DNA of 64,000 nucleotides from Nitrosotalea devaniterrae (GTDB lineage Archaea > Thermoproteota > Nitrososphaeria > Nitrososphaerales > Nitrosopumilaceae), in NCBI GenBank assembly GCA_900065925.1, contig LN890280.1, positions 1,666,451 through 1,730,450 of the forward strand, read 5' to 3'. Made by a program: the position numbers and the translations under genes. The notes under the pieces were generated by a model, which ran no database searches, was not told the origin of the DNA, and saw only the letters and a program-made list of their open reading frames with translations. Shown piece by piece: positions 1 through 64,000 of the stretch (within the stretch, counting starts at the first letter, position 1; each line of letters begins with the position of its first letter).

Positions 1-45
1 AATTAACAGATCTTCAAAGGCTGGTCAGATAGTAGCACTTGTTTT

Positions 46-56
46 AATATTTATTA
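46..56 (+). promoter_or_regulatory. TATA-like box for the first gene
   Basis: An A/T-only stretch (TAATATTTATT) lies about 23-33 nt before the ATG at 79, where a TATA box would place transcription start at or next to the start codon. The 30 nt before it read LTDLQRLVR-stop (stop 30-32) in one frame. That could be the tail of an upstream gene, but it is too short to judge. Confidence 0.35.
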
Positions 57-78
57 TCCATTTAACAATAGAAAAAAC

Positions 79-636
79 ATGGATTATTCAGAAGAAAATT
101 TACGTGATATTTTAGAATTAAGAGAATGGATCTCTGGAGAGATTGAGAAAAAAGAGATAGAGATCGATAAATTTCGACATAACCTTCGTATTCTTGATTC
201 ACTTGTAAAACAATCTAGTTTTAGTAAGGCATCATCTCTTGTATCTAGCAAACAGGATACACAGCAAAATCAACAATCCTCTTCTTCTATAATTCCCATT
301 AAAACACCAGACAATAAAATTTTAGCAAACGCACATGTGACATCCGATGAGCTAGTAATCATTCCATCAGAAGACACCGTGTTAGACATTGAAACACATC
401 CATTCAAATCATTTTTCCTAGGAAGAATAATTGGAGGAATGGAAAATCAAGATAAACTAGATATTCAAAATGGCAAGATTCCACAAAATACTGCAATATC
501 ATGTTTAATAAATAAAGATGGCAGTAGAATCAGAGAAATTCTCATCAAGAATTATCGTCAAAAAGAAAGAGTAAACGAGATAATAAATACAGTAACATGG
601 TCATTTTCCAGAATGATTGAAAACTCTCAAAAGTGA
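79..636 (+). CDS. Conserved hypothetical protein upstream of guaA
   Basis: A soluble 185-residue protein of unknown function. Residues 1-45 form a charged, probably coiled-coil helix (many Glu/Lys heptads). A Ser/Gln-rich linker follows at about 46-72. The C-terminal half (about 85-180) contains FLGRIIGGM, AISCLINKDGSRIREILIKN and a final helix ending TVTWSFSRMIEN. It has no signal peptide or membrane segment. The C-terminal part resembles a small alpha/beta domain, but I cannot name the family. It ends 4 nt before the guaA ATG, so the two are probably cotranscribed. Confidence 0.7.
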   Translation: MDYSEENLRDILELREWISGEIEKKEIEIDKFRHNLRILDSLVKQSSFSKASSLVSSKQDTQQNQQSSSSIIPIKTPDNKILANAHVTSDELVIIPSEDTVLDIETHPFKSFFLGRIIGGMENQDKLDIQNGKIPQNTAISCLINKDGSRIREILIKNYRQKERVNEIINTVTWSFSRMIENSQK

Positions 637-640
637 TATC

Positions 641-2164
641 ATGGATAAAATAATTGTACTAGATTTTGGTTCGCAGTATAGTCATCTCATTTGTAGAAGA
701 ATTAGAGAATTTTCAGTCTATTCAGAACTTGTTCCATACAACATATCACTTGAAGAACTAAAAAAAATGAATCCAAAAGGAATAGTATTCAGTGGTGGAC
801 CTGCAAGTGTATACAATAAGGATTCACCACAGCCATCAAATGGAATATTTGAGATGGGACTTCCAGTACTTGGCATATGTTATGGTCATCAATTAATTGT
901 CAATAAATTTGGAGGTAAGGTTAAACGCTCTCATAAGGAATACGGATCTTCTTTACTTAGCATAGATAACAGCTCGGATCTGCTTGCAGGTATGGGTCAA
1001 TCAACAAGAGCTTGGATGAGTCATGGAGATGCGGCAGAAAGATTACCTGAGGGGTTTAATGTTATAGGACATACTGAAAATTCGTTTGCAGCAGCAATTG
1101 CAAATAAACAGAATATGATATACGGTATTCAATTCCATCCAGAAGTAATTCATACTGAAAATGGAACACAAGTTCTCAAGAATTTTGTTCTAGACATATG
1201 CAAAGCAAAACAAGATTGGACCTTGGAAAATTTCGTAGAGACAACTGTATCAGAAATTTCAAAGATTGAAGGTGATGTATTATGTGGTATAAGTGGAGGT
1301 ATTGACTCCACAGTAGCCGCATTATTGATTCAAAAGGCAATAGGAAATAGACTCAAATGTGTTTTTGTCGATAATGGTCTTTTACGACTGGATGAAGAGG
1401 TGGAAGTAGAAAAAATGTTTGAAAATAATTTTGGAATGAATTTTACAGCAATAAATGCCAAGGAAAGATTTCTTAGTAGACTCAAAGGAATAGTAGATCC
1501 TGAGCAGAAACGAATGATTGTAGGAGAAGAATTTGTTAAGGTGTTTACTGAATTTGCTGAGAAGAACGGCCCCTTCAAGTGGTTAGCACAAGGCACACTT
1601 TATCCAGATGTCATAGAAAGTGGAGTTTCAAAAGGCCCTGCAGCAGTAATTAAGACTCATCACAATGTTGGAGGATTACCATCATGGTTAAATCTGAAAG
1701 TCTTAGAGCCTCTCAGGTTTCTTTACAAGGATGAAGTAAGAAAGGTTGGTAAAATTTTAGGTGTGCCAGATAAACTTCTTAATCGTCATCCATTTCCAGG
1801 ACCTGGCCTTGCAGTAAGAATAATGGGTGAATTGACTCCAGAAAAATTGCAGATCTCAAAACATGCAAGTAAGATTGTAGAAAATGAGCTTATTTCATCA
1901 GGATGGTATGACAAGGTTTGGCAAGCTTATGCGGCAGTTGGAGATGATAGAGCTGTAGGAGTAGTAGGCGATGAGAGAAAATATGGGCATGTTGTTCTAG
2001 TTAGGATAGTGGATTCTATTGATGCAATGACTGCAGATTGGACAAGACTACCCTCAGAAATACTTGAAAGAATAAGCAATAGGATTACAAATGAAGTAGA
2101 AGATGTGGCTTGGGTGAGCTATGTAATTTCGAGCAAACCGCCGGCCACAATAGAACCACAATAA
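641..2164 (+). CDS. guaA: GMP synthase (glutamine-hydrolysing), fused two-domain form
   Basis: This 507-residue cytosolic enzyme makes GMP from XMP, ATP and glutamine. The N-terminal class I glutamine amidotransferase shows the nucleophile loop GICYGHQ and the His-Glu pair in FHPEV. The central ATP pyrophosphatase has the PP-loop GISGGIDSTVAA, and the C-terminal dimerisation domain ends in PPATIEPQ. The ATG at 641 is preferred over a TTG at 617 because MDKIIVLDFGSQ is the normal N-terminus. Many archaea encode the two halves as separate genes, whereas here they are fused as in bacteria and eukaryotes. Confidence 0.97.
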   Translation: MDKIIVLDFGSQYSHLICRRIREFSVYSELVPYNISLEELKKMNPKGIVFSGGPASVYNKDSPQPSNGIFEMGLPVLGICYGHQLIVNKFGGKVKRSHKEYGSSLLSIDNSSDLLAGMGQSTRAWMSHGDAAERLPEGFNVIGHTENSFAAAIANKQNMIYGIQFHPEVIHTENGTQVLKNFVLDICKAKQDWTLENFVETTVSEISKIEGDVLCGISGGIDSTVAALLIQKAIGNRLKCVFVDNGLLRLDEEVEVEKMFENNFGMNFTAINAKERFLSRLKGIVDPEQKRMIVGEEFVKVFTEFAEKNGPFKWLAQGTLYPDVIESGVSKGPAAVIKTHHNVGGLPSWLNLKVLEPLRFLYKDEVRKVGKILGVPDKLLNRHPFPGPGLAVRIMGELTPEKLQISKHASKIVENELISSGWYDKVWQAYAAVGDDRAVGVVGDERKYGHVVLVRIVDSIDAMTADWTRLPSEILERISNRITNEVEDVAWVSYVISSKPPATIEPQ

Positions 2165-2229
2165 AAATAGAGAATCTTTGCTATAATTCACTGGATTTAT
2201 TTTTAAAAGAAATTTTTAAAATTAAAGAA

Positions 2230-3675
2230 TTATGGGACTACGTTTATTCTGGCAGTTGGTGGGTTCTGGTCCTGAACTACCATAATCTTTACTGTACTTG
2301 AATCAGTACCATATTGGTTGCTCACTGTGAGTTTGAACTCTACTAGTTTCTGTTGACCATAGTCAACAGATGGTGAGTAGAATGCTGGATGAGCAGTACC
2401 ACTCAAGATTAGAGTTACGGGGTCACCGCTGATTTGTTCCCACTTGTACTTGATACCTACACCAGTACTAGCACTTCCATCCAACACAACTCTGCTATTT
2501 GGTGAGACTGTTTGATCTGGACCTGCATTAGCAACTGGTGGTTGTCCTGCTACTGGGAGATTATTGATCTTGACAGTAACAGAGCAAGATGGAATGTCAA
2601 CCATGTTATCAGATACATCTAGTGTAAACTGGAGAGTACCACTTGGACCATTTGGAGTTGGTGCTACAAATGTTGGACTCATATCAGAACTTGAAGATAA
2701 TTTTACTGGTTGTCCAGATATTTGTCTCCAGTAGTATGATATTGTATCACCACTTGGATTTGCAACTGACACTGGTAATCTAACTAGAGAATTAGAATTA
2801 ACAGAAGCATCTTGACATGTTATAGTTGGATCTTGATGAGTACTTTTAACGGTGACTTTAGTCATAGCAGCTGCTTTTCCCCCATGACCATCATCGGCTG
2901 TAAATACGAATAACAAAACTGCAGTTCTACCAGGTGTTACAGCTGGAGCTACAAATGATGTAGCAGTATTATCAGTTGATGATAACTGGACACTTGAACC
3001 AGAATATTGACCCCATGCTAATGTTAAGGAATCATTATCTGGGTCTGTTGCAGTAGCTTTTAGAGAGACTTGAGTTCCCTCGTCAACAACTTGATCAGGA
3101 TTTACTGTAACAACCGGGGGATGATTAACGTGCAAAACTACAACATCAAAAGTTGTAGTATCCTTCAATCCATATCCATCATCTACGGTTAATGATAACT
3201 TCAATGATTTCACTTCATTTACAGGAACAGATGGAGCTATGAAAGATATGACTGGAGCAGCGGAACTTGGAGTAAATGTTACTGCATCACCAGAGACTTG
3301 AGTCCATTGATAAGATAATTTCTTACCAACATCTGGAGTTGTTGATTTTAGACCAGAAAGTGTAACCTTTGTGTTTTCATATACTACAATACTATTTGCC
3401 AATGAACCTTGTAAGAAGTATTGTGTTAGAGTGCCTGATCTTGCAACATCGGTTGTATAGAATTTAGCACAGTAAATATGATCGGTACCTTGGAATTGTT
3501 GAATACACTGTTGGAGGAATTGTTCTGCACTGCCACTGTTTGAGCTTGTTTGGGCATTTGCAGATATTGTTGGCAAGACAGCAGAGAAAATCATCGCAGC
3601 TAGTATTGCAACAAAAAATTTGTAATTCAACTTGTCAGTTCTAAATTTTAGATTATTAAAAAACCTTTCTCTCAA
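2230..3675 (-). CDS. Secreted protein with tandem PKD/Ig-like domains
   Basis: A 481-residue exported protein. A basic start and a hydrophobic helix ending at ISANAQ (about residues 20-42) form a Sec signal peptide. A short Cys-containing segment (QQCIQQF, HIYCAKF) comes next, then four or five beta-sandwich repeats of about 90 residues with the PKD/REJ pattern YxWxQxSG (YQWTQVSGD, YYWRQISGQ, YKWEQISGD) and DGYGLKD or DGHGGK turns. The last domain begins near PPVANAGPDQTV. I see no membrane anchor or VPEFG tail. The likely role is cell-surface or extracellular adhesion, but no catalytic motif is visible. It converges with guaA. Confidence 0.8.
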   Translation of the reverse strand: MRERFFNNLKFRTDKLNYKFFVAILAAMIFSAVLPTISANAQTSSNSGSAEQFLQQCIQQFQGTDHIYCAKFYTTDVARSGTLTQYFLQGSLANSIVVYENTKVTLSGLKSTTPDVGKKLSYQWTQVSGDAVTFTPSSAAPVISFIAPSVPVNEVKSLKLSLTVDDGYGLKDTTTFDVVVLHVNHPPVVTVNPDQVVDEGTQVSLKATATDPDNDSLTLAWGQYSGSSVQLSSTDNTATSFVAPAVTPGRTAVLLFVFTADDGHGGKAAAMTKVTVKSTHQDPTITCQDASVNSNSLVRLPVSVANPSGDTISYYWRQISGQPVKLSSSSDMSPTFVAPTPNGPSGTLQFTLDVSDNMVDIPSCSVTVKINNLPVAGQPPVANAGPDQTVSPNSRVVLDGSASTGVGIKYKWEQISGDPVTLILSGTAHPAFYSPSVDYGQQKLVEFKLTVSNQYGTDSSTVKIMVVQDQNPPTARINVVP

Positions 3676-3761
3676 TTTGTAGTATCAGCAAGATCAGTTT
3701 TTTGATCTAAAAACACTGTTTGATATGGTAATTTCATCGATTTTATGCACTAATTATCGGC

Positions 3762-4775
3762 TCATGGACTATGGGTCCTAACAAATGACAAAACTTCATC
3801 CATTGTAGGTGGAATTCCAAGTGGGTGACCGACATACAGGGAAGCTGCACCATTTGCAAACCTTAGTCTTTCAAAAGTATCAAGGTTTACAATATAACCA
3901 AGTAGATTTGCAGCATCCCAGACATCTCCAGCTCCTGTTACAAATTTGGGTTCTACTTGGAAAGATTTAGCAAATTCCACCTCTTGTCCATTTGACCAAT
4001 ATGATCCTGTAGCAGTATGAAGATCAATAGGTAGTGAGTATAGCTGTGCCAATTCAAGCACTAGTTTCTTTGTTTCTTTTTCCCCAGAAATTGTGTCTAA
4101 TCCAGATTGTGTCAGAAGAATATTACATTCATTCTCATTAATGCATAAAGAATCTAGATGATCTGCAAGTTTAGGCAGTATTTCCTTAAACTCTTCAGAT
4201 CTTGTTTGAATGTCTGCTGGATCTAGAAAATGAAAGGCTGATGTAGACTTTGTAAATGCAAACTGTGATAGTTCTGTTCCTTTTTTATTACTAGCCCAAT
4301 TTGTCACAATAACAGCATCAGCACTTGTTAGTACATTTAGCTCAGCTGTTCCAAGTTTTTCAGGCCCAAAGTTTTCATTATCACCCAAATCAGAGATCAT
4401 TATGTTTACAATGTTACCACTATTGTTGAATTCAAGTGATGTTGTTCTTCCAGGTTTTCCATCAATTATAGAAAGTGAAACTTTATCAAATCCAGAAAAA
4501 GTTTCTTGTAGTATTTGAGAGCCGATCTTGTCAGCAATTGTAATCAAGGATACCGGACAACCAAGTTTTGCAAGAGCATAAGCAACATTTGTTGCATTTC
4601 CACCCTTTAGATCTGTTTGTGGAATTCCACGAATACTTCCACCTAATTTGCTTTTTTCTAAAATTTGATTGTAAAGTTTATCTAAATTTTGAATCTTGAT
4701 AATACGATCTAGGAAAAAATCATTTAGAACAACAACTGGTTTAGTTAGTTTTAGATTTTGTAGCTTTTCTAACAT
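3762..4775 (-). CDS. PfkB-family (ribokinase-like) sugar/nucleoside kinase
   Basis: A 337-residue cytosolic kinase of the ribokinase fold. The N-terminal part carries the Gly-rich substrate loop GGNATNVAYALAKLG (about 58-72). The C-terminal ATP-site signature TGAGDVWDAANLLGYI (about 280-295) contains the catalytic Asp of the GAGD motif. Length and motif order fit ribokinase, ADP-dependent or nucleoside kinases of this superfamily, but the substrate cannot be read from the sequence. Its start lies 8 nt after the thermosome stop, so it is probably a downstream operon member of the chaperonin gene. Confidence 0.85.
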   Translation of the reverse strand: MLEKLQNLKLTKPVVVLNDFFLDRIIKIQNLDKLYNQILEKSKLGGSIRGIPQTDLKGGNATNVAYALAKLGCPVSLITIADKIGSQILQETFSGFDKVSLSIIDGKPGRTTSLEFNNSGNIVNIMISDLGDNENFGPEKLGTAELNVLTSADAVIVTNWASNKKGTELSQFAFTKSTSAFHFLDPADIQTRSEEFKEILPKLADHLDSLCINENECNILLTQSGLDTISGEKETKKLVLELAQLYSLPIDLHTATGSYWSNGQEVEFAKSFQVEPKFVTGAGDVWDAANLLGYIVNLDTFERLRFANGAASLYVGHPLGIPPTMDEVLSFVRTHSP

Positions 4776-4783
4776 GAAAAGGC

Positions 4784-6406
4784 TTAGCCCATTGGCGGGC
4801 CTCTTCCGCCACCTCGGCCACCGGATGAGGCAATAACATCATCGATTCGTAATATCATGCATGCAGCTTCAGTTGCAGATTTTATTATCTGTTCTTTTAC
4901 TGCAACCGGTTCTATGATATCAATAGAAAACATGTCTGCAACCCTAGTATTTCTTGCATCGATACCAGTCCATTTCTTTCCTTGACTATGTTTTGCACGG
5001 AGTGTAACCATAGTATTGATTGGATCCATTCCTGCATTTTCAGCAATTGTTAGTGGGATTATTTCAAGGGCTTCAGCGTATTTTTTGATTGCAAGTTGTT
5101 CTCTTCCTTCAAATTTATTTGCCCATTCTTTTAGTTGTGAAGCCAAGAATTCTTCGGGTGCTCCACCTCCAGCCACGACTGCTGGCTTTTCTATTACATC
5201 CTTTACAACCATTAGTGAATCGTGCATTGATCTATCTACCTCATCCACAACTCTTTGAGATCCTCCTCTAAGTAACAATGTGATGGCTTTTGGATTTTTA
5301 CAGCCTTCAATGAAGACCCATTTGTCTGTCTCTACTTTTCTCTGTTCTACAAGTTCTGCTGCACCCAAATCCTTTGAAGTCATATCATCAATATTGCTGC
5401 TAATTCTACCTCCAGTTGCTTTTGCAAGCTTTGTCATATCACTTTCTTTTACTCTTCGAACTGAAAGTATACCTTGTTTAGCTAGATAATGCTGTGCAAT
5501 GTCATCGATACCTTTTTGACAAATTAACACATTTGCGCCAATTTGGTAAATCTTGTCTACCATAGATTTGAGCATCCGGTTTTCTTCTTCAAGGAACATC
5601 TGCATTTGAGTTGGGTCGCTAATTCTAATTTCAGCACTCATCTCGGTTTTTTCAATTTCCAATGCTGAATTTAATAATGCAATTTTTGCCTTTTCTATTT
5701 TTGTAGGCATGCCACTGTGAACAACTTCTTTGTCAAGTACTATGCCTTTGATAAATTGAGTACCTCTAATTGAGCCACCTGCCTTCTTTTCCACCTTAAT
5801 ATTATCAAGATCTACTCTATGTCCTTCTGCTTCCTTTTCTACAACTTGCAATATAGAATCAACTACAAGTTTTGATAACATATCACTGTCTTCAGATATG
5901 AGTTTTGACTGCATGCTTGTTTTTGCAATTTTTAATAGAATTTCTCTTTCATTTGGACTCACTTGTTTTGCCATTTCTGTGAGAAGTGAAAGTGCTTTTT
6001 CTGCAGCTGCTTGGTATCCTTCAATAATTACTGTAGCATGAACATCTTTTTCTAAAAGCTCTTCTGCTTTTGCTAATAATGCACCCCCAAATACTACTGA
6101 TGATGTAGTACCGTCACCTACCTCATTGTCAACGGTTTTTGAAATCTCAACCATCATTTTTGCAGCTGGATGTTGGACATCAATTTCTTTTAGAATAGTA
6201 GCACCGTCATTTGTAATTGTAACATCACCTAAGGAATCGACAAGCATTTTGTCCATTCCACGTGGGCCAAGACTTGTTCTTACAAGTTCTGCAACTAGCT
6301 TTGCTGCAGCAATGTTATTCTTTTGTGCATCCCTTCCCTTTTGTTGTAATGCACTTTCTTTTAGTACTAATACAGGTCCTTGTGGTGTTTGTTGAATAGA
6401 TGCCAA
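4784..6406 (-). CDS. thsA: Thermosome subunit (group II chaperonin)
   Basis: A 540-residue ATP-dependent protein-folding chaperonin that forms a double ring in the cytosol. Diagnostic motifs are [12 protein letters not shown], the ATP-site loops TNDGATIL and GDGTTSSVV (about 95-103), the apical-domain region [18 protein letters not shown], and [11 protein letters not shown] in the C-terminal equatorial domain. The tail [12 protein letters not shown] is Gly-rich rather than the bacterial GGM repeat. The start is a TTG (6404-6406) giving [15 protein letters not shown], and no closer ATG gives the family N-terminus. Which paralogue (alpha or beta) it is cannot be decided from one gene. Confidence 0.96.
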
Positions 6407-6439
6407 AATTAATCCCTTAGTTCGTGTAATTAGTTGCCC

Positions 6440-6448
6440 CTTTTAATA
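6440..6448 (-). promoter_or_regulatory. TATA-like box upstream of thermosome
   Basis: On the minus strand, TATTAAAAG lies 34-42 nt before the TTG start. This would give a short leader of roughly 10 nt. It sits in the 44-nt gap between adenine deaminase and the chaperonin gene, so the chaperonin probably has its own promoter. Confidence 0.35.
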
Positions 6449-6450
6449 CC

Positions 6451-8223
6451 TTATCGATTCAAAATCTTAAGATATATTCTATTTTTAACGTCTACAACGC
6501 CAGTGTACAAGATTCTGATCTCAGGTAATGCAAGAAACGGTAAGAACATAGGTATTAGGTGAGGATTTTTGAATTTACATCCAGACTCTACAAGTTTAGA
6601 ATCTATGCTAGAATATTCATCTAGTGTTTTTTCAAAAGATAGTGAAGATATCAAACCCGCGAGTGGTAATGAGAATTTACTTACAATATTACCATTTTTA
6701 GCTACTACCATACCGCCTTGCATTTTAGTCAGACTGTTTGCAACAAAGGCCATGTCTTTTTCATTTGAACCTATAATTATCATGTCATTTTCATGAAAAC
6801 TCTGTGTACAACCAAATGCACCTATATCAGCACCGAAATTTCTCAGAAATGCCACAGTTTTCTTTCCAGTACCATACGTTCTATCAATAGCGGCTACTTT
6901 CCACACATCTTTGTCAGGTGATGCAACCACATTACCATCTCGTACTTGAAGATCTTCTTGATCCAATTTTGTGATTATTTCCGTATCAAGTCTGATAACT
7001 AATGCTTGCGCAGTGGTTTCTTTGCTTCGTATAACAAAGTCTTTTTCTCCAAACTTTGTTCCTGTTCTTACAGTTTTTTTTATCCATTTTGGAATTACGG
7101 TCTTTGGTATATCCATTACAAGACTGTTATGCGCTACCATCAATTTTCCGCCTACAAAGACCTTGTTTGGCTTGATCTTTTCCAAGTCATCAAAAACTAG
7201 AATATCAGCTAACTTACCAGGTGCAATTGCACCAAGGTCTTTGCTCATTCCATAATATTCAAAGGAATTCTTTGATCCAATAGTTATGGCATCTATTGGA
7301 TCCATGCCAACAGAGATAGCTTTTCTGATACAGTGATCAATTAGACCGTATTCAACAATATCTTTTGGAGAAACGCCATCGGTACAAAACATTAGTCTAT
7401 CAAGATACGTTTTATGAGATAATACATTAGGTAATATTTTATCAAGATCTCGTCTGATGGAACCTTCCCTCATCATTACCCACATTCCAAGTCTTAGTCT
7501 TTCCAAAACTTGATCATAGTCAATTGGTTCATGGCATGAGAAAATTCCAGAAGCTATGTAGGCATTTAGTTTTTTGTCGCTTGCTCCAGCTGTATGACCA
7601 TTTATGATACCATTATTTTTTAAAACATTAGATATGCTTGCAATAGTGTGTGGATCTCTTGTAGTTACTTTGGTCCAAGAAAATACCTCGCCTAGACCAA
7701 CAACGCTCTCAATATCCAATCCTTTATTCTCTTCATTTTTGGTCAATGTTCTTGCATGACTAAACTTTCTATCAACAGGAAGTCCTCCCGGGATTACATG
7801 ATAGATCCTAATTGGAAGGCTTTGTGTCATTTTGACAAATTCTTTGAATCCTTTGTAACCACAGACACTTACAATATCAATTGGATCTGCAAACAGAGTT
7901 GTAGTGCCTGACAAGAGTGATTTTTTTGCAAACTCTGATGGAAGTACATATTGATCAATGTGTATGTGAGGATCAACAAATCCAGGTGTGATGTATTTGT
8001 CCTGCAAATCAATAACACTAGTTTTCTCTCCTACTGTATGTGATGCATCCTTTCCCACATACGCAATTCTATCTTTTTTGATTGCTACATGAATTTGAGG
8101 TATGATTTCCCTTGAATAGACATTAACCAGCCTGCAATTTTTCAAGACTACATCCGCCTTGTTTTCACCCATTGCTACAGCATTGAGCGATAAGATCATG
8201 GAGGCAAGTGAGCTGGCCTTCAT
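6451..8223 (-). CDS. ade: Adenine deaminase
   Basis: A 590-residue amidohydrolase-superfamily enzyme converting adenine to hypoxanthine and ammonia in purine salvage. Evidence: the metal-binding DPHIHIDQYVLPSEFAKK segment (about 82-99), the GTTTLFADPID strand, and the long C-terminal beta/alpha region typical of the bacterial/archaeal Ade family (ALPEIRILYTGVVDVKNR near the end). The length agrees with the family (about 550-600). The chosen ATG gives a short non-homologous leader, and an ATG 16 codons downstream (MGENKADVVLKNC) could be the true start. Upstream it is divergent from the L44e-S27e operon. Confidence 0.92.
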   Translation of the reverse strand: MKASSLASMILSLNAVAMGENKADVVLKNCRLVNVYSREIIPQIHVAIKKDRIAYVGKDASHTVGEKTSVIDLQDKYITPGFVDPHIHIDQYVLPSEFAKKSLLSGTTTLFADPIDIVSVCGYKGFKEFVKMTQSLPIRIYHVIPGGLPVDRKFSHARTLTKNEENKGLDIESVVGLGEVFSWTKVTTRDPHTIASISNVLKNNGIINGHTAGASDKKLNAYIASGIFSCHEPIDYDQVLERLRLGMWVMMREGSIRRDLDKILPNVLSHKTYLDRLMFCTDGVSPKDIVEYGLIDHCIRKAISVGMDPIDAITIGSKNSFEYYGMSKDLGAIAPGKLADILVFDDLEKIKPNKVFVGGKLMVAHNSLVMDIPKTVIPKWIKKTVRTGTKFGEKDFVIRSKETTAQALVIRLDTEIITKLDQEDLQVRDGNVVASPDKDVWKVAAIDRTYGTGKKTVAFLRNFGADIGAFGCTQSFHENDMIIIGSNEKDMAFVANSLTKMQGGMVVAKNGNIVSKFSLPLAGLISSLSFEKTLDEYSSIDSKLVESGCKFKNPHLIPMFLPFLALPEIRILYTGVVDVKNRIYLKILNR

Positions 8224-8290
8224 AGAAATAATGTAATCTTTGATACTATTAAAGCGATGTTTAAATTACGGTCAACGCAGCTCATTTTTT

Positions 8291-8569
8291 ATGAACATGC
8301 CAAAGGAGATCAATAGGTATTGTCCTAAATGTAAAAAGCATACATTGCATAAGGTCTCTATATACAAGGCAGGAAAAAGAAGAGGTTCTGCTATTGGTGA
8401 AAGAAGACACGCCGAGGATAAGAAAGGTTATGGTGGTCAAAAGTTCCCAAAATTAGCAAAGCCAGCAAAGACTACTAAAAAAATTACACCTATTATGACA
8501 TGTCCAGAATGCAAAAAGAAATGGAATGTATCAGGAATAAGATTGAGAAAATTGGAGTTAGTTGCATAA
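8291..8569 (+). CDS. rpl44e: Large ribosomal subunit protein eL42 (L44e)
   Basis: A 92-residue zinc-binding protein of the large ribosomal subunit near the E site. The N-terminal zinc pair is YCPKCKKHT and the C-terminal pair is MTCPECKKKW, joined by the basic RRGSAIGERRHAEDKKGYGGQ stretch characteristic of the family. The ATG at 8291 (MNMPKEINRYC) or the second ATG at 8297 is the start. An in-frame upstream extension to 8240 has no family similarity. Its stop overlaps the S27e ATG (TAATG), which implies translational coupling. Confidence 0.95.
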   Translation: MNMPKEINRYCPKCKKHTLHKVSIYKAGKRRGSAIGERRHAEDKKGYGGQKFPKLAKPAKTTKKITPIMTCPECKKKWNVSGIRLRKLELVA

Positions 8570-8766
8570 TGAAAAGAGCTCACATTTGGATACCAAAGCC
8601 CGGAAGTAAATTCCAAAGAGTACAATGTAAAGAATGCGGGGAAGAGAGTGTTGTTTACTCACATGTTTCTTCAATAGTTACATGCAAAGCATGTGGTAAT
8701 ACTTTAGCAGAACCAACAGGTTCCATTGCAAAAACAAATGGAAAAATTTTAGGTAGCGCAGATTAA
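8569..8766 (+). CDS. rps27e: Small ribosomal subunit protein eS27 (S27e)
   Basis: A 65-residue zinc-ribbon ribosomal protein. It opens with MKRAHIWIPKPGSKFQRVQC and has two CxxC-type pairs (CKECG and CKACG) around VVYSHVSSIVT. The start codon overlaps the L44e stop by one base. Its last 18 bases overlap the 3' end of cobY on the opposite strand. In archaea L44e and S27e are often adjacent, and this arrangement matches. Confidence 0.95.
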   Translation: MKRAHIWIPKPGSKFQRVQCKECGEESVVYSHVSSIVTCKACGNTLAEPTGSIAKTNGKILGSAD

Positions 8767-9333
8767 GTCATAGTCTTTTTTTGTATTCAGGTTAGTAGCT
8801 ATTCGTTTATCATCAAATATTATACATGATTCGTTTACAGGTTGCATACTTTTTACTTGGTTAGGATCAATTATAGAGATTCCAGTATAAGCACATTGCT
8901 CACCATTATAATCAACAAAAAATTCTGTTTCTAGTCCAATAGATTGAAGAAAATCTTTTCGAACTAGTATACTTGTCCATACATTTCCTTCATTTACTAA
9001 TTCTACAATTTTCCTAATTACTTCAGAATCTAAAAGTGGCATGTCACCAGAAGCTACAAAAACCAATTCTTCAAACTTGTGCAGAGATTCTCCCAGGTCA
9101 TCAACATACCCATTTCCCTTTGTTTCCAATACATCAATTCCTAATGCAGAAACAAACTCACGGGTCTTTGGTGCATTATTACTTGTAATGCACACTATTC
9201 TTGAAAACATTCCTGAGTTTTCAAAAGCATTTAGAACATGTTCTATTAGTGGTTTTTTATATTTTAGAAGAAGTTTTTCTTCTTTGGATTTCATCCTAGT
9301 GCCCTTGCCTCCACACATAACTAATCCAATCAT
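8749..9333 (-). CDS. cobY: GTP:adenosylcobinamide-phosphate guanylyltransferase
   Basis: A 194-residue nucleotidyltransferase that activates adenosylcobinamide phosphate with GTP in the archaeal lower-loop assembly of B12. The N-terminal MIGLVMCGGKGTRM is the sugar-nucleotide-transferase-like NTP loop, followed by EEKLLLKYKKPLIEHVL, and FVASGDMPLL supplies the metal-binding Asp. CobY is the archaeal, non-homologous replacement for bacterial CobU. It is the last gene of the cobalamin operon and overlaps cobS by 4 nt (ATGA). Confidence 0.9.
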   Translation of the reverse strand: MIGLVMCGGKGTRMKSKEEKLLLKYKKPLIEHVLNAFENSGMFSRIVCITSNNAPKTREFVSALGIDVLETKGNGYVDDLGESLHKFEELVFVASGDMPLLDSEVIRKIVELVNEGNVWTSILVRKDFLQSIGLETEFFVDYNGEQCAYTGISIIDPNQVKSMQPVNESCIIFDDKRIATNLNTKKDYDLICAT

Positions 9334-10055
9334 ACCGATGCAAAAATCAACAACGATGCTAACCTTACTAATTCATTACTTGCTCCAAATACGTCACCTG
9401 AAATTCCTCCAAAGCTTCTTTTTGCAACGGCAAGTAATAGAAAAGACATCCCTATACACAATATTACTACAAACACACCTGTCATTCCCCCCAGAATCAC
9501 GGTTGGAATTATGGCAAGTACCGCAGCTATTACAAGTTTTTTTGGATCCTTCATAGATTGAGTAAAGGGAGAACTAAGTCCTTGCCAAGCTGAGAAACCA
9601 CGATTTGCCTGTATTACCATAGATAGTTTAGCCATCAGTTCACTTAGCAGGATTGCCTCAAACAGTTCAAAACCTTTCATCATAGAAACTGCCAGTATCA
9701 TACCTGCAGTATACAATACAACTGTCATTACGCCTGCAGAACCAACAGCCGGGTCTCTCATTGCTTTGAGTTTTTTTTCTTTTGTACCCTTTGCCATGAT
9801 TCCATCTGCAAAATCACAGAGTGCATCAGTGTGATGAATTCCGGTGATTAGTGCAAGTGCCCCAGTTAGGATCAAACCAGTAATCAGAGGTTGAAGAAAT
9901 AAAGATAGTCCATAACCTGCAGCACCAATAATTAATCCAATCAAAGCTCCCGCAATTGGAAAAAGGTACATGTTCTTTGCAACAATTTCTAGATCACTAT
10001 TCTTAGAGGGAATAATAGTTAGAAATGATACTACTGACGATATTTCCTTAAACAT
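9330..10055 (-). CDS. cobS: Adenosylcobinamide-GDP ribazoletransferase (cobalamin synthase)
   Basis: A 241-residue polytopic membrane enzyme joining alpha-ribazole (or its phosphate) to adenosylcobinamide-GDP. The metal-binding motif HHTDALCDFADGIMA and the following AMRDPAVGSAGV match the CobS family. Six or so hydrophobic helices are visible. The start at 10055 (MFKEISSVVSFLT) is chosen over an in-frame codon at 10115, which would lie deep in the upstream gene. It overlaps cbiB by 8 nt. Confidence 0.93.
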   Translation of the reverse strand: MFKEISSVVSFLTIIPSKNSDLEIVAKNMYLFPIAGALIGLIIGAAGYGLSLFLQPLITGLILTGALALITGIHHTDALCDFADGIMAKGTKEKKLKAMRDPAVGSAGVMTVVLYTAGMILAVSMMKGFELFEAILLSELMAKLSMVIQANRGFSAWQGLSSPFTQSMKDPKKLVIAAVLAIIPTVILGGMTGVFVVILCIGMSFLLLAVAKRSFGGISGDVFGASNELVRLASLLIFASV

Positions 10056-11040
10056 TAAACCACCAACCAAGAGATGACAATAACAAAATAACAGGAATTG
10101 TAAAAAGTAAAACAAATAATATTGTAGTTACTTTCATTATAGAAATTGCAGATCTGAAATGTCTTTCAGTTATCTCAGAGTTACCGTCTCCTAGCACATA
10201 ATGCTCCATCTTTTCAAATTTTATTCCAAGTGCACCTGCTAGAGTTGCCATTGGGTAACCAGCGTTAGGGCTTTCAGTCTTGGAGCCATCTCTTTTCATG
10301 ATATGAATTGAATGTCTCCAATCTTCTCGAAGCATTATACATGAAAATACCATTACAAGACTTGTAAGTCTAGAAGGAAGAAAGTTGAGTGTTTTATCAC
10401 AGTTGGCAGCAAACCATCCTATGTTTCTAAATATATCTGTCTTGTACCCTATCATCGAGTCAGCAGTATTTACAGTTCGATAAACAAATGCACCAACTAG
10501 TCCAAAAATTGAGAAGTAGAAAAGGGGTCCAGTAATACCATCAACAATATTCTCGCTTATGCTTTCAAGTGTAGCTGAAATAATATGTTGTTTATCTAGA
10601 TTCTTAGTATCTCTCTTTACTATCATGGAAAGTTTTGTTCTCGCACTATCCAAGTCATTGTTAGACAGAGAATCCATAATTTTTGATGCATGGTTTTCCA
10701 TTCCTTTTATAGCAACAGTAGTTTTTAGGAGAATTCCGACTAAAATTACATTTGTACCTATCAGTAGAATTTTGTAAAATCCATTTGAATCAAGATTTTC
10801 TAGATATTTCAAAGAAGATGAAAATGAAGTGACTAGAATAGAAACAATAGCTATAACCAAAACAAGAAAAAGAGTTCCATTAATTTTTTCAATCATCGAA
10901 TTTGGCGATTTTGTATATGGTACAAACTTGCCAATTAATTTTCCAATCCAGACAGTTGGATGATATCGATTTGCTGGATCTCCGAAAAGAAAATCAAGAG
11001 TGAGCGCCAATATGACTGCAATTATTGGTATTAGAATCAA
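10048..11040 (-). CDS. cbiB: Adenosylcobinamide-phosphate synthase (CbiB/CobD)
   Basis: A 330-residue integral membrane protein that attaches the aminopropanol phosphate side chain to adenosylcobyric acid. The family signatures are LDFLFGDPANRYHPTVWIGKLI near the N-terminus, the central DGITGPLFYF and YRTVNTADSMIGY, and PNAGYPMATLAGALGI near the C-terminus. It ends with a hydrophobic helix. Its first 4 nt overlap the cobyric acid synthase gene. The name cobD is also used for this gene, but I use cbiB to avoid confusion with the PLP enzyme upstream. Confidence 0.94.
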   Translation of the reverse strand: MILIPIIAVILALTLDFLFGDPANRYHPTVWIGKLIGKFVPYTKSPNSMIEKINGTLFLVLVIAIVSILVTSFSSSLKYLENLDSNGFYKILLIGTNVILVGILLKTTVAIKGMENHASKIMDSLSNNDLDSARTKLSMIVKRDTKNLDKQHIISATLESISENIVDGITGPLFYFSIFGLVGAFVYRTVNTADSMIGYKTDIFRNIGWFAANCDKTLNFLPSRLTSLVMVFSCIMLREDWRHSIHIMKRDGSKTESPNAGYPMATLAGALGIKFEKMEHYVLGDGNSEITERHFRSAISIMKVTTILFVLLFTIPVILLLSSLGWWFNV

Positions 11041-11882
11041 TTTAGCATACCTCGTATTTTTTTTATATCAATATTTTTTTTCACGGTATTAGCCAAGTGA
11101 TCAATTTCTCTGTCTAGTGTTAGAAGATATTTTTTTGTCCATGAGACTTGTTTTGGATTTGCGTGTAGAGAATCTTCATCAGGTATGTCAAATTCAATTA
11201 GAGGAATTGTTCCAATTACTGGTTTCATGGTTTTCTTTTTCAATACTGAATAACCTGGCTGTAGTATAGTCACATCTCCCCTAAACTTGTTTATTACAAA
11301 CCCTTTGACTAGTTTTTGATGTTTTTTATCAAGAAGAGCCAATGTTCCAACAATGCTGGCAAAACTTCCCCCCTTATCTATATCAGTCACTAATATTACT
11401 GGCGATCTACAATATTCTGCCATTCTCATGTTAGCAATATCATACCGTTGTATGTTGATCTCTGCTGGAGATCCAGCTCCTTCAAGTATTACAATATCAT
11501 TTACCTTTAACAGTTGATCAAGCGCATTCTTTGATTGTTCAAGTCCAGTTGAGAGTGCAAATTTTTTGTAATAATCTCTAGCATGCATTTTACGATATGA
11601 TACACCATTTACAAAAATTTCACTCTTGTAATTTCCAAGAGGTTTTAACAAAATTGGATTCATTATTGGAATTATTTTTGTTCTTGCAGCAATTGCCTGA
11701 ATAGCCTGAGCCCTTGAGATCTCAAAGTCTTTACCAATGTAGGAATAAGATGACATGTTTTGTGACTTGAATGGTGCTACCTTGTATCCATCATCAGATA
11801 GGATTCGACAAAGAGCAGTAACCAGGGTTGTTTTACCAGCACCTGAAGAGGTGCCTTGTATCATCAAAGTTTTTGCAGTCAT
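11037..11882 (-). CDS. cobQ: Cobyric acid synthase, ATPase half only
   Basis: This protein resembles the N-terminal half of CobQ/CbiP, which amidates cobyrinic diamide to cobyric acid. The P-loop-like GTSSGAGKTTL (10-20), the FKSQNMSSYSY motif, ILEGAGSPAEIN and VTDIDKGGSFASIVGTL are all intact. It stops at residue 281, right after the VKKNIDIKKIRGMLN linker that normally leads into the triad glutamine amidotransferase domain, so about 200 residues are absent. The next gene overlaps by 4 nt, so there is no room for a split second half here. The glutaminase domain may be encoded elsewhere, or free ammonia may be used. Confidence 0.88.
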   Translation of the reverse strand: MTAKTLMIQGTSSGAGKTTLVTALCRILSDDGYKVAPFKSQNMSSYSYIGKDFEISRAQAIQAIAARTKIIPIMNPILLKPLGNYKSEIFVNGVSYRKMHARDYYKKFALSTGLEQSKNALDQLLKVNDIVILEGAGSPAEINIQRYDIANMRMAEYCRSPVILVTDIDKGGSFASIVGTLALLDKKHQKLVKGFVINKFRGDVTILQPGYSVLKKKTMKPVIGTIPLIEFDIPDEDSLHANPKQVSWTKKYLLTLDREIDHLANTVKKNIDIKKIRGMLN

Positions 11883-12967
11883 AATTCTCTTAATGCCTCA
11901 ATTAGTTTGAGATTTTCTTTACGAGTTCGAACTGCAATTCTTATGAAATTATTATTCAATCCATGGAATGTACTACAATCTCTTATGAGGATATTTCGTT
12001 TTAACAACTTATTTTGAATTTGGTGTGATTTCATTTTTGATTTTATCAAAATAAAATTTGTGGCAGAATCATAGCAAGTAAAGCCCTTTATTTGAGATAT
12101 AGAGTCTATAAGAAATTTTGATTCTTTTTTTATAATATTCAGTGTTTTGGGAAGATGTGATTTGTCAGATAATGCTTTGATTGAGGATTGTTGTGCAATT
12201 CCACTAACATTCCATGGAATTTTTATTTTTTGTAGAATTTCAATCATTTTTTTATTTCCAAGTCCATATCCAATTCTTAGTCCTGCTAGTCCAAATGACT
12301 TTGTCAAAGATCTAAGAATGAAGAGGTTATCAAATTCTTTCAAATATGAGACAGCACTCTGATTACCATCTGGAACTAACTCAATAAAACATTCATCAAG
12401 AAAAACCATTGCAGATTTGTCATACGCAGATTCTAGGATTTTTACCATGTTTTTTCTATTTATAAGAACTCCCGTAGGATTGTTTGGATTACATAGAAAG
12501 ACACAGTATTTCTTTTCTATCATATCTTGAAATTCGGATAGATTTTGGTTTAGATCCATTGTTTTAAAAAAATATAGTGTTGCTCCGTTTAATTTTGCAG
12601 CAGATTCATATTCACTAAATGTTGGAATTGGAATTAACACTTTTTGTTTTCTTAAAAATGTAGCACAATAATTATAAATTATTTCGGTAGCTCCATTTCC
12701 CACTATAATCTGATTTTTTAGAAATCCAGTATATTTTTGAAGATGTGTTCTTAATTCATTTGAATTAGGATCTGGATAAATAGAAACTTGTGAGATGTTT
12801 TTGAAAGCATCTTTTACTTTAGTTGGAAAACCAAGAGGATTAACATTTGAACTAAAATCAAGCAGTTTCAAGTTATGTTTGAGAGTGATATCTGAAAATA
12901 TACCTCCGTGAGTAGCAGCTTTATGATTTTCTATTGTCTTTTCTACTCTAATTCGCATATTTTTCAA
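11879..12967 (-). CDS. Threonine-phosphate decarboxylase / HisC-like aminotransferase
   Basis: A 362-residue fold-type I PLP enzyme. Recognisable segments are the N-terminal HGGIFSD, LDFSSNVNPLG (the CobD/HisC hallmark), VGNGATEIIY, CNPNNPTG, FLDECFIE, and the PLP-lysine motif RSLTKSFGLAGLRIGYG. HGG plus DFSSNxNPLG favours L-threonine-O-3-phosphate decarboxylase, which makes aminopropanol phosphate for CbiB, over histidinol-phosphate aminotransferase. Its place as first gene of the B12 operon supports this. The start is ATG at 12967, and MRIRVEKT at 12958 is an alternative. Confidence 0.85.
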   Translation of the reverse strand: MKNMRIRVEKTIENHKAATHGGIFSDITLKHNLKLLDFSSNVNPLGFPTKVKDAFKNISQVSIYPDPNSNELRTHLQKYTGFLKNQIIVGNGATEIIYNYCATFLRKQKVLIPIPTFSEYESAAKLNGATLYFFKTMDLNQNLSEFQDMIEKKYCVFLCNPNNPTGVLINRKNMVKILESAYDKSAMVFLDECFIELVPDGNQSAVSYLKEFDNLFILRSLTKSFGLAGLRIGYGLGNKKMIEILQKIKIPWNVSGIAQQSSIKALSDKSHLPKTLNIIKKESKFLIDSISQIKGFTCYDSATNFILIKSKMKSHQIQNKLLKRNILIRDCSTFHGLNNNFIRIAVRTRKENLKLIEALREL

Positions 12968-13013
12968 ATACCCATATCGGTATTTAGTTGTGTTTTGCTT
13001 GTACTTCTAAAAG

Positions 13014-13023
13014 AATATTAATT
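13014..13023 (+). promoter_or_regulatory. TATA-like box for asd
   Basis: AATATTAATT lies 21-30 nt before the ATG at 13044, a spacing that fits a leaderless or near-leaderless transcript. The region also separates this gene from the divergent cobalamin operon. Confidence 0.35.
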
Positions 13024-13043
13024 GTTCAAAGGCTATTTTCTTC

Positions 13044-14120
13044 ATGAAACGTGTAGCCATCATAGGAGTAACTGGTGCAGTAGGGCAGGAATTTGTTCTT
13101 GCTTTAAACAAACATCCATGGTTTGAGGTAAAACAAATAGCCGCATCTGAGCGTTCAGCCAATAAAAAGTTTGTAGATGCAATAAGAGATCCAAACAGTG
13201 GCATTTTGAAATGGCACTTACGAGAACCTATTCCAGAATATGTAAAGAATATGACAATAGATGCCGTAGACGACATTCACCCAGAAAATTTTGATTTAAT
13301 TTTTAGCTCTGTAGAAAGTGAAGCTGCAAGAGACATAGAAACAAAGTTTGCAAAACATGTTCCAGTAATCAGCACTTCAGCAGCATACAGATATGAAGCA
13401 GATGTTCCAATTTTGATTCCTGGAATAAATGATGATCACATAGGATTACTAGACATTCAAAGAAAGAATCGAGGTTGGAAAGGATTTGTAGCACCATTAC
13501 CAAATTGCACTACAACAGGACTTGCAATAACAATGAGACCACTTTTAGACAAATTTGGTGCTCAGAAGATAATCATGACATCCATGCAGGCAATGTCGGG
13601 TGCAGGTAGATCACCGGGTGTTTCCGCATTAGATATCACTGATAACATCATTCCATTCATACCAAAAGAAGAAGATAAGGTAAGATTAGAGACAGGAAAA
13701 ATACTTGGTAAGTTTGTAGATGGAAAAATCGATCCTGCAAAAATGAAAGTTAGTTGTACATGTACAAGAGTTCCAGTATTAGATGGACATACTGAAACTG
13801 TTTTTGTTGAAACTGCTACCCATGTTGATCCAGAAACTGTCAAAAAGGCAATGCAGGAGTTCTCAGATCATGTGAGTGTCACCGGATTACCCTCAGCTCC
13901 AAAAGAATACCTAATGGTTAATGAAGATCCCACAAGGCCACAGCCAAGACTAGACAGAGAGATCAATGAAGGAATGACTACAGTGGTAGGTAGACTAAGA
14001 GAAGACACTGTGTTTGACAATGGTATAAAGTACGTATTGTTCTCACACAATGAAAAAATGGGTTCTGCAAAAGGGGCAGTATTGTTAGCAGAAATGCTGT
14101 ACAAGAAAGGCTACATTTAG
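13044..14120 (+). CDS. asd: Aspartate-semialdehyde dehydrogenase family (Asd / malonyl-CoA reductase type)
   Basis: A 358-residue NAD(P)-dependent oxidoreductase. The nucleotide-binding loop GVTGAVGQE is at 8-16, the catalytic Cys lies in PLPNCTTTGLAI (about 155), and the C-terminal part has RVPVLDGHTETVFVE. This is the archaeal/fungal subclass, to which the Sulfolobales malonyl-CoA reductase also belongs. The main role is therefore aspartyl phosphate to aspartate semialdehyde for Lys/Thr/Met synthesis. A second role in the hydroxypropionate/hydroxybutyrate carbon-fixation cycle cannot be excluded from sequence. It stands alone between divergent and downstream promoters. Confidence 0.9.
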   Translation: MKRVAIIGVTGAVGQEFVLALNKHPWFEVKQIAASERSANKKFVDAIRDPNSGILKWHLREPIPEYVKNMTIDAVDDIHPENFDLIFSSVESEAARDIETKFAKHVPVISTSAAYRYEADVPILIPGINDDHIGLLDIQRKNRGWKGFVAPLPNCTTTGLAITMRPLLDKFGAQKIIMTSMQAMSGAGRSPGVSALDITDNIIPFIPKEEDKVRLETGKILGKFVDGKIDPAKMKVSCTCTRVPVLDGHTETVFVETATHVDPETVKKAMQEFSDHVSVTGLPSAPKEYLMVNEDPTRPQPRLDREINEGMTTVVGRLREDTVFDNGIKYVLFSHNEKMGSAKGAVLLAEMLYKKGYI

Positions 14121-14195
14121 CAAATTATAAAATTATAGAAATTTTATACTAACAACTTTAATAAGATCCATTTATTCACAATAATCTGTATTTTG

Positions 14196-14654
14196 ATGAC
14201 AAAAGTTGATGATTTAGATATGATAATTTTATCAGAATTATCACAAGATGCAAACATATCAGTTCCACGAATTTCAAAGAAGATTAATGTAAATTCATCT
14301 GTGGTATACAGCAGAATCAAGAGATTAATCAAAAGAAAGCTCATTGAACGTTTTACCATAGTTGTAAATGACAGAGAATTAGGCTATACAGTAAAAGCAC
14401 TTACAGGAATAAACATGGACTCTAAGATGAGAGATAATGTAATTGAAGAATTAATGAAGATTCCAGAGGTAAGAGAGATTTCAGAGGTAACTGGAAGGTT
14501 TGACATCATAGTTACCATGTATGCTAAGAACCTTGACGAGATGCATCGATTAATATCAGAAAGGCTTGGAAGAATTCAAGGAGTTCAGCGTTCTGAGAGT
14601 TTTATTGAAATGAAAAGGACAACAAAGCCTATGCCTTACAAGCCGGCAAAATAA
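14196..14654 (+). CDS. Lrp/AsnC-family transcriptional regulator
   Basis: A 152-residue DNA-binding regulator. The N-terminal helix-turn-helix (about 5-60) reads LDMIILSELSQDANISVPRI, then INVNSSVVYSRIKRLIKRKLI. The C-terminal RAM/ligand domain (about 70-145) contains TGINMDSKMRDNVIEEL and VTGRFDIIVTMYAKNLDEMH. The ATG at 14196 is preferred over the TTG one codon earlier. Effector and targets are unknown. It lies between asd and the heme farnesyltransferase gene. Confidence 0.9.
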   Translation: MTKVDDLDMIILSELSQDANISVPRISKKINVNSSVVYSRIKRLIKRKLIERFTIVVNDRELGYTVKALTGINMDSKMRDNVIEELMKIPEVREISEVTGRFDIIVTMYAKNLDEMHRLISERLGRIQGVQRSESFIEMKRTTKPMPYKPAK

Positions 14655-14670
14655 TTGAGGCCTTTTCAAC

Positions 14671-14681
14671 CTATAAATAAG
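14671..14681 (+). promoter_or_regulatory. TATA-like box for ctaB
   Basis: CTATAAATAAG lies 28-38 nt before the GTG at 14709 and is followed by a purine-rich segment with GGGAGTAAGAG just before the start. This would give a short leader. Confidence 0.4.
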
Positions 14682-14708
14682 TAATAAGATCCAAATGGGA
14701 GTAAGAGT

Positions 14709-15614
14709 GTGCTAACAACAAAAGCAAGTTCAAGAATTAAGGTATACTATGAGGTTACCAAGCCGAAGATATGGTATCTTCTGGTATTTACTGCAATAGG
14801 AGCAGCCTTCACGGCATCGAATTTGTATCATATTCCAATATCCCCATTAACATGGTGTCTTGTTATAGGCGGCGTAATAGCAGGTTCTGCGTCTGCAAAT
14901 ACATTGACAAACTATAATGACAGAGACATAGACGCAATAATGGAACGCACAAAGGACAGACCTATTCCAAGCAGAAGAATTTTTCCAGCTGAAAAAGCAT
15001 TATACTTTGGATTAATTCTTGCTGCAATATCTCTAGTCAGCGCTTTTGCCATAAACATGTGGGCAGGCATTTTCATGGCTTTTGGTCTTGCCGATAATAT
15101 TCTCATATATAGTAAATTACTCAAAAGAAGAAGTAGAACAAACATTGTTTTAGGAGGTTTTTCAGGAGGAGCACCTGCAATGATTGGTTATGTCGCAGTT
15201 ACAAGTACAGGCCTATGGGATTTAGGATTGGTCATGGCAGGATTAGTCTTTGTTTGGATTCCAATGCACATATGGAGCCTTACACTTCATGTCAAAGAAG
15301 ATTATAACAAAGTTAATGTTCCAATGTTAACTGCTGTTGAATCCGAAAAGACATCAGTTCGTGTAATTGCAGGGACCACTCTCATGATGGTTCTTTTTAG
15401 TGTCCTTCCATTTTTCATGACAGATACATCTGGAAAGCATCTATTTCATGAAATATACCTCTATACAGCAATTGTATCAGGTGCAATAATGATTGCACTA
15501 AGTGTATGGCTACTTGTAAAACCATCTGAGAAAGCATCATGGACGTTATTCAAGTTTTCAAGTCCATATCTTGCAATACTGTTCATTGCGCTAATGATTG
15601 ATTCTGTACATTAA
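14709..15614 (+). CDS. ctaB: Protoheme IX farnesyltransferase (heme O synthase)
   Basis: A 301-residue UbiA-superfamily membrane prenyltransferase that makes heme O for terminal oxidases. The first Asp-rich motif is NYNDRDIDAIMERTKDRP (about 77-94) and the second region is KEDYNKVNVPML (about 197-208). Around eight hydrophobic helices are visible. The N-terminal YYEVTKPKIWYLLVFTAIG is typical of CtaB/CyoE. Translation begins at GTG 14709. Heme-copper oxidases are expected in an aerobic thaumarchaeon, though none are in this window. Confidence 0.93.
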   Translation: MLTTKASSRIKVYYEVTKPKIWYLLVFTAIGAAFTASNLYHIPISPLTWCLVIGGVIAGSASANTLTNYNDRDIDAIMERTKDRPIPSRRIFPAEKALYFGLILAAISLVSAFAINMWAGIFMAFGLADNILIYSKLLKRRSRTNIVLGGFSGGAPAMIGYVAVTSTGLWDLGLVMAGLVFVWIPMHIWSLTLHVKEDYNKVNVPMLTAVESEKTSVRVIAGTTLMMVLFSVLPFFMTDTSGKHLFHEIYLYTAIVSGAIMIALSVWLLVKPSEKASWTLFKFSSPYLAILFIALMIDSVH

Positions 15615-15616
15615 AT

Positions 15617-16951
15617 TTATTTAAAATATTTTTTTAGTGATATCTTTTCAGCACCAGGAATTTTAGCAATTTCAAATCCATCTGCTCTTTTTGAAAAGGA
15701 TTTGGTTGCATCCACTCCCATTTTAGCAGTAAGAAGATTTTTTTGATCACTAGATGGATCTAGGCTGGAACCTCTTACTTTAGATATTATCACAAGATCC
15801 TTGTCAGCTTGAAATCTAGTAGCCATAGCATATTCAACCGCAACAGGATCGGATGGATCAATATCATCATCCACTATTACCACATTCTTAAGAGATCTAT
15901 GAGCAGAAAAGGCTGCTTCAATTGCCTTTTTTGGATCAGAATCTTGTTTTTTTGAAATCTGAATCACTGCATGTAACCATTTACATCCACCTTCAGTCAA
16001 TACGACATTCTTGGTTTGTGGTAAAACTTGTTTTAGATCTTTGCTTATCTTAGCTTCAATAGGCATTCCCATAAGCAATTGGTGTTCTCCAAAGCCAGCT
16101 AACACATCATGGAAAATAGGATTATTTCTAAAGTATATTCTATCAAGCTCAAAAACAGGTTGAGATCTTTTGAAATCGTATGTACGAAGCATTTCTACCA
16201 TCCATTCTTTGTGTGTTTTGTCCTTGAGAATCCTTCCTTCGATAATTATTTCTGATTCTGAAGGAACAAGCATCTTGGAATAAGGTGATGTGGAAAGAGT
16301 AAGTTTTTTGTTTAGTAGCTCATTTGCAATCTCGAGTTCATCTTTTCCCCAATCTGCTTGGTATGCTCCAGCAATTGAAACAGCTGGATGGACACCTACT
16401 GAAATAGCAACTTTAAGGTCTTCACCATGTTCTTTTGCATAAACAAAAGTTCTATGAAGATGTCTACCCTCCACCATTCTAATTGAGAAATGTTTCTCAT
16501 CAAGTCTCAATAATCTATTAAATGATGAATTTTGTGTACCCATTTCTTGATTTTTAGTGTATATGATTGAGGAAGTAATGAAAGGTCCTGGTTCCTTAGC
16601 AAAATGAGTAACTATTGGCAAAGTAAAAAGATCTCTTGATTGATTTTCCATGAATTTAGCTTTTGTAGTTATTTTTGGTTTTGATGCATGCTTTATAGCA
16701 GAAATTACTTTTTCATGTATCTTGTCTTCAGTTGCACCAACTGCATAAGCAAATCTTTTTCGTGTACCAACCAGATTAGAGACTACTCGGAACTTACTAT
16801 CTTTGATATTTTCAAACAAGAGGGCTTTAGAGCCATCCATTTTGGAAGTTATTGCAGCAATCTCAAATTTTGTAGAAACTTTCTTTTTTATTATGATCAA
16901 TTCGCCCTTTTTAGAAACAAGATCCAAGTAGCTTCGCATGTCGGAAGTCAT
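15617..16951 (-). CDS. UbiD-family decarboxylase
   Basis: A 444-residue member of the UbiD family of prenylated-FMN-dependent decarboxylases. Seen: MRSYLDLVSKKGELIIIKK at the start, the SSIIYTKNQEMGTQNSSFNR region, SIRMVEGRHLHR, and the late motif FQADKDLVIISKVRGSSLDPSS with the conserved C-terminal Asp/Arg set. In archaea a UbiD homologue decarboxylates trans-anhydromevalonate 5-phosphate in the modified mevalonate pathway, which is the most likely job here. A role in ubiquinone- or menaquinone-like synthesis is less likely. Its ATG overlaps the upstream stop (ATGA). Confidence 0.88.
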   Translation of the reverse strand: MTSDMRSYLDLVSKKGELIIIKKKVSTKFEIAAITSKMDGSKALLFENIKDSKFRVVSNLVGTRKRFAYAVGATEDKIHEKVISAIKHASKPKITTKAKFMENQSRDLFTLPIVTHFAKEPGPFITSSIIYTKNQEMGTQNSSFNRLLRLDEKHFSIRMVEGRHLHRTFVYAKEHGEDLKVAISVGVHPAVSIAGAYQADWGKDELEIANELLNKKLTLSTSPYSKMLVPSESEIIIEGRILKDKTHKEWMVEMLRTYDFKRSQPVFELDRIYFRNNPIFHDVLAGFGEHQLLMGMPIEAKISKDLKQVLPQTKNVVLTEGGCKWLHAVIQISKKQDSDPKKAIEAAFSAHRSLKNVVIVDDDIDPSDPVAVEYAMATRFQADKDLVIISKVRGSSLDPSSDQKNLLTAKMGVDATKSFSKRADGFEIAKIPGAEKISLKKYFK

Positions 16952-17286
16952 TGTTTTACAATCTCCATTAATTCGTTCATTAATATTTTCATACTGTCAA
17001 GATCTAAATCTTTTTCAACATTTAATGAAAAAATACAAATTCCATTTATTGTTGAAGCTACACGTTCTGAGACCATCTTGAGAAAAAGTGTATCTGATTT
17101 TGATGGTATAACAGCAGCTGTACTTACACGACCACCAGAACTAATAGAAACAACAAGTGTTCCTATTCTTTCTTTTCCCTCAGAAATAGAAATAAAATTT
17201 CCATTATCGTATGGAACAATCTGTACCAAGAAGTCCCTATGATTCACCTTGACGGTTTTTTTCGTATAACCGACTCGTGATATCAA
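16948..17286 (-). CDS. Small conserved protein, possibly PAC3/PSMG3-like
   Basis: A 112-residue cytosolic protein with no annotation I can assign firmly. Pattern: an N-terminal KKTVKVNHRDFLVQIVPYD strand pair, a central ERIGTLVVSISSGGRVSTA, then FLKMVSERVASTINGICIFSLNV and a final amphipathic helix SMKILMNELMEIV. From memory this order resembles eukaryotic proteasome assembly chaperone 3 (TQVVC, GKMGTLVSLEP, LLAVAV and C-terminal helix elements). This is an impression, not an alignment. It is translationally coupled to the downstream UbiD-family gene by a 4-nt overlap. Confidence 0.75.
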   Translation of the reverse strand: MISRVGYTKKTVKVNHRDFLVQIVPYDNGNFISISEGKERIGTLVVSISSGGRVSTAAVIPSKSDTLFLKMVSERVASTINGICIFSLNVEKDLDLDSMKILMNELMEIVKQ

Positions 17287-17309
17287 CAGCTTACTTCAGC
17301 TTACTAGAC

Positions 17310-17687
17310 CTATATTGCTACCGGCGTAACTGCTACTTTTTTTATGGTAGCCTTTACTGTCTTAGCTTTTGTCGTTTTTGCTTTTGCAGTTTTAGCCTTT
17401 TTTACAGACTTCTTTACTGCTATTGGCTCTAGCTCAATCTCTTCTACTTCTGCAGCTTTGACAGCAACAGCTTCTAGTTGATCAGCTTCGACTCTAGCTC
17501 GTAGTTTTGCTTTGTACTTGAGGTTTCGTGGCTTAGTTCTTAGTCTGTATCCACAGCAAGGACACCAAAGACCTTCCCATTTTATGAAAATTTCACAAAT
17601 CTGGCATCTTTTTTGTCCTGATGCGTAACGACCAGTTCCTACTGGCTTTTGTGCTTTGTATCTTGTGCATATTCCTTTACATGTCAT
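17310..17687 (-). CDS. Zinc-ribbon protein with Lys/Ala-rich tail
   Basis: 125 residues in two parts. Residues 1-57 hold seven Cys arranged as MTCKGICTRY, GQKRCQICEIF and LWCPCCGYRLRTKPRN, a compact zinc-binding module that I recognise as a multi-copy family in Thaumarchaeota. Residues about 75-125 are low-complexity Lys/Ala/Thr (KKAKTAKAKTTKAKTVKATI), like the tails of nucleic-acid-binding proteins. No membrane segment. Function unknown; a nucleic-acid-associated role is inferred from the basic tail only. Confidence 0.85.
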   Translation of the reverse strand: MTCKGICTRYKAQKPVGTGRYASGQKRCQICEIFIKWEGLWCPCCGYRLRTKPRNLKYKAKLRARVEADQLEAVAVKAAEVEEIELEPIAVKKSVKKAKTAKAKTTKAKTVKATIKKVAVTPVAI

Positions 17688-17853
17688 ATCTTGTTACCTG
17701 TTTATCTTATAGTAATAGTAATTATTTAAGCATGGATCAAAAAATTCTATAATTTTAAAGGGTTTTTTATGAAATAATTATTTTAGATCCATATCGCTAG
17801 TTGAACAGTTTTCAAGAAAAAAATGAAAAACACTATAAATATCTATCGTCCTT
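17688..17853. other. Intergenic region between zinc-ribbon gene and RuvC-like gene
   Basis: About 166 nt of AT-rich sequence containing TTTAAAGGGTTTTTTATG and ACTATAAATATCTATCG. The latter, read on the minus strand, could be promoter sequence for the zinc-ribbon gene. I see no tRNA, small RNA fold or convincing ORF, apart from the shifted-frame tail ending at 17854 reported as a finding. Confidence 0.3.
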
Positions 17854-17920
17854 TCACATGTAGCCCAAAAGATCATCCTTAAATGATACTTCCCAAGATT
17901 TTGTGATCGATTTTATGTTT

Positions 17921-18544
17921 TCATCCAATTCTTGACAGAGGTAGAATAAGATGTCTATAACCCTCCCTTTGTGTTATATATCTGGCAGATATTTTATCAC
18001 GCTCTCCTCTCTTGTTGTGATTTTTTATTTTCAACGATGTTTTACGCTCATCCACAAATTCTAGTTCAAAGTGTGAACAGAATCGAAGATTTAGAGAATT
18101 TACTATATGTAAAGCAATTTTCATGTTACCATTCCCTACTTTTACAATTTTTCTTTGAGCATTTATCCCTACCAAAATTTGAACGATATGCGATATCAGG
18201 TCATCAGTTGCTGTGTAGATTGAACTTTCAATTTCTTTTTCATAGTAAAAAACTGATAAACCTATTCTATTACCAGGATCAATTCCTATCACTAGTGAAT
18301 TGTTATTAATTCCAGATTGTAGTTTTTCAACTATTTTTGCACGTATAACAGTAGGATGATAATTGAATTCATTATCTAAAAGAACCAATCTAGTAGGCAT
18401 TCTAGAAGATTCAGACATGGTGGTAAGAATTAATCTTCGATCTGAACTTGTTATTTCTTCTGGCAATACAGAATCATAATTTAATTTAAGTCGTTTTAGA
18501 ATATTTATGAATTTAAAATATGATCTGCCTGATATCGTTGCCAC
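17921..18544 (-). CDS. RuvC/YqgF-like (RNase H fold) protein
   Basis: 207 residues. An N-terminal basic region (1-80, with FKFINILKRLKL) precedes a core that looks like a Holliday-junction resolvase fold. It has VIGIDPGNRIGLSVFY (85-100, candidate catalytic D89), an alternating strand/helix segment, FELEFVDERKTS (159-170, acidic E160/E162/E166) and RGERDKISARYI (179-190, candidate D183). The GIDPG and VDERxTS motifs recall RuvC and YqgF respectively. A DNA or RNA nuclease role is inference. It probably starts at the ATG at 18544. Confidence 0.7.
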   Translation of the reverse strand: MATISGRSYFKFINILKRLKLNYDSVLPEEITSSDRRLILTTMSESSRMPTRLVLLDNEFNYHPTVIRAKIVEKLQSGINNNSLVIGIDPGNRIGLSVFYYEKEIESSIYTATDDLISHIVQILVGINAQRKIVKVGNGNMKIALHIVNSLNLRFCSHFELEFVDERKTSLKIKNHNKRGERDKISARYITQREGYRHLILPLSRIG

Positions 18545-18636
18545 TGCTATATTATTTTGTGGTGGATATGATATGACTAATAATACGTGTCAGAAAATTT
18601 AAAGATTGTTTATGTATTGTTTTTAATCAATAAATT

Positions 18637-18978
18637 TCATTTAGTTGTCAATTGCAATATTGCCATTGCAAGATCTCCTTTTGCTTCAATCAATGCTTGT
18701 GTTGCCTTTTCTGGAGATACATTAGCCTGTTGTGCCACAAGTAGTATATCCTCTTCCTTAAAGACGGGCACTTCTAGCTCTCTTTCTTCATAACTCTCAG
18801 CAATGATTTGGAAAATAGAATTGTCCTTTGCCTTCATTTCTGTAACAGATGGTTTTGTAATTATGATTTCTTTTGTATCAGTCTTAATTATGACCTCTTG
18901 TACATTTTGTACATCTTTCATCTCAAGACCCATTTTGTCCAACATTCTTCGCATTTCGCGGTTTCCGCCACGCATCAT
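18637..18978 (-). CDS. nac: Nascent polypeptide-associated complex protein (archaeal alpha-NAC)
   Basis: A 113-residue ribosome-associated chaperone. After a short MMRGGNREMRRMLDKMGLEM leader comes the NAC domain (about 20-66: VQEVIIKTDTKEIIITKPSV), then a C-terminal UBA domain (about 75-113: EEDILLVAQQANVSPEKATQ and GDLAMAILQL). Archaeal NAC is a homodimer. It lies 7 nt after the PUA-protein gene and is probably cotranscribed with it, a pairing common in archaea. Confidence 0.95.
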   Translation of the reverse strand: MMRGGNREMRRMLDKMGLEMKDVQNVQEVIIKTDTKEIIITKPSVTEMKAKDNSIFQIIAESYEERELEVPVFKEEDILLVAQQANVSPEKATQALIEAKGDLAMAILQLTTK

Positions 18979-18985
18979 GGTATAT

Positions 18986-19453
18986 TCATACTCCGCTGTT
19001 TGTACTTTTTAAACTATCTCTGATCTTTACTGCTACACCTTTTTTAAATGACTTTATCATTCTTGTAGATAGCACTGCTTTGCCAACTGCGATTACTTTG
19101 TCATTATACAGAACTGATACATCTCCACCTATCAGTATGTTCTTTCCACACCAAGTTACATGTTTACAAAAGACCGAGCTGCCTTCTTGAACAAATGCTT
19201 TAGATTCATCATTAATTTCGAGGCAGTTTTCCCTGAATTTTTTACTTTTCAACAGGATTTGTGCGAAAAAAGGAGTAATGGCAAGTCCACCATCTGTTCT
19301 CAGAGTACAAAGTAGGTTATCATTTTGGTATACATGTTTTATTCGTCCAGTATTCTTTGAATAGGTAATTTTTACGTCCTTTGGGAGATATTTTGATACG
19401 CCATGACCAAAAAGTGCGTCCAATGTATGTTTGATTTTAAGAACCGAGTCCAT
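18986..19453 (-). CDS. PUA-domain RNA-binding protein
   Basis: 155 residues. The C-terminal about 75 form a PUA domain (ESSKAFVQEG-like entry, VTWCGKNILIGGDVSVLYND, KVIAVGKAVLSTRMIKSFKKG). The N-terminal half (LDALFGHGVSKYLPKDVKI, then LCTLRTDGGLAITPFFAQILL) is a pre-PUA-type region. It probably binds structured RNA such as rRNA or tRNA. Upstream partner of NAC in a two-gene operon. Confidence 0.85.
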   Translation of the reverse strand: MDSVLKIKHTLDALFGHGVSKYLPKDVKITYSKNTGRIKHVYQNDNLLCTLRTDGGLAITPFFAQILLKSKKFRENCLEINDESKAFVQEGSSVFCKHVTWCGKNILIGGDVSVLYNDKVIAVGKAVLSTRMIKSFKKGVAVKIRDSLKSTNSGV

Positions 19454-19502
19454 TGAATTATGTTAGTTTATCCGTGTTAATTATTTTTGCAATAGAAGTG
19501 AC

Positions 19503-19531
19503 CTATATAGTAATCCCTAACAACTATATAG
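19503..19531 (+). promoter_or_regulatory. Tandem CTATATAG boxes before the PhoU/AbrB gene
   Basis: The 8-bp palindrome CTATATAG occurs at 19503-19510 and again at 19524-19531, 21 bp apart (two helical turns). The second copy lies 23-30 nt before the ATG at 19554 and can serve as TATA box for a leaderless mRNA. The first may serve the divergent PUA/NAC operon or act as an operator. Confidence 0.45.
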
Positions 19532-19553
19532 AATAATTCACCACCTGTATAAC

Positions 19554-20597
19554 ATGGGAACAAATGAAGAAATGCGAAAGATACAGTTCACAGGCAAGTC
19601 TTCATACATTGTTTCACTGCCAAAACAATGGATAACAGATATGGGTCTCAAACAAGGAGATCAAGTAGCAGTAGTACGACAAGGAGTTTCCAATTTACAA
19701 ATTGTACCACTAAAACATCACAACAAACCTGTAGGTACAGAGGAGGCGACAATTGAAATCAAACCGGAAGAGGAGGATTCTACAATTGTTAGAAAACTGA
19801 TCTCACTTTATCTTCTTGGGTTTACTATTATCAACGTAAAATCAAAAGTTGGAAGATTAAAGCCATCTCAGAGAAATTCCATCAAAGATGCGGTAAAGAG
19901 TATTTTGATGGGAACTGAGATTACTGCAGATTCTATCGAAGGAATAACTATTCAAGTACTCATCAATCTGTTTGAGCTTTCAGTTGATGGAGCACTAAAA
20001 AGAATGCTAATAATTGCAAAATCAATGCAAAACGATGCTTTGCTTGCTCAGGAAGAAGCAAATTTTGAGTTAGCAAAAGAAGTTGTAAACAGCGATGATG
20101 AAGTTGATAGATTCAGTTTCTACATAATGAGACAACTCAAGATTGCCATACAAAATGAACATATGTTAAATGAAATGGGAATAGAAAGCCCTTACCACTG
20201 TTTAGGTTACAGGTTAATAGTGAAGAATATTGAGCGTCTTGGAGATCATGCAACAGAGATAGCTAAAGACTTGCTTGAATACAAGAAGCCTATCAAGAAA
20301 TTGGTACTTGAGCCAATACATGAAATGAATACATTTACTTTGGCAGTATTAGATGAGGCATGCTTATCTCTATTCAAAAAGGATTCTAATCAAGCAGAAA
20401 GAACCGTACAAAAAGCATCTGAAATTTCAAAGTATGAAAGGAAGGTACAAGACAGTATGAAGACATTGAAGGATACGGAAGAAATCTATAGAGTAAGAAG
20501 AATGAGTGAAAACATACGAAGAATATCAGAATATGCAAGTGACATAGCTGAGATAGTATTGGATGTCACTATAGAAAAAACTCTGCGAAAGCAATAA
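19554..20597 (+). CDS. AbrB/SpoVT-PhoU domain regulator
   Basis: 347 residues. An N-terminal swapped-hairpin AbrB-type DNA-binding domain (about 5-55: [20 protein letters not shown], then [11 protein letters not shown]) is joined to two PhoU-like helical bundles (about 100-340; [37 protein letters not shown] with the E/D metal-cluster residues, [16 protein letters not shown]). The architecture is a phosphate-responsive transcription regulator widespread in Thaumarchaeota, and target genes are not known from this window. It is followed 4 nt later by hflX. Confidence 0.9.
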
Positions 20598-20601
20598 GAT
20601 A

Positions 20602-21750
20602 GTGAAGGATGACAGTAAAACATTGAAAGATTCTGCAATTCTCATAACATACGATAGAGAAGATTCACTAAAAGAAGCACTAGGTCTTTGTGATGCTGCA
20701 GGATATGAGGTTCGCAAGGTCATACAGCATAGATTTCTAAACAAGTCAAAGTATGGTCTTGGAGAAGGAAAGGTGGAGGAACTCAAGGAAATGTTGAGTA
20801 CAATAAAACCTGATGTGATAATCTTTGATGAAATTCTCAAACCAAGTCAAAATTATAATTTAGCCTCTACTCTCAAAATGAACATTCTGGATAGGGAAGC
20901 TCTAATTCTTCAGATCTTTGAACGTAGAGCAAAGAGTTCAGAATCAACATTACAAGTAAAAATGGCGCAGTTAAGATATGAGATGTCAAGAGCTAGAGAA
21001 AAAGTTAGACTGGCAAAGATGGGAGAACAGCCAGGATTCATGGGAATAGGAAAGTTCGAAGTGGATGTCTACTTTAATGACATCAAAAATAGAATGAACG
21101 GTGTAAAAACAAAATTAACAAAGGCATCAACTCAACGTGCTCTTCATAGACAAGCAAGAGAAAGATTTGGATTCAAAACTATTTCTCTTGCAGGATATAC
21201 ATCAGCAGGAAAAACTACACTTTTTAACATATTAACAGGAGAAGAAAAAGAAGAAAGCCCAAAACTTTTCACTACTCTATCTACAACTACACGAAAGATC
21301 ACTCTCAAAAACTCTGAAGTTTTAATTTCAGATACTGTAGGTTTCATAAGCAAGCTTCCATCATACATGGTAGCAGCATTCAAATCAACTCTTGAGGAAC
21401 TTGTGTATACAGATGTTGTAATAGTTGTAATCGATATTAGTGACGACATTTTAGAACTAAGAAAAAAATTCAAGAGTTGTATTTCTACTTTAGATGAAAT
21501 TGGAGTAGGTAAAGATAAAATGATTTTTGTTCTAAATAAGTCGGACTTGATTTCAAAAGAAGAAGTTGTAGTGAGAGCTAAAGAATTAGGTATGGATAAT
21601 TATAAAAAATGGTTATCAGTATCTTCTACAACTAGATACAACATTAATCAATTAAAGATGCTAGTATTTGAGGCAATAGATGCAATACCTGTAACAGGAA
21701 GAAAAACTGAAATATCAAAACCAAAAAAGCAGAGAAAACTCCAAAGATGA
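20602..21750 (+). CDS. hflX: GTPase HflX
   Basis: A 382-residue ribosome-associated GTPase. The N-terminal HflX domain (about 10-170) includes [14 protein letters not shown] and the Arg/Lys-rich coiled coil ending [16 protein letters not shown]. The G domain shows G1 [12 protein letters not shown] (about 196-207), G3 DTVGFI and G4 LNKSD. Translation begins at GTG 20602. HflX splits stalled ribosomes in bacteria, and an archaeal role is inferred by homology. It overlaps trm56 by 4 nt (ATGA). Confidence 0.93.
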
Positions 21751-22277
21751 AGATTGAAGTTTTACGTATAGGTACACGCCTTGTCAGAGATGACAGAGTA
21801 ACAACACATGTAACCCTAGTATCAAGAGCATTCGGAGCATCAAAAATATACATGTATGATGCAAATCCAGAGATCAAAGAGACTATTGAGAAAGTAAACA
21901 AGATGTGGGGCAGTGATTTCAAAGTAGAAATTATTGAGAATTGGAAGGATGTCATAAAATCAAAAAAGAAAGATTTGTTCAAAATAGTTCACTTGACAAT
22001 GTATGGTGAAAATATTAACGATGTTCAGGATCAAGTAAGAGGTGAAGAAAAAATTTTAATTGTTGTCGGTGCAGAAAAAGTTCCAAGAGAAGCATACGAC
22101 ATGGCTGATTACAACATAGCAATTGGAAACCAGCCTCATTCAGAGATCTCTGCACTTGCCATACTGATGGATAGAATTTTGCAAGGACAGCACCTCCAGA
22201 AAAAATATTCGGGCGGAGAGCGGGAAATAATTCCTACAAAAAAGGGAAAAAACGTGATAGATAAAACAGATAATTGA
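21747..22277 (+). CDS. trm56: tRNA (cytidine(56)-2'-O)-methyltransferase
   Basis: A 176-residue SPOUT-class methyltransferase that modifies C56 in the T-loop of archaeal tRNAs. Diagnostic elements are [19 protein letters not shown] at the start, [10 protein letters not shown] in the middle, and the SAM-binding knot [20 protein letters not shown] plus [14 protein letters not shown]. The family is archaea-specific. Coupled to hflX by a 4-nt overlap. Confidence 0.94.
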
Positions 22278-22310
22278 AGTAATTACATAAAAACAGGTTT
22301 AAAACCATTG

Positions 22311-22320
22311 ATTAAATATA
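22311..22320 (+). promoter_or_regulatory. TATA-like box for tfe
   Basis: ATTAAATATA lies 24-33 nt before the tfe ATG at 22344. That places the start of transcription close to the start codon. Confidence 0.4.
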
Positions 22321-22343
22321 GAGATTGAGAGGGAAAATGTACG

Positions 22344-22853
22344 ATGTCAGTTGAACATGAAGATCCTTTTGTAAAAATTGCTGCCTTGATAGGTGGAGAT
22401 GAGTATCTGAAAGTTGCTCGCTCCCTTCTTAACACAGAGGATGCTACAGATGAGGAAATAGCAAGCTCAACTGGACTTAGAATCAACATAGTTAGAAAAG
22501 TACTGTACGATCTTTTTGGTAAAGCGCTGATAACAGGAATAAGAGTAAAGGACGAAAAGAAAGGATGGTTTGTCTACAGATGGAGAGCAAGAAAGGATGA
22601 AGTAGACAACTTTATTGAAAACCAAAAAAAGAAGATTGTAGAAAGATTGCAACAGAGAGTAGATTATGAGAATTCTGCAGACTTTTATCATTGTGGAAAT
22701 GAAGACTGTCAAAAATTAACCTTTGAAAAAGCCCTTGATTTATCCTTCAAATGTCCTACTTGTGGAAAGTTGGTAAATCTTTCAAAAAATGAAAAGCTGA
22801 AAAAGGCTTTACAGGGAAAAATAGATCAGCTACGTGATGATCTCAAACATTAA
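22344..22853 (+). CDS. tfe: Transcription initiation factor E (TFE alpha)
   Basis: A 169-residue general transcription factor that stabilises the open promoter complex. The N-terminal winged helix (about 5-90) has DATDEEIASSTGLRINIVRK and RWRARKDEV. An amphipathic linker leads to the C-terminal zinc ribbon with CGNEDCQ and CPTCGK (about 115-145), and a basic helix follows. All four zinc Cys are present. Its last 4 nt overlap the 3' end of the convergent reductase gene. Confidence 0.95.
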   Translation: MSVEHEDPFVKIAALIGGDEYLKVARSLLNTEDATDEEIASSTGLRINIVRKVLYDLFGKALITGIRVKDEKKGWFVYRWRARKDEVDNFIENQKKKIVERLQQRVDYENSADFYHCGNEDCQKLTFEKALDLSFKCPTCGKLVNLSKNEKLKKALQGKIDQLRDDLKH

Positions 22854-23494
22854 GACATATAGTGTAAAACTATTTCATTTTGTATTTTCTCAATCTTTTT
22901 CAATTTAAATGAGTTAGATATTTTTCCAAAACCAACACCTTCAACCAGAGAAATTGCAGTACTTCCCCCCAAGACATATGGCGTAATAGTAACTACAATT
23001 TCATCTACTAGTTTTTCCTTGAAGAAATACCAGTTAGTTGTGCCTCCACCTTCAACAGCAATTTTTTTAATTCCTTTTTTTCCAAGGATTTTCAATAATT
23101 TCTTTATATCGATTTTTTTCTTTCCACATCTAATTACTTGGACTCCTTTTGTAGTAAATTTTTTAACGTTTTTAGAAGAGTTTTCAGATACAACTAACAT
23201 TGTAGGAATTTTTTTTGCAGTTTTGACCACATTTGATTTTATAGATAAACTACCCTTTGAATCAAGAATAATACGAATGGGATTTTTTCCTTTGACATAA
23301 CGAACAGTGAGTAATGGATCGTCAACATTTACAGTATTTTTTCCTACTAGTACAGCATCAACACTTTTTCTAAGGTTATGAACTCTTACCAGATCTTTCC
23401 TAGATGATAGATTAGATTTTCCTGTACGAGTGGCTATTTTTCCATCAATGCTAATGGCAGCACTAAGTATTACGTATGGTCTAGATTTTTCCAT
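22850..23494 (-). CDS. arfC: 2,5-diamino-6-ribosylamino-pyrimidinone 5'-phosphate reductase
   Basis: A 214-residue RibD-C/DHFR-like reductase that reduces the ribosyl side chain to ribityl in archaeal and fungal-type riboflavin synthesis. Motifs: RPYVILSAAISIDGKIATRTGKS (written in parts: RPYVILSAAIS, DGKIATRTG), AVLVGKNTVNVDDPLLTVR, IRIILDSKG, VEGGGTTNWYF and VVTITPYVLGG. There is no deaminase domain. Last gene of the riboflavin operon; its start overlaps the amidohydrolase gene by 14 nt. Confidence 0.93.
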   Translation of the reverse strand: MEKSRPYVILSAAISIDGKIATRTGKSNLSSRKDLVRVHNLRKSVDAVLVGKNTVNVDDPLLTVRYVKGKNPIRIILDSKGSLSIKSNVVKTAKKIPTMLVVSENSSKNVKKFTTKGVQVIRCGKKKIDIKKLLKILGKKGIKKIAVEGGGTTNWYFFKEKLVDEIVVTITPYVLGGSTAISLVEGVGFGKISNSFKLKKIEKIQNEIVLHYMS

Positions 23495-24671
23495 GTACTA
23501 GTTTTCCTTCGTACATTACTGCTTTTATTGTATTTTCTGAAGCTCGTTGTACTACTGAAGCATGTGGATTGTGCATGGGCTCTAGATCAATTGAGTGCTT
23601 TTCAATGAATATACAATCTGCGATTTTGTCATTTTGAACAATTCCTACTTTACCACCCAGAAGATTAGAGGCATTGGTGGTAGCCATTTTGAGTATGTCT
23701 TTTGGCAATAGTCTTTTTTTCTTAATACCCATAGAAACTTTCCAAAGATAGTCCATTTCCCTGAACATATCAGGAGAGTTTATCATCACATTATCAGTTC
23801 CAATTGCCACATTACAACCAGCGTCAAGCATGAGATCTACATCAGGGACACCTTCTGCAAGAGATCCATTTGCTCTTGGACAAACAACAATACTTGTTTT
23901 ATTTTTGGTTGCCATCACAAGATCTTTTTGTGAAGCATAAGTCATATGAACCAAGAAATTCGGTTTTGCAATCAGAGCTCGCTGAGTTTCTGTTTTTCCA
24001 GATATTTTTTTGGATATCTTGTTACTTTCTTCAGTTTCGGCCGAATGTATAGCACGAATATTTTTTGTCTTTGCAAAGTATTGTAATGCCAAATCACTAA
24101 ATTCATTGGGACCGCTGATACCAACTCCGTCACAATGCACCAGAAGATTTTGAAGATCTAATTTGTGGGATTGCGGAATAGATATGTTATTTTTGATAGA
24201 ACTAGAGTTTTGATAATATTCAATTCTTCCCAAAATAACTGGCCTTATTGAAATACCCAATGTAGCGTTTTTTAACAGATTAATTCCTTCAATGCCCCCT
24301 TCTCGGAAATCAATGAATGATGTTATTCCTTTTTTAATCATAGAAATACATGAATTTCTGATAAAGCTTGTTAGATGTGATTTATCAGAATTTTTGAGAA
24401 TCTTTTGTTTAAATCCACTAACTGGGTGTATCTTTTCCTCAACATTGGAATCTATTCCTATGTCTTTTGCAATAGAATCCCCAATGTGTGTATGTGAATT
24501 AATCAGTCCAGGCATCATCAATAACCCCTCGCCATCAAGCACTGTTTCACCTTTGAGAGGCAAAAGTTTTGTCCCTATTTGTCCAATATGCTTTCCAGAA
24601 ATCCTTACACTTGTATTCTGAACATAATCTAGCTCTGGTCCATGAAAAAGGCTGATATTTTTTATCAGCAT
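23481..24671 (-). CDS. Amidohydrolase (cytosine/guanine-deaminase-like) inside riboflavin operon
   Basis: A 396-residue metal-dependent hydrolase of the TRZ/ATZ/cytosine-deaminase branch. All metal and catalytic residues are visible: HTH at 60-62 (LINSHTHIGDS), H209 and E212 in IHSAETEES, H242 in FLVHMTYAS, and D293 in AIGTDNVMINSPDMFREMD. Such enzymes deaminate ring amino groups. It overlaps the GTP cyclohydrolase III gene by 7 nt and the reductase gene by 14 nt, so it is firmly inside the riboflavin operon. This suggests it removes the pyrimidine C2 amino group or the formyl group, but neither is shown. A stand-alone salvage deaminase is the alternative. Confidence 0.85.
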   Translation of the reverse strand: MLIKNISLFHGPELDYVQNTSVRISGKHIGQIGTKLLPLKGETVLDGEGLLMMPGLINSHTHIGDSIAKDIGIDSNVEEKIHPVSGFKQKILKNSDKSHLTSFIRNSCISMIKKGITSFIDFREGGIEGINLLKNATLGISIRPVILGRIEYYQNSSSIKNNISIPQSHKLDLQNLLVHCDGVGISGPNEFSDLALQYFAKTKNIRAIHSAETEESNKISKKISGKTETQRALIAKPNFLVHMTYASQKDLVMATKNKTSIVVCPRANGSLAEGVPDVDLMLDAGCNVAIGTDNVMINSPDMFREMDYLWKVSMGIKKKRLLPKDILKMATTNASNLLGGKVGIVQNDKIADCIFIEKHSIDLEPMHNPHASVVQRASENTIKAVMYEGKLVHGKI

Positions 24672-25417
24672 GTTGTCTCAAGTATTCGTGTATCTTTTTT
24701 TCCAGAGTCTCTAAGTTCACGAATCTTATCTAGTGACAGGGTGGCCAATTTTGCAGCATCTCTTCCTGTTTTTGCTGTTCCAATTCCACAGTTAAAGGAA
24801 ATATCATATTTTTGTTTTACAATTTCAAGAAACTTTGTTATTTCATCCTTGTTAAAATTAGAGCTTATTATCATAAAGTTATCTCCACCCATGAAAAATG
24901 CAAGTGAGTTTCTCTGAAGGAAAAATTCTGACATTTCAGAATATAATTTTATAATAAGAGAAGATACTTCATAAGGTGATTTTTTGGCAGAAACTGAAGT
25001 AGAACCATCCACATCCATATGAATAATCTGAACTAAATCTGTCTCTTTCTTCAACTGTAATCCAAAGACATTATGATCCTTGCTTAGATTTGTGTTAGAT
25101 CTTCTTGCCTTATCAGCATTTGAACTTGCTTCAAACGGAGTATTTCCTTGTCCGATAGACATGGATAAACTCAATTCAAAAGATTTTACTAGTTGTTTCT
25201 GAATTTCTACATGATCGTCAGCGGAAAGACCATTACTTATTACAAAAATTTCATCAAATCGATTAGGAAATGCAAGACAATTTTTTTGTGAGAATAAATT
25301 TTGTATTTCTCGGTATAACGATGCTTGAAGCATCTGAAGCTTATGTTCTCGATCACTGCCCAAGGTCAGAGTCCAAGGTCCATAGCCAGTAATCTTGATT
25401 ATAGTTAATTGAATCAT
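24665..25417 (-). CDS. gch3: GTP cyclohydrolase III (archaeal)
   Basis: A 250-residue enzyme that opens GTP to 2-amino-5-formylamino-6-ribosylamino-pyrimidinone phosphate, the first step of archaeal riboflavin (and possibly F420) synthesis. The family N-terminus QLTIIKITGYGPWTLTLG is present, as are two nucleotide-cyclase-like halves (FPNRFDEIFVISNGLS and FFMGGDNFMIISSNFN) and DVDGSTSVS. Its ATG overlaps ribH by 4 nt. Confidence 0.94.
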   Translation of the reverse strand: MIQLTIIKITGYGPWTLTLGSDREHKLQMLQASLYREIQNLFSQKNCLAFPNRFDEIFVISNGLSADDHVEIQKQLVKSFELSLSMSIGQGNTPFEASSNADKARRSNTNLSKDHNVFGLQLKKETDLVQIIHMDVDGSTSVSAKKSPYEVSSLIIKLYSEMSEFFLQRNSLAFFMGGDNFMIISSNFNKDEITKFLEIVKQKYDISFNCGIGTAKTGRDAAKLATLSLDKIRELRDSGKKDTRILETTC

Positions 25418-25830
25418 TTTCTAATTTTTTCCAGTTCTTCAGATAATTTCTTTACAGCCTCAACAGCTCTCTCAGCTACAGGACGTATTCTTTGATGTGC
25501 TTGTCTGTCACTCATTCCAGGTCCTGTTATTCCCAGTGTAACTGGTTTTTGATGCTTTATTGAAAGATCTGCTATTGCTTTTGCAGTAACATGTGAAATT
25601 AGTTCATCGTGTTTTGTTTGCCCTTGGATTACGGCTCCAAGAGTTACCACAGCATCAATGTCCTTTCTTTGTAACAGAGTGTCAATTATGAGAGGCATAT
25701 CAAATACGCCTGGTACCTTAGCGGTATACTTTACATTCAGTTTCAATACGCTTGCTTTTTCTATTGCAAGATCAAGCATTTTAGAGGTTATTTCACTATT
25801 AAACTCGGCAACAACAATTGCTATATTCAA
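25414..25830 (-). CDS. ribH: 6,7-dimethyl-8-ribityllumazine synthase
   Basis: 138 residues. It condenses the ribityl-pyrimidine with dihydroxybutanone phosphate. Family marks: IAIVVAEFNSEITSKML at the N-terminus, VPGVFDMPLI, VTLGAVIQGQTKHDELI with the catalytic His, and LGITGPGMSDRQAHQR near the end. It lies 2 nt after ribB and overlaps gch3 by 4 nt. Confidence 0.95.
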   Translation of the reverse strand: MNIAIVVAEFNSEITSKMLDLAIEKASVLKLNVKYTAKVPGVFDMPLIIDTLLQRKDIDAVVTLGAVIQGQTKHDELISHVTAKAIADLSIKHQKPVTLGITGPGMSDRQAHQRIRPVAERAVEAVKKLSEELEKIRK

Positions 25831-25832
25831 AA

Positions 25833-26513
25833 TTAATGCTCCTTGGAAATTTTAACAAGCTCAGCACCATCAAAATAGGGTATTGCATTATCACTAGCAT
25901 ATTTTTTTGCCTTGTCAGTAGATAGTGCAGCAAATGTTTGAGAATCTAACATTTCACATATTGCAGTAACTGGCGAAAGCCCTGCAAGCTTCATCAGATA
26001 GATAGACATTTCAGTGTGACCAAGTCTATTTGACAATAATCCTTCTGAGGCAATAAGTAATGGAACATGACCAGGCGTTTTAAAATTAGAATTGAAAAGA
26101 ATTTTTTTGTCACTATTCTCATTTTTATATAATTTAGCCATTTCAGAAATCGTAAATGCTCTTTCTTTATCTGTTATTCCAGTGAATGTATTTTTATGAT
26201 TAATTGAGATTGAAAATGATGGTCGATCTCCATAAGGTGCAGTACCAATTATCATCTTTTTTAAATCTACATCAAAATTTTGAGAGTTAGAAAGAATTTC
26301 ATGCATATAGTCTAATCCCAAACTTGATGCAAGTGCATGATTGATTGACATGCAAATCAGCCCTCCAGCATCCATACGCATACGTGCTATATGTTTTGGA
26401 GTTACAAATTCTGCTGCAATCACCATATCTACCTCATTTTCACGTTTACCCTCATCATGAAGTAGAATAAAGTCACCTCGTCTAAGAGATGAGAGTGCTT
26501 CATCTAAGGACAT
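25833..26513 (-). CDS. ribB: 3,4-dihydroxy-2-butanone 4-phosphate synthase
   Basis: A 226-residue Mg-dependent enzyme that makes the four-carbon riboflavin precursor from ribulose 5-phosphate. Seen: ILLHDEGKRENEVDMVIAAE with acidic metal ligands, RMRMDAGGLICMSI, FTGITDKERAFTI, and FKTPGHVPLL followed by RLGHTEMSIYLMKLAGL. Single-domain form without a GTP cyclohydrolase II fusion, consistent with the use of GTP cyclohydrolase III here. Confidence 0.95.
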   Translation of the reverse strand: MSLDEALSSLRRGDFILLHDEGKRENEVDMVIAAEFVTPKHIARMRMDAGGLICMSINHALASSLGLDYMHEILSNSQNFDVDLKKMIIGTAPYGDRPSFSISINHKNTFTGITDKERAFTISEMAKLYKNENSDKKILFNSNFKTPGHVPLLIASEGLLSNRLGHTEMSIYLMKLAGLSPVTAICEMLDSQTFAALSTDKAKKYASDNAIPYFDGAELVKISKEH

Positions 26514-26586
26514 ATACTGATCAGCTTTTCATTATTGTTATAAATCTTACTAGAAAATTGGTAACTACCAAAATAGTGGTAATCAA

Positions 26587-27177
26587 CTAATCTTCAGATA
26601 AAATATATTTTCCAAGAATGTCAGTTTCAATATTAACTTTGTCGCTAACTTTTTTGTAACTCAAATTAGTTATTTTCATAGTATGTGGTATTATTGAAAT
26701 TGAAAATTGATCTTTTAGCACATCAACAACTGTCAGACTGATACCATCAACTGTTACAGAACCTTTCTTAATGATGTATTTTGATAATTCCGTTGGAGGT
26801 TTTACCCAGATTTGTATCTGATTGGATTGTTTTTCGATCTTAGAAATAATGCCTATGCCATCAACGTGTCCTAGTACAAAGTGACCTTCAAGTCGCTCAC
26901 CAACTTTGAGGCTTCGTTCAATATTGACTTTATCACCAAGTTTCAGAAATCCTAAATTAGTTTTCTTTATTGTTTCACCAACCATCTCAAATTCTGTTAT
27001 TTCTTTTGAAATATTTACTGCAGTAAGACATACACCATTTATTGCTACACTATCTCCTACTTTGAGACCTTTTACAATTTTACCAAGATTGATTTTCATT
27101 TTTGCAGCACTACGGTTATTCGTTTTTTTGTTAAATGCTGTAATCTTACCAAGACCTTCGATTATACCAGTAAACAT
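26587..27177 (-). CDS. ribE: Riboflavin synthase, bacterial-type (alpha chain)
   Basis: 196 residues. It dismutates two lumazines into riboflavin. Two tandem lumazine-binding barrels are visible: MFTGIIEGLGKI to about residue 90 (with GDSVAINGVCLTAV and ERSLKVGERLEGHFVLGHVDG, written in parts) and the second with GSVTVDGISLTVVDV and IIPHTMKITNL. The start at 27177 gives the canonical MFTGII N-terminus. Many Euryarchaeota instead use an unrelated lumazine-synthase-like riboflavin synthase, so this is the bacterial/eukaryotic type in an archaeal operon. First gene of the cluster. Confidence 0.94.
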   Translation of the reverse strand: MFTGIIEGLGKITAFNKKTNNRSAAKMKINLGKIVKGLKVGDSVAINGVCLTAVNISKEITEFEMVGETIKKTNLGFLKLGDKVNIERSLKVGERLEGHFVLGHVDGIGIISKIEKQSNQIQIWVKPPTELSKYIIKKGSVTVDGISLTVVDVLKDQFSISIIPHTMKITNLSYKKVSDKVNIETDILGKYILSED

Positions 27178-27250
27178 GATTAACAATTTCTATTTGTACT
27201 AAGATGATTTATGTTTATCAAATAATAGATAACATTATACAATTTAGTCG

Positions 27251-28105
27251 TCATTTTATTGAATTCAATAAATCAATAGCTCGTTTGTAGTGCACCTCAT
27301 CAATCATTTTTCCATCAACTGTGGTGGCCCCTTTTTTATTTTTTTTGGCCACATCATAGGCATTCATAACTTTTTTTGCCCACTCTATCTCTACAGGCGT
27401 AGGATAGAATACGCTATGAACAACATCTACTTGATTTGGATGAATAATGCTTTTGCCTACATATCCGAGATTTTTTGCAGTAAGAGAATCTTGTTTTAAT
27501 CCATGTATATCATCAAGATCTTGCCATATTGCATCAATTGCATATTTTCCTGCTGCTCTTGCATCCACTGGAATTTTTGCTCTAGAATATGTAGAACCCT
27601 CGGGTTTTTTTGTATATTCTACGCCAAGATCATTTAACAGATCAAATACACCAAAGACTAAAGCTGAGACTCTTTTACTACATGATGCAATAGAATATGC
27701 ATTTACAACGCCTTGAGCAGATTCTATTGATGCTATGATTTCTATTGGCTTTAGTTTACGTTTTTTTTCTAATCCTACCATGGTTTTTTCAATTTTTTTT
27801 ATTTCGTTTGCGGTGCTTACTTTTGGGATTACTATGCCATCAACACCTTTTTGAATAATTTCGAATAGATCATCAGGTATTATTCCAGATACAGGAGAAT
27901 TAGTTCGCACATAAATTTCAGAATTATATTTAGATCTATTTTTTAGTGCATTTTTTATTAAATTTCTTGCAGATTTTTTTTCTCCCAGTGGAACAGAATC
28001 TTCCAGATCAAAACATACAATGTCTGCCTGAAGAGATTTTGCTTTTTCGAGGAAACGACTATTATTTCCAGGAACAAACAGAAGACTGCGTAAGAGTCTT
28101 GCCAT
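27251..28105 (-). CDS. HpcH/HpaI-CitE family aldolase/lyase
   Basis: A 284-residue TIM-barrel protein of the citrate-lyase-beta/malyl-CoA-lyase family. Motifs: RSLLFVPGNNSRFLEKA, DIVCFDLEDSVPLGEKKSAR (Mg-binding acid), EIYVRTNSP, GIVIPKVSTANEI, EIIASIESAQGVVNAY and GKSIIHPNQVDVVH. Substrate unknown; malyl-CoA, citramalyl-CoA or related acyl-CoA cleavage is typical. It lies 13 nt after the MDR dehydrogenase gene, so the two are probably cotranscribed. Confidence 0.88.
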   Translation of the reverse strand: MARLLRSLLFVPGNNSRFLEKAKSLQADIVCFDLEDSVPLGEKKSARNLIKNALKNRSKYNSEIYVRTNSPVSGIIPDDLFEIIQKGVDGIVIPKVSTANEIKKIEKTMVGLEKKRKLKPIEIIASIESAQGVVNAYSIASCSKRVSALVFGVFDLLNDLGVEYTKKPEGSTYSRAKIPVDARAAGKYAIDAIWQDLDDIHGLKQDSLTAKNLGYVGKSIIHPNQVDVVHSVFYPTPVEIEWAKKVMNAYDVAKKNKKGATTVDGKMIDEVHYKRAIDLLNSIK

Positions 28106-28118
28106 AAATAGAAAGAGT

Positions 28119-29168
28119 TTATGGCTTAAGCAAGATTTTGCCGACTAGTCCTTTACCAGTAAGCATCTTTGTATGTGCTTCTGCAGCATTTTCAAAACTA
28201 TACACTGAATCTATTGTAGATTTAATTTTCTTTTTACCCATCCAGTATAATCCTTGTTCTAGTTCTGCCTTTGTTCCTTGTGTAGAACCCAAAATATTAG
28301 TTCCTTTAAAGAAGATGTGTCTCAAATCAGTTTTTGCATCATATCCGGTAGTTGCTCCACAGGTTACCAATGTTCCGCCATATTTTAACAAGGTAAGTTG
28401 ATCATTCCAGTGTGTTTGACCTATGTGATCAAATGATATATCAATACCACCTAGTGGTTTTGCAATTTGTCTTACTTCTTTTGCCCAATCTGCTTTTCTG
28501 TGATCAACTGCAAAATCTGCTCCGATTTCTTTTAGCTTATCTAATTTGTCTGGACTTCCTGTAGCAATTACATTACAGTTGTATAGTTTTGCAATTTGAA
28601 TTCCAAAGCTTCCTACACCCGAACCTCCTCCCATGATAAGGACGGTTTGTCCAGGACGGATTCTTGCTCTTCCTACAAGCATGTGCCATGAGGTAAGTAA
28701 TGTCATAGAAGCTGCTGCAGCTTCATCAAAGCTTACTCCGTCTGGAATTTTTGCAACATTGACCTCAGGTAAGTGTGTAATCTCTGAGAATGCACCCCAA
28801 GTAGGTCCTGTTTGAAATCCCCAGATAGTTCGTTTTGTACAATCATATTCACGTCCGTCAGTACATGCATCACATACTCTACATGACATGTTTGAATGTG
28901 AAACAACTCTATCACCAACTTTGAAATTTGTAACATCTTCACCTATTGCAATAACTTCGCCTGCAGCATCAGAACCTGAGACGTGCGGTAATGGCACTGC
29001 AACTGGTTGTCCTCGCATTCCCCAGATATCATTATAGTTTAAGGCTGCTGCCTTTACACTAAAAACAACTTCGTTTGGCTTTGGTTTTGGATCAGATATT
29101 TCTTTTACGCTTAGGATTGATTTGTAATCATCATTTGGAGCATATTTGTCATAAACAACTGCTTTCAT
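28119..29168 (-). CDS. Zinc-type alcohol dehydrogenase / MDR family oxidoreductase
   Basis: 349 residues with the GroES-like N-domain (HVSGSDAAGEVIAIGEDV), a structural-zinc loop with Cys clustered in CRVCDACTDGREYDC, and a Rossmann motif GGGSGVGSFGIQIAK. The acyl-CoA reductases and quinone reductases of the MDR superfamily look alike, so the substrate is open. Acryloyl-CoA or crotonyl-CoA reduction in carbon fixation would be one fit for this lineage. Probably in an operon with the CitE-like lyase downstream. Confidence 0.87.
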   Translation of the reverse strand: MKAVVYDKYAPNDDYKSILSVKEISDPKPKPNEVVFSVKAAALNYNDIWGMRGQPVAVPLPHVSGSDAAGEVIAIGEDVTNFKVGDRVVSHSNMSCRVCDACTDGREYDCTKRTIWGFQTGPTWGAFSEITHLPEVNVAKIPDGVSFDEAAAASMTLLTSWHMLVGRARIRPGQTVLIMGGGSGVGSFGIQIAKLYNCNVIATGSPDKLDKLKEIGADFAVDHRKADWAKEVRQIAKPLGGIDISFDHIGQTHWNDQLTLLKYGGTLVTCGATTGYDAKTDLRHIFFKGTNILGSTQGTKAELEQGLYWMGKKKIKSTIDSVYSFENAAEAHTKMLTGKGLVGKILLKP

Positions 29169-29213
29169 ATTTGTAATCGTTCAATTTACCCCTAATATAT
29201 TTTCCCTAGGAAA

Positions 29214-29492
29214 TTACTTACGGTTAATCTTAAAATCTCGTTTGGGCTGTTGCGTAGACAATAGAATTTGCTTTAACTGGTCATCCGAAATTTGTGAATT
29301 TAACCTTCCTTGAGATGCCAATCCCAAGAGATAATTTTCAACCATTGCTGCAAGATCAGGTTTAACCAATCTAACGTTATTCAGTCTTAATCTCGCTTCA
29401 GCTGTGAGAAGAGTTTTTAGCGCATTGTCCTTTAAAGCAGAAACTTCGGCATCGCTTGGATTTCTATCATCATTTGGATTATGAGAGCTCAT
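29214..29492 (-). CDS. PDCD5-family DNA-binding protein
   Basis: A 92-residue helical protein of the PDCD5/TFAR19 family. The core LKTLLTAEARLRLNNVRLVK and AAMVENYLLGLASQGRL, followed by ISDDQLKQILL and a basic tail PKRDFKINRK, match the family closely. It lies 7 nt after S19e, the usual archaeal neighbour. Confidence 0.93.
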   Translation of the reverse strand: MSSHNPNDDRNPSDAEVSALKDNALKTLLTAEARLRLNNVRLVKPDLAAMVENYLLGLASQGRLNSQISDDQLKQILLSTQQPKRDFKINRK

Positions 29493-29499
29493 GATGCTA

Positions 29500-29952
29500 C
29501 TAGGAATATTTCTTGAGATTTGGATTCTTTACAATTAATTCATTCAAGATTTCAGTTGATAGTCTATCAAGTTTTTTCATACCTTCATGAGATATTGTTC
29601 TACCTTTTCCTTCAACCTTATCTAGATAACCCAATTTTTCTAAACTATGTACAGCTGTTCTGATTATTGCACCGCCTGCATCTCTGTGATGAGCTCCTCC
29701 GTAACCAACAGGTTTTGTACCTCCATACATTGATCTCAGATCATTTATGCCGATAGGTCCGTGCAAGTAGATTTTTCTTAGAAGAGATGCACATCGAGTA
29801 TAATACCAATCACTTTGTTGTGGAGGCTTTACTGCATGAGCACCAGTCTTAACAAATGGAATCCAGCTTGGTTGTATAATATCTTCGTTCTTTAGAGTCT
29901 CAGATAATTTACCAATTAGTAAATCCGCTGGTACATCATATGCCTTTGCCAT
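29500..29952 (-). CDS. rps19e: Small ribosomal subunit protein eS19 (S19e)
   Basis: 150 residues. The hallmark stretch is SDWYYTRCASLLRKIYLHGP followed by IGINDLRSMYGG, then GYGGAHHRDAGGAIIRTAVH and QLEKLGYLDK-like VHSLEKLGYLDKVEGKGR. Start at 29952 (MAKAYDVPADLLIGKLSE); an in-frame codon 3 residues upstream has no support. Part of the Rnp4-S19e-PDCD5 operon. Confidence 0.95.
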   Translation of the reverse strand: MAKAYDVPADLLIGKLSETLKNEDIIQPSWIPFVKTGAHAVKPPQQSDWYYTRCASLLRKIYLHGPIGINDLRSMYGGTKPVGYGGAHHRDAGGAIIRTAVHSLEKLGYLDKVEGKGRTISHEGMKKLDRLSTEILNELIVKNPNLKKYS

Positions 29953-29983
29953 AAAAACCAAAATTCAAAGTTCGTCTTATAAA

Positions 29984-30304
29984 TCATTGACCTATTGGAA
30001 TTTGTTTTTTAATTATCTTTCTATATGTGTGATTACAGAAAGCACAGGTAATACGTATTGATTTGATATTACTTCTGCCTATCCTTATTCTTGCAGTAAA
30101 TCCTGGCACAATAAACTTTTTACATTTTTTGCAATAATTTGACCTTAATTCATATGGCATTCGAATACGATATTTCGTGCAGAGCCTTTTGGCCAGCACC
30201 GCTTGCCTTTCTGCCAATTCAGGGTTAGATCGTGCATTTGATATGGCATTTTTAATTAGGATTTTCATTCTTTCTATTATGAGATCCTTAATTGCAGGTT
30301 TCAT
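29984..30304 (-). CDS. rnp4: Ribonuclease P protein component 4 (Rpp21/Rpr2)
   Basis: A 106-residue zinc-binding subunit of archaeal RNase P. It has an N-terminal helical region (LIIERMKILIKNAISNARSN, LAERQAVLAKRLCTKYRIRMP in part), then a four-Cys zinc ribbon (NYCKKCKKFIVPG and ITCAFCNHTYRK). The order helix-LARRL-zinc matches Rnp4. First gene of the operon and divergent from nep1. Confidence 0.94.
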   Translation of the reverse strand: MKPAIKDLIIERMKILIKNAISNARSNPELAERQAVLAKRLCTKYRIRMPYELRSNYCKKCKKFIVPGFTARIRIGRSNIKSIRITCAFCNHTYRKIIKKQIPIGQ

Positions 30305-30338
30305 GTTGTTTAATAATTCCCACCCTTAAAATACAATC

Positions 30339-31007
30339 TTGCTCTCTCTTGTAATCGCAGAATCGGCATTAGAACTAGTACCTATAGAGCTACAGAGACA
30401 TAACTCGGTTACAGCATTTGCTAGAAGATCTAACAAAAGACCATCTGAGATTTTGCTTGACATATCATGGCATTTTGCTGCAATGAAGGGAATCAAAAAT
30501 GAGATAAAAAGAGGAAGACCAGATCTGGTTCATTTCTCCCTACTTGAGGCTTGTAGCATTCCTCTCTATTTTGAAAATAGATTGAATGTGTTTGTTCATA
30601 CAATTGATGATAAAGTTATTTTCATAGGCCAAAATGTAAGACTACCAAAATCATATCATCGATTCATGGGGCTTGTTGAAAAACTGTATGCCACTAAAGA
30701 AATCAAAGAAAACAACAATATACTTCTTACATTGAAGGATATGAGTTTTGGAGAACTGATTCAAAAAATCAATCCAGAACAAACCATTGCGCTTTCAAGT
30801 AAGGGCATTAGTAGCTCTTATCAAAAATTATCTGAGGAGATAAAAGACAATACTTGTCTTGTAATAGGAGGATTTTCAAAAGGTCAGTTTTCTGATAAGA
30901 ATAAAGAATATTTTGACAAGACAGTATCGGTAGACAAAAATCCACTTGAAGCTCATATCATAATTTCACGGATACTCTATGAATACGAAAAAAGAATTAT
31001 TATGTAG
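30339..31007 (+). CDS. nep1: rRNA pseudouridine N1-methyltransferase Nep1
   Basis: A 222-residue SPOUT-class enzyme methylating a pseudouridine in 16S rRNA and aiding small-subunit assembly. Motifs: LVIAESALELVPIEL, RPDLVHFSLLEACSIPLYFE (the Nep1 signature), VFVHTIDDKVIFIGQNVRLP, FMGLVEKLY, and the cofactor knot VIGGFSKGQFS with NPLEAHIIISRILYEYEKR. Translation starts at TTG 30339, 34 nt from the divergent rnp4. Confidence 0.94.
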   Translation: MLSLVIAESALELVPIELQRHNSVTAFARRSNKRPSEILLDISWHFAAMKGIKNEIKRGRPDLVHFSLLEACSIPLYFENRLNVFVHTIDDKVIFIGQNVRLPKSYHRFMGLVEKLYATKEIKENNNILLTLKDMSFGELIQKINPEQTIALSSKGISSSYQKLSEEIKDNTCLVIGGFSKGQFSDKNKEYFDKTVSVDKNPLEAHIIISRILYEYEKRIIM

Positions 31008-31027
31008 GTCCAAGATTGGCACAGTGA

Positions 31028-31101
31028 GCGGTCGTAGTATAGTTTGGTTAGTACACTGGCCTTCCAAGCCCGTTACCCGGGTTCAAATCCCGGCGACCGC
31101 A
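31028..31101 (+). tRNA. tRNA-Gly(UCC)
   Basis: Complete cloverleaf: acceptor GCGGTCG/CGACCGC (31028-31034 with 31094-31100), D-stem GTAT/GTAC with a GG-containing loop, anticodon loop CTTCCAA with anticodon TCC at 31063-31065, T-arm CCGGG-TTCAAAT-CCCGG, and discriminator A at 31101. The anticodon stem CTGGC/GCCCG has one U-C mismatch at position 28-42. No intron and no encoded CCA. Confidence 0.93.
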
Positions 31102-31114
31102 TTCTAATATTTTG

Positions 31115-32257
31115 TCATGAAATTATTCCTGCTGAGATCAAATATTGGATAGAACCAACAAATGTATTATCATCAATTTCATTTGTGACCCACAAGTGAG
31201 CATTTTTCTGGAACCAGTGAGGTATTGTAGAAACTGTGTTTTTCTCATTATTTGACATGATTATGTTATGTTCCATCAGATAATCAACTACAGAATAAAA
31301 ATTTTCATCAGGCGTATTCTCATCTGACCATAAACCCACAGCTTGCTTTATCCAGGCAGGAATAGACTCGGATGTCATATTCTGTGTTTTTTCATTATGA
31401 AAAAGATAGAACCATGCAATGCCAGATTTTGTATTATCCTTAAGGTATCCACTTAGAAATACATCATTTTTTATTTGAAAAAATGAGTTTTCAGATATAT
31501 TATTGGTTCTAAAAGTAATTTTTGTACCATTTTCAAATAATGGATAGTCTATGAAGCTTAGTACCTTGATAGTAAATGATCCATTATTTGTTTCATCAGG
31601 GGAAATTTCTTTTGTAATCATTTTTCCTCCTGCTGTGTCAACAAGTTCAGATGCAAATTGTGTTTGAAGATAGTTTATTATTTTATGATCAGGGTCAGCA
31701 AAAGAATAATCAATATCATCCCCAGATTGTAGATTACAGGTTTCCTGTTGCCATAGAGAAGAATTCTTCATTGCATCAATCATAAGTTGACCATGAAGTA
31801 ATTCGTGATACAATATAACTAAATTTTCAATGTTACGCAATTGCGGATCTATTTGGGTATCATTAGATATGACTTTGGGATTAAGTCGAAGTTCATTATT
31901 ACAATCTAAAGAAATTTTTCCACTTCGCATTGTTTCAGAACAATGCCACGTATAGGAACCTCCGGTAACTAGATCCTGATGAACCATATTTTCATCAAAT
32001 TTTGCTAATTTAGTTTTGACTATTATTATAATTTGATTATTGGTATCATGAAGATTGCAAGAAAAAGTATTAATCATAGGTTTTTGAAATGTTTCAATTA
32101 CATCAGATACATCTTTTTTTGGTGCATCAACTATCTCAAATTGAGTAAGCAATTTATCAAATATGTTTTGCTCTTCATTTGTAGGAGGTTCGTATACTGC
32201 ATATACGGGAATTATGTTTATGATTAATAATATACTAAAAGCTCTTGCATACTTCAA
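31115..32257 (-). CDS. Secreted zinc-metalloprotease-like protein with C-terminal surface repeats
   Basis: A 380-residue exported protein. Signal peptide at 1-20 (LLIINIIPVYA). The middle holds a zincin motif YHELLHGQLMID with H151-E152-x-x-H155, preceded by paired Cys (WHCSETM, SLDCNNEL) and followed by TCNLQSG. The C-terminal 90 residues hold two copies of an about 50-residue module: IPAWIKQAVGLWSD to YLMEHNIIM, and IPHWFQKNAHLWVT to YLISAGIIS. The module also ends the protein at 42699-44372. Peptidase activity is inferred from HExxH only. Confidence 0.8.
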   Translation of the reverse strand: MKYARAFSILLIINIIPVYAVYEPPTNEEQNIFDKLLTQFEIVDAPKKDVSDVIETFQKPMINTFSCNLHDTNNQIIIIVKTKLAKFDENMVHQDLVTGGSYTWHCSETMRSGKISLDCNNELRLNPKVISNDTQIDPQLRNIENLVILYHELLHGQLMIDAMKNSSLWQQETCNLQSGDDIDYSFADPDHKIINYLQTQFASELVDTAGGKMITKEISPDETNNGSFTIKVLSFIDYPLFENGTKITFRTNNISENSFFQIKNDVFLSGYLKDNTKSGIAWFYLFHNEKTQNMTSESIPAWIKQAVGLWSDENTPDENFYSVVDYLMEHNIIMSNNEKNTVSTIPHWFQKNAHLWVTNEIDDNTFVGSIQYLISAGIIS

Positions 32258-32282
32258 TAGTGAAAAACTTGTAATTTAGTAA

Positions 32283-33428
32283 TTAAGAGTTGGGAATAGA
32301 TTGTATTTGATGTGTTAATTCATTCCAAGCAGGTTTTGGATTTTTGTTTACATCAAACAAGCCACTACCACACAGGTATGCTGCAGTATTGTTCAAGACC
32401 TCATTGTTACCAAATATGGAGTTACTATCTTGGTTTAGTGAGTTATAGCATGTATCAACAGGTCTATCATATTGCCTATACCAGGTTAGAAACTCAAAAT
32501 GGGATTGATTCTTTTTATAAAAGTCATACACAATTTGGACAAATTTTTGTTGATCTTCCTTTGTCCCATTGATAGACTTGTCAGTACTCCAACCAACCTC
32601 CATCAGTGCAATTTTCTTACCCTTTGCAAAGTCAATCATCTTTTGCAAATTGTTACCTTCCTTCTCTGTACTATTACTTTGAAAATATAACAAATCTACT
32701 GGTGCGTAGGAATATGCTACAAAGTCACCTTGGTTTAGTTTTCCTACAATATCACCTTGATCGTGGTTTGAGATATCGTTTAGTGAGAACCAGTTTCCAA
32801 ATTTAACACTTGGATGTTTTACTTTTAATTTTTCATATACACCATTGAAGAAATCTACATATTGTGGAATTTCACTTGGATGATCTCTAAAGTAATTGTC
32901 AATACTACCTCCAATGACAACATAATCCACTATGTAATACCTTGAAAGTATAGCATCAAGAGTGGTCACTGTTTGATCTTGAAGTTTTTGATCAAGTTGC
33001 GGTTTTCCCATCCAATCTGGGAATGGTCCCAAGATCTGATTGTTAATCACTGAAAAGTAAAGTGTTACGTTGAGACCCTGTTCACGGTTTAGTCCCATTA
33101 GAATATCTGAATAACCCCAGTTGTATGTCCCTTGCTTTGGTTCCATAATTGGCCAAGAAAGATAGACATTACTTCGCCCTATTCCTGTTGATGCTGCCTG
33201 GGCATATGCATCTTTGATTTCTTGGAGAGTTGGTTTCTGAGTAGGAGGCATAATAACAAGTCCAAGTTTTGGATTATGTAGAGAATTTTCTGGTGGAACA
33301 ACAGATGAAGGTCCAGTTGGTGTAGTTTGTAATTGTGGTAATAATACAAAGAAAGTCACCGCAATGGCTATTGCAATTCCTGCACCAATAGCAGCACCAA
33401 TGATTTTCTTATTCAACAATACTTTCAA
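32283..33428 (-). CDS. Membrane-anchored glycoside-hydrolase-like TIM-barrel protein
   Basis: 381 residues. The N-terminal helix (11-30, AAIGAGIAIAIAVTFFVLL) is a signal anchor and a Pro/Thr linker follows. The outward domain resembles retaining glycosidases of the clan with (beta/alpha)8 fold: WPIMEPKQGTYNWGYSDILM, FPDWMGKPQL, YVVIGGSIDNYFRDHPSEI and a late strand IALMEVGWSTDK with E277 as likely nucleophile. At the position where the acid/base Glu of a GNE-type motif is expected, the sequence reads GGSID (S175). It may therefore be inactive or use other chemistry. Substrate unknown. Confidence 0.75.
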   Translation of the reverse strand: MKVLLNKKIIGAAIGAGIAIAIAVTFFVLLPQLQTTPTGPSSVVPPENSLHNPKLGLVIMPPTQKPTLQEIKDAYAQAASTGIGRSNVYLSWPIMEPKQGTYNWGYSDILMGLNREQGLNVTLYFSVINNQILGPFPDWMGKPQLDQKLQDQTVTTLDAILSRYYIVDYVVIGGSIDNYFRDHPSEIPQYVDFFNGVYEKLKVKHPSVKFGNWFSLNDISNHDQGDIVGKLNQGDFVAYSYAPVDLLYFQSNSTEKEGNNLQKMIDFAKGKKIALMEVGWSTDKSINGTKEDQQKFVQIVYDFYKKNQSHFEFLTWYRQYDRPVDTCYNSLNQDSNSIFGNNEVLNNTAAYLCGSGLFDVNKNPKPAWNELTHQIQSIPNS

Positions 33429-33469
33429 GAATTGAAGATACTAAAAGAGTTTTGATTTTGGAGAAAATT

Positions 33470-36127
33470 TTATCCAGATGTACAGCCGCTATATCCGCAT
33501 TCTATACACACACTACATCCTTCTGCAAATACCAAGTTGTTTTTACATGTAGGACACAGTCTTTCTTCCATTTGTTCTTGTGTAAGTGCCGGTGCTGGAG
33601 AAGATACCACACTATCTGGAATTTTTATCTGAAGTGCTCTTTCTATCTCAGTTTTTAGATATGCATTTGTGACATTCTTTGAGATGTAGTCTGTTACATA
33701 ACCACTTGGGGTTACTTGGAAGTTCTTTTGAACATTATTTCCTGTCATATGCAATACTTGCTCATGTCTTGAACCATCTCTGAATACAGTTATTCCTTTC
33801 AGACCAAGATCATGTGCTAATAGATATGCAGCCTTTACATCATCTGATGATACATCATTTGGCATGTTGATTGTCTTGGCAATTGCATTACCTATCCAGC
33901 GCTGCCATACTCCTTGAGCCATTAAATGATCAGCCCAGTGAATATCCATTGCTGTAACAAATATTTTCTGCATCCATTCTGGAATTTCGGCTATTCCCTT
34001 TACAGAACCATAGTTATTTGCAATCTTTTCTAGAATTTGATCATTGTATAGACCATGTTCTTTGAGTACTGCTTCAAAGATTTTATTTGTATAGAAGAAT
34101 CTACCCACAGTTACTCTCTTTTCAAAGACTAGAGCAAACATTGGCTCCATCCCGTTTGAACAATCAGATATCATTGATAGTGTACCAGTAGGAGCAACTG
34201 TTGTTGTTAGAACATTTCTGATACCATGTTTCTGGATTTTGGCAATCAATGCATCCCAGTCATAAGTACGAGCGCTTTTTGGTTTCTCATAGAATCCAGC
34301 AACAGGAATTTTACCTTCTGGGTATTCTGTTTTTGAACATAGTGGGAATGGTCCTCGTGTCTTTGCAAGTGCAATGCTTTCTTCCATAGAATAGTATGTC
34401 AGTGCTTCAGCAAGTTTCTCTTGGAATTCATATCCTTCTTGTGAGTTGTATGGGATTCGTAATTTGAACAATAGATCTGCAACGCCCATCACTCCAAGTC
34501 CTATTCTTCTAGAGTCTTTTGATGCCTTGTCAATTTCTGGAATTGGATATGTATTGACATCTATTATGTTGTCAAGGAATCTTGTTGTCTTTCTTATGGT
34601 TTCTTCATATCTTTGCCAGTCAAATTCGTATTGTCCATCTGCTTTTCTTTTGACATAATTAGATAGATTGATCGAACCAAGGTTGCATGATTCGTATGGA
34701 TAGAGACTTTGTTCTCCACATGGATTTGTTGCGCGTATTGGTTGGCCTCTTGCTTTTGCAAAAACATTGTATTTGTTTATGATATCAAAGAAAATTAATC
34801 CTGGTTCACCACTCTTCCATGCAGAAAGTGCAATCAGATCAATTAGATGATGTGCGTTTATTTCTCTTATAGCTGTTTTATCTTTTGGAGCTCTAAGAGT
34901 GAATTTTCCATCTGCTGAATTAACAAGGGCTTCCCAAAAGTCTTCCCAAACTCCCACACTTACGTTAAAGTTTTCAAGAACACCTGGTTTTGTCTTTGCA
35001 GTGATAAACTTTTCAATATCTGGATGCCATGCTTCTATGATGCCCATATTTGCACCTCTTCGTTTTCCACCTTGTTTGACTACTTCAGTAACAGTGTTGA
35101 TGATGTTCATAAAAGAGACAGGACCTGAAGCTACTCCAGATGTTGAGGCTACCATATCTCCCTCTTGTCTTAAATCAGAATAGTTGATACCCACTCCACC
35201 TCCAGATTTGAATATCAATGCAGCATCAGATGATGACTTCATTATTTTTTCCATGTCATCTTCCATTGCAAGAACAAAACATGCTGAAAGTTGACCTAGA
35301 CGTGCACCAGCATTCATCATAGTTGGAGAATTTGGCAAAAAGTCTTGAGCAACCATCAAATCTGCAGCTTCTTTGATGCGTTCAGTATATTGTTCAAACT
35401 TGTTTGCAGCCAACATAGTCAACAATTCTCTAAAGTTGACTTTCATCTGGCCATGTTTTGCCAAATCTACGTAGTGATTTATCAGTGATCTAAAGTGATA
35501 TTTGTTAAGATAGTATTTTCCTATCTTGAATTTATAGTCAAAGTCATCAAGTTTGTCTAGATACCTTACTGCTTCCTCTACATTCTGGGTGTTGCCACCT
35601 TCAATTTGAAATATTGAAGGATCTCTGATTACATCAGCAATACCTACCAAAATAGCTACTCTTTCAAACATTTCGCCTGGACTTTCAGTTATCTGACCTT
35701 TGTTGTTTCTAAGCAGATATCTTGATGCCAAGACTCTCAAGCAATTAAGATCAAACTTCTTTGCCACACTATCAAGAGACTTAGATTCTAAAACTTTCAT
35801 TTTTTCTTCTCGAACTCTTCGTCGTTCGTGTCTGTACAAAATGTACGCCTTTGCGATCTCACCTAGTCCTTCCTCAATTAGAGTAGACTCTACCATATCT
35901 TGAACATCCTCTACGCTTGGTGCTTCTGAGCCAGAAAATCCCCGATTCACGAGTTTTGTAAGAACATGGTTAGCTAGCTTGTCTGCTAATCCATGATCTG
36001 ATCTTCCGCAAGCAACAAGTGCTTTGTAGATTGCGTTTGAAATTTTATCTCTTTGGAAATCTGATACTCGACCATCGCGCTTCTTTACTTGCAAGATCGA
36101 ATTTTCTATTTGTGAAAAATCTGTCAA
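33470..36127 (-). CDS. nrdJ: Ribonucleotide reductase class II, adenosylcobalamin-dependent
   Basis: An 885-residue enzyme making deoxyribonucleotides with B12. The N-terminal ATP-cone (about 12-105: VKKRDGRVSDFQRDKISNAI) is the allosteric domain. The catalytic barrel shows SACFVLAMEDDM, NPCGEQ, NLGSINLSN and TTTVAPTGTLSMI. The C-terminus carries a Cys cluster (CPTCKNNLVFAEGCSVCIEC, then GYSGCTSG) that acts as the redox shuttle. Starts at TTG 36127. The window also carries a cobalamin operon. A 229-nt gap with ATTTAACTCCC-like promoter sequence precedes it. Confidence 0.95.
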   Translation of the reverse strand: MTDFSQIENSILQVKKRDGRVSDFQRDKISNAIYKALVACGRSDHGLADKLANHVLTKLVNRGFSGSEAPSVEDVQDMVESTLIEEGLGEIAKAYILYRHERRRVREEKMKVLESKSLDSVAKKFDLNCLRVLASRYLLRNNKGQITESPGEMFERVAILVGIADVIRDPSIFQIEGGNTQNVEEAVRYLDKLDDFDYKFKIGKYYLNKYHFRSLINHYVDLAKHGQMKVNFRELLTMLAANKFEQYTERIKEAADLMVAQDFLPNSPTMMNAGARLGQLSACFVLAMEDDMEKIMKSSSDAALIFKSGGGVGINYSDLRQEGDMVASTSGVASGPVSFMNIINTVTEVVKQGGKRRGANMGIIEAWHPDIEKFITAKTKPGVLENFNVSVGVWEDFWEALVNSADGKFTLRAPKDKTAIREINAHHLIDLIALSAWKSGEPGLIFFDIINKYNVFAKARGQPIRATNPCGEQSLYPYESCNLGSINLSNYVKRKADGQYEFDWQRYEETIRKTTRFLDNIIDVNTYPIPEIDKASKDSRRIGLGVMGVADLLFKLRIPYNSQEGYEFQEKLAEALTYYSMEESIALAKTRGPFPLCSKTEYPEGKIPVAGFYEKPKSARTYDWDALIAKIQKHGIRNVLTTTVAPTGTLSMISDCSNGMEPMFALVFEKRVTVGRFFYTNKIFEAVLKEHGLYNDQILEKIANNYGSVKGIAEIPEWMQKIFVTAMDIHWADHLMAQGVWQRWIGNAIAKTINMPNDVSSDDVKAAYLLAHDLGLKGITVFRDGSRHEQVLHMTGNNVQKNFQVTPSGYVTDYISKNVTNAYLKTEIERALQIKIPDSVVSSPAPALTQEQMEERLCPTCKNNLVFAEGCSVCIECGYSGCTSG

Positions 36128-36356
36128 CTTACTCCCCTCAACCCTAGCAAATGGGAGTTAAATAAACACTGCGGCAAAAAATAATTTTCTAAAGCTAAAC
36201 TTTGGATCAATTTTGTTGACACCGGTACAATTTCCATAGTATTAGATCATCTCAAGGCAAAATAAATTTTCAGTAATTCATCAAAAATTTAATATAAATT
36301 CCAGGTTAATTCAGAATTTTTATTCACTAAACCATTAGTAGTTCATAGAACGAAAC
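36128..36356. other. Intergenic region upstream of nrdJ
   Basis: This 229-nt AT-rich gap separates the NrdD-like gene from nrdJ, both on the minus strand. Near nrdJ the minus strand reads GTTTATTTAACTCCC about 28-42 nt before the start, a possible TATA region. An ACCGGT hexamer at 36221-36226 lies in the middle. No RNA gene or riboswitch fold is evident. Confidence 0.3.
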
Positions 36357-38453
36357 TTATGCCAGTATGTAAGGTGACTTGCACACTGAGCACTTTTCAG
36401 CGATCTTTTCCTCTTTGAGTCCACAGTTGCTACATATAGGCACCTTTTTGATGGGTCTGAAGGATCCTAATAGATCGCCTGCTTTCTCTATTGCCTTCTT
36501 TATTCCTGAAGAATCCATTGTGTCTGGGATCTTTAACTGAACTAATAACCCACCATTGAGTATTTTTGAGAAATAGTTTGATTCGACGATTCTTTCATTC
36601 TTAGGATTCATTTCTATTATCTCAGAGGCATCAAGAATAATGCCTTCTGAATATGACTCTCCCATGGCATGGTTATTAATTGACATTTTACCATATTTTT
36701 CACCATCAAGAGATGAGAAGCGACTTGCAGCATCACTTTCAGTCATGGTCACGATGACATTATCTCCCATTTCCTTTCCTTTCTTTGTGGCTACCTCCAT
36801 GGCAGTGTTTATCACTTTAGCCAGAATTTCGTGTCCAGCCTTGTTATTTTCATATCCTAGAATACCATAAACCGCTTCCTTAAGTCCGATCAGATTAACA
36901 ACTAGAGTCACAGATCCCTTTTGCATATACTGTGTATTGTTTGCAAGAATTGGATTAAGACCGCGCCTTGTTAGATCAGATATCTCCTTCTTTCTAAGAG
37001 ACATAGCTGCTAGTGATGGCTTCATTAATAGTGCCAATCTTGCCCTGAAATAAGTTTCATCTTTGTTTGATTCAAAAGCAAGTCTTGGCATATTGATCGA
37101 CAAAGATTCTAAATTGATCGAAGTTGTTCCAACATTCTTGGCATCTCCCCGTGCCAACCCTTTGTTGGATACTAATCCTTTAGCAAACATAACGTGTCCA
37201 CCTAATGCAATTACATCGGCTAAAATTTCTGAATAGTCACTTATCTTGGCTTTTTCATAGTCAATTACCAATCCTATGGAAGGAAGTGGTGTTGATTTTA
37301 CATATTTCTTGTAGGCTTGAAGAATAATTCCAACTAGTTTTGGTTCCATTCCAATAGAGATTCTAAACGAAGCAAGTGTTCCATTCTTTCCATACTTGGG
37401 TCCTGTGGATATTTTTGCAAAACAACTTGCAAGTTTTTCTTCAATCTCAGGTAAATTCTTAGAATATTTTTGTAATACAGTAACTAATCCATCCATAACT
37501 ACTTCTTGCGATGCCTCTTTTATGAGAAGACATGCTAGTAGAGACAAGGAAGTAAAAAGATCGTCTAGTGAACTTGGTGATGATGTCCTTGTTACGCCCA
37601 AGAATTTTCCTCTCAAGTCAACGCCTTCTTCGATAAGTTCCTTAATGTTTACAAATATCGTATCGGGTAGAAGTGACCATAATCCAGCATTTGTTATATG
37701 AAGATCTCCTGAGAGATGAGAATCAGCTACATCTTTAGGTAAAGTGTTTAAGACGAGATATTCTCCAAATACATTCTGTCCTGTTTTAAATAGTAAACCC
37801 TCAACTCCATTATGGATACCATCCACATTGGTTAGCATCTCATGAATATCATAGCCAGGCAATCCAAATCTTGCTAGTTTATGCCTATAATCTTCATGGC
37901 CTTGTTCTAAGAGAACAGAATTGACCATTTCACGTATAAGTGAAGATGTAAGATAAGATGTCTGAAATTTGTATATTCTATTCTCTACTTCTTCAGTTAT
38001 TTTTTGAGCAAGCTCAAGTGGAAGGCTACCTTCTCGAACCAATGATTGAATGATCTTATGAGAATTGAATTCTTCTATTGATTCATGTGAAGTTCGGACA
38101 TACATCTTGCCACTTTCAATAATAGATCGCTCTTCGATCTGTCTTGCAAGACTTAGTACTAGTTTTCCCAAGTTAGTAATAGTATATCTTCTTTCAGACT
38201 TGTTTAGGGCCACAAGAGACTGTCTTAGTAATTTTCTCAAGTGATATGCAAACTTGCCACTTTCTTTTTTTGATTTGAAACCGGCAAGAGATTTTAATTC
38301 AGAATAAGTAAGAGGACCTTTTGAGTTTAGGATACGTAGAATATCAATTCTGTTTGGACTTGCCATAACAGAGAAAATCATTCTTACACGTTTTGATGCT
38401 GATTGTAATATTCCGCCACGTTTTGGATCGCCAAAGTCCTCGCTCAGTTCCAT
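36357..38453 (-). CDS. HTH + ATP-cone + NrdD-like protein lacking catalytic residues
   Basis: 698 residues. It has an N-terminal ArsR-like winged HTH (20-110; SPNRIDILRILNSKGPLTYS), an ATP-cone (117-195; FNSHKIIQSLVREGSL), then a large region resembling anaerobic class III ribonucleotide reductase (GDLHITNAGLWSLLPD at 249-264, SINMPRLAFESN at 452-463, YGKMSINNHAMG at 587-598). It ends in a four-Cys zinc ribbon (C674, C677, C688, C691). Only two other Cys exist (C308, C344), none in the central barrel loop. The chain stops after the zinc ribbon, so no RVCGY-type glycyl-radical motif is present. It is probably a nucleotide-sensing regulator or scaffold rather than a reductase, which is inference. 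Confidence 0.8.
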   Translation of the reverse strand: MELSEDFGDPKRGGILQSASKRVRMIFSVMASPNRIDILRILNSKGPLTYSELKSLAGFKSKKESGKFAYHLRKLLRQSLVALNKSERRYTITNLGKLVLSLARQIEERSIIESGKMYVRTSHESIEEFNSHKIIQSLVREGSLPLELAQKITEEVENRIYKFQTSYLTSSLIREMVNSVLLEQGHEDYRHKLARFGLPGYDIHEMLTNVDGIHNGVEGLLFKTGQNVFGEYLVLNTLPKDVADSHLSGDLHITNAGLWSLLPDTIFVNIKELIEEGVDLRGKFLGVTRTSSPSSLDDLFTSLSLLACLLIKEASQEVVMDGLVTVLQKYSKNLPEIEEKLASCFAKISTGPKYGKNGTLASFRISIGMEPKLVGIILQAYKKYVKSTPLPSIGLVIDYEKAKISDYSEILADVIALGGHVMFAKGLVSNKGLARGDAKNVGTTSINLESLSINMPRLAFESNKDETYFRARLALLMKPSLAAMSLRKKEISDLTRRGLNPILANNTQYMQKGSVTLVVNLIGLKEAVYGILGYENNKAGHEILAKVINTAMEVATKKGKEMGDNVIVTMTESDAASRFSSLDGEKYGKMSINNHAMGESYSEGIILDASEIIEMNPKNERIVESNYFSKILNGGLLVQLKIPDTMDSSGIKKAIEKAGDLLGSFRPIKKVPICSNCGLKEEKIAEKCSVCKSPYILA

Positions 38454-38520
38454 GGAATTGTCTAGAGGGCATCAGTAATTAAGATTTTTGACTAATTTGA
38501 TCTTACGGAAGCTTTTTAGA

Positions 38521-38682
38521 TCAGTTTTTCTGTACATCCACACTAAATTCGGATGGAGATAATGTTTGTCCACAAGATGGACATTTGCTGTTATATGGAC
38601 GCATTACGTCTTTTATTGATTTTAACATACGCATATTTGCAATTTTAGCTCCGCATCTTCCACAAACAACATCAACAGACAT
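38521..38682 (-). CDS. Small zinc-ribbon protein (53 aa)
   Basis: A short gene reading MSVDVVCGRCGAKIANMRML, then SIKDVMRPYNSKCPSCGQTL and ending SEFSVDVQKN. Two CxxC pairs 25 residues apart make a rubredoxin/zinc-ribbon-like site. It has an ATG start and sits in the gap between the DUF35 gene and the HTH/NrdD-like gene. No closer function can be assigned; such mini-ribbons often assist transcription or translation complexes. Confidence 0.75.
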   Translation of the reverse strand: MSVDVVCGRCGAKIANMRMLKSIKDVMRPYNSKCPSCGQTLSPSEFSVDVQKN

Positions 38683-38755
38683 TACAACCTAATGTCATTG
38701 TAAATATTATAAAAGAGATTTTTTGATTTTTTTTAATCAGTTTAATAAATTTGAT

Positions 38756-39121
38756 TTACTGCTTTTCGATTATGATTCCACGTTGATCATAACCTGTAAT
38801 TCTTGCTCTTGTTCCAAGAGGAAGATCTGTTGGAGACTTTATGTTGGCCATAAAACCAGAGATTCTCAACTCAGAATCGTCTAATTGCATAACTACCCAT
38901 GCATATGGAACATATTCTTCGTATCCATCTGGAGGTACCGTGATTATGGTATAAGTAACAATGAAGCCTTTACCATCAACTATGGTATTCTCAAATCCCT
39001 TATTTCCACAGTTTTGACAGAAATAGGTAGTAACAAGATGATGATGTCCACATTTTGTACATTTTCTAGTGAGAACCTTACCTAACTTGGCATTGTTGGA
39101 GAATTCTTCTTTTGTTAGCAA
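38756..39121 (-). CDS. DUF35 OB-fold zinc-ribbon protein, thiolase partner
   Basis: A 121-residue protein with a zinc ribbon (RKCTKCGHHHLVTTYFCQNC, about 20-40) followed by an OB fold (GFIVTYTIITVPPDGYEEYV, VVMQLDDSELRISGFM, LPLGTRARITGYDQRG). In archaea DUF35 bridges acetoacetyl-CoA thiolase and HMG-CoA synthase and channels the intermediate. The start is uncertain: TTG at 39121 abuts the thiolase stop, while GTG at 39130 would overlap it. Both keep the zinc ribbon intact. Confidence 0.9.
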   Translation of the reverse strand: MLTKEEFSNNAKLGKVLTRKCTKCGHHHLVTTYFCQNCGNKGFENTIVDGKGFIVTYTIITVPPDGYEEYVPYAWVVMQLDDSELRISGFMANIKSPTDLPLGTRARITGYDQRGIIIEKQ

Positions 39122-39122
39122 T

Positions 39123-40277
39123 TTACACACTTTTGAATATATGTACGGCACAGCTGGCGCCAGTTGCACCAAAGTTATGTGTTAATCCGATTTGGGCATC
39201 TTTGACTGTTCTATCTCCTGCTTTTCCTGTTAATTGATCAAAAACTTCTGCTACCTGACCTATTCCAGTTGCACCTATTGGATGACCTTTTGACTTTAGG
39301 CCTCCTGACGGGTTGATAGAAATATCGCCATTAAGTTTTGTTCTTCCTTCTCGAACAGCTTCAACAGCTTTTCCTTTTTCAAAGAATCCCAAGTCTTCAG
39401 TATCAACCAGTTCTGCAATTGTAAAACAATCATGAACTTCTGCAAAATCAACATCTTTGGGTGATATACCAGCCATCTTGTATGCAGCTTGTGCTGCAAT
39501 TCTTGTGCTTGGTATTGTAGTTATATGATCTCGTCCTTGGAGTGCGGCAGGTGACCCACCCCTACCTGATCCAATAACCTCAACATAATTTTTTGTGTGT
39601 GCCTTTGCAAATTTTTCACTACACAGTATAACAGCACTTGCTCCATCAGAAAATGGACAACAATCATACAACTTTAGTGGACTGGCAACTACTGCGGATT
39701 TCATTACATCATCTATTGTAATTTTTTTTCTGAGATGTGCTTTTGGATTAAGAAGTCCATTATCATGATTTTTTACTGCAACCATTGCAAGATCCTCTTC
39801 TGTTGCTTTGAATTCAGAGAGATATGCTCTTGCCATAGATGCAAATAAACCAGGAAATGAAGCGCCAGCTCCTCCCTCATAAAAGAAATCAGAACAATAT
39901 GAGAAATATGTTGTAGTCCATTCGGTACCTGTATGTGTGACTTTTTCTACTCCTGTTGCCAATACAACATCATAAAATCCTGCAGCAACATTTGCATATG
40001 CTTCTCTAAATGAAACTGAACCACTTCCACATGCAGATTCAATTGAAAGTGATGGAACTTCTGGAATACCGAGATTACTCATTATAACAGGACCCAAGTG
40101 AACTTGTTTGTCAGCAATACCAAATACATTGGAAATGTATCCTGCTTGGATCTCTTTTGGTCCTATTCCTGCACTTTCTATAGCATCAACTGATGCTTGA
40201 AGTGCGATATCAGTAATACTGTCTTCTAATTTGCCATATTTTGTGCTACCAGCACCAATAAGACAGACTTTTTCCAC
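39123..40277 (-). CDS. Acetyl-CoA C-acetyltransferase (archaeal thiolase)
   Basis: A 384-residue thiolase-fold enzyme of the archaeal/SCP2 type catalysing acetoacetyl-CoA formation. The nucleophile Cys lies in SIESACGSGSVSFREAY (about 85), and the C-terminal catalytic His/Cys region is NPSGGLKSKGHPIGATGI and THNFGATGASCAVHIF. Starts at GTG 40277. Coupled to DUF35, it probably initiates the mevalonate pathway, though beta-oxidation or the hydroxybutyrate cycle are other uses. HMG-CoA synthase is not in the window. Confidence 0.92.
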   Translation of the reverse strand: MEKVCLIGAGSTKYGKLEDSITDIALQASVDAIESAGIGPKEIQAGYISNVFGIADKQVHLGPVIMSNLGIPEVPSLSIESACGSGSVSFREAYANVAAGFYDVVLATGVEKVTHTGTEWTTTYFSYCSDFFYEGGAGASFPGLFASMARAYLSEFKATEEDLAMVAVKNHDNGLLNPKAHLRKKITIDDVMKSAVVASPLKLYDCCPFSDGASAVILCSEKFAKAHTKNYVEVIGSGRGGSPAALQGRDHITTIPSTRIAAQAAYKMAGISPKDVDFAEVHDCFTIAELVDTEDLGFFEKGKAVEAVREGRTKLNGDISINPSGGLKSKGHPIGATGIGQVAEVFDQLTGKAGDRTVKDAQIGLTHNFGATGASCAVHIFKSV

Positions 40278-40340
40278 AAATCTCGCTGACTAGATTCCAT
40301 ATAAAAATTCTTCAGTAGTTTCTTTAATTCGATTAAACAA

Positions 40341-40805
40341 ATGATATTGTTGAAAGACCAAGTTACCCAGATAGCGGTTGTTAAAAAACGACTTGATTCT
40401 AGGAATTCTATCAAAATAACAAAGAAAGACATCGGTAAGATCCAAAGTGAGGTAAGACAATACTATGACAAAAATGGATATCTTTCATGGTCAGAGAAGA
40501 AGAGAAAATATGTCATCCTAGGGACAAATACGCCTGTTAATGGTCTTGTAGAATGTCCTGATTGTCGCATAGGCAAACTTCTCATAATCAGATCTCGTCA
40601 AACAAAAAAGCGGTTCATAGGATGTTCAAATTACTATAATGGTTGTAGAGCATCATCTCCATTAATACAAAGAGGTATGATTTGTGCAACAAAAATCTCT
40701 TGCAAGATTTGCTTTTGGCCAATCATTTTACAAAGATATTCTAGAAAACAAAAGTGGGCAAGACAATGTTCCAACATGCGGTGTCCAAGCAGGGTTAAAT
40801 CCTGA
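40341..40805 (+). CDS. Topoisomerase-type C4 zinc-finger protein
   Basis: 154 residues. The N-terminal half (about 1-65) is basic and includes KRLDSRNSIKITKKDIGKIQ. The C-terminal half carries at least two topoisomerase IA-like C4 fingers: VECPDCRIGKLLIIRSRQTK with FIGCSNYYNGCRASSPL, then SCKICFWPI and QCSNMRCPSRV. There is no topoisomerase catalytic domain. Single-strand nucleic-acid binding is inferred from the fingers. Its 3' end overlaps the convergent nitrilase gene by 11 nt. Confidence 0.75.
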   Translation: MILLKDQVTQIAVVKKRLDSRNSIKITKKDIGKIQSEVRQYYDKNGYLSWSEKKRKYVILGTNTPVNGLVECPDCRIGKLLIIRSRQTKKRFIGCSNYYNGCRASSPLIQRGMICATKISCKICFWPIILQRYSRKQKWARQCSNMRCPSRVKS

Positions 40806-41604
40806 GATCTGTGTAGATATCAGTGCGTCTGTTTTGTAAAAGAGGAAGTTTTTGCCTTACTTGTTTTACCTCATCTAGAGAGATATCAACAATTCCAATT
40901 CCTTCTTTTTTCTTCATGTCAAGAAGTATTTTTCCATAAGGATCAATTACTATACTTCTTCCACAGTAGATATTTCCCACTTGATCTGGAGATATTACAT
41001 AACAACCATTCTCAATAGCTCTTGTTTTGTTTATAGTAATCCAGTGTTCCTCCTTCATTTTTCCTTTAACCCATGCAGATGGTACAACAAGAATTTCAGA
41101 GCCTGATGAGGCCAGCATTCTAGACATCTCAGGAAATCTAAGATCATAACAAATCATCATTCCCATTTTTCCTACACTAGTTTTTACCGGTTTTGCAATT
41201 GATGAACCAGGATAAAGTTTCATAGATTCTTTGAAGCCAAGTGCATCATAGAGATGAATTTTTCTATATGTTGTAATAACTTTACCAGTTTTTCCTATGA
41301 GAAAAGATGTATCATATACTCTGTTGGGTTTTGGACTTTTTTCATACAAGGTACCAATAACTTGTATTGAATTTCTTTTTGCTTCTTCGGATATTGATGA
41401 AACAAATTCTCCATCTATTGTTTCAGCAACATTTGCAAGATCTGAAGAAGATTGAGATGATGGTGTGTAGTACATCATGAATTCTGGAAAAGTACATAGT
41501 TTTGCACCCCTATGTGCTGCTTGCGATACGTATCTTAGGATTTTTTTTAAATTATTTTTCTTGTCTGTTTCAGCTCGCATCTGAACTACAGCAATCTTTG
41601 TCAC
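40795..41604 (-). CDS. Carbon-nitrogen hydrolase (nitrilase superfamily, Nit2-like)
   Basis: A 269-residue amidase-fold enzyme. The catalytic triad is visible: Glu in CTFPEFMMYY, Lys in TYRKIHLYDALG, and Cys in MMICYDLRFPEMSR. VVPSAWVKGKMKEEHW and QVGNIYCGRSIVIDPYGKIL follow. The layout resembles Nit2/omega-amidase and deaminated-glutathione amidase rather than true nitrilase. The physiological substrate cannot be read from sequence. Confidence 0.9.
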   Translation of the reverse strand: MTKIAVVQMRAETDKKNNLKKILRYVSQAAHRGAKLCTFPEFMMYYTPSSQSSSDLANVAETIDGEFVSSISEEAKRNSIQVIGTLYEKSPKPNRVYDTSFLIGKTGKVITTYRKIHLYDALGFKESMKLYPGSSIAKPVKTSVGKMGMMICYDLRFPEMSRMLASSGSEILVVPSAWVKGKMKEEHWITINKTRAIENGCYVISPDQVGNIYCGRSIVIDPYGKILLDMKKKEGIGIVDISLDEVKQVRQKLPLLQNRRTDIYTDLRI

Positions 41605-41638
41605 AAGTTTATTGAATTATTATAAAATAAAAATGTGT

Positions 41639-41815
41639 TTAGAGAGGATTTCCTGCCATGTACCAATTTTCTTTTGGATTCTCTTCGAAAACCACAATTA
41701 CATGGCTTTCTTTTGTCTTGAGAATTTCAACTGCGGATTTGGTAATCGCTTTTGCATATTCCTCTTTTTGTTTTTCAGTTCTGCCTGGATACATTGAGAC
41801 TGTTATGAGAGGCAT
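41639..41815 (-). CDS. 4-oxalocrotonate tautomerase-like protein
   Basis: A 58-residue tautomerase-superfamily subunit. Starting at ATG 41815 gives MPLITVSMYPGRTEKQKEEY, so the catalytic Pro becomes residue 1 after Met removal; the upstream in-frame extension would bury it. The rest (AKAITKSAVEILKTKESHVI, VVFEENPKENWYMAG) matches the small hexameric 4-OT family. Substrate unknown. Confidence 0.88.
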   Translation of the reverse strand: MPLITVSMYPGRTEKQKEEYAKAITKSAVEILKTKESHVIVVFEENPKENWYMAGNPL

Positions 41816-41905
41816 GCTTCGGCCATGATTATACAAGATTTATTCTTTGGTAATTTCCGATCTTGTTGAATTTATGCAGATGTACACAATTATTTTTTTT
41901 TAGAT

Positions 41906-42652
41906 TCATGTTCCCCAATTGGTACCACCACCTTTCCATCCATACCTTGTACCATACATGAATTCCGAACTGTGAGTCTTTTTGTAAATATACCCAGCAA
42001 ATAATCCCACTAGAAATCCTCCAATGTGTGCAAAAAAGGCAATACCTGAACCAGTTGATCCTATGAATGCTGGTAAGACATTTTGGAAAATGAACCAGAA
42101 CGGTAAATACCACTTGGCTGAGATTCTAATGAGCCTGGTGAAAAATCCAAGAAACATTAGTGTCACTACCTTTGCATTTGGAAATATGATAAGGTAAGCA
42201 CCAAGCACACCAGAAATAGCGCCAGAGGCTCCTAATGCAGGTAGTTGACTAGAGGGATCTGATAAGATGTGGAAAAAGTCAGCCACGACACCCCAGAAAA
42301 GATATAGTGCTAAAAATTTGCCTCTGCCAAATTTGTATTCAATATTGTCTCCAAATATCCAAAGAAATAACATGTTACCTCCAATATGCATTACACCTGC
42401 ATGAAGAAACATGGAACTAAAAACAGAAGTAAGTACACCATAATTGTGACTTGCCAGTCCATTTACAATATTATTTGGAATTGTACCATAATTCAACAAC
42501 ATATTTTCTGCTCGTTGGTTTGTGAATTCCCAGACTTGGTGAGTTACAGCTATCTCCCAAAAGAAAACTAAGACGTTGATTGCAATTATAGAATAAGTAA
42601 TGTAAGGTCTATATCCCACAGGTTTTGGATTTTCATCTCGAAGAGGTAACAT
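41906..42652 (-). CDS. Rhomboid-family intramembrane serine protease
   Basis: A 248-residue polytopic membrane protein. Motifs: SMFLHAGVMHIGGNMLFLWI (the HxxGN loop), the catalytic Ser in LGASGAISGVLGAY, and the catalytic His in FAHIGGFLVGLFAGY. About six helices are visible. The N-terminal MLPLRDENPKPVGYRPYITY matches a common prokaryotic rhomboid subfamily. Targets unknown. Confidence 0.93.
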   Translation of the reverse strand: MLPLRDENPKPVGYRPYITYSIIAINVLVFFWEIAVTHQVWEFTNQRAENMLLNYGTIPNNIVNGLASHNYGVLTSVFSSMFLHAGVMHIGGNMLFLWIFGDNIEYKFGRGKFLALYLFWGVVADFFHILSDPSSQLPALGASGAISGVLGAYLIIFPNAKVVTLMFLGFFTRLIRISAKWYLPFWFIFQNVLPAFIGSTGSGIAFFAHIGGFLVGLFAGYIYKKTHSSEFMYGTRYGWKGGGTNWGT

Positions 42653-42698
42653 GTAATAGTAAATTTACTCTATAATTTCTATAATAGCATTTTGTGAG

Positions 42699-44372
42699 CT
42701 AGACTGAAATTATTCCAATTTTGATCAGATATTGAATTCCTGATGCAAAAGTAGAGTCATCAATTTGACCATCCGCCCACAATCCAGCATTAGTCTTTAC
42801 CCATGATGGTATGGTGACACCAGAACTTGGTTGGCTTGATGCAGTAGGTGGAAGTTGAATTACTCCTTGTTTTATGAGATATTGAATTCCTGATGCAAAA
42901 GTAGAGTCATCAATTTGTCCCTGCTGCCACCATTTGGCATTATTTTTCACCCATTGTGGAATTACAACTGTTTGTCCAGTCTGATTTTGTGTGGGTGGAT
43001 TTGATGAGTTTGATTGAGTCAATGAATCATCTTCTGTTACAGTAGAAGGAATGACAACATTTCCTCTTGCCATACCAGTTCTAGTTGTATCAGGTACACC
43101 ATTCATAGTGATTGATTTTACTTTAATAACGACGCTATAGATTCCATTTATTGGTAGATTTACTGCTTGTGCATCTACACCATTTCGTGCAACAGTATCA
43201 GTTTTTGACCAAAGTACGCTTTGATCTTTGTCAAGTATTTGAATATCATAATTTACGTCTCCAGTTACCTGTTGCTCTGTGAATGAGTCAAAGAAGCTAA
43301 TGTTCAAATTATTTTGTGAACCTGCTTCCAAGTTTTTTGGATTCCAGCCAAGCTTCACATGCCATCCTCCAAAGTCTGTAAGCAATGAAGCAGATGTTTG
43401 TACATTTGGTTTTTCTGGTGCTACTTTGAATTCAATATCACTAGTTCCACTTGGAACAGTCTTTGACATGTTCAGCAAGTCAAATTTGTTAAGAAACAGG
43501 TGGACTATCATATAATCTGCATTTGTATATGGATCAACAATTATTCTACTTCCAGTTAGACCATATCCTTGAGCACTTGCTGCATATGTTGGAGTATCTG
43601 AAAAGGCAGTAAGTGATTTTGGTACTCTCAACTCTTCATGGATAAATATTGGCCTGTCTTGGAATCTACTTACATCCCAATCAAATGGCATATTCCAAGA
43701 AAATTGTTTTGTTGATTCATCAAAGTTAAAGTTAGATGTCTTATCATAGTACGAAATTAGTGTAGTATTGTATGAGTTATTTTGATAAGTGACATCTTGT
43801 GTAGATACATCTCCAACACTGAGATAGGAATCAAATTTTGGCGGATTTGATTGATCAATTAACGTATTGGCATAATCTATAGCTAAAAGCTCCATATGAA
43901 AATGATATAGACCACCCTCTTGGAGTATTGGTCCTGCAACTGTTACCTGATCAGTTTGGGATCCTAATCCACCTAATACTGGATCAGGATCACCATACAC
44001 AGTATATTTTCCATCTTCACCACCAGGTTGGAATTTTATTGTGAGGTATCCAGTGTGGGTATAAAATAATTCATGCATCAAGATTTTGTCTCCCTTTGTT
44101 GCATTAATAAAAAATGAAACATTGTTTATTGTAGTATTAGTATTTGCATCAAAAAATCTAAACGATAGAGTCTTGTCTACTGATGTATCTGATGTTATAA
44201 TTGGAGGATTAAGTTTAATGAAAGCTGTAATTACTCTATTTCCAATGCTTGCCTGAACATTTTCTTGAGTAAAACCGTCACCATATGCTTTTTGTGGAAT
44301 AAATGGAACTGCAGATGATATAACTATCAAGCCAAGAACCAGTGATAATATGCTCTTGACATAAAGTTGCAT
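42699..44372 (-). CDS. Secreted surface protein with two C-terminal repeat modules
   Basis: A 557-residue exported protein: signal peptide 1-31 (LVLGLIVISSAVPFIPQKAYG), then long beta-rich segments (about 35-440) that look like tandem immunoglobulin-type sheets, a Ser/Thr/Asn/Gln linker, and two C-terminal modules. These are IPQWVKNNAKWWQQGQIDDS to YLIKQGVIQ, and IPSWVKTNAGLWADGQIDDS to YLIKIGIIS. No enzyme motif and no VPEFG tail are present. Probably an extracellular or cell-envelope protein; the modules may mediate surface attachment. It is divergent from the next gene. Confidence 0.82.
   Translation of the reverse strand: MQLYVKSILSLVLGLIVISSAVPFIPQKAYGDGFTQENVQASIGNRVITAFIKLNPPIITSDTSVDKTLSFRFFDANTNTTINNVSFFINATKGDKILMHELFYTHTGYLTIKFQPGGEDGKYTVYGDPDPVLGGLGSQTDQVTVAGPILQEGGLYHFHMELLAIDYANTLIDQSNPPKFDSYLSVGDVSTQDVTYQNNSYNTTLISYYDKTSNFNFDESTKQFSWNMPFDWDVSRFQDRPIFIHEELRVPKSLTAFSDTPTYAASAQGYGLTGSRIIVDPYTNADYMIVHLFLNKFDLLNMSKTVPSGTSDIEFKVAPEKPNVQTSASLLTDFGGWHVKLGWNPKNLEAGSQNNLNISFFDSFTEQQVTGDVNYDIQILDKDQSVLWSKTDTVARNGVDAQAVNLPINGIYSVVIKVKSITMNGVPDTTRTGMARGNVVIPSTVTEDDSLTQSNSSNPPTQNQTGQTVVIPQWVKNNAKWWQQGQIDDSTFASGIQYLIKQGVIQLPPTASSQPSSGVTIPSWVKTNAGLWADGQIDDSTFASGIQYLIKIGIISV
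42727..42917. repeat. Two 41-bp exact direct repeats in the surface-protein gene
   Basis: The 41-nt segments 42727-42767 and 42877-42917 are identical and 150 nt apart. They encode the same part of each C-terminal module (QIDDSTFASGIQYLI). The exact DNA identity, against diverged flanks, indicates recent duplication or gene conversion. Confidence 0.9.
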
Positions 44373-44462
44373 TAATTAAAAAAAGTCTGCAACCTATTTA
44401 ATTCTTGAGCATCAATCATGTTTTAACATAAAATTATTAACAAGATAAGATAAAATTATGAA

Positions 44463-45584
44463 ATGAAAAGATGGTCAAAAATATCATCTATTTTTGCAGT
44501 ATTGATTATCATATCAGTGTTGTATATCATATCAAATTCAGGAATTTATCATACAGAAAATACAGTATTTGCACAAAGTTCATCACTTACAATAATTTCA
44601 CTTTCAAGTGATAACAAGCTCATTGGTGGTGGCCAATTTGTAATATCACCAAACCCATTTACTGGTACAGGAAATTATACAATTACAGACAACTCTGCTG
44701 ATGACACTGAAAAAGACAAAGATGGTGTAATTACTTTATCAGGAATAAAAAATGGAAATTATAACATAATTCAAACAAGTACTACACCAGGATACAGTGT
44801 TGATCAAATCCAGAAAGCAGTTCAAGTAAATAATTCATCTGGTGTTACTACTTTTACTGATTTACCTACCAATAATGTTGCAATATCTTCAACCTCTGCA
44901 AGAAGTATTACATATACAACCAAGTTTGAGTGTGGTTCAATATACGCAGGAGAGGGACCACTACGACCTGGGCATTATGATACAGACATTAGTTTATTCA
45001 ATAAGCAAAAATTCCAGACCCAAGTTCTTTGGAATTCTGTGCTCAATAATGGCCCTAGCTCAAATGCCATTTTATTGAAGATGAATTCAGAAACATCAAA
45101 GAGTATAACCTGTCAGGATATCAGAACTACACTTGGAAACAATAATGAAAATTTCATAGAGGGATTTACTATCATCAACGTTCCACTGGATTCGACGTTT
45201 AATGGAGAAACAACTATGGCAAGCTCTACAAGTGACGTTAATGTACTAGATGTTCAGGTATTTTATACTGCAAATGCTTTGGATACTCTTCCCCATGAAG
45301 TAATTGTGGATAAAATTTCATTTTACATAATACAAGATGGAAGTGGAAAAATCCCCTCCAATATGATGCAAAAAACTTTGGATATTTCGGTACCATCAGG
45401 CCTGAATCAGATATCAGATACTGAAAAGAAAGTAAAAGATGCACTTGCAAAGCAGTATAGTCTTTCAGATGATGACTTGACAAAAATTGTGATCAGGATA
45501 AAAGATGTATCAGTTGGAGTGGGAGTCTTAATTGATGATCATGCCATATCATTATCTACAGTAAAGCCACAATTAGGTTCTTAA
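44463..45584 (+). CDS. Secreted hypothetical protein with prealbumin-like domain
   Basis: 373 residues. N-terminal signal or anchor helix (FAVLIIISVLYIISNSGIY, about 10-30), then VFAQSSSLTI. Residues about 45-140 (GGQFVISPNPFTGTGNYTIT, KDGVITLSGIKNGNYNIIQT) resemble a SpaA/Cna-B-like collagen-adhesin fold. The rest is beta-rich with two Cys (FECGSIYAGEG, SITCQDIRTT), probably disulfide-bonded. Family unrecognised; an extracellular location is inferred. It is divergent from the module-bearing surface protein. Confidence 0.75.
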   Translation: MKRWSKISSIFAVLIIISVLYIISNSGIYHTENTVFAQSSSLTIISLSSDNKLIGGGQFVISPNPFTGTGNYTITDNSADDTEKDKDGVITLSGIKNGNYNIIQTSTTPGYSVDQIQKAVQVNNSSGVTTFTDLPTNNVAISSTSARSITYTTKFECGSIYAGEGPLRPGHYDTDISLFNKQKFQTQVLWNSVLNNGPSSNAILLKMNSETSKSITCQDIRTTLGNNNENFIEGFTIINVPLDSTFNGETTMASSTSDVNVLDVQVFYTANALDTLPHEVIVDKISFYIIQDGSGKIPSNMMQKTLDISVPSGLNQISDTEKKVKDALAKQYSLSDDDLTKIVIRIKDVSVGVGVLIDDHAISLSTVKPQLGS

Positions 45585-45600
45585 AAATAATAAAAAGGAA

Positions 45601-45713
45601 GTTAGGGTTAAGTTTAGAATTTTGGAATTCCTCTAGTCTTTGCAGCAAATACTACCATGCTCATAACAGCAATTGCAAGAACTATTGATGCTACTGGACC
45701 AAATTCTGGTACA
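45601..45713. repeat. 3' repeat of the cupredoxin pair, copy 1
   Basis: 113 bp covering the VPEFG tail and stop codon. It matches 46303-46415 with two mismatches that I can see. Confidence 0.85.
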
Positions 45714-46162
45714 GCTGCATTGTCTGTTGTTGTCATATTTTGCATTGGAGTTGTACTTGTTGTTGCACCTGCTGCTACAATCACTTGACCTGTCATCCAT
45801 GGATGAACAGAGCAAAAGTAATCATATGTGCCTGCATCTGCAAAAGTAAATTGGAATGTCTTTCCTGGTTTTAGACTGTCTTCTTCAAACACTTTACCGC
45901 ATTCGTCATCAGTAGGCTTACCGCTACATACTACGTGCATTGCTGTATCAGTGTTCTTCCAAGTTACTGTTGTTCCGGGTGCAACAGTCAATGGGTTTGG
46001 AGCAAAGCAATTGTTTGCTGCAACACAGGCTGCGTTTGCGCTGCCGCCTGCACCTGTTGCAATATCAATTTCATTTGCTGTTTGTCCAAATGCTGGTGCT
46101 ACACCTAAGATAGCAACTAGAGCCAAAAGACCAAATAGTGCGCCAAATGGTTTTGACTTCAT
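45614..46162 (-). CDS. Plastocyanin-like cupredoxin with VPEFG membrane tail
   Basis: 182 residues. Signal peptide 1-26 (LLALVAILGVAPAFG), then a type I copper domain with ligands H76 (TDTAMHVVCS), C117, H120 and M123 (YFCSVHPWMTG). Extra Cys (ACVAANNCF, VVCSGKPTDDECG) probably form disulfides. A short Thr/Asn linker leads to VPEFGPVASIVLAIAVMSMV and a basic end, the tail type called PEFG-CTERM and thought to be sorted by an archaeosortase. Probable role: extracytoplasmic electron carrier. Residues 1-132 are encoded by DNA identical to the next gene upstream. Confidence 0.93.
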   Translation of the reverse strand: MKSKPFGALFGLLALVAILGVAPAFGQTANEIDIATGAGGSANAACVAANNCFAPNPLTVAPGTTVTWKNTDTAMHVVCSGKPTDDECGKVFEEDSLKPGKTFQFTFADAGTYDYFCSVHPWMTGQVIVAAGATTSTTPMQNMTTTDNAAVPEFGPVASIVLAIAVMSMVVFAAKTRGIPKF

Positions 46163-46164
46163 TG
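45768..46164. repeat. 5' repeat of the cupredoxin pair, copy 1
   Basis: 397 bp spanning the start codon, signal peptide and copper domain. By eye it is identical base for base to 46797-47193. Sequence upstream of the start codon diverges immediately. Confidence 0.9.
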
Positions 46165-46302
46165 TTTTGTGTGATATAGAGCTACTATAAAAATCTCTCA
46201 GATGGTTCTCTAAAACATGTTTTCAATATTTGCCGTGACATCAGAAAATTAACTAAATTCATCTGTACATGTATAATTTAACAGAATTAAATAAAAAAGA
46301 AA

Positions 46303-46415
46303 GTTAGTGTTAAGTTTAGAATTTTGGAATTCCTCTAGTTTTTGCAGCAAATACTACCATGCTCATAACAGCAATTGCAAGAACTATTGATGCTACTGGA
46401 CCAAATTCTGGTACA
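46303..46415. repeat. 3' repeat of the cupredoxin pair, copy 2
   Basis: Second copy of the tail segment; see copy 1 at 45601-45713. The middle domain between the tail and copper repeats is unique to this gene. Confidence 0.85.
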
Positions 46416-47191
46416 ATGTGTGTAAAGCTGAGTGTCTCACCTTTAACACCTGTCCATGTGGTTGGATCTACAGTAGGTAATCCAATACCATTGAGTGTTA
46501 TTTGAATGTCTACTGGATCAGCAGACGAGAGATTTGTACTACTGATTTGAGTATCATCACCAGTGTGTGTATGTCCAGCTGAATTTGATAGGACATTATT
46601 ACCGTCTTGCATTACAGTGATTGCATAGTTTTGATGGTGTATTTTATTTCCACTAGCATCTGTAAATGATATTGCCAATGACAATGATTGTCCATTAACT
46701 GGACCACTAGTGCTTACAGTTACGGTTGTACCGTCAGAAGCTTTGCTAGTTAACATGGTCATTCCACCCATATCTCCACCAGGTGTTCCAGTAGATCCTG
46801 CTGCTACAATCACTTGACCTGTCATCCATGGATGAACAGAGCAAAAGTAATCATATGTGCCTGCATCTGCAAAAGTAAATTGGAATGTCTTTCCTGGTTT
46901 TAGACTGTCTTCTTCAAACACTTTACCGCATTCGTCATCAGTAGGCTTACCGCTACATACTACGTGCATTGCTGTATCAGTGTTCTTCCAAGTTACTGTT
47001 GTTCCGGGTGCAACAGTCAATGGGTTTGGAGCAAAGCAATTGTTTGCTGCAACACAGGCTGCGTTTGCGCTGCCGCCTGCACCTGTTGCAATATCAATTT
47101 CATTTGCTGTTTGTCCAAATGCTGGTGCTACACCTAAGATAGCAACTAGAGCCAAAAGACCAAATAGTGCGCCAAATGGTTTTGACTTCAT
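46316..47191 (-). CDS. Cupredoxin with extra His-rich domain and VPEFG tail
   Basis: 291 residues. Residues 1-132 equal the neighbouring cupredoxin (copper ligands H76, C117, H120, M123). About 125 unique residues follow with GMTMLTSKASDGTTVTVSTS, NKIHHQNYAITVMQDG and SAGHTHTGDD, a beta-rich domain with several His that could bind copper. The same VPEFG transmembrane tail ends it. ATG at 47191 (MKSKPFG) is the start; an in-frame codon 11 residues upstream would interrupt the signal peptide. Probably a membrane-tethered multicopper electron-transfer or copper-handling protein. Confidence 0.92.
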   Translation of the reverse strand: MKSKPFGALFGLLALVAILGVAPAFGQTANEIDIATGAGGSANAACVAANNCFAPNPLTVAPGTTVTWKNTDTAMHVVCSGKPTDDECGKVFEEDSLKPGKTFQFTFADAGTYDYFCSVHPWMTGQVIVAAGSTGTPGGDMGGMTMLTSKASDGTTVTVSTSGPVNGQSLSLAISFTDASGNKIHHQNYAITVMQDGNNVLSNSAGHTHTGDDTQISSTNLSSADPVDIQITLNGIGLPTVDPTTWTGVKGETLSFTHIVPEFGPVASIVLAIAVMSMVVFAAKTRGIPKF

Positions 47192-47193
47192 TG
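46797..47193. repeat. 5' repeat of the cupredoxin pair, copy 2
   Basis: Second copy of the 397-bp identical block (see 45768-46164). Confidence 0.9.
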
Positions 47194-47271
47194 CCGTAAG
47201 ATTGTTTCCATTGTATAAAAACATGATTTAGATTATTTTGTAATGAGACATTATTTTCTACAATAAAGAGA

Positions 47272-48129
47272 TTAATTGGTGGCGGATAGATTATGTTCAT
47301 TTATTGTCTTAGAAAACATGCCAGCATGTTTTGCTATCAATGTAACAACAAACATTGCAACCATCAACATGACTATAGTTCCAGAAGGAGCAAGATTGAA
47401 GTAATATGATATAGTAATGCCTGCAATTACTGCAGAGACCGATAGTGAGATAGAAATGAGCATTGTTTTTTTGAATCCCCTACCCATCATTATGCTGGTT
47501 ATGTTTGGCAATACTATCAATGCAGATATCAATAAAATTCCAACTAGCCTCATTGTTGCAATTACAGTAACTGCCGCCAAGGCTACAAAGAGATAATTTA
47601 GTTTTTCAACCGGTATTCCATGAACTTTTGCTTGTTCTTCGTCAAATGTGAAATGTATCAGAGGTTTTCTAATTGTAATTAGTGTTACAATAACACCACA
47701 ACTGACTGCTACAATCAGTAATGTATCTTGCATATTAGTTAACAAGATACTTCCAAAGAGAAAACTAAAGAGATCTATGGTAAAACCATGAGATGCACTA
47801 ATGAGTAGTACTCCCATTGCAAAACCTGATGACAATAATACAGCTATGGCAGCATCTCCAGATATTTTGGTGCTTTTTCGTAGTTTTGTAATACCTAGAG
47901 CAGTGGAAACAGAAACAGCAAATGCAGTCCAGATTGGATATATGTTAAGAAAAAATCCTAAAGCTATACCGCCAAATGCAACATGCGAAAGAGCATCACC
48001 AAAAAGAGAATATCTTTTCAAAACCAAGAATAAGCCTATCATTGAGCAAGTAATTGAGACTACTATACCAGTAAGTAAACCCCTTTGCATAAAACCATAA
48101 GACAAAATCTCAAGATTCATAGAAGTCAC
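47272..48129 (-). CDS. Zinc/manganese-type ABC transporter permease (ZnuB-like)
   Basis: A 285-residue permease of the metal-ion ABC-3 family with eight or so hydrophobic helices. Seen: MQRGLLTGIVVSITCSMIGL, the HVAFGGIALGFFL segment after SLFGDALS (the family signature), RLVGILLISALIVLPNITSI, and AGITISYYFNLAPSGTIVM. It overlaps the ATPase gene by 4 nt. The transported metal (Zn, Mn, Fe or Ni) is uncertain; the neighbouring NikR-like regulator argues for nickel or zinc. Confidence 0.9.
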   Translation of the reverse strand: MTSMNLEILSYGFMQRGLLTGIVVSITCSMIGLFLVLKRYSLFGDALSHVAFGGIALGFFLNIYPIWTAFAVSVSTALGITKLRKSTKISGDAAIAVLLSSGFAMGVLLISASHGFTIDLFSFLFGSILLTNMQDTLLIVAVSCGVIVTLITIRKPLIHFTFDEEQAKVHGIPVEKLNYLFVALAAVTVIATMRLVGILLISALIVLPNITSIMMGRGFKKTMLISISLSVSAVIAGITISYYFNLAPSGTIVMLMVAMFVVTLIAKHAGMFSKTINEHNLSATN

Positions 48130-48929
48130 AAATCATGTTTATGCATGTGCATCTGCATTGCAGATTCTGAATATGTTTTTAGCATATCCTTGTTTGCAAA
48201 AAATTCTTCCTTTTCACCATGGAAAAATAATTCTCTATTCATACATGCTACCCTTGTTGCAAGATCTGAAATTGCAGTAAGATCATGTGAAGACCACACT
48301 ATAGTTATCTTGTTTTCTTTGTTTATTTTTCTCAGTACTGAATAGAATTTGTTTTGCACATCCATATCTACTCCAGTTACAGGTTCATCTAGTATCATCA
48401 ATAGTGGTTCTTTGACAAGAGACTTTGCAATGAAGGCACGTTGTTGTTCTCCTCCAGATAATTCACTGATTCTTCTATCCTTGAATGATTCCAATCCAAC
48501 AATTTTGAGTGCCTCTTCAATTTTTTCACTATCTTTGCTAGATGTAGCAAATATTCTATTCCAACAACACCCACAATCTTGTATCAATGCAGCGCCTTTG
48601 ACCAATTTCTTTTTGGATAAGATTCCCATTGCAACTACATCATAGACAGTTGCAGGAAAATTTGGTTCAAAATTTACTTTTTGTGGTACATAGCCCACCA
48701 TAGAAAGTAGGGTAGTGTACTGATTTCCCTCATATCCAAATAACTTGATCTTTCCATGATAATTTTGTAATCCAAGAATAGCCCTGAATAAGCTAGTTTT
48801 ACCAGCTCCATTTGGTCCAACAATTCCCAAAAGATCTCCTTCTTGAACATTAAAACTAATTTTGTTTACTGCCAAAACTCCGTTATGGCTTACTGAAACA
48901 TTTTCTACATCTAGTGCATTTACTGGCAT
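48126..48929 (-). CDS. Metal ABC transporter ATP-binding protein
   Basis: 267 residues with Walker A GIVGPNGAGKTSLFRAI, Q-loop VPQKVNFEPNFP, signature LSGGEQQRAFIAKSL, Walker B LLMILDEPVTGVD and switch His in WSSHDLTAI. Between the Q-loop and the signature is an insert with clustered Cys (QDCGCCWNRIF) that is unusual for this family. It overlaps the binding-protein gene by 10 nt and the permease by 4 nt. Confidence 0.93.
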   Translation of the reverse strand: MPVNALDVENVSVSHNGVLAVNKISFNVQEGDLLGIVGPNGAGKTSLFRAILGLQNYHGKIKLFGYEGNQYTTLLSMVGYVPQKVNFEPNFPATVYDVVAMGILSKKKLVKGAALIQDCGCCWNRIFATSSKDSEKIEEALKIVGLESFKDRRISELSGGEQQRAFIAKSLVKEPLLMILDEPVTGVDMDVQNKFYSVLRKINKENKITIVWSSHDLTAISDLATRVACMNRELFFHGEKEEFFANKDMLKTYSESAMQMHMHKHDL

Positions 48930-49891
48930 TCTAAAGCTGTCCTAAGATTATGTAGATTTTCATACCACTTATCTAGGTATGTCTTTCCCTTTTGCTGTTC
49001 GGTTTCATTTATTCCCTCAAGTGGACTTAATATGAGAACTTGTGCACCTACTTCACTAGCGAGTGTATTTGCAAGTCTTGGATCCACCAAGTCCTCAGCA
49101 AAAATTACCTTGATATCCTTATCCTTTGCAATTTGTATTACTTTTTGGATATCCTGTGGTGGTACATCTGCTTCTGGTGCAATTCCTGTTATCCAAATAT
49201 CATGTACACCATATCTATTTGAAAAATAATTGAAGGCATTATGAAATGATACAAAAGTATCTTTTTTACAGTGTGACAGTCCAGTCTTTATGTTGTTATC
49301 TAATAAAGCTAGTTTTGCAATGTATTCATTTGCATTATCTTCATAGTATTGAGCATTTACAGGATCTGCTCTTTTCATTGCATTCTTGATGTTAAGTACT
49401 TCTTGTTCTGCAAGTATTGGATCATTCCACACATGTGGATCCATTCCTCCTTGTGCTAGAATTTCCTTGTCATCTTCGGCAGAATCTGCTTTTAATAGAG
49501 TAATACCATCAGTGGCCTTGACAAATGTCATATTTGGAAATTCTCCAGATTCCATAAATTTTGAAAGATATGCTTCCATACCAGCTCCATTATAGACAAA
49601 AAGTTGAGTTCCTTTTAGTTCCTCAATCTGTTGAATGCTGGGTTCCCATGAATGTGGTTCATTTCCAATTGGGAGAAAGCTGTAAACTTCAGTTTTATTG
49701 CCACCGACATTTCTTGCAAACTCATACAATGGAAAAAATGATGCAGCTACTTTGAGCTTAGTATCAGATAGATGTTGTATCGAGTTTTGTTTTGATTGTT
49801 CAAAGAGATTTTCATTTGATAGTGCAATTGAAATTGTTATCACAGCAATAATCATGCCTCCAATTATTCCTGCTTTGAGTTTATTCAACAC
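48920..49891 (-). CDS. Metal-binding solute-binding protein (ZnuA/cluster 9)
   Basis: 323 residues. An N-terminal hydrophobic helix (LKAGIIGGMIIAVITISIALS) acts as signal or anchor. The domain shows KVAASFFPLYEFARNVGG, PIGNEPHSWEPSIQQIEELK and DPHVWNDPILAEQEV. These carry metal-binding His (EPHSW and DPHVW), with further ligands in VSFHNAFNYFSNRYGVH and an Asp/Glu-rich C-terminus. First gene of the three-gene operon, divergent from the NikR-like regulator. Confidence 0.92.
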   Translation of the reverse strand: MLNKLKAGIIGGMIIAVITISIALSNENLFEQSKQNSIQHLSDTKLKVAASFFPLYEFARNVGGNKTEVYSFLPIGNEPHSWEPSIQQIEELKGTQLFVYNGAGMEAYLSKFMESGEFPNMTFVKATDGITLLKADSAEDDKEILAQGGMDPHVWNDPILAEQEVLNIKNAMKRADPVNAQYYEDNANEYIAKLALLDNNIKTGLSHCKKDTFVSFHNAFNYFSNRYGVHDIWITGIAPEADVPPQDIQKVIQIAKDKDIKVIFAEDLVDPRLANTLASEVGAQVLILSPLEGINETEQQKGKTYLDKWYENLHNLRTALECQ

Positions 49892-49905
49892 AAATTTTGC
49901 TCATT

Positions 49906-49958
49906 AGTTATTAATAACTTTATAAAATATTAATAATTATTACTGCTAAACTTATAAG
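49906..49958. promoter_or_regulatory. Divergent promoter and candidate operator, metal ABC operon / NikR-like
   Basis: The 89-nt gap between the two start codons holds a perfect 14-bp palindrome AGTTATTAATAACT (49906-49919), an 8-bp palindrome TATTAATA (49929-49936) and CTTATAAG (49951-49958). The last lies 23-30 nt before the regulator's GTG and fits a TATA box. The 14-bp palindrome is 15 nt before the transporter start, a good operator position. Recognition by the neighbouring regulator is inferred. Confidence 0.5.
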
Positions 49959-49980
49959 ATACTTAATAATAATTACACCT

Positions 49981-50364
49981 GTGCCTATAGTATCAATATC
50001 TCTAAACGATGAGATCCTGTCTGAACTGGACAGAATACAAAAAACGATGGGATTTTCCGGTAGGTCTGAAATAATTCGAGCAGGCATCAGAAATCTAGTA
50101 GCTGAAGAAAAACAACATAGTACACTATCTGGACTAATCCATGCTATTCTCATGATTGTACATGATGAAGAATCAGAACAAATTGTAACAGGAATAAAAC
50201 ATAATCATGAAGATTTGATTGGCACTCATCTCCATAGCAAAGTAGATGGTAACAAATGCATGGAACTTTTCTTACTACATGGAGATGCGGAAAAGATTAG
50301 TGTCATGACACGAGACTTTCAGACAAATAAGAAAATGGATAATGTTAAACTAGTTACAATGTAG
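49981..50364 (+). CDS. NikR-like ribbon-helix-helix metal regulator
   Basis: 127 residues. The N-terminal ribbon-helix-helix DNA-binding domain (1-45: VSISLNDEILSELDRIQKTM, SGRSEIIRAGIRNLV) is followed by an ACT-like metal domain. It contains H74, H76, H83 and H85 (IKHNHEDLIGTHLHSK) and C93 (NKCMELFLLHGD), a set that resembles the nickel site of NikR, though the spacing to Cys differs slightly. Starts at GTG 49981. It probably represses or activates the divergent metal ABC transporter. Confidence 0.88.
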   Translation: MPIVSISLNDEILSELDRIQKTMGFSGRSEIIRAGIRNLVAEEKQHSTLSGLIHAILMIVHDEESEQIVTGIKHNHEDLIGTHLHSKVDGNKCMELFLLHGDAEKISVMTRDFQTNKKMDNVKLVTM

Positions 50365-50381
50365 AAATTTATTTTTTAAAA

Positions 50382-51314
50382 CTAAATTCCATTTTCATTT
50401 AGAATCAATGCAAGAAGTGCGGCACGTGTATCTTTTCCATATTGTGCCTGTTTAAAGTACTTGGCTTGTTTTGTAGAATCAATTTCAGGAGATATTTCAT
50501 CAAGACGTGGTAATGGATGCATAATGATAGCATCATCTTTTATTTTATTTACTAGCTCTGGACCAATTTTATAACTTCCCCTAACTTTTACATACTCTTC
50601 AATGTCAGCAAATCTCTCTTTTTGAATTCTTGTTACGTATATCACATCTAGGTCATCAAGGTTTTCTTCTAAATCACTAGTTTCAGTGTATTGTAATTTT
50701 TTTCTTATTTCATAAGTTGAATCAGCGCGGATTTTAAGTGACGGTGGAGATATTAGTTTGACATCAACGTTGTAATTGCTTAGAGCATACAAAAGCGAGT
50801 ATACAGTTCTACCATATTTTAGGTCACCAACAATTCCAACCTTAAGACCGTCAATTTTCTTTTTTTCTTTTCTTATAGTATAGAGATCAAGTATTGCTTG
50901 AGTAGGATGCTCTTCAGTACCACTTCCTGCATTAATCAGAGGTTTTTCTGATATTTCTGCTGCAAATCTGCTAGAACCATCAAGTTGGTGCCTAAGAACC
51001 AAGACATCCGAATACAAAGACATGATTTTCACAGTATCTGCAAGGCTTTCGCCCTTTTTTGCAGAGGAAGATGAGGCATCAGCTATTCCAAGTGATGTAC
51101 CGCCTATGGAAGCCATTGCAGCCTCAAAACTTAACCTGGTTCTTGTACTAGGTTCAAAGAATAGATAGCCAAGGGTCTTTCCACGTACAATTTCCCTTCT
51201 TTCATTTTGGTTCATTCCAATTATTTTATCAGTTGCTTGGAAAACAGTTTCAAACTTTTGTTTATCAAAATCTCTCACTGAGACAATATCTTTTTGGAAA
51301 AAAGAATTGCTCAT
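50382..51314 (-). CDS. pyrB: Aspartate carbamoyltransferase, catalytic chain
   Basis: 310 residues. First committed step of pyrimidine synthesis. The carbamoyl-phosphate loop FFEPSTRTRLSFEAAM is intact, as are the 80s-loop Ser/Lys (SSSAKKGESLADTVKIM), HPTQAILDLYTI, GDLKYGRTVYSLLYAL and MHPLPRLDEIS. Start at 51314 (MSNSFFQKDIVSV); an in-frame codon at 51392 would extend into the divergent pyrI gene. Its promoter must overlap pyrI sequence. Confidence 0.96.
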   Translation of the reverse strand: MSNSFFQKDIVSVRDFDKQKFETVFQATDKIIGMNQNERREIVRGKTLGYLFFEPSTRTRLSFEAAMASIGGTSLGIADASSSSAKKGESLADTVKIMSLYSDVLVLRHQLDGSSRFAAEISEKPLINAGSGTEEHPTQAILDLYTIRKEKKKIDGLKVGIVGDLKYGRTVYSLLYALSNYNVDVKLISPPSLKIRADSTYEIRKKLQYTETSDLEENLDDLDVIYVTRIQKERFADIEEYVKVRGSYKIGPELVNKIKDDAIIMHPLPRLDEISPEIDSTKQAKYFKQAQYGKDTRAALLALILNENGI

Positions 51315-51326
51315 TAGCAATTCACT

Positions 51327-51336
51327 ATTATATATG
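51327..51336 (+). promoter_or_regulatory. TATA-like box for pyrI between pyrB and pyrI
   Basis: ATTATATATG is centred about 27 nt before the pyrI ATG at 51358. This matches leaderless initiation there and helps choose that start over an earlier ATG at 51334. On the other strand, a TATA element for pyrB may be the GTATAC at 51341-51346. Confidence 0.4.
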
Positions 51337-51357
51337 AGTAGTATACAAACTATTCCA

Positions 51358-51819
51358 ATGTCAGAGTCGGATCTTATCGTAAGAAGGATCAAAAATGGAA
51401 CTGTGATTGATCACATAGAATCCGGAAAAGGTTTGAAGGTTCTAAATGCATTAGGAATCGATGGTAGAGATGGAAATGTAATTACAATTGCGCTCAATGT
51501 TCCAAGCTCTAAGGTTGCAAAAAAAGATATCATAAAAGTGGAGAATAAATTTTTGCAGGATACAGATACTAACAAGCTTGCACTCATCGCACCAAAGGCA
51601 ACAGTAAACATAATCCAAGATTACAAATTGGTTGAGAAAAGACGTGTTGCCTTACCAAATCAGATTGAAAGAATTTTTCGATGCTCAAATCCAGATTGCA
51701 TAACAAATAGTGATGAGGAAATACAACCTATCATGGATGTTGTTGATAAAACAGGACTTGTTCTAAGATGTAGATATTGTACAAGAACTTTGGATGTCAA
51801 CGAACTAAAATATTATTAA
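51358..51819 (+). CDS. pyrI: Aspartate carbamoyltransferase, regulatory chain
   Basis: 153 residues. It binds allosteric nucleotides and zinc and associates with PyrB. The N-terminus MSESDLIVRRIKNGTVIDHI aligns with bacterial PyrI. The zinc site CSNPDCIT plus CRYCTRTL is complete at the C-terminus. The ATG at 51358 is chosen for both family fit and TATA spacing. The catalytic and regulatory genes are divergent here rather than in a pyrBI operon, with 43 nt between start codons. Confidence 0.95.
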   Translation: MSESDLIVRRIKNGTVIDHIESGKGLKVLNALGIDGRDGNVITIALNVPSSKVAKKDIIKVENKFLQDTDTNKLALIAPKATVNIIQDYKLVEKRRVALPNQIERIFRCSNPDCITNSDEEIQPIMDVVDKTGLVLRCRYCTRTLDVNELKYY

Positions 51820-51824
51820 AATTT

Positions 51825-53840
51825 CTATTTCTTTTCGGCTTGCAGTTCATACTGGTCATATGTAAATTTCCTTGCAGTTCCAAATGGCCTAAATGCTCTT
51901 CCATTACCATGATAGAACTTTGAGAAGAATTCAACATAGATCAATCTGGCACCCTGAATTCCTGGCTCAAAGACTCCAATTATGATATTGAATATGTGAC
52001 CTATGAAGAGTATCATCGTTCCAAGAACAATGAAAGGAATTCCATGATGTAATGTTTTGAAAAAGATAAAGTCAATTACATCAGCCAAGATAACGGATGC
52101 CAAAAGAATTCCAATAAGTCTGGTGTATGATAATATGTGGCTAACAATAGAGGGTAACTCCATGATTGCCCTTGGGCCTTCTCCTACAAACATCAAGCCA
52201 ATTCCACCAATCATCAATCCTATGTAAGCAGCACCCATTGTGCTATGAACCGGGTTGACGTGTTGATGGTGCATTAGTGCAAGTCCAAAGAGTACTACAC
52301 CCCAACCAAAGAGTAACCAACCCATTTTGCCAATAGCATGTTTTTTGAGACCTTCACGCATGCTATTCAAGATACCAAGGATTAGACCAAATGTTACCAT
52401 TCCAAGACCAATGTATCCAGCGATTAGCAATAGTTTTCTTAGGCTAGTAATTGGACTGAATATTGTTCCGTCTGCAGGTAGATGCAAGCCAAGTGAAGAA
52501 TTAAGGAAACCAAAGAGGTAACCGTTCAGATGAAATCCAAAGTACAAGTTAAACACAAACCCCAATCCTATTGCAATGATAGCACCTGGTGTCATTGCTT
52601 TTGCAAGTTTTACCATCTGTCGCCTCTTTAGTATATTCAATGCAAATTTACTCAACATACTGGGCATGATGTTAATGTCTCTCTTTCCACCCTCAATTCT
52701 TCGAATAACCCATCGACACACTAGAAGTATAAACAGTCCATATCCTGCATCTCCAACCATCATACCGTAGAATATGGGGAAGAATATACCAAAGATTAGT
52801 GTGGGATCGAATTCTTTGCCTTCTGGTAAAGAATAGAATCTGATAAATGCCTCAAACAGTTTGAACCTTTTTGGATTGTCAAATTGTGTTGGTGGATGCT
52901 CGTCTGTTTCAAGCTCAAATAACATGGTACCTTTAGTATTTTTTTCAAAAATATTCCTTAGTTGTTCTATCTTTGATTTTGGAATCCATCCTTCTAGGGC
53001 AAAAGAATCAGATGTTACTCCCAAGTTATCAATGACTTCAAGTTTTTTGTTTTCAATCTCAAGTTGTTCTTCTATACATACGATATTGACATAATGAGCC
53101 TTTGAGATTTCATCTAGTTGTCTTTCGACTTCTTTTAGTTTATTAGAAATATCAGTCTGTTTTGATTTTAGGTTTTGTGTTAATTGGTCTGCCTTTCCTT
53201 CTAGTTTTGGAACTGCCTCCATTTTTACATCATACTCTTGAACTACTGTAGCAAGTGCATGTGGTGGAAAGTTTGGAAATGTAACAAGGACTAGATTTGT
53301 AGTGTCTTTTCCTTCTTTTGGATAGATAAAGACATCTTGGCTATTGACATCAAGTGCCTTTTTGAATGCAGCATAGTTTTTGGAATCTACCCTTCCAAAG
53401 TATGAATGAACCATCTTTAATTGAAGAACGTTAAAATCTTCTGGGAAAAATGAGAACTCATCAACTAGTTTTATGTTGTTTTCAGTCTCTTTGAGCTGTG
53501 TTAAGAGATGCTCTTTTTCTTTTTCTAGGGTTGCTACCTTGTCATCAATGTTAATGGATTTAGCAGCCTGCATTATTTGATCCATAGAAGTGAATCGTTG
53601 GCATTGAGTGGCCTCAATTGGAGGCAGCACTGTCTTTAGTGCCTTCATTCTCAAAAGTTGGTCTGAAACTTGTCTGAACATTTCATTGTCACGTTCATTT
53701 CGCACGAGTGTAGCAACATCTTTTGATAATGGTTCTAGTTGGACAACATTAAGATCATGTAAAATAGAAATTACAGTTTGTCTTTCATTTCGCAACCCAA
53801 GGACTGCAATTCTTCCCATTGGTATTGGTTTTAGAACCAA
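51825..53840 (-). CDS. atpI: A/V-type ATP synthase subunit I (a)
   Basis: A 671-residue membrane stator subunit that forms the ion channel with the c-ring. The N-terminal half (about 1-340) is cytoplasmic and helical (KPIPMGRIAVLGLRNERQTV, long coiled coils near LEKEKEHLLTQLKETENNIK). The C-terminal half has seven or eight helices, including GIFFPIFYGMMVGDAGYGL (a family motif) and the Arg-containing channel helix near SHILSYTRLIGILLASV. Last gene of the ATPase operon. Confidence 0.94.
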   Translation of the reverse strand: MVLKPIPMGRIAVLGLRNERQTVISILHDLNVVQLEPLSKDVATLVRNERDNEMFRQVSDQLLRMKALKTVLPPIEATQCQRFTSMDQIMQAAKSINIDDKVATLEKEKEHLLTQLKETENNIKLVDEFSFFPEDFNVLQLKMVHSYFGRVDSKNYAAFKKALDVNSQDVFIYPKEGKDTTNLVLVTFPNFPPHALATVVQEYDVKMEAVPKLEGKADQLTQNLKSKQTDISNKLKEVERQLDEISKAHYVNIVCIEEQLEIENKKLEVIDNLGVTSDSFALEGWIPKSKIEQLRNIFEKNTKGTMLFELETDEHPPTQFDNPKRFKLFEAFIRFYSLPEGKEFDPTLIFGIFFPIFYGMMVGDAGYGLFILLVCRWVIRRIEGGKRDINIMPSMLSKFALNILKRRQMVKLAKAMTPGAIIAIGLGFVFNLYFGFHLNGYLFGFLNSSLGLHLPADGTIFSPITSLRKLLLIAGYIGLGMVTFGLILGILNSMREGLKKHAIGKMGWLLFGWGVVLFGLALMHHQHVNPVHSTMGAAYIGLMIGGIGLMFVGEGPRAIMELPSIVSHILSYTRLIGILLASVILADVIDFIFFKTLHHGIPFIVLGTMILFIGHIFNIIIGVFEPGIQGARLIYVEFFSKFYHGNGRAFRPFGTARKFTYDQYELQAEKK

Positions 53841-53843
53841 AAT

Positions 53844-54167
53844 CTATACCTCTTTTAGTAAAATATCGATTATCTCTTTGACTGTTTTAGAATCAATTTT
53901 TGAAGAAACAGATTTTGCCTTGGTTTTTGCATCCTCTATGATCTTTTCTGTTTCTGCATTTGCTTTCTTTCTTGCTTGATCTATGGATGATTCAACTAGT
54001 TTTTCTCCATCAGCTTTTGCTGATGTGATTGATTGTATAGCATGAGTTTCGAAATTCTGCAGTTCTTCTTTTACTTTTTTCTTTTGTTCATCAATTTCTT
54101 TTTGAGATCTGTCTTCTGCTTCTTTTATTTGCTTGAGTGAGTGGACGTATTTTTCTGATGTAGACAT
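53844..54167 (-). CDS. ahaH: A-type ATPase peripheral-stalk subunit H
   Basis: A 107-residue coiled-coil protein (MSTSEKYVHSLKQIKEAEDR, DEQKKKVKEELQNFETHAIQ, DQARKKANAETEKIIEDAKT) ending KTVKEIIDILLKEV. Heptads run nearly the whole length, as in AhaH, which pairs with subunit E in the stalk. The ATG at 54167 lies one base after the stop of the 41-aa ORF. It is 3 nt from subunit I. Confidence 0.88.
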   Translation of the reverse strand: MSTSEKYVHSLKQIKEAEDRSQKEIDEQKKKVKEELQNFETHAIQSITSAKADGEKLVESSIDQARKKANAETEKIIEDAKTKAKSVSSKIDSKTVKEIIDILLKEV

Positions 54168-54168
54168 T

Positions 54169-54294
54169 TTAAACTCCAAAAAAGTGCTTGCCTGCATATA
54201 GTGCCAAGGCTACAGTACCAAGAATATTACCTAGCTTAAATGCTCTAATTATCAGAAAGAATTTTCGCTGTTGTTGATTTACAAAATTAGGCAA
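54169..54294 (-). CDS. Unannotated 41-aa small protein in ATPase operon
   Basis: An ORF too short for most gene finders. It opens with TTG overlapping the last codons of subunit D, then PNFVNQQQRKFFLIIRAF, KLGNILGTVALALYAGKHFF and stops at TAA one nucleotide before the subunit H ATG. The basic N-terminal half and the hydrophobic, Gly/Ala-rich helix (about 19-36) suggest a small membrane protein. Junctions are as tight as its neighbours', which argues for translation. Function unknown. Confidence 0.5.
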   Translation of the reverse strand: MPNFVNQQQRKFFLIIRAFKLGNILGTVALALYAGKHFFGV

Positions 54295-54955
54295 TTAATT
54301 CTCTCTCCTTTTTTAGTAAAGCCTCTTGTTCTCGTTCTCCCATCTTTCTTTTTACTGTCTTTAGCATCATGAAAGTATCTCGTTCCATCTCATCTAGTCT
54401 GAATATAATGAATTTGATTGCAGCTTGTAATCTTGGAATGAACACATTTTCAATGGCATTAGATTTTCTTTTTGTCTTTTCAATTTCAAGCAATAGTTTG
54501 CGAAGCGTAGTTTCTTTTTCTGCAACATCAAGAACCATCTTGTGTACATTATGAAATGCTTTGATTGCTTCGTTGATAGACGGAGGAAGTTCTAGCAAAT
54601 GTTCTGTAAGAGCTTGGTTATTTTTTCCACCTTCAATCTTTGGAATTCTAACGCCCATGACGTTTTTTGGAGTAATTTGTAATTTATTTAATTGTGGAAT
54701 CTTCATTGCTTCATTTTCTAGCCTCATTGCACCTGCAAGCATTTCTGCCATTCGAATTGCTTGGTATCCTTTTACCAATTCCGCTTGAAGACCACTTCTG
54801 AGTGCTGCTACAGTTTTGCTTGCGTTAAAGAATTCAAGAATTAGCGCTTGTCTTTTTAGCTTTAGTAGTTTTAGACCTTTTTTTGCAACAATGATCCTTC
54901 TCTTTGTACGGATGTATTCAAGGCGTGTTGGTCTAATGTTAATTACTGATGGCAA
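54287..54955 (-). CDS. atpD: A/V-type ATP synthase subunit D
   Basis: A 222-residue central-rotor-shaft subunit, mostly long helices. The N-terminus (INIRPTRLEYIRTKRRIIVA, KKGLKLLKLKRQALILEF) is the family hallmark. The C-terminal helix includes RRVNAIE-like RKSNAIENVFIPRLQAAIKF, the region contacting A3B3. It follows subunit B by 2 nt. Confidence 0.95.
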   Translation of the reverse strand: MPSVINIRPTRLEYIRTKRRIIVAKKGLKLLKLKRQALILEFFNASKTVAALRSGLQAELVKGYQAIRMAEMLAGAMRLENEAMKIPQLNKLQITPKNVMGVRIPKIEGGKNNQALTEHLLELPPSINEAIKAFHNVHKMVLDVAEKETTLRKLLLEIEKTKRKSNAIENVFIPRLQAAIKFIIFRLDEMERDTFMMLKTVKRKMGEREQEALLKKERELIA

Positions 54956-54957
54956 TT

Positions 54958-56346
54958 TTATGCACCTGCACCAGATTTCTTTCTGTACTTTTCGATGAAT
55001 TCTGGTTTGATACGATTAAGTTCAGAGTCTGATAGTTCGCTTAGTAATTCCCAACCAATATCCAAAGTCTGTTCAATTGAGCGGTTCTCGTCCATTCCTT
55101 GATTTACAAACTTTCTTTCAAAGTCGTTAGCTACTTTCATAAACTTTCTATCAAGATCACTGAGTGCTTCTTCACCTACAATTGCAGCCAATGATCTTGC
55201 ATCCTTGCCTTGTGCATAAGATGAGTAGAGTTGATCTGCAAGGCTTCTGTGATCTTCTCTTGTGCTTCCTTTTCCAATACCTTGGTTCATCAAACGTGAA
55301 AGACTTGTCAAGACATCTACAGGTGGATGTATGTCACCTCTATGCAAGTCTCTGCTCATGACAATTTGTCCTTCGGTGATATAGCCAGTAAGATCTGGAA
55401 TTGGATGAGTGATATCATCTGCAGGCATGGTAAGAATTGGAATTTGTGTTACAGAACCATTTCTGCCCTTGATCTTTCCTGCTCTTTCATACAATGATGA
55501 CAAGTCAGTATACATGTAACCAGGATAACCTCTTCTTCCTGGAACCTCTTCTCTTGCAGCAGAAATTTCTCTTAATGCTTCACAATAGTTAGTCATATCA
55601 GTCATGATTACAAGAACATGCATGTCTCTTTCATATGCTAGATATTCTGCAGTGGTCAATGCAAGTCTTGGCGTAAGTAAACGCTCCATTGATGGATCGG
55701 ATGAAAGGTTCAAAAATAGAGCTGTTCTTCCAAGTGCACCACTCTCTTCGAATTGTTTTACGAAAAAGTTTGCCTCTTCACTTGTAATTCCCATTGCTGC
55801 AAATACTACTGAAAAGTTTTCTGAACCACCAAGAACTTTTGCTTGTCTTGCAATCTGTGCTGCAAGCAAGTTGTGTGGAAGACCTGCACCTGAAAATATT
55901 GGAAGTTTTTGACCTCTGACTAGTGTATTCATTCCATCTATGTTAGACATACCAGTCTGGATGAATTCAGATGGCTCTTCTCTTGAATATGGGTTAATAC
56001 CAGAACCAACCAAGTCAACTTTAGTTTTAGAAACGATTTTTGGACCATTATCTCTTGGATTTCCAAGACCGTCAAATACACGTCCTAACATTTCATCAGA
56101 TACTGCAAGCTGAGCAGTTTCTCCGAGGAATTTTACGGATGTATCACCAATGTTAAGACCTAATGTTGCACCAAAGACCTGAACAATTGCAAGGCCTTGT
56201 CTTGTATCAAGAACTTGGCCTTGCCTTCTCTCACCGTTTTGTAATTTTATTTCTACCATTTCACCGTATGCAGCATTTTCTACACCCTCTACAAACATTA
56301 GAGGACCTGCAATCTTTGAGAGGGTCTTAAATGATACTCCAGACAT
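54958..56346 (-). CDS. atpB: A/V-type ATP synthase subunit B
   Basis: A 462-residue regulatory/non-catalytic hexamer subunit. Evidence: [60 protein letters not shown] (the degenerate P-loop position), [20 protein letters not shown] and [20 protein letters not shown]. No Walker A GKT motif, as expected. Its start overlaps the subunit A stop by one base. Confidence 0.97.
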
Positions 56347-58109
56347 TATCTTGAAGCCTCCATTGATAGTGTTGAAAATTCTTGTTGCATTTTGCTCTTT
56401 GTGTCTTTTACTAGTTGTTCAACTTGATCTTCCTTTGTCCATTTAATTTTTGATATCATCTTTCTTGATTCTAATTGTCCTACCTTTACTGATGTAATTC
56501 CTTTCTTGATTGCATCTGCTTCCATCTTACCAAATTCAAGAATTGTTGATAGCATTAAGAACTGTTTTCTGATTGATGTGTATGTATCTACATCATCATA
56601 TGCACTCTGTTGTAGATAGTCTTCTCTAATTGATCTTGCAGTATCCAGTACACCTTTTTCTGGTTCTGGAAGTGCATCATAACCTACAAGTTGAACAATT
56701 TCTTGTAATTCAGATTCTTTCTGTAGAATTTCAAGTGCCTCTTTTCTTGATGCAATCCAGGTTGCTGATACATTATTTTTGTACCAGTCTCCCATACCGT
56801 CTGCATATAATGAATAACTTGTAAGCCAGTTAATTGATGGGAAGTGTCTTCTTGATGCCAAGCTTGCGTCAAGTGCCCAGAAGACTCTGGTTACTCTGAG
56901 TGTATTTTGTGATACTGGTTCTGAAAAGTCACCACCTGGTGGCGATACTGCACCTACAAGTGTAAGAGAGCCGACACGTTCTTCAGGTGAAATAACAACT
57001 GCCTTTCCACCTCTCTCATAAAACTCTGCTAGTCTTCTACCAAGATAAGCTGGGTATCCTTCTTCACCAGGCATTTCTTCAAGTCTACCTGAAATTTCTC
57101 TGAGTGCTTCTGCCCATCTTGAAGTGCTGTCTGCCATTAATGCAACACCATATCCCATATCACGATAGTATTCACCCATTGTGATACCAGTGTAGATACT
57201 TGCTTCACGTGCAGCTACTGGCATGTTAGAAGTATTAGCAACAAGAATTGTACGCTCCATCAATGGTCTCTTTGATTTTGGATCTTCGAGTTTTGGAAAT
57301 GTTGAGAGAACTTCAGTCATTTCATTTCCTCTTTCTCCACAACCTACATAGACAATCACATTACTGTCTGCCCATTTTGCAAGTTGCTGCTGAGTTACAG
57401 TTTTTCCACTTCCAAATGGACCTGGAATTGCAGCTGTACCACCTTTTGCAACTGGGAAGAAAGTATCAAGTACTCTTTGTCCAGTAAGCAATGGTTCTTC
57501 TGGTGCTAGTTTGCGAAGAACTGGTCTTGGAGTTCTGACAGTCCACCAGCTTGAAAGACCAATGTCTACTTTAGTTCCATTTTGTACAGAAGCTACAATA
57601 TCATTAACAGTATACTTGCCTTCAGAAATATCAGTCAGTGTACCCTTGACATTATGAGGAACCATTATCTTGTGCATGATAAGTGGAGTTTCCTGAACTT
57701 CACCAATTATTTCTCCAGGGGAGACATGATCTCCTTTCTTCTTTAATGGAACAAATTCCCATTTTGTGGTTTGGTCAAGTGCAGGGATGACTTTTCCTCT
57801 GCTGATAAAGTCACCACTTTGTTCTCTTAGAACATCTAGTGGTCTTTGGATACCATCATAAATTGATTTTAGTAAGCCTGGTCCAAGCTGCATTGAGAGA
57901 GGTCTTTTTGTATTGATTACCTTCTCTCCTGGACGAAGACCAGTTGTATCTTCATAAACTTGAACTGTTGCCTTGGTTCCTTCAAGACGAATTATTTCTC
58001 CTACCAGTCCCATATCACCAATACGAACTACATCAAACATTTGTGCGCCTTCTAGGCCACTTGCGATCACTACAGGACCTGAAACTCTTGAGATTATTCC
58101 TTCAGCCAT
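56346..58109 (-). CDS. atpA: A/V-type ATP synthase subunit A (catalytic)
   Basis: A 587-residue ATP-hydrolysing/synthesising subunit with the Walker [18 protein letters not shown] (about 230) and Walker B-region [17 protein letters not shown]. The non-homologous A-type insert ([20 protein letters not shown] to about residue 190) is present. The C-terminal helical bundle ends STLSMEASR. It lies 9 nt after subunit F. Confidence 0.97.
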
Positions 58110-58118
58110 TTATCATCA

Positions 58119-58460
58119 TCAACTCGAGGGGATACTTATTCCTAACACTCTCTTTGCTAGAACAGATATAGATTCTTCTTGAATGTTACCTTCTAAAGCG
58201 GGCATAAATATCACTAGAGGCTCAATTGATGCCTCGATCTTCTTTCTAAATATAGCTGGAAGACTGGTTCTAACGGCATCACTGATGATTATGAGGCTAT
58301 AGGTGCCTGATGAAAAGAGATCTTGGATTGTTTTACTTGCATCATCACCACTTGTAATGAAAGTGTCTTCTATTCCTAGAAGATTATACCCTATAGCAAG
58401 CTCACGCTCGCCTACTACTGCTATTTTTCCAGTGGTGGTATTGGATTTTTGTTGTGACAT
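58119..58460 (-). CDS. atpF: A/V-type ATP synthase subunit F
   Basis: A 113-residue small rotor subunit with a Rossmann-like fold. It begins with a short leader then KIAVVGERELAIGYNLLGIE and includes TYSLIIISDAVRTSLPAIFR and PLVIFMPALEG. Located in the usual place between C and A. Confidence 0.9.
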   Translation of the reverse strand: MSQQKSNTTTGKIAVVGERELAIGYNLLGIEDTFITSGDDASKTIQDLFSSGTYSLIIISDAVRTSLPAIFRKKIEASIEPLVIFMPALEGNIQEESISVLAKRVLGISIPSS

Positions 58461-58462
58461 GT

Positions 58463-59530
58463 TTATTCTACCAGCAATAATGAATTGATGTAATCTGTAG
58501 AGAGGTTATAGCGTTTACCATATGCAATTCTTTTGATGTTTTCACGTTCATGTTCTGTGTTAATGATAAAGTAGAATATAGTACCAATTGAGAGTGCAAT
58601 ATTTTTCAATTTTTTGACATATTCGGAATTTATGAATTTATCCAAAGCAACCTCAAAGTCAATCAGGCTGTTTGATTTCTTGTATTGAGCCAATGCATTG
58701 ACTAACATGAATCTATTTTCTATTCTACCAACAATTTCTGAAACATCTTTTGCATTGTAAACATCCAGCAATTCGTTTATGGTCATTTTTCCGCCCTCGA
58801 TCAGGTGTTTGCTCACTATATCCTTGTCAAGGTTAGATTCCTTGGCCTTGAGAAGACTGAGGACATTTTTCTTGTCTATCTCTGCTCTTATGAAATCTCG
58901 AATCAATCCTTCATCGCCTTGGAAGAACTTGAGTGATTCTAGTAAGTTCTGATAATAGAAATTTTGAAGTGCAGACATCATAGGGCCAAGATCGCCAGTC
59001 TTTTGATATGTTTCAAGGTGATGCATCAAAACTGTTCCATAATTGTATTTTACCAGTTGATTTACAACACCGTCAACTCCTGTTTGGGACAAGATTATCT
59101 TCATTTCATCATGTGTGATGTTTCCAGCAGAAATTCCTGCAGGAACATTTCTGCTTGAGACAAGAAATGATTCTGTCTCTGAAATTGGTCTTCCCATACT
59201 CTTTGCAGAAAGAATAAGCTCGATATTGTAAATATCCCATTTTGAAAGATATGCCCTTATTGCAGATTTGCCATTAAATGGAGTTGCTTCCAATGCAGTC
59301 TTGTTGATATACACAAGATGTCTGTTGAGTGCAACTTCCAATAGTTCGGATTCCTTGAAAACTGATGCTGCCTTTTCAATCTCTGGTTTATACCAGGTAG
59401 ATCCAAGCGTCTTTACCATTTCTGCCTCATCTTTTGTCTTCATCAGATTTTGCATTTCTTCTTTTGATAAAAGATTAAGTGAGATTGCCTGGAGTCTGCC
59501 AAATGACGACGCGTATTGTGATGTTGGCAT
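58463..59530 (-). CDS. atpC: A/V-type ATP synthase subunit C
   Basis: A 355-residue helical subunit that links the membrane rotor to the shaft. Features: YASSFGRLQAISLNLLSKEE, YLSKWDIYNIELILSAKSMG (the DxxNxxxLLRAK-type motif of the family), RAEIDKKNVLSLLKAKESNL, and a C-terminal ERENIKRIAYGKRYNLS. Its start overlaps subunit E's stop by one base. Confidence 0.92.
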   Translation of the reverse strand: MPTSQYASSFGRLQAISLNLLSKEEMQNLMKTKDEAEMVKTLGSTWYKPEIEKAASVFKESELLEVALNRHLVYINKTALEATPFNGKSAIRAYLSKWDIYNIELILSAKSMGRPISETESFLVSSRNVPAGISAGNITHDEMKIILSQTGVDGVVNQLVKYNYGTVLMHHLETYQKTGDLGPMMSALQNFYYQNLLESLKFFQGDEGLIRDFIRAEIDKKNVLSLLKAKESNLDKDIVSKHLIEGGKMTINELLDVYNAKDVSEIVGRIENRFMLVNALAQYKKSNSLIDFEVALDKFINSEYVKKLKNIALSIGTIFYFIINTEHERENIKRIAYGKRYNLSTDYINSLLLVE

Positions 59531-60084
59531 TACATTTTCTCCGAGAGGAAGCTCTTGACTTGGTCTTCATTGGTTCTAAGTAATTCTTCAAAGGTAAGGT
59601 CCAATTCTCTTGTTCCTTCTTTGTTTTCTGCAATGATTCCACCAAGTGTCTTAACAGACTTGCTTGTGGTTACTCCAAGTTCTTTGAGAATTGATTTGTC
59701 TTCTTCTCGGCAGTGAACTATAATATTTTGACCAAGTTTCTTTTTTGCATTATTTACCATAGTTTCAAGAGATTTCTTGTACTGTGGACTTTTTGTGTAA
59801 GTCTCTATTTCTTGTTGAATTACGGTAAAAGCAGATTGCATGTTGGAATTTATTGCATCAAACATGATCTTCTTTGCCTGTAGTTTTGAAGCTTCGATTA
59901 TTCTTGCTTGTTCTCTTTCGGACTTGACTTTGGCTTCAGTTGAAAAACGTTCTTGAATCTCTTTTAGTGTATTATTCATTTCAGCCTGGAGTCTAGACTT
60001 GCTCTCTTGAAGATCTTTTTCAAGACCATCAATCTCTTTTCGTTTTCTAGTCTCTATCTCTTGAATGAACGTTTCAATGCTCAT
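59530..60084 (-). CDS. atpE: A/V-type ATP synthase subunit E
   Basis: A 184-residue peripheral-stalk subunit. The N-terminal half is a charged coiled coil (RKEIDGLEKDLQESKSRLQA), and the C-terminal globular domain has IIVHCREEDKSILKELGV and GGIIAENKEGTRELDLTFEE (the GG(v)xxxxxxGxxxxDnTfe pattern). It follows K by 12 nt. Confidence 0.93.
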   Translation of the reverse strand: MSIETFIQEIETRKRKEIDGLEKDLQESKSRLQAEMNNTLKEIQERFSTEAKVKSEREQARIIEASKLQAKKIMFDAINSNMQSAFTVIQQEIETYTKSPQYKKSLETMVNNAKKKLGQNIIVHCREEDKSILKELGVTTSKSVKTLGGIIAENKEGTRELDLTFEELLRTNEDQVKSFLSEKM

Positions 60085-60096
60085 TACTGAAAACCA

Positions 60097-60444
60097 CTAT
60101 AGTATGCCCAGTAGCAATATGATTCCTAACACGAATCCAATGATCCAAAGAGTTTCTGGAATCACAAAGAAGAATAGTACCTGACCAAACTTCTCTGGCT
60201 TTTCGGCAATAATACCCATACCGGCAGCACCAATACCCTGTTGTGCATTACCAGTACCAATAAGACCACCAGCAATTGCAATTGCTGCTGCAATTGCCAA
60301 AAGTGGTTTTGTTAATCCGCTACTAGTAGTAGAAGCATCAGCTGCAAATGCGGGAGTCGTTGACACAAATGTTGATAGTGCAATTGTCAATCCCGCAACT
60401 ATAACCAAAAGCGATAATTTTGAACGCTTGTTAAGCACCATCAT
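60097..60444 (-). CDS. atpK: A/V-type ATP synthase subunit K (c-ring proteolipid) with leader
   Basis: 115 residues. Residues 1-36 look like a signal peptide (SLLVIVAGLTIALSTFVSTT, cleavage near AFA-AD). Two c-ring helices follow: LLAIAAAIAIAGGLIGTGNA with QQG at 68-70, and VLFFFVIPETLWIIGFVLGI with the ion-binding E97. The mature form would be about 80 residues. First gene of the operon, with AT-rich promoter sequence upstream. Confidence 0.93.
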   Translation of the reverse strand: MMVLNKRSKLSLLVIVAGLTIALSTFVSTTPAFAADASTTSSGLTKPLLAIAAAIAIAGGLIGTGNAQQGIGAAGMGIIAEKPEKFGQVLFFFVIPETLWIIGFVLGIILLLGIL

Positions 60445-60556
60445 CAGAGGCTCATTCGACGAGGCTATATTAACTTAATTTTTACAAACTTATTTTCAAA
60501 TTTTTTAGAATCAACAAATGTGCGATCATCGTACATTATTTTATTATAATCAGATC

Positions 60557-61378
60557 TCAGTTTTGATTTAGATCAACTGGCAGATCTAATTTGTTTCCCC
60601 ACTCGCCCCATGAGCCAAGATAGACCTTGACATTTTTGAATCCAAGCATTTTGAGTGCCACAAAAGAGTTTGCCGCCCGATATCCTCCCTGACAATATGT
60701 TACAATCTCTTCATCTTTTGAAAAATTATACATCTTGGTAAGGTCTTCAAGAGATTTCATTGTACCGTCCTCATTGATATTTAGTGTCCAATCCATATTA
60801 ATAGCAGTAGGAATGTGTCCATTTCTTGCAGCCCGTATTATGATTCCATTGTATTCGTCTTTGCTTCTTGCATCAAGAAGCTTTACCTTGCCTATCTTTT
60901 TGTTGATATATTCATAACCTGCAATTATTTCCTTGTTTACCTTGCCCGAAAATTTTCCTGGTTTGAATCCGTTTGTCTTGGTTTCCATCTCAAGTCCAAG
61001 ACTAGACCATTTTTTGAATCCACCATCAAGCATGAATGTATCTTTATGTGAAAAATACATCAAGAGCCAGACTCCCCGTGCTGCACTCATTCCTGAAACA
61101 TCATCATAAAAAACAACTGTCTTGTCTTTTGTCACACCCAAAAAAGATAGAAGATTTTCCATCTGCTTTTCAAATGCCTTTATTCCATCTTTTGATGTAT
61201 CAGACCAGTGATAATAGAAAAAATCAAGATTTACTGCACCTGGAATGTGTCCTTGTGAATAATCTTTGTAGGATCTACAGTCCACAAGAACAAGATTTGG
61301 GTTTCGAATTTTTTCCATTAGTTCAGTGCATGAAATCAGCATGTTACAATTCTGGACTGTAGGGTAATGTAAATCCAT
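60557..61378 (-). CDS. Thiosulfate/3-mercaptopyruvate sulfurtransferase (double rhodanese)
   Basis: 273 residues with two rhodanese domains. The first (about 14-130) has VLVDCRSYKDYSQGHIPGAV and VVFYDDVSGMSAARGVWLLM. The second (about 150-265) has KLLDARSKDEYNG, HIPTAINMDW and the catalytic Cys loop TYCQGGYRAANSFVAL. CQGGYRA resembles the thiosulfate type. The start may be the ATG at 61378 or MLISCTELMEKI 12 residues in. Probably involved in sulfide detoxification or sulfur transfer. Confidence 0.9.
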   Translation of the reverse strand: MDLHYPTVQNCNMLISCTELMEKIRNPNLVLVDCRSYKDYSQGHIPGAVNLDFFYYHWSDTSKDGIKAFEKQMENLLSFLGVTKDKTVVFYDDVSGMSAARGVWLLMYFSHKDTFMLDGGFKKWSSLGLEMETKTNGFKPGKFSGKVNKEIIAGYEYINKKIGKVKLLDARSKDEYNGIIIRAARNGHIPTAINMDWTLNINEDGTMKSLEDLTKMYNFSKDEEIVTYCQGGYRAANSFVALKMLGFKNVKVYLGSWGEWGNKLDLPVDLNQN

Positions 61379-61588
61379 TTTACTATATCTTCAATTACAT
61401 CCAGTAATGCATTATTGAAATTTTTTCATAAATTTATGTACTTGATATTTGAGGAAAAAATAATTTGTTGCAATTTTTTCAAGTCACAAATTCTTATATC
61501 ATAGGGAAAATATGATAATATCGCAAAATGAACATTTTAAATTATCAACCTATAAAAGATAACCATTTCACCATACAAGAATCATTTT
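61379..61588. other. Divergent intergenic region
   Basis: 210 nt of very AT-rich DNA between the sulfurtransferase and the next plus-strand gene. It holds TATAAAAG (around 61551-61558) about 31-38 nt before the GTG at 61589, a plausible TATA box. I see no RNA structure or ORF in it. Confidence 0.35.
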
Positions 61589-62278
61589 GTGAGTAAGATG
61601 ACTAAAACAAAAAAGCAGATTCCAAGGCTATCAGTTTTTCAAACATTCAAGACAAAAGACAAGGAGTTTACCGGTGAGGCCATGCGCCAGCGTGGAATTA
61701 TAATACATCTTGCATCTGAGACCTTGCCTACCAGAAAGACTCGTACTTCTATTGCACATAAGCTTGCAGAACAAAATGGCACCACTTGGCAGAATATCTA
61801 TTCTGGAATTTTCAGAGATTTAGATGAGATCCTTCTTCCCCTTGAATTAGTCAAGGAAGCTGGAAGACTACCGATAAAACGAGGTCCAAAAGCACTCCAA
61901 GAACAAGGAGTTCCATATTATCAACTGACTGACAGTGGCCTGCTTGTTGCAGCTTCTGTATCAGATACAGGAAAAGAGAGAATTAGGATCATGAGTGATT
62001 TTTTTGAAAAAGAGACCAATACTAGAGAAAAAGACTTGAAAAAAGCAATCATAACATTGCTTGATGTTGCACCAAATTTTGTTTTGCTGTTACTAAGAAA
62101 ATATATCGAATCATACAGTGAGGGAACAATTGACAAACTTGTCCCGCTCAATTCAGAATACATCAAAAAGGCCTTTGATGATGCATTACATGTTCAAAGG
62201 GAGTTATTGGAGGGTTTTTCGTCCCTATCAAATTCTGACAGAGAGCCGATCATGAGCTTTCTCAAGAAGCTAGGCTAG
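61589..62278 (+). CDS. Conserved hypothetical, probable winged-helix protein
   Basis: 229 residues. After a basic N-terminus (TKTKKQIPRLSVFQTFKT), residues about 30-125 resemble a winged helix (TRTSIAHKLAEQNGTTWQNI, YYQLTDSGLLVAAS as wing). The C-terminal half is helical (DLKKAIITLLDVAPNFVLLL, HVQRELLEGFSSLSNSDREP). No Cys or membrane segment. Starts at GTG 61589; ATG at 61598 is an alternative. A regulatory role is inferred from fold only. Confidence 0.75.
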   Translation: MSKMTKTKKQIPRLSVFQTFKTKDKEFTGEAMRQRGIIIHLASETLPTRKTRTSIAHKLAEQNGTTWQNIYSGIFRDLDEILLPLELVKEAGRLPIKRGPKALQEQGVPYYQLTDSGLLVAASVSDTGKERIRIMSDFFEKETNTREKDLKKAIITLLDVAPNFVLLLLRKYIESYSEGTIDKLVPLNSEYIKKAFDDALHVQRELLEGFSSLSNSDREPIMSFLKKLG

Positions 62279-62383
62279 GCACTCAATAATAATTAAAATC
62301 CCTTTCCAAAAGAGCTTGATAATATTGATAATGTCATCTAAAGCCGCTTTTTCCAAGTCATGTCATATTGGAACAGTGGTTAG

Positions 62384-62953
62384 ATGACAGACGAACTAAT
62401 TGAATATGTAATACATCTCATAGATGGTAAAAAGGGAGATGTTGGAAGACTCGGCTATATTCTAGACACTCTACAAGATGGCAAGACACTTTACAATTCT
62501 GATAAAAAATATCTAGACTCATTGATTTCTACATACCTTAGTCCCTCAAAGAAAAAATCAGGAGATCAAAAGTCGGTTGAGGAATTAAAGATAGAACTTG
62601 CAAGAGTCAAGGAAAGACTGGAAAAATTTGAAAAACGTGGATACAAAAAACCTGTAGGCAGAAAGGCCGGATTTTTCTTTGTGACATTTTTCTTTGGATG
62701 GCATGCAGTTATCACGTTGCTTGACAAAAAATCTGTAATCAACATACATGATCTCAATCCATATCTTTTGCCGCTATACCAATTAGACAAAGTAATACCT
62801 GCAGAATATCTCAACTATGTATACCAATTCAATCTGAGTATACCAAAAATTGTAGTTCTTGCATGGGGTGCCATGATAATTACATGGGTAATACTTGGGT
62901 TTGTCTATCTAGTAAAATTCATACGCTCAAGGTATAATCCTGGCAAACGCTAG
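62384..62953 (+). CDS. Conserved hypothetical membrane protein
   Basis: 189 residues. An acidic helical N-terminus (1-60) and a coiled coil (SVEELKIELARVKERLEKFE, about 64-83) precede two hydrophobic segments (AGFFFVTFFFGWHAVITLL, about 94-112; IPKIVVLAWGAMIITWVILG, about 152-171). The C-terminus is basic. The topology suggests a small inner-membrane protein with a cytosolic coiled coil. Family unrecognised. Confidence 0.75.
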   Translation: MTDELIEYVIHLIDGKKGDVGRLGYILDTLQDGKTLYNSDKKYLDSLISTYLSPSKKKSGDQKSVEELKIELARVKERLEKFEKRGYKKPVGRKAGFFFVTFFFGWHAVITLLDKKSVINIHDLNPYLLPLYQLDKVIPAEYLNYVYQFNLSIPKIVVLAWGAMIITWVILGFVYLVKFIRSRYNPGKR

Positions 62954-62956
62954 GAT

Positions 62957-63532
62957 TTATTGCCAGAAATCAAAGTCTTTTGTATAAGCCTGGCCTGCAA
63001 AAGCTGAATGTGTTGAATAATAGGCAGTTCCATTAAATCTAAACTTGATAGTAGCATGAGATTGTAATGCGGACCAGACCTGTGGATTATTTCCATCATT
63101 GAGAATCTTTGTGTCAACTGTGATGACTTCAGAGTTGTGTTGTGTCAGTGGTAGATACGAAGAGCTCTCCCAAGTTCCATCGTATCGCTGTCCATATTGC
63201 CCATGTCCAATTACTACATTATTTGCATAGATATCATAAGTTACCATTTCAATTATCAAAGTATTGTCATTTGGATTTGTAAGATTGAATTTTGTTTCTA
63301 TTGTTCCATCCCTGTCTCCAACTGAGAGTACAGAAGAGCCGTTGAATTGTATATCAAGAGGCTTTACCTCAGTCATTACAGATGTAAGTGCAGTCGGTGT
63401 ATTTGCATTTGGAGTAAACATGTTTTTTATAATTCCAGAACTAGGAAGAATTACAACCATGCCAAGTACTGCAATTATTACTCCTACTGCAACAAAGACA
63501 AAAATTTTCTTATCCAAGGATGTTTCTACCAT
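62957..63532 (-). CDS. Membrane-anchored LEA14-like protein
   Basis: 191 residues. An N-terminal anchor helix (FVFVAVGVIIAVLGMVVILP, about 11-30) is followed by an exported beta domain. DIQFNGSSVLSVGDRDGTIE, FNLTNPNDNTLIIEMVTYDI and VVIGHGQYGQRYDG have the pattern of LEA type 2/water-stress proteins. No Cys. Likely envelope location; function unknown. Confidence 0.75.
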   Translation of the reverse strand: MVETSLDKKIFVFVAVGVIIAVLGMVVILPSSGIIKNMFTPNANTPTALTSVMTEVKPLDIQFNGSSVLSVGDRDGTIETKFNLTNPNDNTLIIEMVTYDIYANNVVIGHGQYGQRYDGTWESSSYLPLTQHNSEVITVDTKILNDGNNPQVWSALQSHATIKFRFNGTAYYSTHSAFAGQAYTKDFDFWQ

Positions 63533-63578
63533 TTGTTCAATTCTTAAATGTTGAGTTGAAAACGCTTATAGTAAAAGT

Positions 63579-63911
63579 TTGAAAATACAAATTGTGCAAT
63601 ATCACCAAGCAATCAGAATAGGACAAGAGAGATCAAGAAAGTCACAGATGACCCTATTCTCACATGCAGGTTTTGCCATGCTCACACTTACTGTGAAAAA
63701 ATCTCAGGGAGTGTTTGTGCCAGTTGGAGAAAAAGAGTTTGTTGCAGTTGTTGAAAAACCTGGAGAAGGATGGCTTGTTGTGATAGTTGACGAAGAAGGA
63801 TATGCAAAATCTCAGTCAAAGGTTCTAGTAGAAAATGATGCTAGAGAAATTTTGAATAAAGCCATGACTGCAGGTATTGTAGAGTATACTGGGCAAGTCA
63901 GGCTAGTGTAA
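63579..63911 (+). CDS. Conserved hypothetical protein
   Basis: A 110-residue protein starting at TTG 63579 (MKIQIVQYHQAIRIGQERSR). The middle is beta-rich (TLFSHAGFAMLTLTVKKSQG, KEFVAVVEKPGEGWLVVIVD) and the C-terminus has a short helix (DAREILNKAMTAGIVEYT). No known motif is seen. The TTG start is tentative. Confidence 0.6.
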   Translation: MKIQIVQYHQAIRIGQERSRKSQMTLFSHAGFAMLTLTVKKSQGVFVPVGEKEFVAVVEKPGEGWLVVIVDEEGYAKSQSKVLVENDAREILNKAMTAGIVEYTGQVRLV

Positions 63912-63999
63912 TTTCAGTGCCCTCGGGGCTTCCTTTGATTGCTTTTTCAAGTACCTTTGTGTCTGATTTTAGTATCCTAGTCTTTAGCTTGGAGCGCTC
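63898..63999 (-). CDS. C-terminus of a gene running off the right edge
   Basis: Reading inward from the edge on the minus strand gives an open frame of 33 codons (ERSKLKTRILKSDTKVLEKA, then IKGSPEGTEITLA) ending at a TGA whose complement is 63898-63900. Its 3' end overlaps the preceding gene by 14 nt. The mixed charged, helix-like composition looks coding, but the protein cannot be identified from this fragment. Confidence 0.5.
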   Translation of the reverse strand, partial: ERSKLKTRILKSDTKVLEKAIKGSPEGTEITLA

Positions 64000-64000
64000 T

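Follow-up and report, generated by a model that had tools for sequence, protein, structure and literature searches.

The riboflavin operon and its amidohydrolase gene

The DNA analysed here, referred to as the window, is a stretch of 64,000 nucleotides from Nitrosotalea devaniterrae, whose archaeal genome consists of a single contig of 1.8 Mb. On the minus strand of the window lies an operon for riboflavin synthesis, with the gene order ribE-ribB-ribH-gch3-amh-arfC. It opens with ribE (26587..27186), which encodes a bacterial-type riboflavin synthase (TIGR00187, 228 bits against a cut-off of 156.6), followed by ribB (25833..26513; TIGR00506, 209.3 against 177.45) and ribH (25414..25830), the gene for lumazine synthase (TIGR00114, 131.8 against 84.6). 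The next gene, gch3 or arfA (24665..25417), encodes GTP cyclohydrolase III, which is recognised by PF05165 (180.3 bits against 21.3) and stays under its NCBIfam cut-off (176.8 against 306). The last one, arfC (22850..23494), encodes 2,5-diamino-6-ribosylamino-pyrimidinone 5'-phosphate reductase (TIGR01508, 199.7 bits against 186.45), a protein made of the RibD C-terminal domain only. A second copy of GTP cyclohydrolase III was also seen outside the operon in two genomes of the window's family (G068:C9:5396-6088 and G239:C31:239-934).

Between gch3 and arfC lies amh (23481..24671, minus strand), which has an ATG start and encodes an amidohydrolase of 396 amino acids from the NF005552/PRK07213 family. 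It is proposed here as the C2 deaminase of 2,5-diamino-6-(ribitylamino)-4(3H)-pyrimidinone 5'-phosphate. Among named organisms, the gene is closest to Candidatus Nitrosotalea, at 91% identity. An earlier note on this DNA had described an amidohydrolase gene overlapping both of its neighbours, and the coordinates of the open reading frames agree, with 7 nt shared with gch3 (24665-24671) and 14 nt with arfC (23481-23494).

The same neighbourhood is found in related archaea. Public genomes supplied 80 named Nitrososphaerota-type loci, and arfC comes after the gene in every one of them and gch3 before it in 78; at the two loci without gch3, the gene starts less than 100 bp from the end of the available stretch. 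The window's order is represented by 50 genomes (families f1-f3) in a fixed 300-genome sample of the phylum, and gch3 is present within 300 bp of the gene in 50/50 of them, while arfC is within 300 bp in 49/50 and within 5 kb in 50/50. Because it recurs in every one of these genomes, the arrangement is not due to chance. In the whole 300-genome sample, gch3 is located within 300 bp on the same strand in 64/110 genomes and arfC in 57/112. Beyond the order, the amidohydrolase gene adjoins gch3 in 14 genomes and arfC in 8 (within 300 bp), it adjoins ribH at loci L189 and L196-L198, and it shares a cluster with rib genes in others. The linkage is missing in many lineages: gch3 or arfC is found within 5 kb and on the same strand in just 77 of the 115 family genomes. 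Conservation beside gch3 and arfC, which the earlier note had proposed as a check, is thus found across the order and beyond it.

The scan of genome contigs gave only Nitrososphaerota-type loci, and Euryarchaeota are represented by the presence of the family among four named archaeal controls. Copies of the family were also noticed on three haloarchaeal megaplasmids (L136, L137 and L138), each away from riboflavin genes; the copy in L136 adjoins genes for a DUF2309 protein and a proton-conducting transporter subunit.

Family, fold and signature residues

The complete metal site of the cytosine/guanine-deaminase type that had been read from the sequence in the earlier note is confirmed. All six residues (H60, H62, H209, E212, H242 and D293) are present in the window protein, and they are invariant in 65/65 aligned family members, an alignment that leaves out L040, whose open reading frame runs off its contig. 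With this HxH, H, (E)H, D site, a TIM barrel and a flanking beta sandwich, the protein belongs to the cytosine/guanine-deaminase branch of the amidohydrolase superfamily. It scores 322.5 bits, over nearly its full length, with the NCBIfam equivalog NF005552/PRK07213 (curated cut-off 294), and many of its relatives fall far below that cut-off (for instance, L036 with 213.1 and L149 with 129.5). This model bears the name ‘chlorohydrolase’, and nothing found here supports such a function. A Pfam search of the window protein returned only PF01979 (128.5 bits) and PF07969, with neither the creatininase domain PF02633 nor PF00383. The models of SAH, MTA and 5'-deoxyadenosine deaminases were not reached (NF004701 117.6/609, NF005557 82.1/522 and NF012037 62.1/779 bits).

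The AlphaFold model of the amidohydrolase has a pLDDT of 94.8, and its fold neighbours include adenosine-type deaminases, guanine deaminases, triazine hydrolases and an isocytosine-specific deaminase, all with Z of 40-43. Since Z is about equal across several enzyme types, the fold by itself does not name the substrate. The isocytosine-specific deaminase Vcz (7ww2, 8is4) has the same fold (8is4: Z 41.6, rmsd 2.5, 383 aligned residues) and the same ring chemistry as proposed here, namely C2 deamination of a 2-amino-4-pyrimidinone. It differs in its 18% identity and in having no known riboflavin role, and its Z is tied with that of many other deaminases.

Among proteins of solved structure, TM0936 (1p1m, E 6.2e-38) gives the best profile match. 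SAH/MTA deaminases of this type share the branch and the metal site with the window protein, but the printed alignment shows NPASN in TM0936 opposite CPRSN or CPRAN of the family, and TDG opposite its TDN. The TM0936-type paralogues encoded in the sampled genomes lack D65, K88 and E124. Each of these three residues occurs in 65/65 family members and in 0/8 paralogues of the SAH/MTA-deaminase type, and N294, likewise kept in 65/65 members, is replaced by Gly in 8/8 paralogues. R266 and R376 are retained in 62/65 members. At 20 further loci, D65, K88, E124 and N294 were found in 19; the exception, L200, has none of these residues and had been included because it was suspected to lie outside the family. 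One of the paralogues, L145, matches the models of ‘N-ethylammeline chlorohydrolase’ and 5'-deoxyadenosine deaminase. In a tree of 52 rows, a branch supported at 100/100 separates the 30 riboflavin-linked rows from the 8 outgroup rows, a split counted without the 14 ungrouped rows.

Co-occurrence with pathway enzymes

Co-occurrence was counted in the same fixed 300-genome sample. With NF005552 alone (E <= 1e-43), the family was detected in 78 genomes, which left 38 genomes with GTP cyclohydrolase III but without the amidohydrolase. A second count was performed with profile A3, built from 28 diverse members, and it filled all of these gaps but one, a genome whose GTP cyclohydrolase III match is itself sub-threshold; the 38 gaps therefore reflect a limit of sensitivity. 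Profile A3 was built partly from riboflavin-linked members found on the way, which favours finding such members, and for this reason both counts are given here. The membership line lies at 172.8 bits, at a match from G074 that has D65, K88, E124 and N294 and lacks R266 and R376, while the next match below it (G118, 171.9 bits) is without the signature. Signature residues were checked on fetched sequences, a subset of the 115 family genomes.

According to the A3 count, the amidohydrolase family is present in 115/300 genomes. It accompanies GTP cyclohydrolase III over the cut-off in 110/110 genomes, as opposed to 5/190 of the others, and in 110/111 if the single sub-threshold match is counted. 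The five genomes with the amidohydrolase and without GTP cyclohydrolase III are G007, G019, G103, G109 and G234, two of which are incomplete (G007 76% and G234 62% complete). An ArfC-type reductase is encoded in 112/115 amidohydrolase genomes, with G007, G086 and G296 as exceptions, and an ArfC-like protein occurs in 16 genomes that have neither the amidohydrolase nor GTP cyclohydrolase III. In a separate draw of 61 genomes of the order, deeper families included, the amidohydrolase was over the cut-off in 28; two more matches, in G316 and in a partial frame of G327, were below it, and 31/61 genomes had no convincing copy. The family is matched at E <= 1e-40 in each of Methanocaldococcus jannaschii, S. 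acidocaldarius, H. volcanii and M. acetivorans, and in 0/10 bacterial controls at the same threshold. M. acetivorans has the amidohydrolase without GTP cyclohydrolase III, creatininase or RibA.

No full RibD was detected over the cut-off in any of the 300 genomes. In the window's genome, the RibD model TIGR00326 matches arfC only, over positions 128-337, so the search for a separate RibD-type deaminase that the earlier note had called for returned none. RibA was absent from 18/18 genomes tested, the window's genome among them. The window's genome encodes three PF01979 proteins, namely this amidohydrolase, an adenine-deaminase-like protein and a dihydropyrimidinase-like protein. It also encodes one PF00383 protein, whose best matches are dCMP-deaminase-like models (ComEB), below their cut-off. 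This protein was considered as the riboflavin deaminase and set aside, because many genomes with the amidohydrolase have no PF00383 match. Such a match is absent in 15/28 genomes of the order with the amidohydrolase over the cut-off, and M. jannaschii and S. acidocaldarius, two carriers of the amidohydrolase, lack it as well; PF00383 deaminases are therefore not the general answer. In addition, G019, G109 and G234 (loci L023, L006 and L033) were seen to carry the amidohydrolase and arfC with neither GTP cyclohydrolase III nor RibA; the latter had been tried as their first enzyme and gave no match.

ArfB, the formamide hydrolase of the pathway, belongs to the creatininase superfamily, as stated in PMC9478397. 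The earlier note had asked whether a separate ArfB is encoded elsewhere. A creatininase-family gene, the only one of the window's genome, does exist at 1620498-1621154 (L004), but at 57.6 bits its product is far below the ArfB model cut-off of 180 and closer to MftE-like creatininases. This protein may be an unrecognised ArfB of these archaea. In the same region (L004 625-2190), the creatininase gene is seen to stand directly after a gene for a PurU-like formyltetrahydrofolate deformylase. The creatininase family is present in 108/111 genomes with GTP cyclohydrolase III, which is weak evidence, as creatininases are common in the phylum (222/300 genomes).

Stronger evidence comes from two genomes with a creatininase gene next to other genes of the pathway. 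In G182 (L157), genes for a creatininase (1558-2307), arfC (2313-2984) and the amidohydrolase (2971-4206) form one tight run on the same strand, and in G076 a creatininase gene is located beside gch3 (C69 122-844 and 1116-1853). On this evidence, both functions coexist. The run in G182 (L157 198-2307) continues after the creatininase with a CofG-like radical SAM frame, named by eye from its translation; such a neighbour is expected if F420 synthesis draws on the same product as the creatininase, arfC and amidohydrolase genes yield. The amidohydrolase gene is still beside arfC in G019 and G109, even though GTP cyclohydrolase III is missing.

The proposed reaction and competing readings

Considered together, co-occurrence, linkage, the absence of RibD and the signature favour removal of the C2 amino group, the main inference of the earlier note. 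Judged from the sequence and its comparisons, the window protein is very probably a metal-dependent aminohydrolase of the cytosine/guanine-deaminase branch that serves as the C2 deaminase of archaeal riboflavin synthesis. Its gene tends to stay with that of the reductase, whose reaction comes immediately before deamination in archaea according to PMC13028884. After reduction by ArfC, the C2 amino group of 2,5-diamino-6-(ribitylamino)-4(3H)-pyrimidinone 5'-phosphate, which contains an isocytosine ring, would be hydrolysed to give 5-amino-6-(ribitylamino)uracil 5'-phosphate and ammonia. A metal-activated water held by H60, H62, H209 and D293 would attack C2, with E212 and H242 serving as a proton shuttle. 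Water attack combined with a proton shuttle is the mechanism of guanine and isocytosine deaminases. Natural candidates for gripping the ribityl phosphate are K88, which is invariant, and R266 and R376, which are nearly so; they may hold it in place. The product would also supply the synthesis of F420.

A broader proposal, which is probable though less so than the assignment of the window protein, extends this role across Archaea. One family, defined by D65, K88, E124 and N294 in addition to the metal site, would be the obligate riboflavin and F420 deaminase, extending well beyond the present model of the family into lineages with weak NF005552 matches. It would represent a non-homologous replacement for RibD/Rib2, whose conserved basic residues would have adapted to binding the phosphorylated ribityl chain. 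Several observations run against the deaminase reading, namely the five family genomes without GTP cyclohydrolase III, M. acetivorans with the amidohydrolase but without GTP cyclohydrolase III, creatininase or RibA, the 16 with an ArfC-like protein and neither of the other two, the 31 of 61 order genomes without a convincing copy, and the patchy linkage.

An enzyme so often placed directly beside gch3 (64/110 genomes) could instead be the formamide hydrolase acting on the product of GTP cyclohydrolase III, with the deaminase encoded elsewhere, and a canonical ArfB is indeed missing from the window's genome, whose sole creatininase-family protein reaches 57.6 of the required 180 bits. This ArfB role is nevertheless improbable. 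A creatininase-family gene is present here and in 108 of the 111 genomes with GTP cyclohydrolase III, the run in G182 and the pair in G076 indicate that both functions coexist, and the amidohydrolase stays with arfC in G019 and G109, where GTP cyclohydrolase III is absent. The role of formyl hydrolase was rejected on the coexistence of creatininase-family genes with the amidohydrolase, once within the same gene run; the earlier note had already ranked removal of the formyl group as the less likely option, and the separate creatininase-family gene lowers it further.

Homology by itself would suggest a name of the SAH/MTA-deaminase or chlorohydrolase kind, as TM0936 is the closest solved relative by profile and adenosine-type deaminases are among the fold neighbours. 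The protein would then be a housekeeping or salvage deaminase, acting on SAH, MTA, 5'-deoxyadenosine, guanine or cytosine and merely located in the operon. Such a role has the same low probability as that of the formamide hydrolase. Salvage deaminases were rejected on the strict co-occurrence with GTP cyclohydrolase III (110/110), the fully supported split in the tree and the signature residues, which set the family apart from paralogues of the SAH/MTA type, L145 among them; the linkage, moreover, is repeated in distant lineages. Housecleaning enzymes for riboflavin intermediates are known, and the amidohydrolase might likewise repair or clear reactive diaminopyrimidine intermediates by acting on another amide or amine, while a different protein performs the deamination. 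This is the least probable of the alternatives. Deamination would then lack a separate candidate in genomes such as the six of family f2 without PF00383 proteins, and full RibD is absent in 3/3 of those tested.

The preferred assignment as C2 deaminase has a precedent. According to a 2021 review (PMC8305020), three gaps remained in the riboflavin reconstruction by Rodionova et al. 2017 (NAR), two of which had been given candidates. In its Table 6, HVO_2483, which shares 34% identity with MJ0699, appears as a prediction flanked by arfC and a missing phosphatase, and this order implies that HVO_2483 and MJ0699 were predicted for the deaminase step. MJ0699 is likely the M. jannaschii member of the amidohydrolase family. 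The earlier note lacked this prediction. No experimental assay of a candidate deaminase was found in a literature search whose scope excluded most subscription papers and in which MJ0699 and HVO_2483 were named only in PMC8305020.

The window protein resembles the HVO_2483/MJ0699 group in its predicted riboflavin role; M. jannaschii and H. volcanii each encode a match to its family, presumably MJ0699 and HVO_2483 themselves. It differs from the description of that group in being Nitrosotalea-like and locked into an operon with gch3 and arfC. The genomic association expected of such a group is found here, both in the 110 genomes with GTP cyclohydrolase III and in the 50 order genomes with gch3 alongside. 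As an idea, such a deaminase is not new for archaea, but its place in the operon of ammonia-oxidising archaea, together with near-perfect co-occurrence and the signature, makes it a strong and simple target for experiment. Strict co-occurrence, operon position and signature lead to one clean assay and to the exact residues to mutate. Bacterial RibD and fungal Rib2 catalyse the same class of reaction, C2 deamination in riboflavin synthesis, and belong to the cytidine-deaminase superfamily, whose fold is unrelated to that of amidohydrolases. If the assignment is correct, a family named ‘chlorohydrolase’ would gain a real name, and archaea would possess a second, independent invention of the riboflavin deaminase beside the bacterial and fungal one.

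A further observation concerns riboflavin synthase, a different enzyme of the pathway. The bacterial-type gene, found in the window at the start of the operon, is also first in the operon of L204, and in L206 a second lumazine-synthase-like frame (2245-2715), which may be of the archaeal RibC type, adjoins ribH. This suggests that riboflavin synthase has been swapped within the order.

Follow-up and report, generated by a model that had tools for sequence, protein, structure and literature searches.

A catalytically dead class III ribonucleotide reductase with a winged helix-turn-helix, predicted to regulate ribonucleotide reductase genes in Nitrososphaerales

The window analyzed here is a stretch of 64,000 nucleotides from the genome of Nitrosotalea devaniterrae (1.8 Mb, single contig). 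On its reverse strand it carries a gene for a protein of 698 residues, which we call the regulator in anticipation of its predicted role, and, 229 bp further downstream in the same orientation, nrdJ, which encodes a B12-dependent ribonucleotide reductase (RNR). The features of the locus are the following:

36357..38453, reverse strand: gene of the HTH-ATP-cone-NrdD-like regulator, 698 aa, defined by its open reading frame, its domain matches and its orthologs in the order
38124..38402, reverse strand: winged HTH, residues 18-110 (Pfam HTH_20/DUF7347; conserved in orthologs)
37887..38105, reverse strand: ATP-cone, residues 117-189 (Pfam)
36450..37856, reverse strand: NrdD-like body without catalytic Cys, residues 200-668 (PF13597, AlphaFold2 model and alignment)
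36360..36449, reverse strand: C-terminal zinc ribbon, residues 669-698; the chain stops where the glycyl-radical loop would start
33470..36127, reverse strand: nrdJ, class II (B12-dependent) RNR with an ATP-cone of its own, 885 aa (TIGR02504)
36206..36220, reverse strand: palindrome GTCAA-N5-TTGAT upstream of nrdJ, within a conserved block; candidate binding site
36157..36167, reverse strand: TATA-like box of nrdJ, GTTTATTTAAC, kept in the alignment; putative function
38478..38492, reverse strand: palindrome GTCAA-N5-TTAAT in the regulator's own promoter, overlapping its TATA-like box; candidate autoregulatory site
38476..38484, reverse strand: TATA-like box of the regulator gene, TCTTAATTA, approximately 26 bp before the ATG, kept in the alignment; putative function

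Three regions of the regulator matched Pfam families above the curated cut-offs, namely HTH_20/DUF7347 (PF12840, PF24038) at residues 26-100, the ATP-cone (PF03477) at residues 117-189 (E 9e-10) and NRDD (PF13597) at residues 442-693 (E 4e-23). By the standard of the NCBIfam NrdD equivalog TIGR02487, for which it scored 75.5 bits against a cut-off of 326, the protein does not belong to the NrdD enzyme family. NCBIfam gave no match to the NrdR model TIGR00244 either, and both the domain order and the length of 698 residues differ from those of NrdR. The neighboring nrdJ, which has a TTG start and a Cys-rich, zinc-ribbon-like tail, reached 735 bits with TIGR02504 (cut-off 400). ATP-cones were present in just two proteins of the genome, the regulator and the nrdJ product, and the genome is thus without NrdR. 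An Rfam scan of positions 36050-38900 for riboswitches, such as those for cobalamin, gave no match at E 1.

Class III RNRs (NrdD) are characterized by a thiyl Cys with a partner Cys (C79 and C290 in the T4 enzyme) and by a C-terminal glycyl-radical motif, RxxGY. The regulator possesses exactly six Cys residues (308, 344, 674, 677, 688 and 691), the last four of which make up the zinc ribbon, after which the chain lacks an RxTGY motif. The original prediction had described precisely this composition, six Cys with four in the zinc ribbon and no glycyl-radical motif, and the sequence bears it out. We aligned 46 HTH-bearing family members with nine canonical archaeal NrdDs; in eight of these the RxTG[YF] tail is intact, while the one from L081 is cut short. 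In the columns of C175, C384 and C385 of the L074 enzyme, Cys was found in 9/9 canonical NrdDs and in 0/46 HTH proteins, so that the lack of catalytic Cys proposed for this one protein extends to the whole family. The zinc-ribbon Cys were retained in nearly all 46. The Nitrososphaerales forms have no glycyl loop, and in other HTH proteins it is degraded. L076, L077 and L091, from one family, display a RIYGRY-like remnant of the loop, in which the Gly is in place and the catalytic Cys are gone; such eroded remnants suggest descent from an active NrdD. When the genome was searched for another glycyl-radical gene, PF01228 gave 0 matches and PF13597 matched the regulator ORF only, and it therefore encodes no separate glycyl-radical subunit, a finding that the original prediction had named as grounds for refutation.

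An AlphaFold2 model was calculated from 49 sequences (the window and contigs of relatives), and was confident over most of residues 290-698 and poor for residues 1-250. In Foldseek searches the model matched class III RNR structures over approximately 600 columns (best E 9e-17), with weaker matches to class I and class II RNR structures, NrdJ included. The match to the NrdD fold spans the middle region, where Pfam had found nothing, and together the Pfam and AlphaFold2 results confirm the predicted succession of HTH, ATP-cone, NrdD-like body and terminal zinc ribbon, with the NrdD fold itself recovered. In a phylogenetic tree, HTH proteins and canonical NrdDs fell on opposite sides of one branch with a support of 100/100; the tree is unrooted, and is thus compatible with either group being ancestral.

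Computation thereby strongly supports the assignment of the regulator family as a catalytically dead NrdD. That the protein is still a reductase, or another radical enzyme with unusual chemistry, would be in keeping with the overall NrdD fold, which is kept, and the NrdD of T. maritima also lacks one of the expected Cys (PMC4390871). Nevertheless, none of the three catalytic positions holds a Cys in 46/46 proteins, the Nitrososphaerales forms have no glycyl motif, and an intact RNR gene lies alongside in nearly every locus of the order, and we regard such an activity as very improbable.

Orthologs were identified in 39/41 close relatives and, across the order Nitrososphaerales, in 103 of the 106 genomes of good quality, with the frame intact almost always. 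In 200 genomes sampled across the phylum, 146 gave matches, some of them to the HTH only or to canonical NrdDs. The search of genome contigs confirmed 537 relatives, of which the 80 closest were covered, and sampling of the family was within Thermoproteota. A pseudogene decaying beside a replacement nrdJ could account for the loss of catalytic residues; this reading is already refuted by conservation, since the gene persists with its frame across the order, its HTH is near-invariant and its promoter elements are conserved, and we give it practically no weight.

The regulator gene is closely linked to RNR genes. Among Nitrosopumilaceae, the gene that follows the regulator on the same strand was nrdJ in all 78 loci that were long enough, and in the order as a whole the regulator was immediately followed by an RNR gene of the same orientation in 73 of the 74 loci that offered more than 900 bp (L186, whose nrdJ frame is over-extended at its start, was counted as linked). 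The sole exception, L235, is a copy of 565 aa without a zinc ribbon. The downstream RNRs of the order are class II enzymes of differing types, with or without an ATP-cone and some with a TSCPD domain. In other lineages, the gene downstream of the regulator was a canonical class III nrdD (L064, L073, L074, L075, L089 and L280, as well as L081, where it is apparently frameshifted), an arrangement that the original prediction did not foresee, and in L067 the neighbor was another nrdJ. Outside the order, many copies of the regulator lie away from RNR genes.

We then compared the window protein with 35 more distant Nitrosopumilaceae relatives, to which it is 64-72% identical overall. The HTH was 98.7% identical and its recognition region 99.7%, as compared to 91% for the ATP-cone and 57-66% for the reductase body. 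Conservation that peaks in the HTH is the pattern to be expected if the DNA target is fixed. Within the cone, V119, E127 and K133 correspond by alignment and spacing to V48, E56 and K62 of NrdR, that is, to three of the four key cone positions, while the position of NrdR K50 is occupied by T121, the canonical Lys-Arg of the cone being replaced by Thr-Ser. In NrdR, substitution of V48, E56 and K62 impairs nucleotide and DNA binding (PMC12176259).

These data bear on whether the protein might bind DNA with a body that serves solely as a dimerization scaffold, a cone that no longer binds nucleotides and some other signal as input. The Thr-Ser replacement and the faster divergence of the body relative to the HTH and cone are in line with this reading; the cone, however, is far better conserved than the body, retains V119, E127 and K133 at NrdR contact positions, and is of the same VRTS-type variant as the cones of active archaeal NrdDs of the phylum. 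We consider the scaffold explanation unlikely, and nucleotide sensing by the regulator plausible.

All 512 5-mers were ranked, with no prior motif, in 51 non-redundant intergenic regions between regulator and RNR genes from outside Nitrosopumilaceae. GTCAA was the most enriched (68 seen, 24 expected, z 8.9). Upstream of the regulator gene itself, where 40 non-redundant regions were ranked, it came second (z 5.8), after the overlapping GGTCA. Stacking of the GTCAA sites placed an inverted half-site exactly 6 bp away, yielding the 16-bp dyad GTYAA-N6-TTRAC, whose half-sites are one helical turn apart. With at most one mismatch, 37 dyads were counted in the RNR intergenic regions versus 2.0 in shuffled sequences (maximum 8), an approximately 18-fold excess, and 19 versus 1.2 (maximum 6) upstream of the regulator gene; the strict dyad was present in 29/51 of the RNR intergenic regions.

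Since the consensus was built from the same regions, a fair comparison has to come from the profile of spacings, from control regions and from a negative control. The excess was seen at a spacing of 6 only, other spacings giving 0-6 matches. Dyad density was 3.4/kb in the RNR intergenic regions versus 0.27/kb in 29.5 kb of control intergenic sequence, approximately 13-fold higher. The negative control consisted of RNR promoters from 16 genomes that belong to the same phylum but do not carry the regulator; here GTCAA was no more frequent than by chance (5 seen, 5.3 expected), and the dyad was not detected. GTCAA was not enriched upstream of the 750-aa copies that are unlinked to RNR genes.

In Nitrosopumilaceae, the genome studied here included, the dyad takes a form with an N5 spacer, versus N6 in most of the order. 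In the window this form is located at 36206-36220, in a block upstream of nrdJ that the alignment shows to be conserved across Nitrosopumilaceae, and at 38478-38492, within a conserved element of the regulator's own promoter. The intervals 36128-36356 and 38454-38520, put forward by the original prediction as candidate DNA-binding regions, contain one palindrome each. These two sites are among eight such matches in the 64 kb. Within Nitrosopumilaceae, the N5 dyad with at most one mismatch was found in 49/80 nrdJ promoters and 72/81 self promoters, indicating that the site is degenerate in places. The local form has 20 exact matches in the whole genome, of which only the nrdJ and self sites are non-coding and within 100 bp upstream of the start of a gene on the same strand, a count that is purely descriptive as the form was chosen partly from the window's own sites. 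As a genome-wide regulon finder the local pattern was rejected: its 20 matches, mostly inside ORFs, are close to the 24 obtained with a reversed-pattern control, and no wider regulon is claimed.

Paired palindromes at the RNR and self promoters, tracking the presence of the regulator, are thus strongly supported by computation, and the HTH is the part of the protein that would bind them. The original prediction had offered as an alternative that the protein is an allosteric partner, and one may picture its target as the RNR protein itself: it would serve NrdJ as a chaperone or allosteric subunit, with the HTH adding little. The gene adjoins the RNR gene, NrdD and NrdJ have a common fold and both dimerize, and the model gave weak matches to NrdJ structures. 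However, the neighboring RNRs comprise several types from two classes, which makes a single protein interface unlikely, the HTH is the most conserved part of the protein, and the palindromes at both promoters follow the presence of the regulator. This alternative is not needed to explain the data, and we judge it to be improbable.

In our assessment, the protein is most probably a dedicated RNR transcription regulator, made from a dead NrdD and a winged HTH, that would bind the palindromes of both promoters. The catalytic loss, the linkage, the almost frozen HTH and the paired palindromes all support the role foreseen in the original prediction, that of a former reductase now serving as a transcription factor for nrdJ. 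In the mechanism that we propose, a dead class III reductase would have gained a winged HTH in front of its ATP-cone, and dimers of the resulting protein would use the HTH to bind the palindrome in the downstream RNR promoter and that in the promoter of the regulator gene. Sensing of ATP/dATP or other dNTPs, which would set the affinity for DNA, would fall to the ATP-cone and perhaps also to the reductase body. At the regulator's own promoter the effect would be autorepression, as is suggested by the overlap between the palindrome and the TATA-like box; at nrdJ, where 38 bp separate the end of the palindrome from the TATA-like box further downstream, binding could lead to either activation or repression.

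The protein is best read as an archaeal equivalent of the bacterial NrdR that arose from a retired reductase. As in NrdR, an ATP-cone would be part of a dedicated regulator of RNR genes and of itself, with candidate sites that are 16-bp palindromes (PMC9110341, PMC12176259); their sequence, GTYAA-N6-TTRAC, would be a point of difference from the NrdR boxes. The DNA-binding part, in contrast, is a winged HTH instead of a zinc ribbon, and a whole NrdD-like body brings the protein to 698 aa, whereas NrdR consists of a zinc ribbon followed by an ATP-cone, in approximately 150 aa. NrdR is rare in archaea (PMC9110341). With class III NrdD the regulator has in common the ATP-cone, of the VRTS type common to archaeal NrdDs, the NrdD fold and the zinc ribbon, in the same order, and differs from it by the absence of catalytic Cys and glycyl radical and by the extra HTH. 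The HTH resembles those of the ArsR/SmtB type in its matches to HTH_20 and DUF7347, and a palindromic site suits a dimer; unlike ArsR/SmtB-type proteins, the regulator has no evident metal-sensing role and its HTH is fused to a large pseudoenzyme. BirA also joins an enzyme scaffold to an HTH that regulates its own pathway, but is still an active enzyme, whereas the reductase activity has been lost here.

To our knowledge, the control of the supply of DNA building blocks in archaea is largely unknown, and in the open-access literature, to which our search was confined, we found no description of the HTH-ATP-cone-NrdD-like architecture. The present analysis names a candidate regulator, DNA site and target together, all of which are open to in vitro testing. 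If the proposal is true, an essential metabolic enzyme has been turned into a sensor of its own pathway and kept beside changing enzyme types. There is about an even chance that the dead-RNR family constitutes a dNTP-sensing RNR switch in a major part of the archaea, which would keep the ATP-cone, and possibly the specificity site at the dimer interface, and so read dNTP pools as a reductase would; it is kept beside differing class II RNRs and precedes class III nrdD elsewhere.

Several minor observations were made on the family and its neighborhoods. A shorter form of approximately 535-650 aa occurs in L070, L079, L080, L082, L083, L087 and L293-L301, in some cases without the zinc ribbon, and G046 carries a long and a short form together. 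A second copy in G013 (C10:1600-3678), 69% identical and from the same genus, may represent a second population in the assembly, and L138, titled as a Phycisphaerales bacterium MAG, has this archaeal locus with nrdJ and is probably mis-binned. The RNR beside the regulator at L095:3762-7211 contains an intein with a LAGLIDADG domain, and the canonical NrdD beside the regulator at L081:8889-11104 seems to be broken in two by a frameshift close to the zinc ribbon. By eye, a small glutaredoxin-like gene is located between the regulator and the canonical nrdD in L064 (between 5732 and 6131) and in L073; NrdH is similarly placed in some bacterial operons. Also by eye, unlinked copies (L061-L072, L266, L271, L291) lie, mostly in convergent orientation, near pyrB, pyrI, a UMP kinase gene or a gene of the nascent-polypeptide-associated complex.
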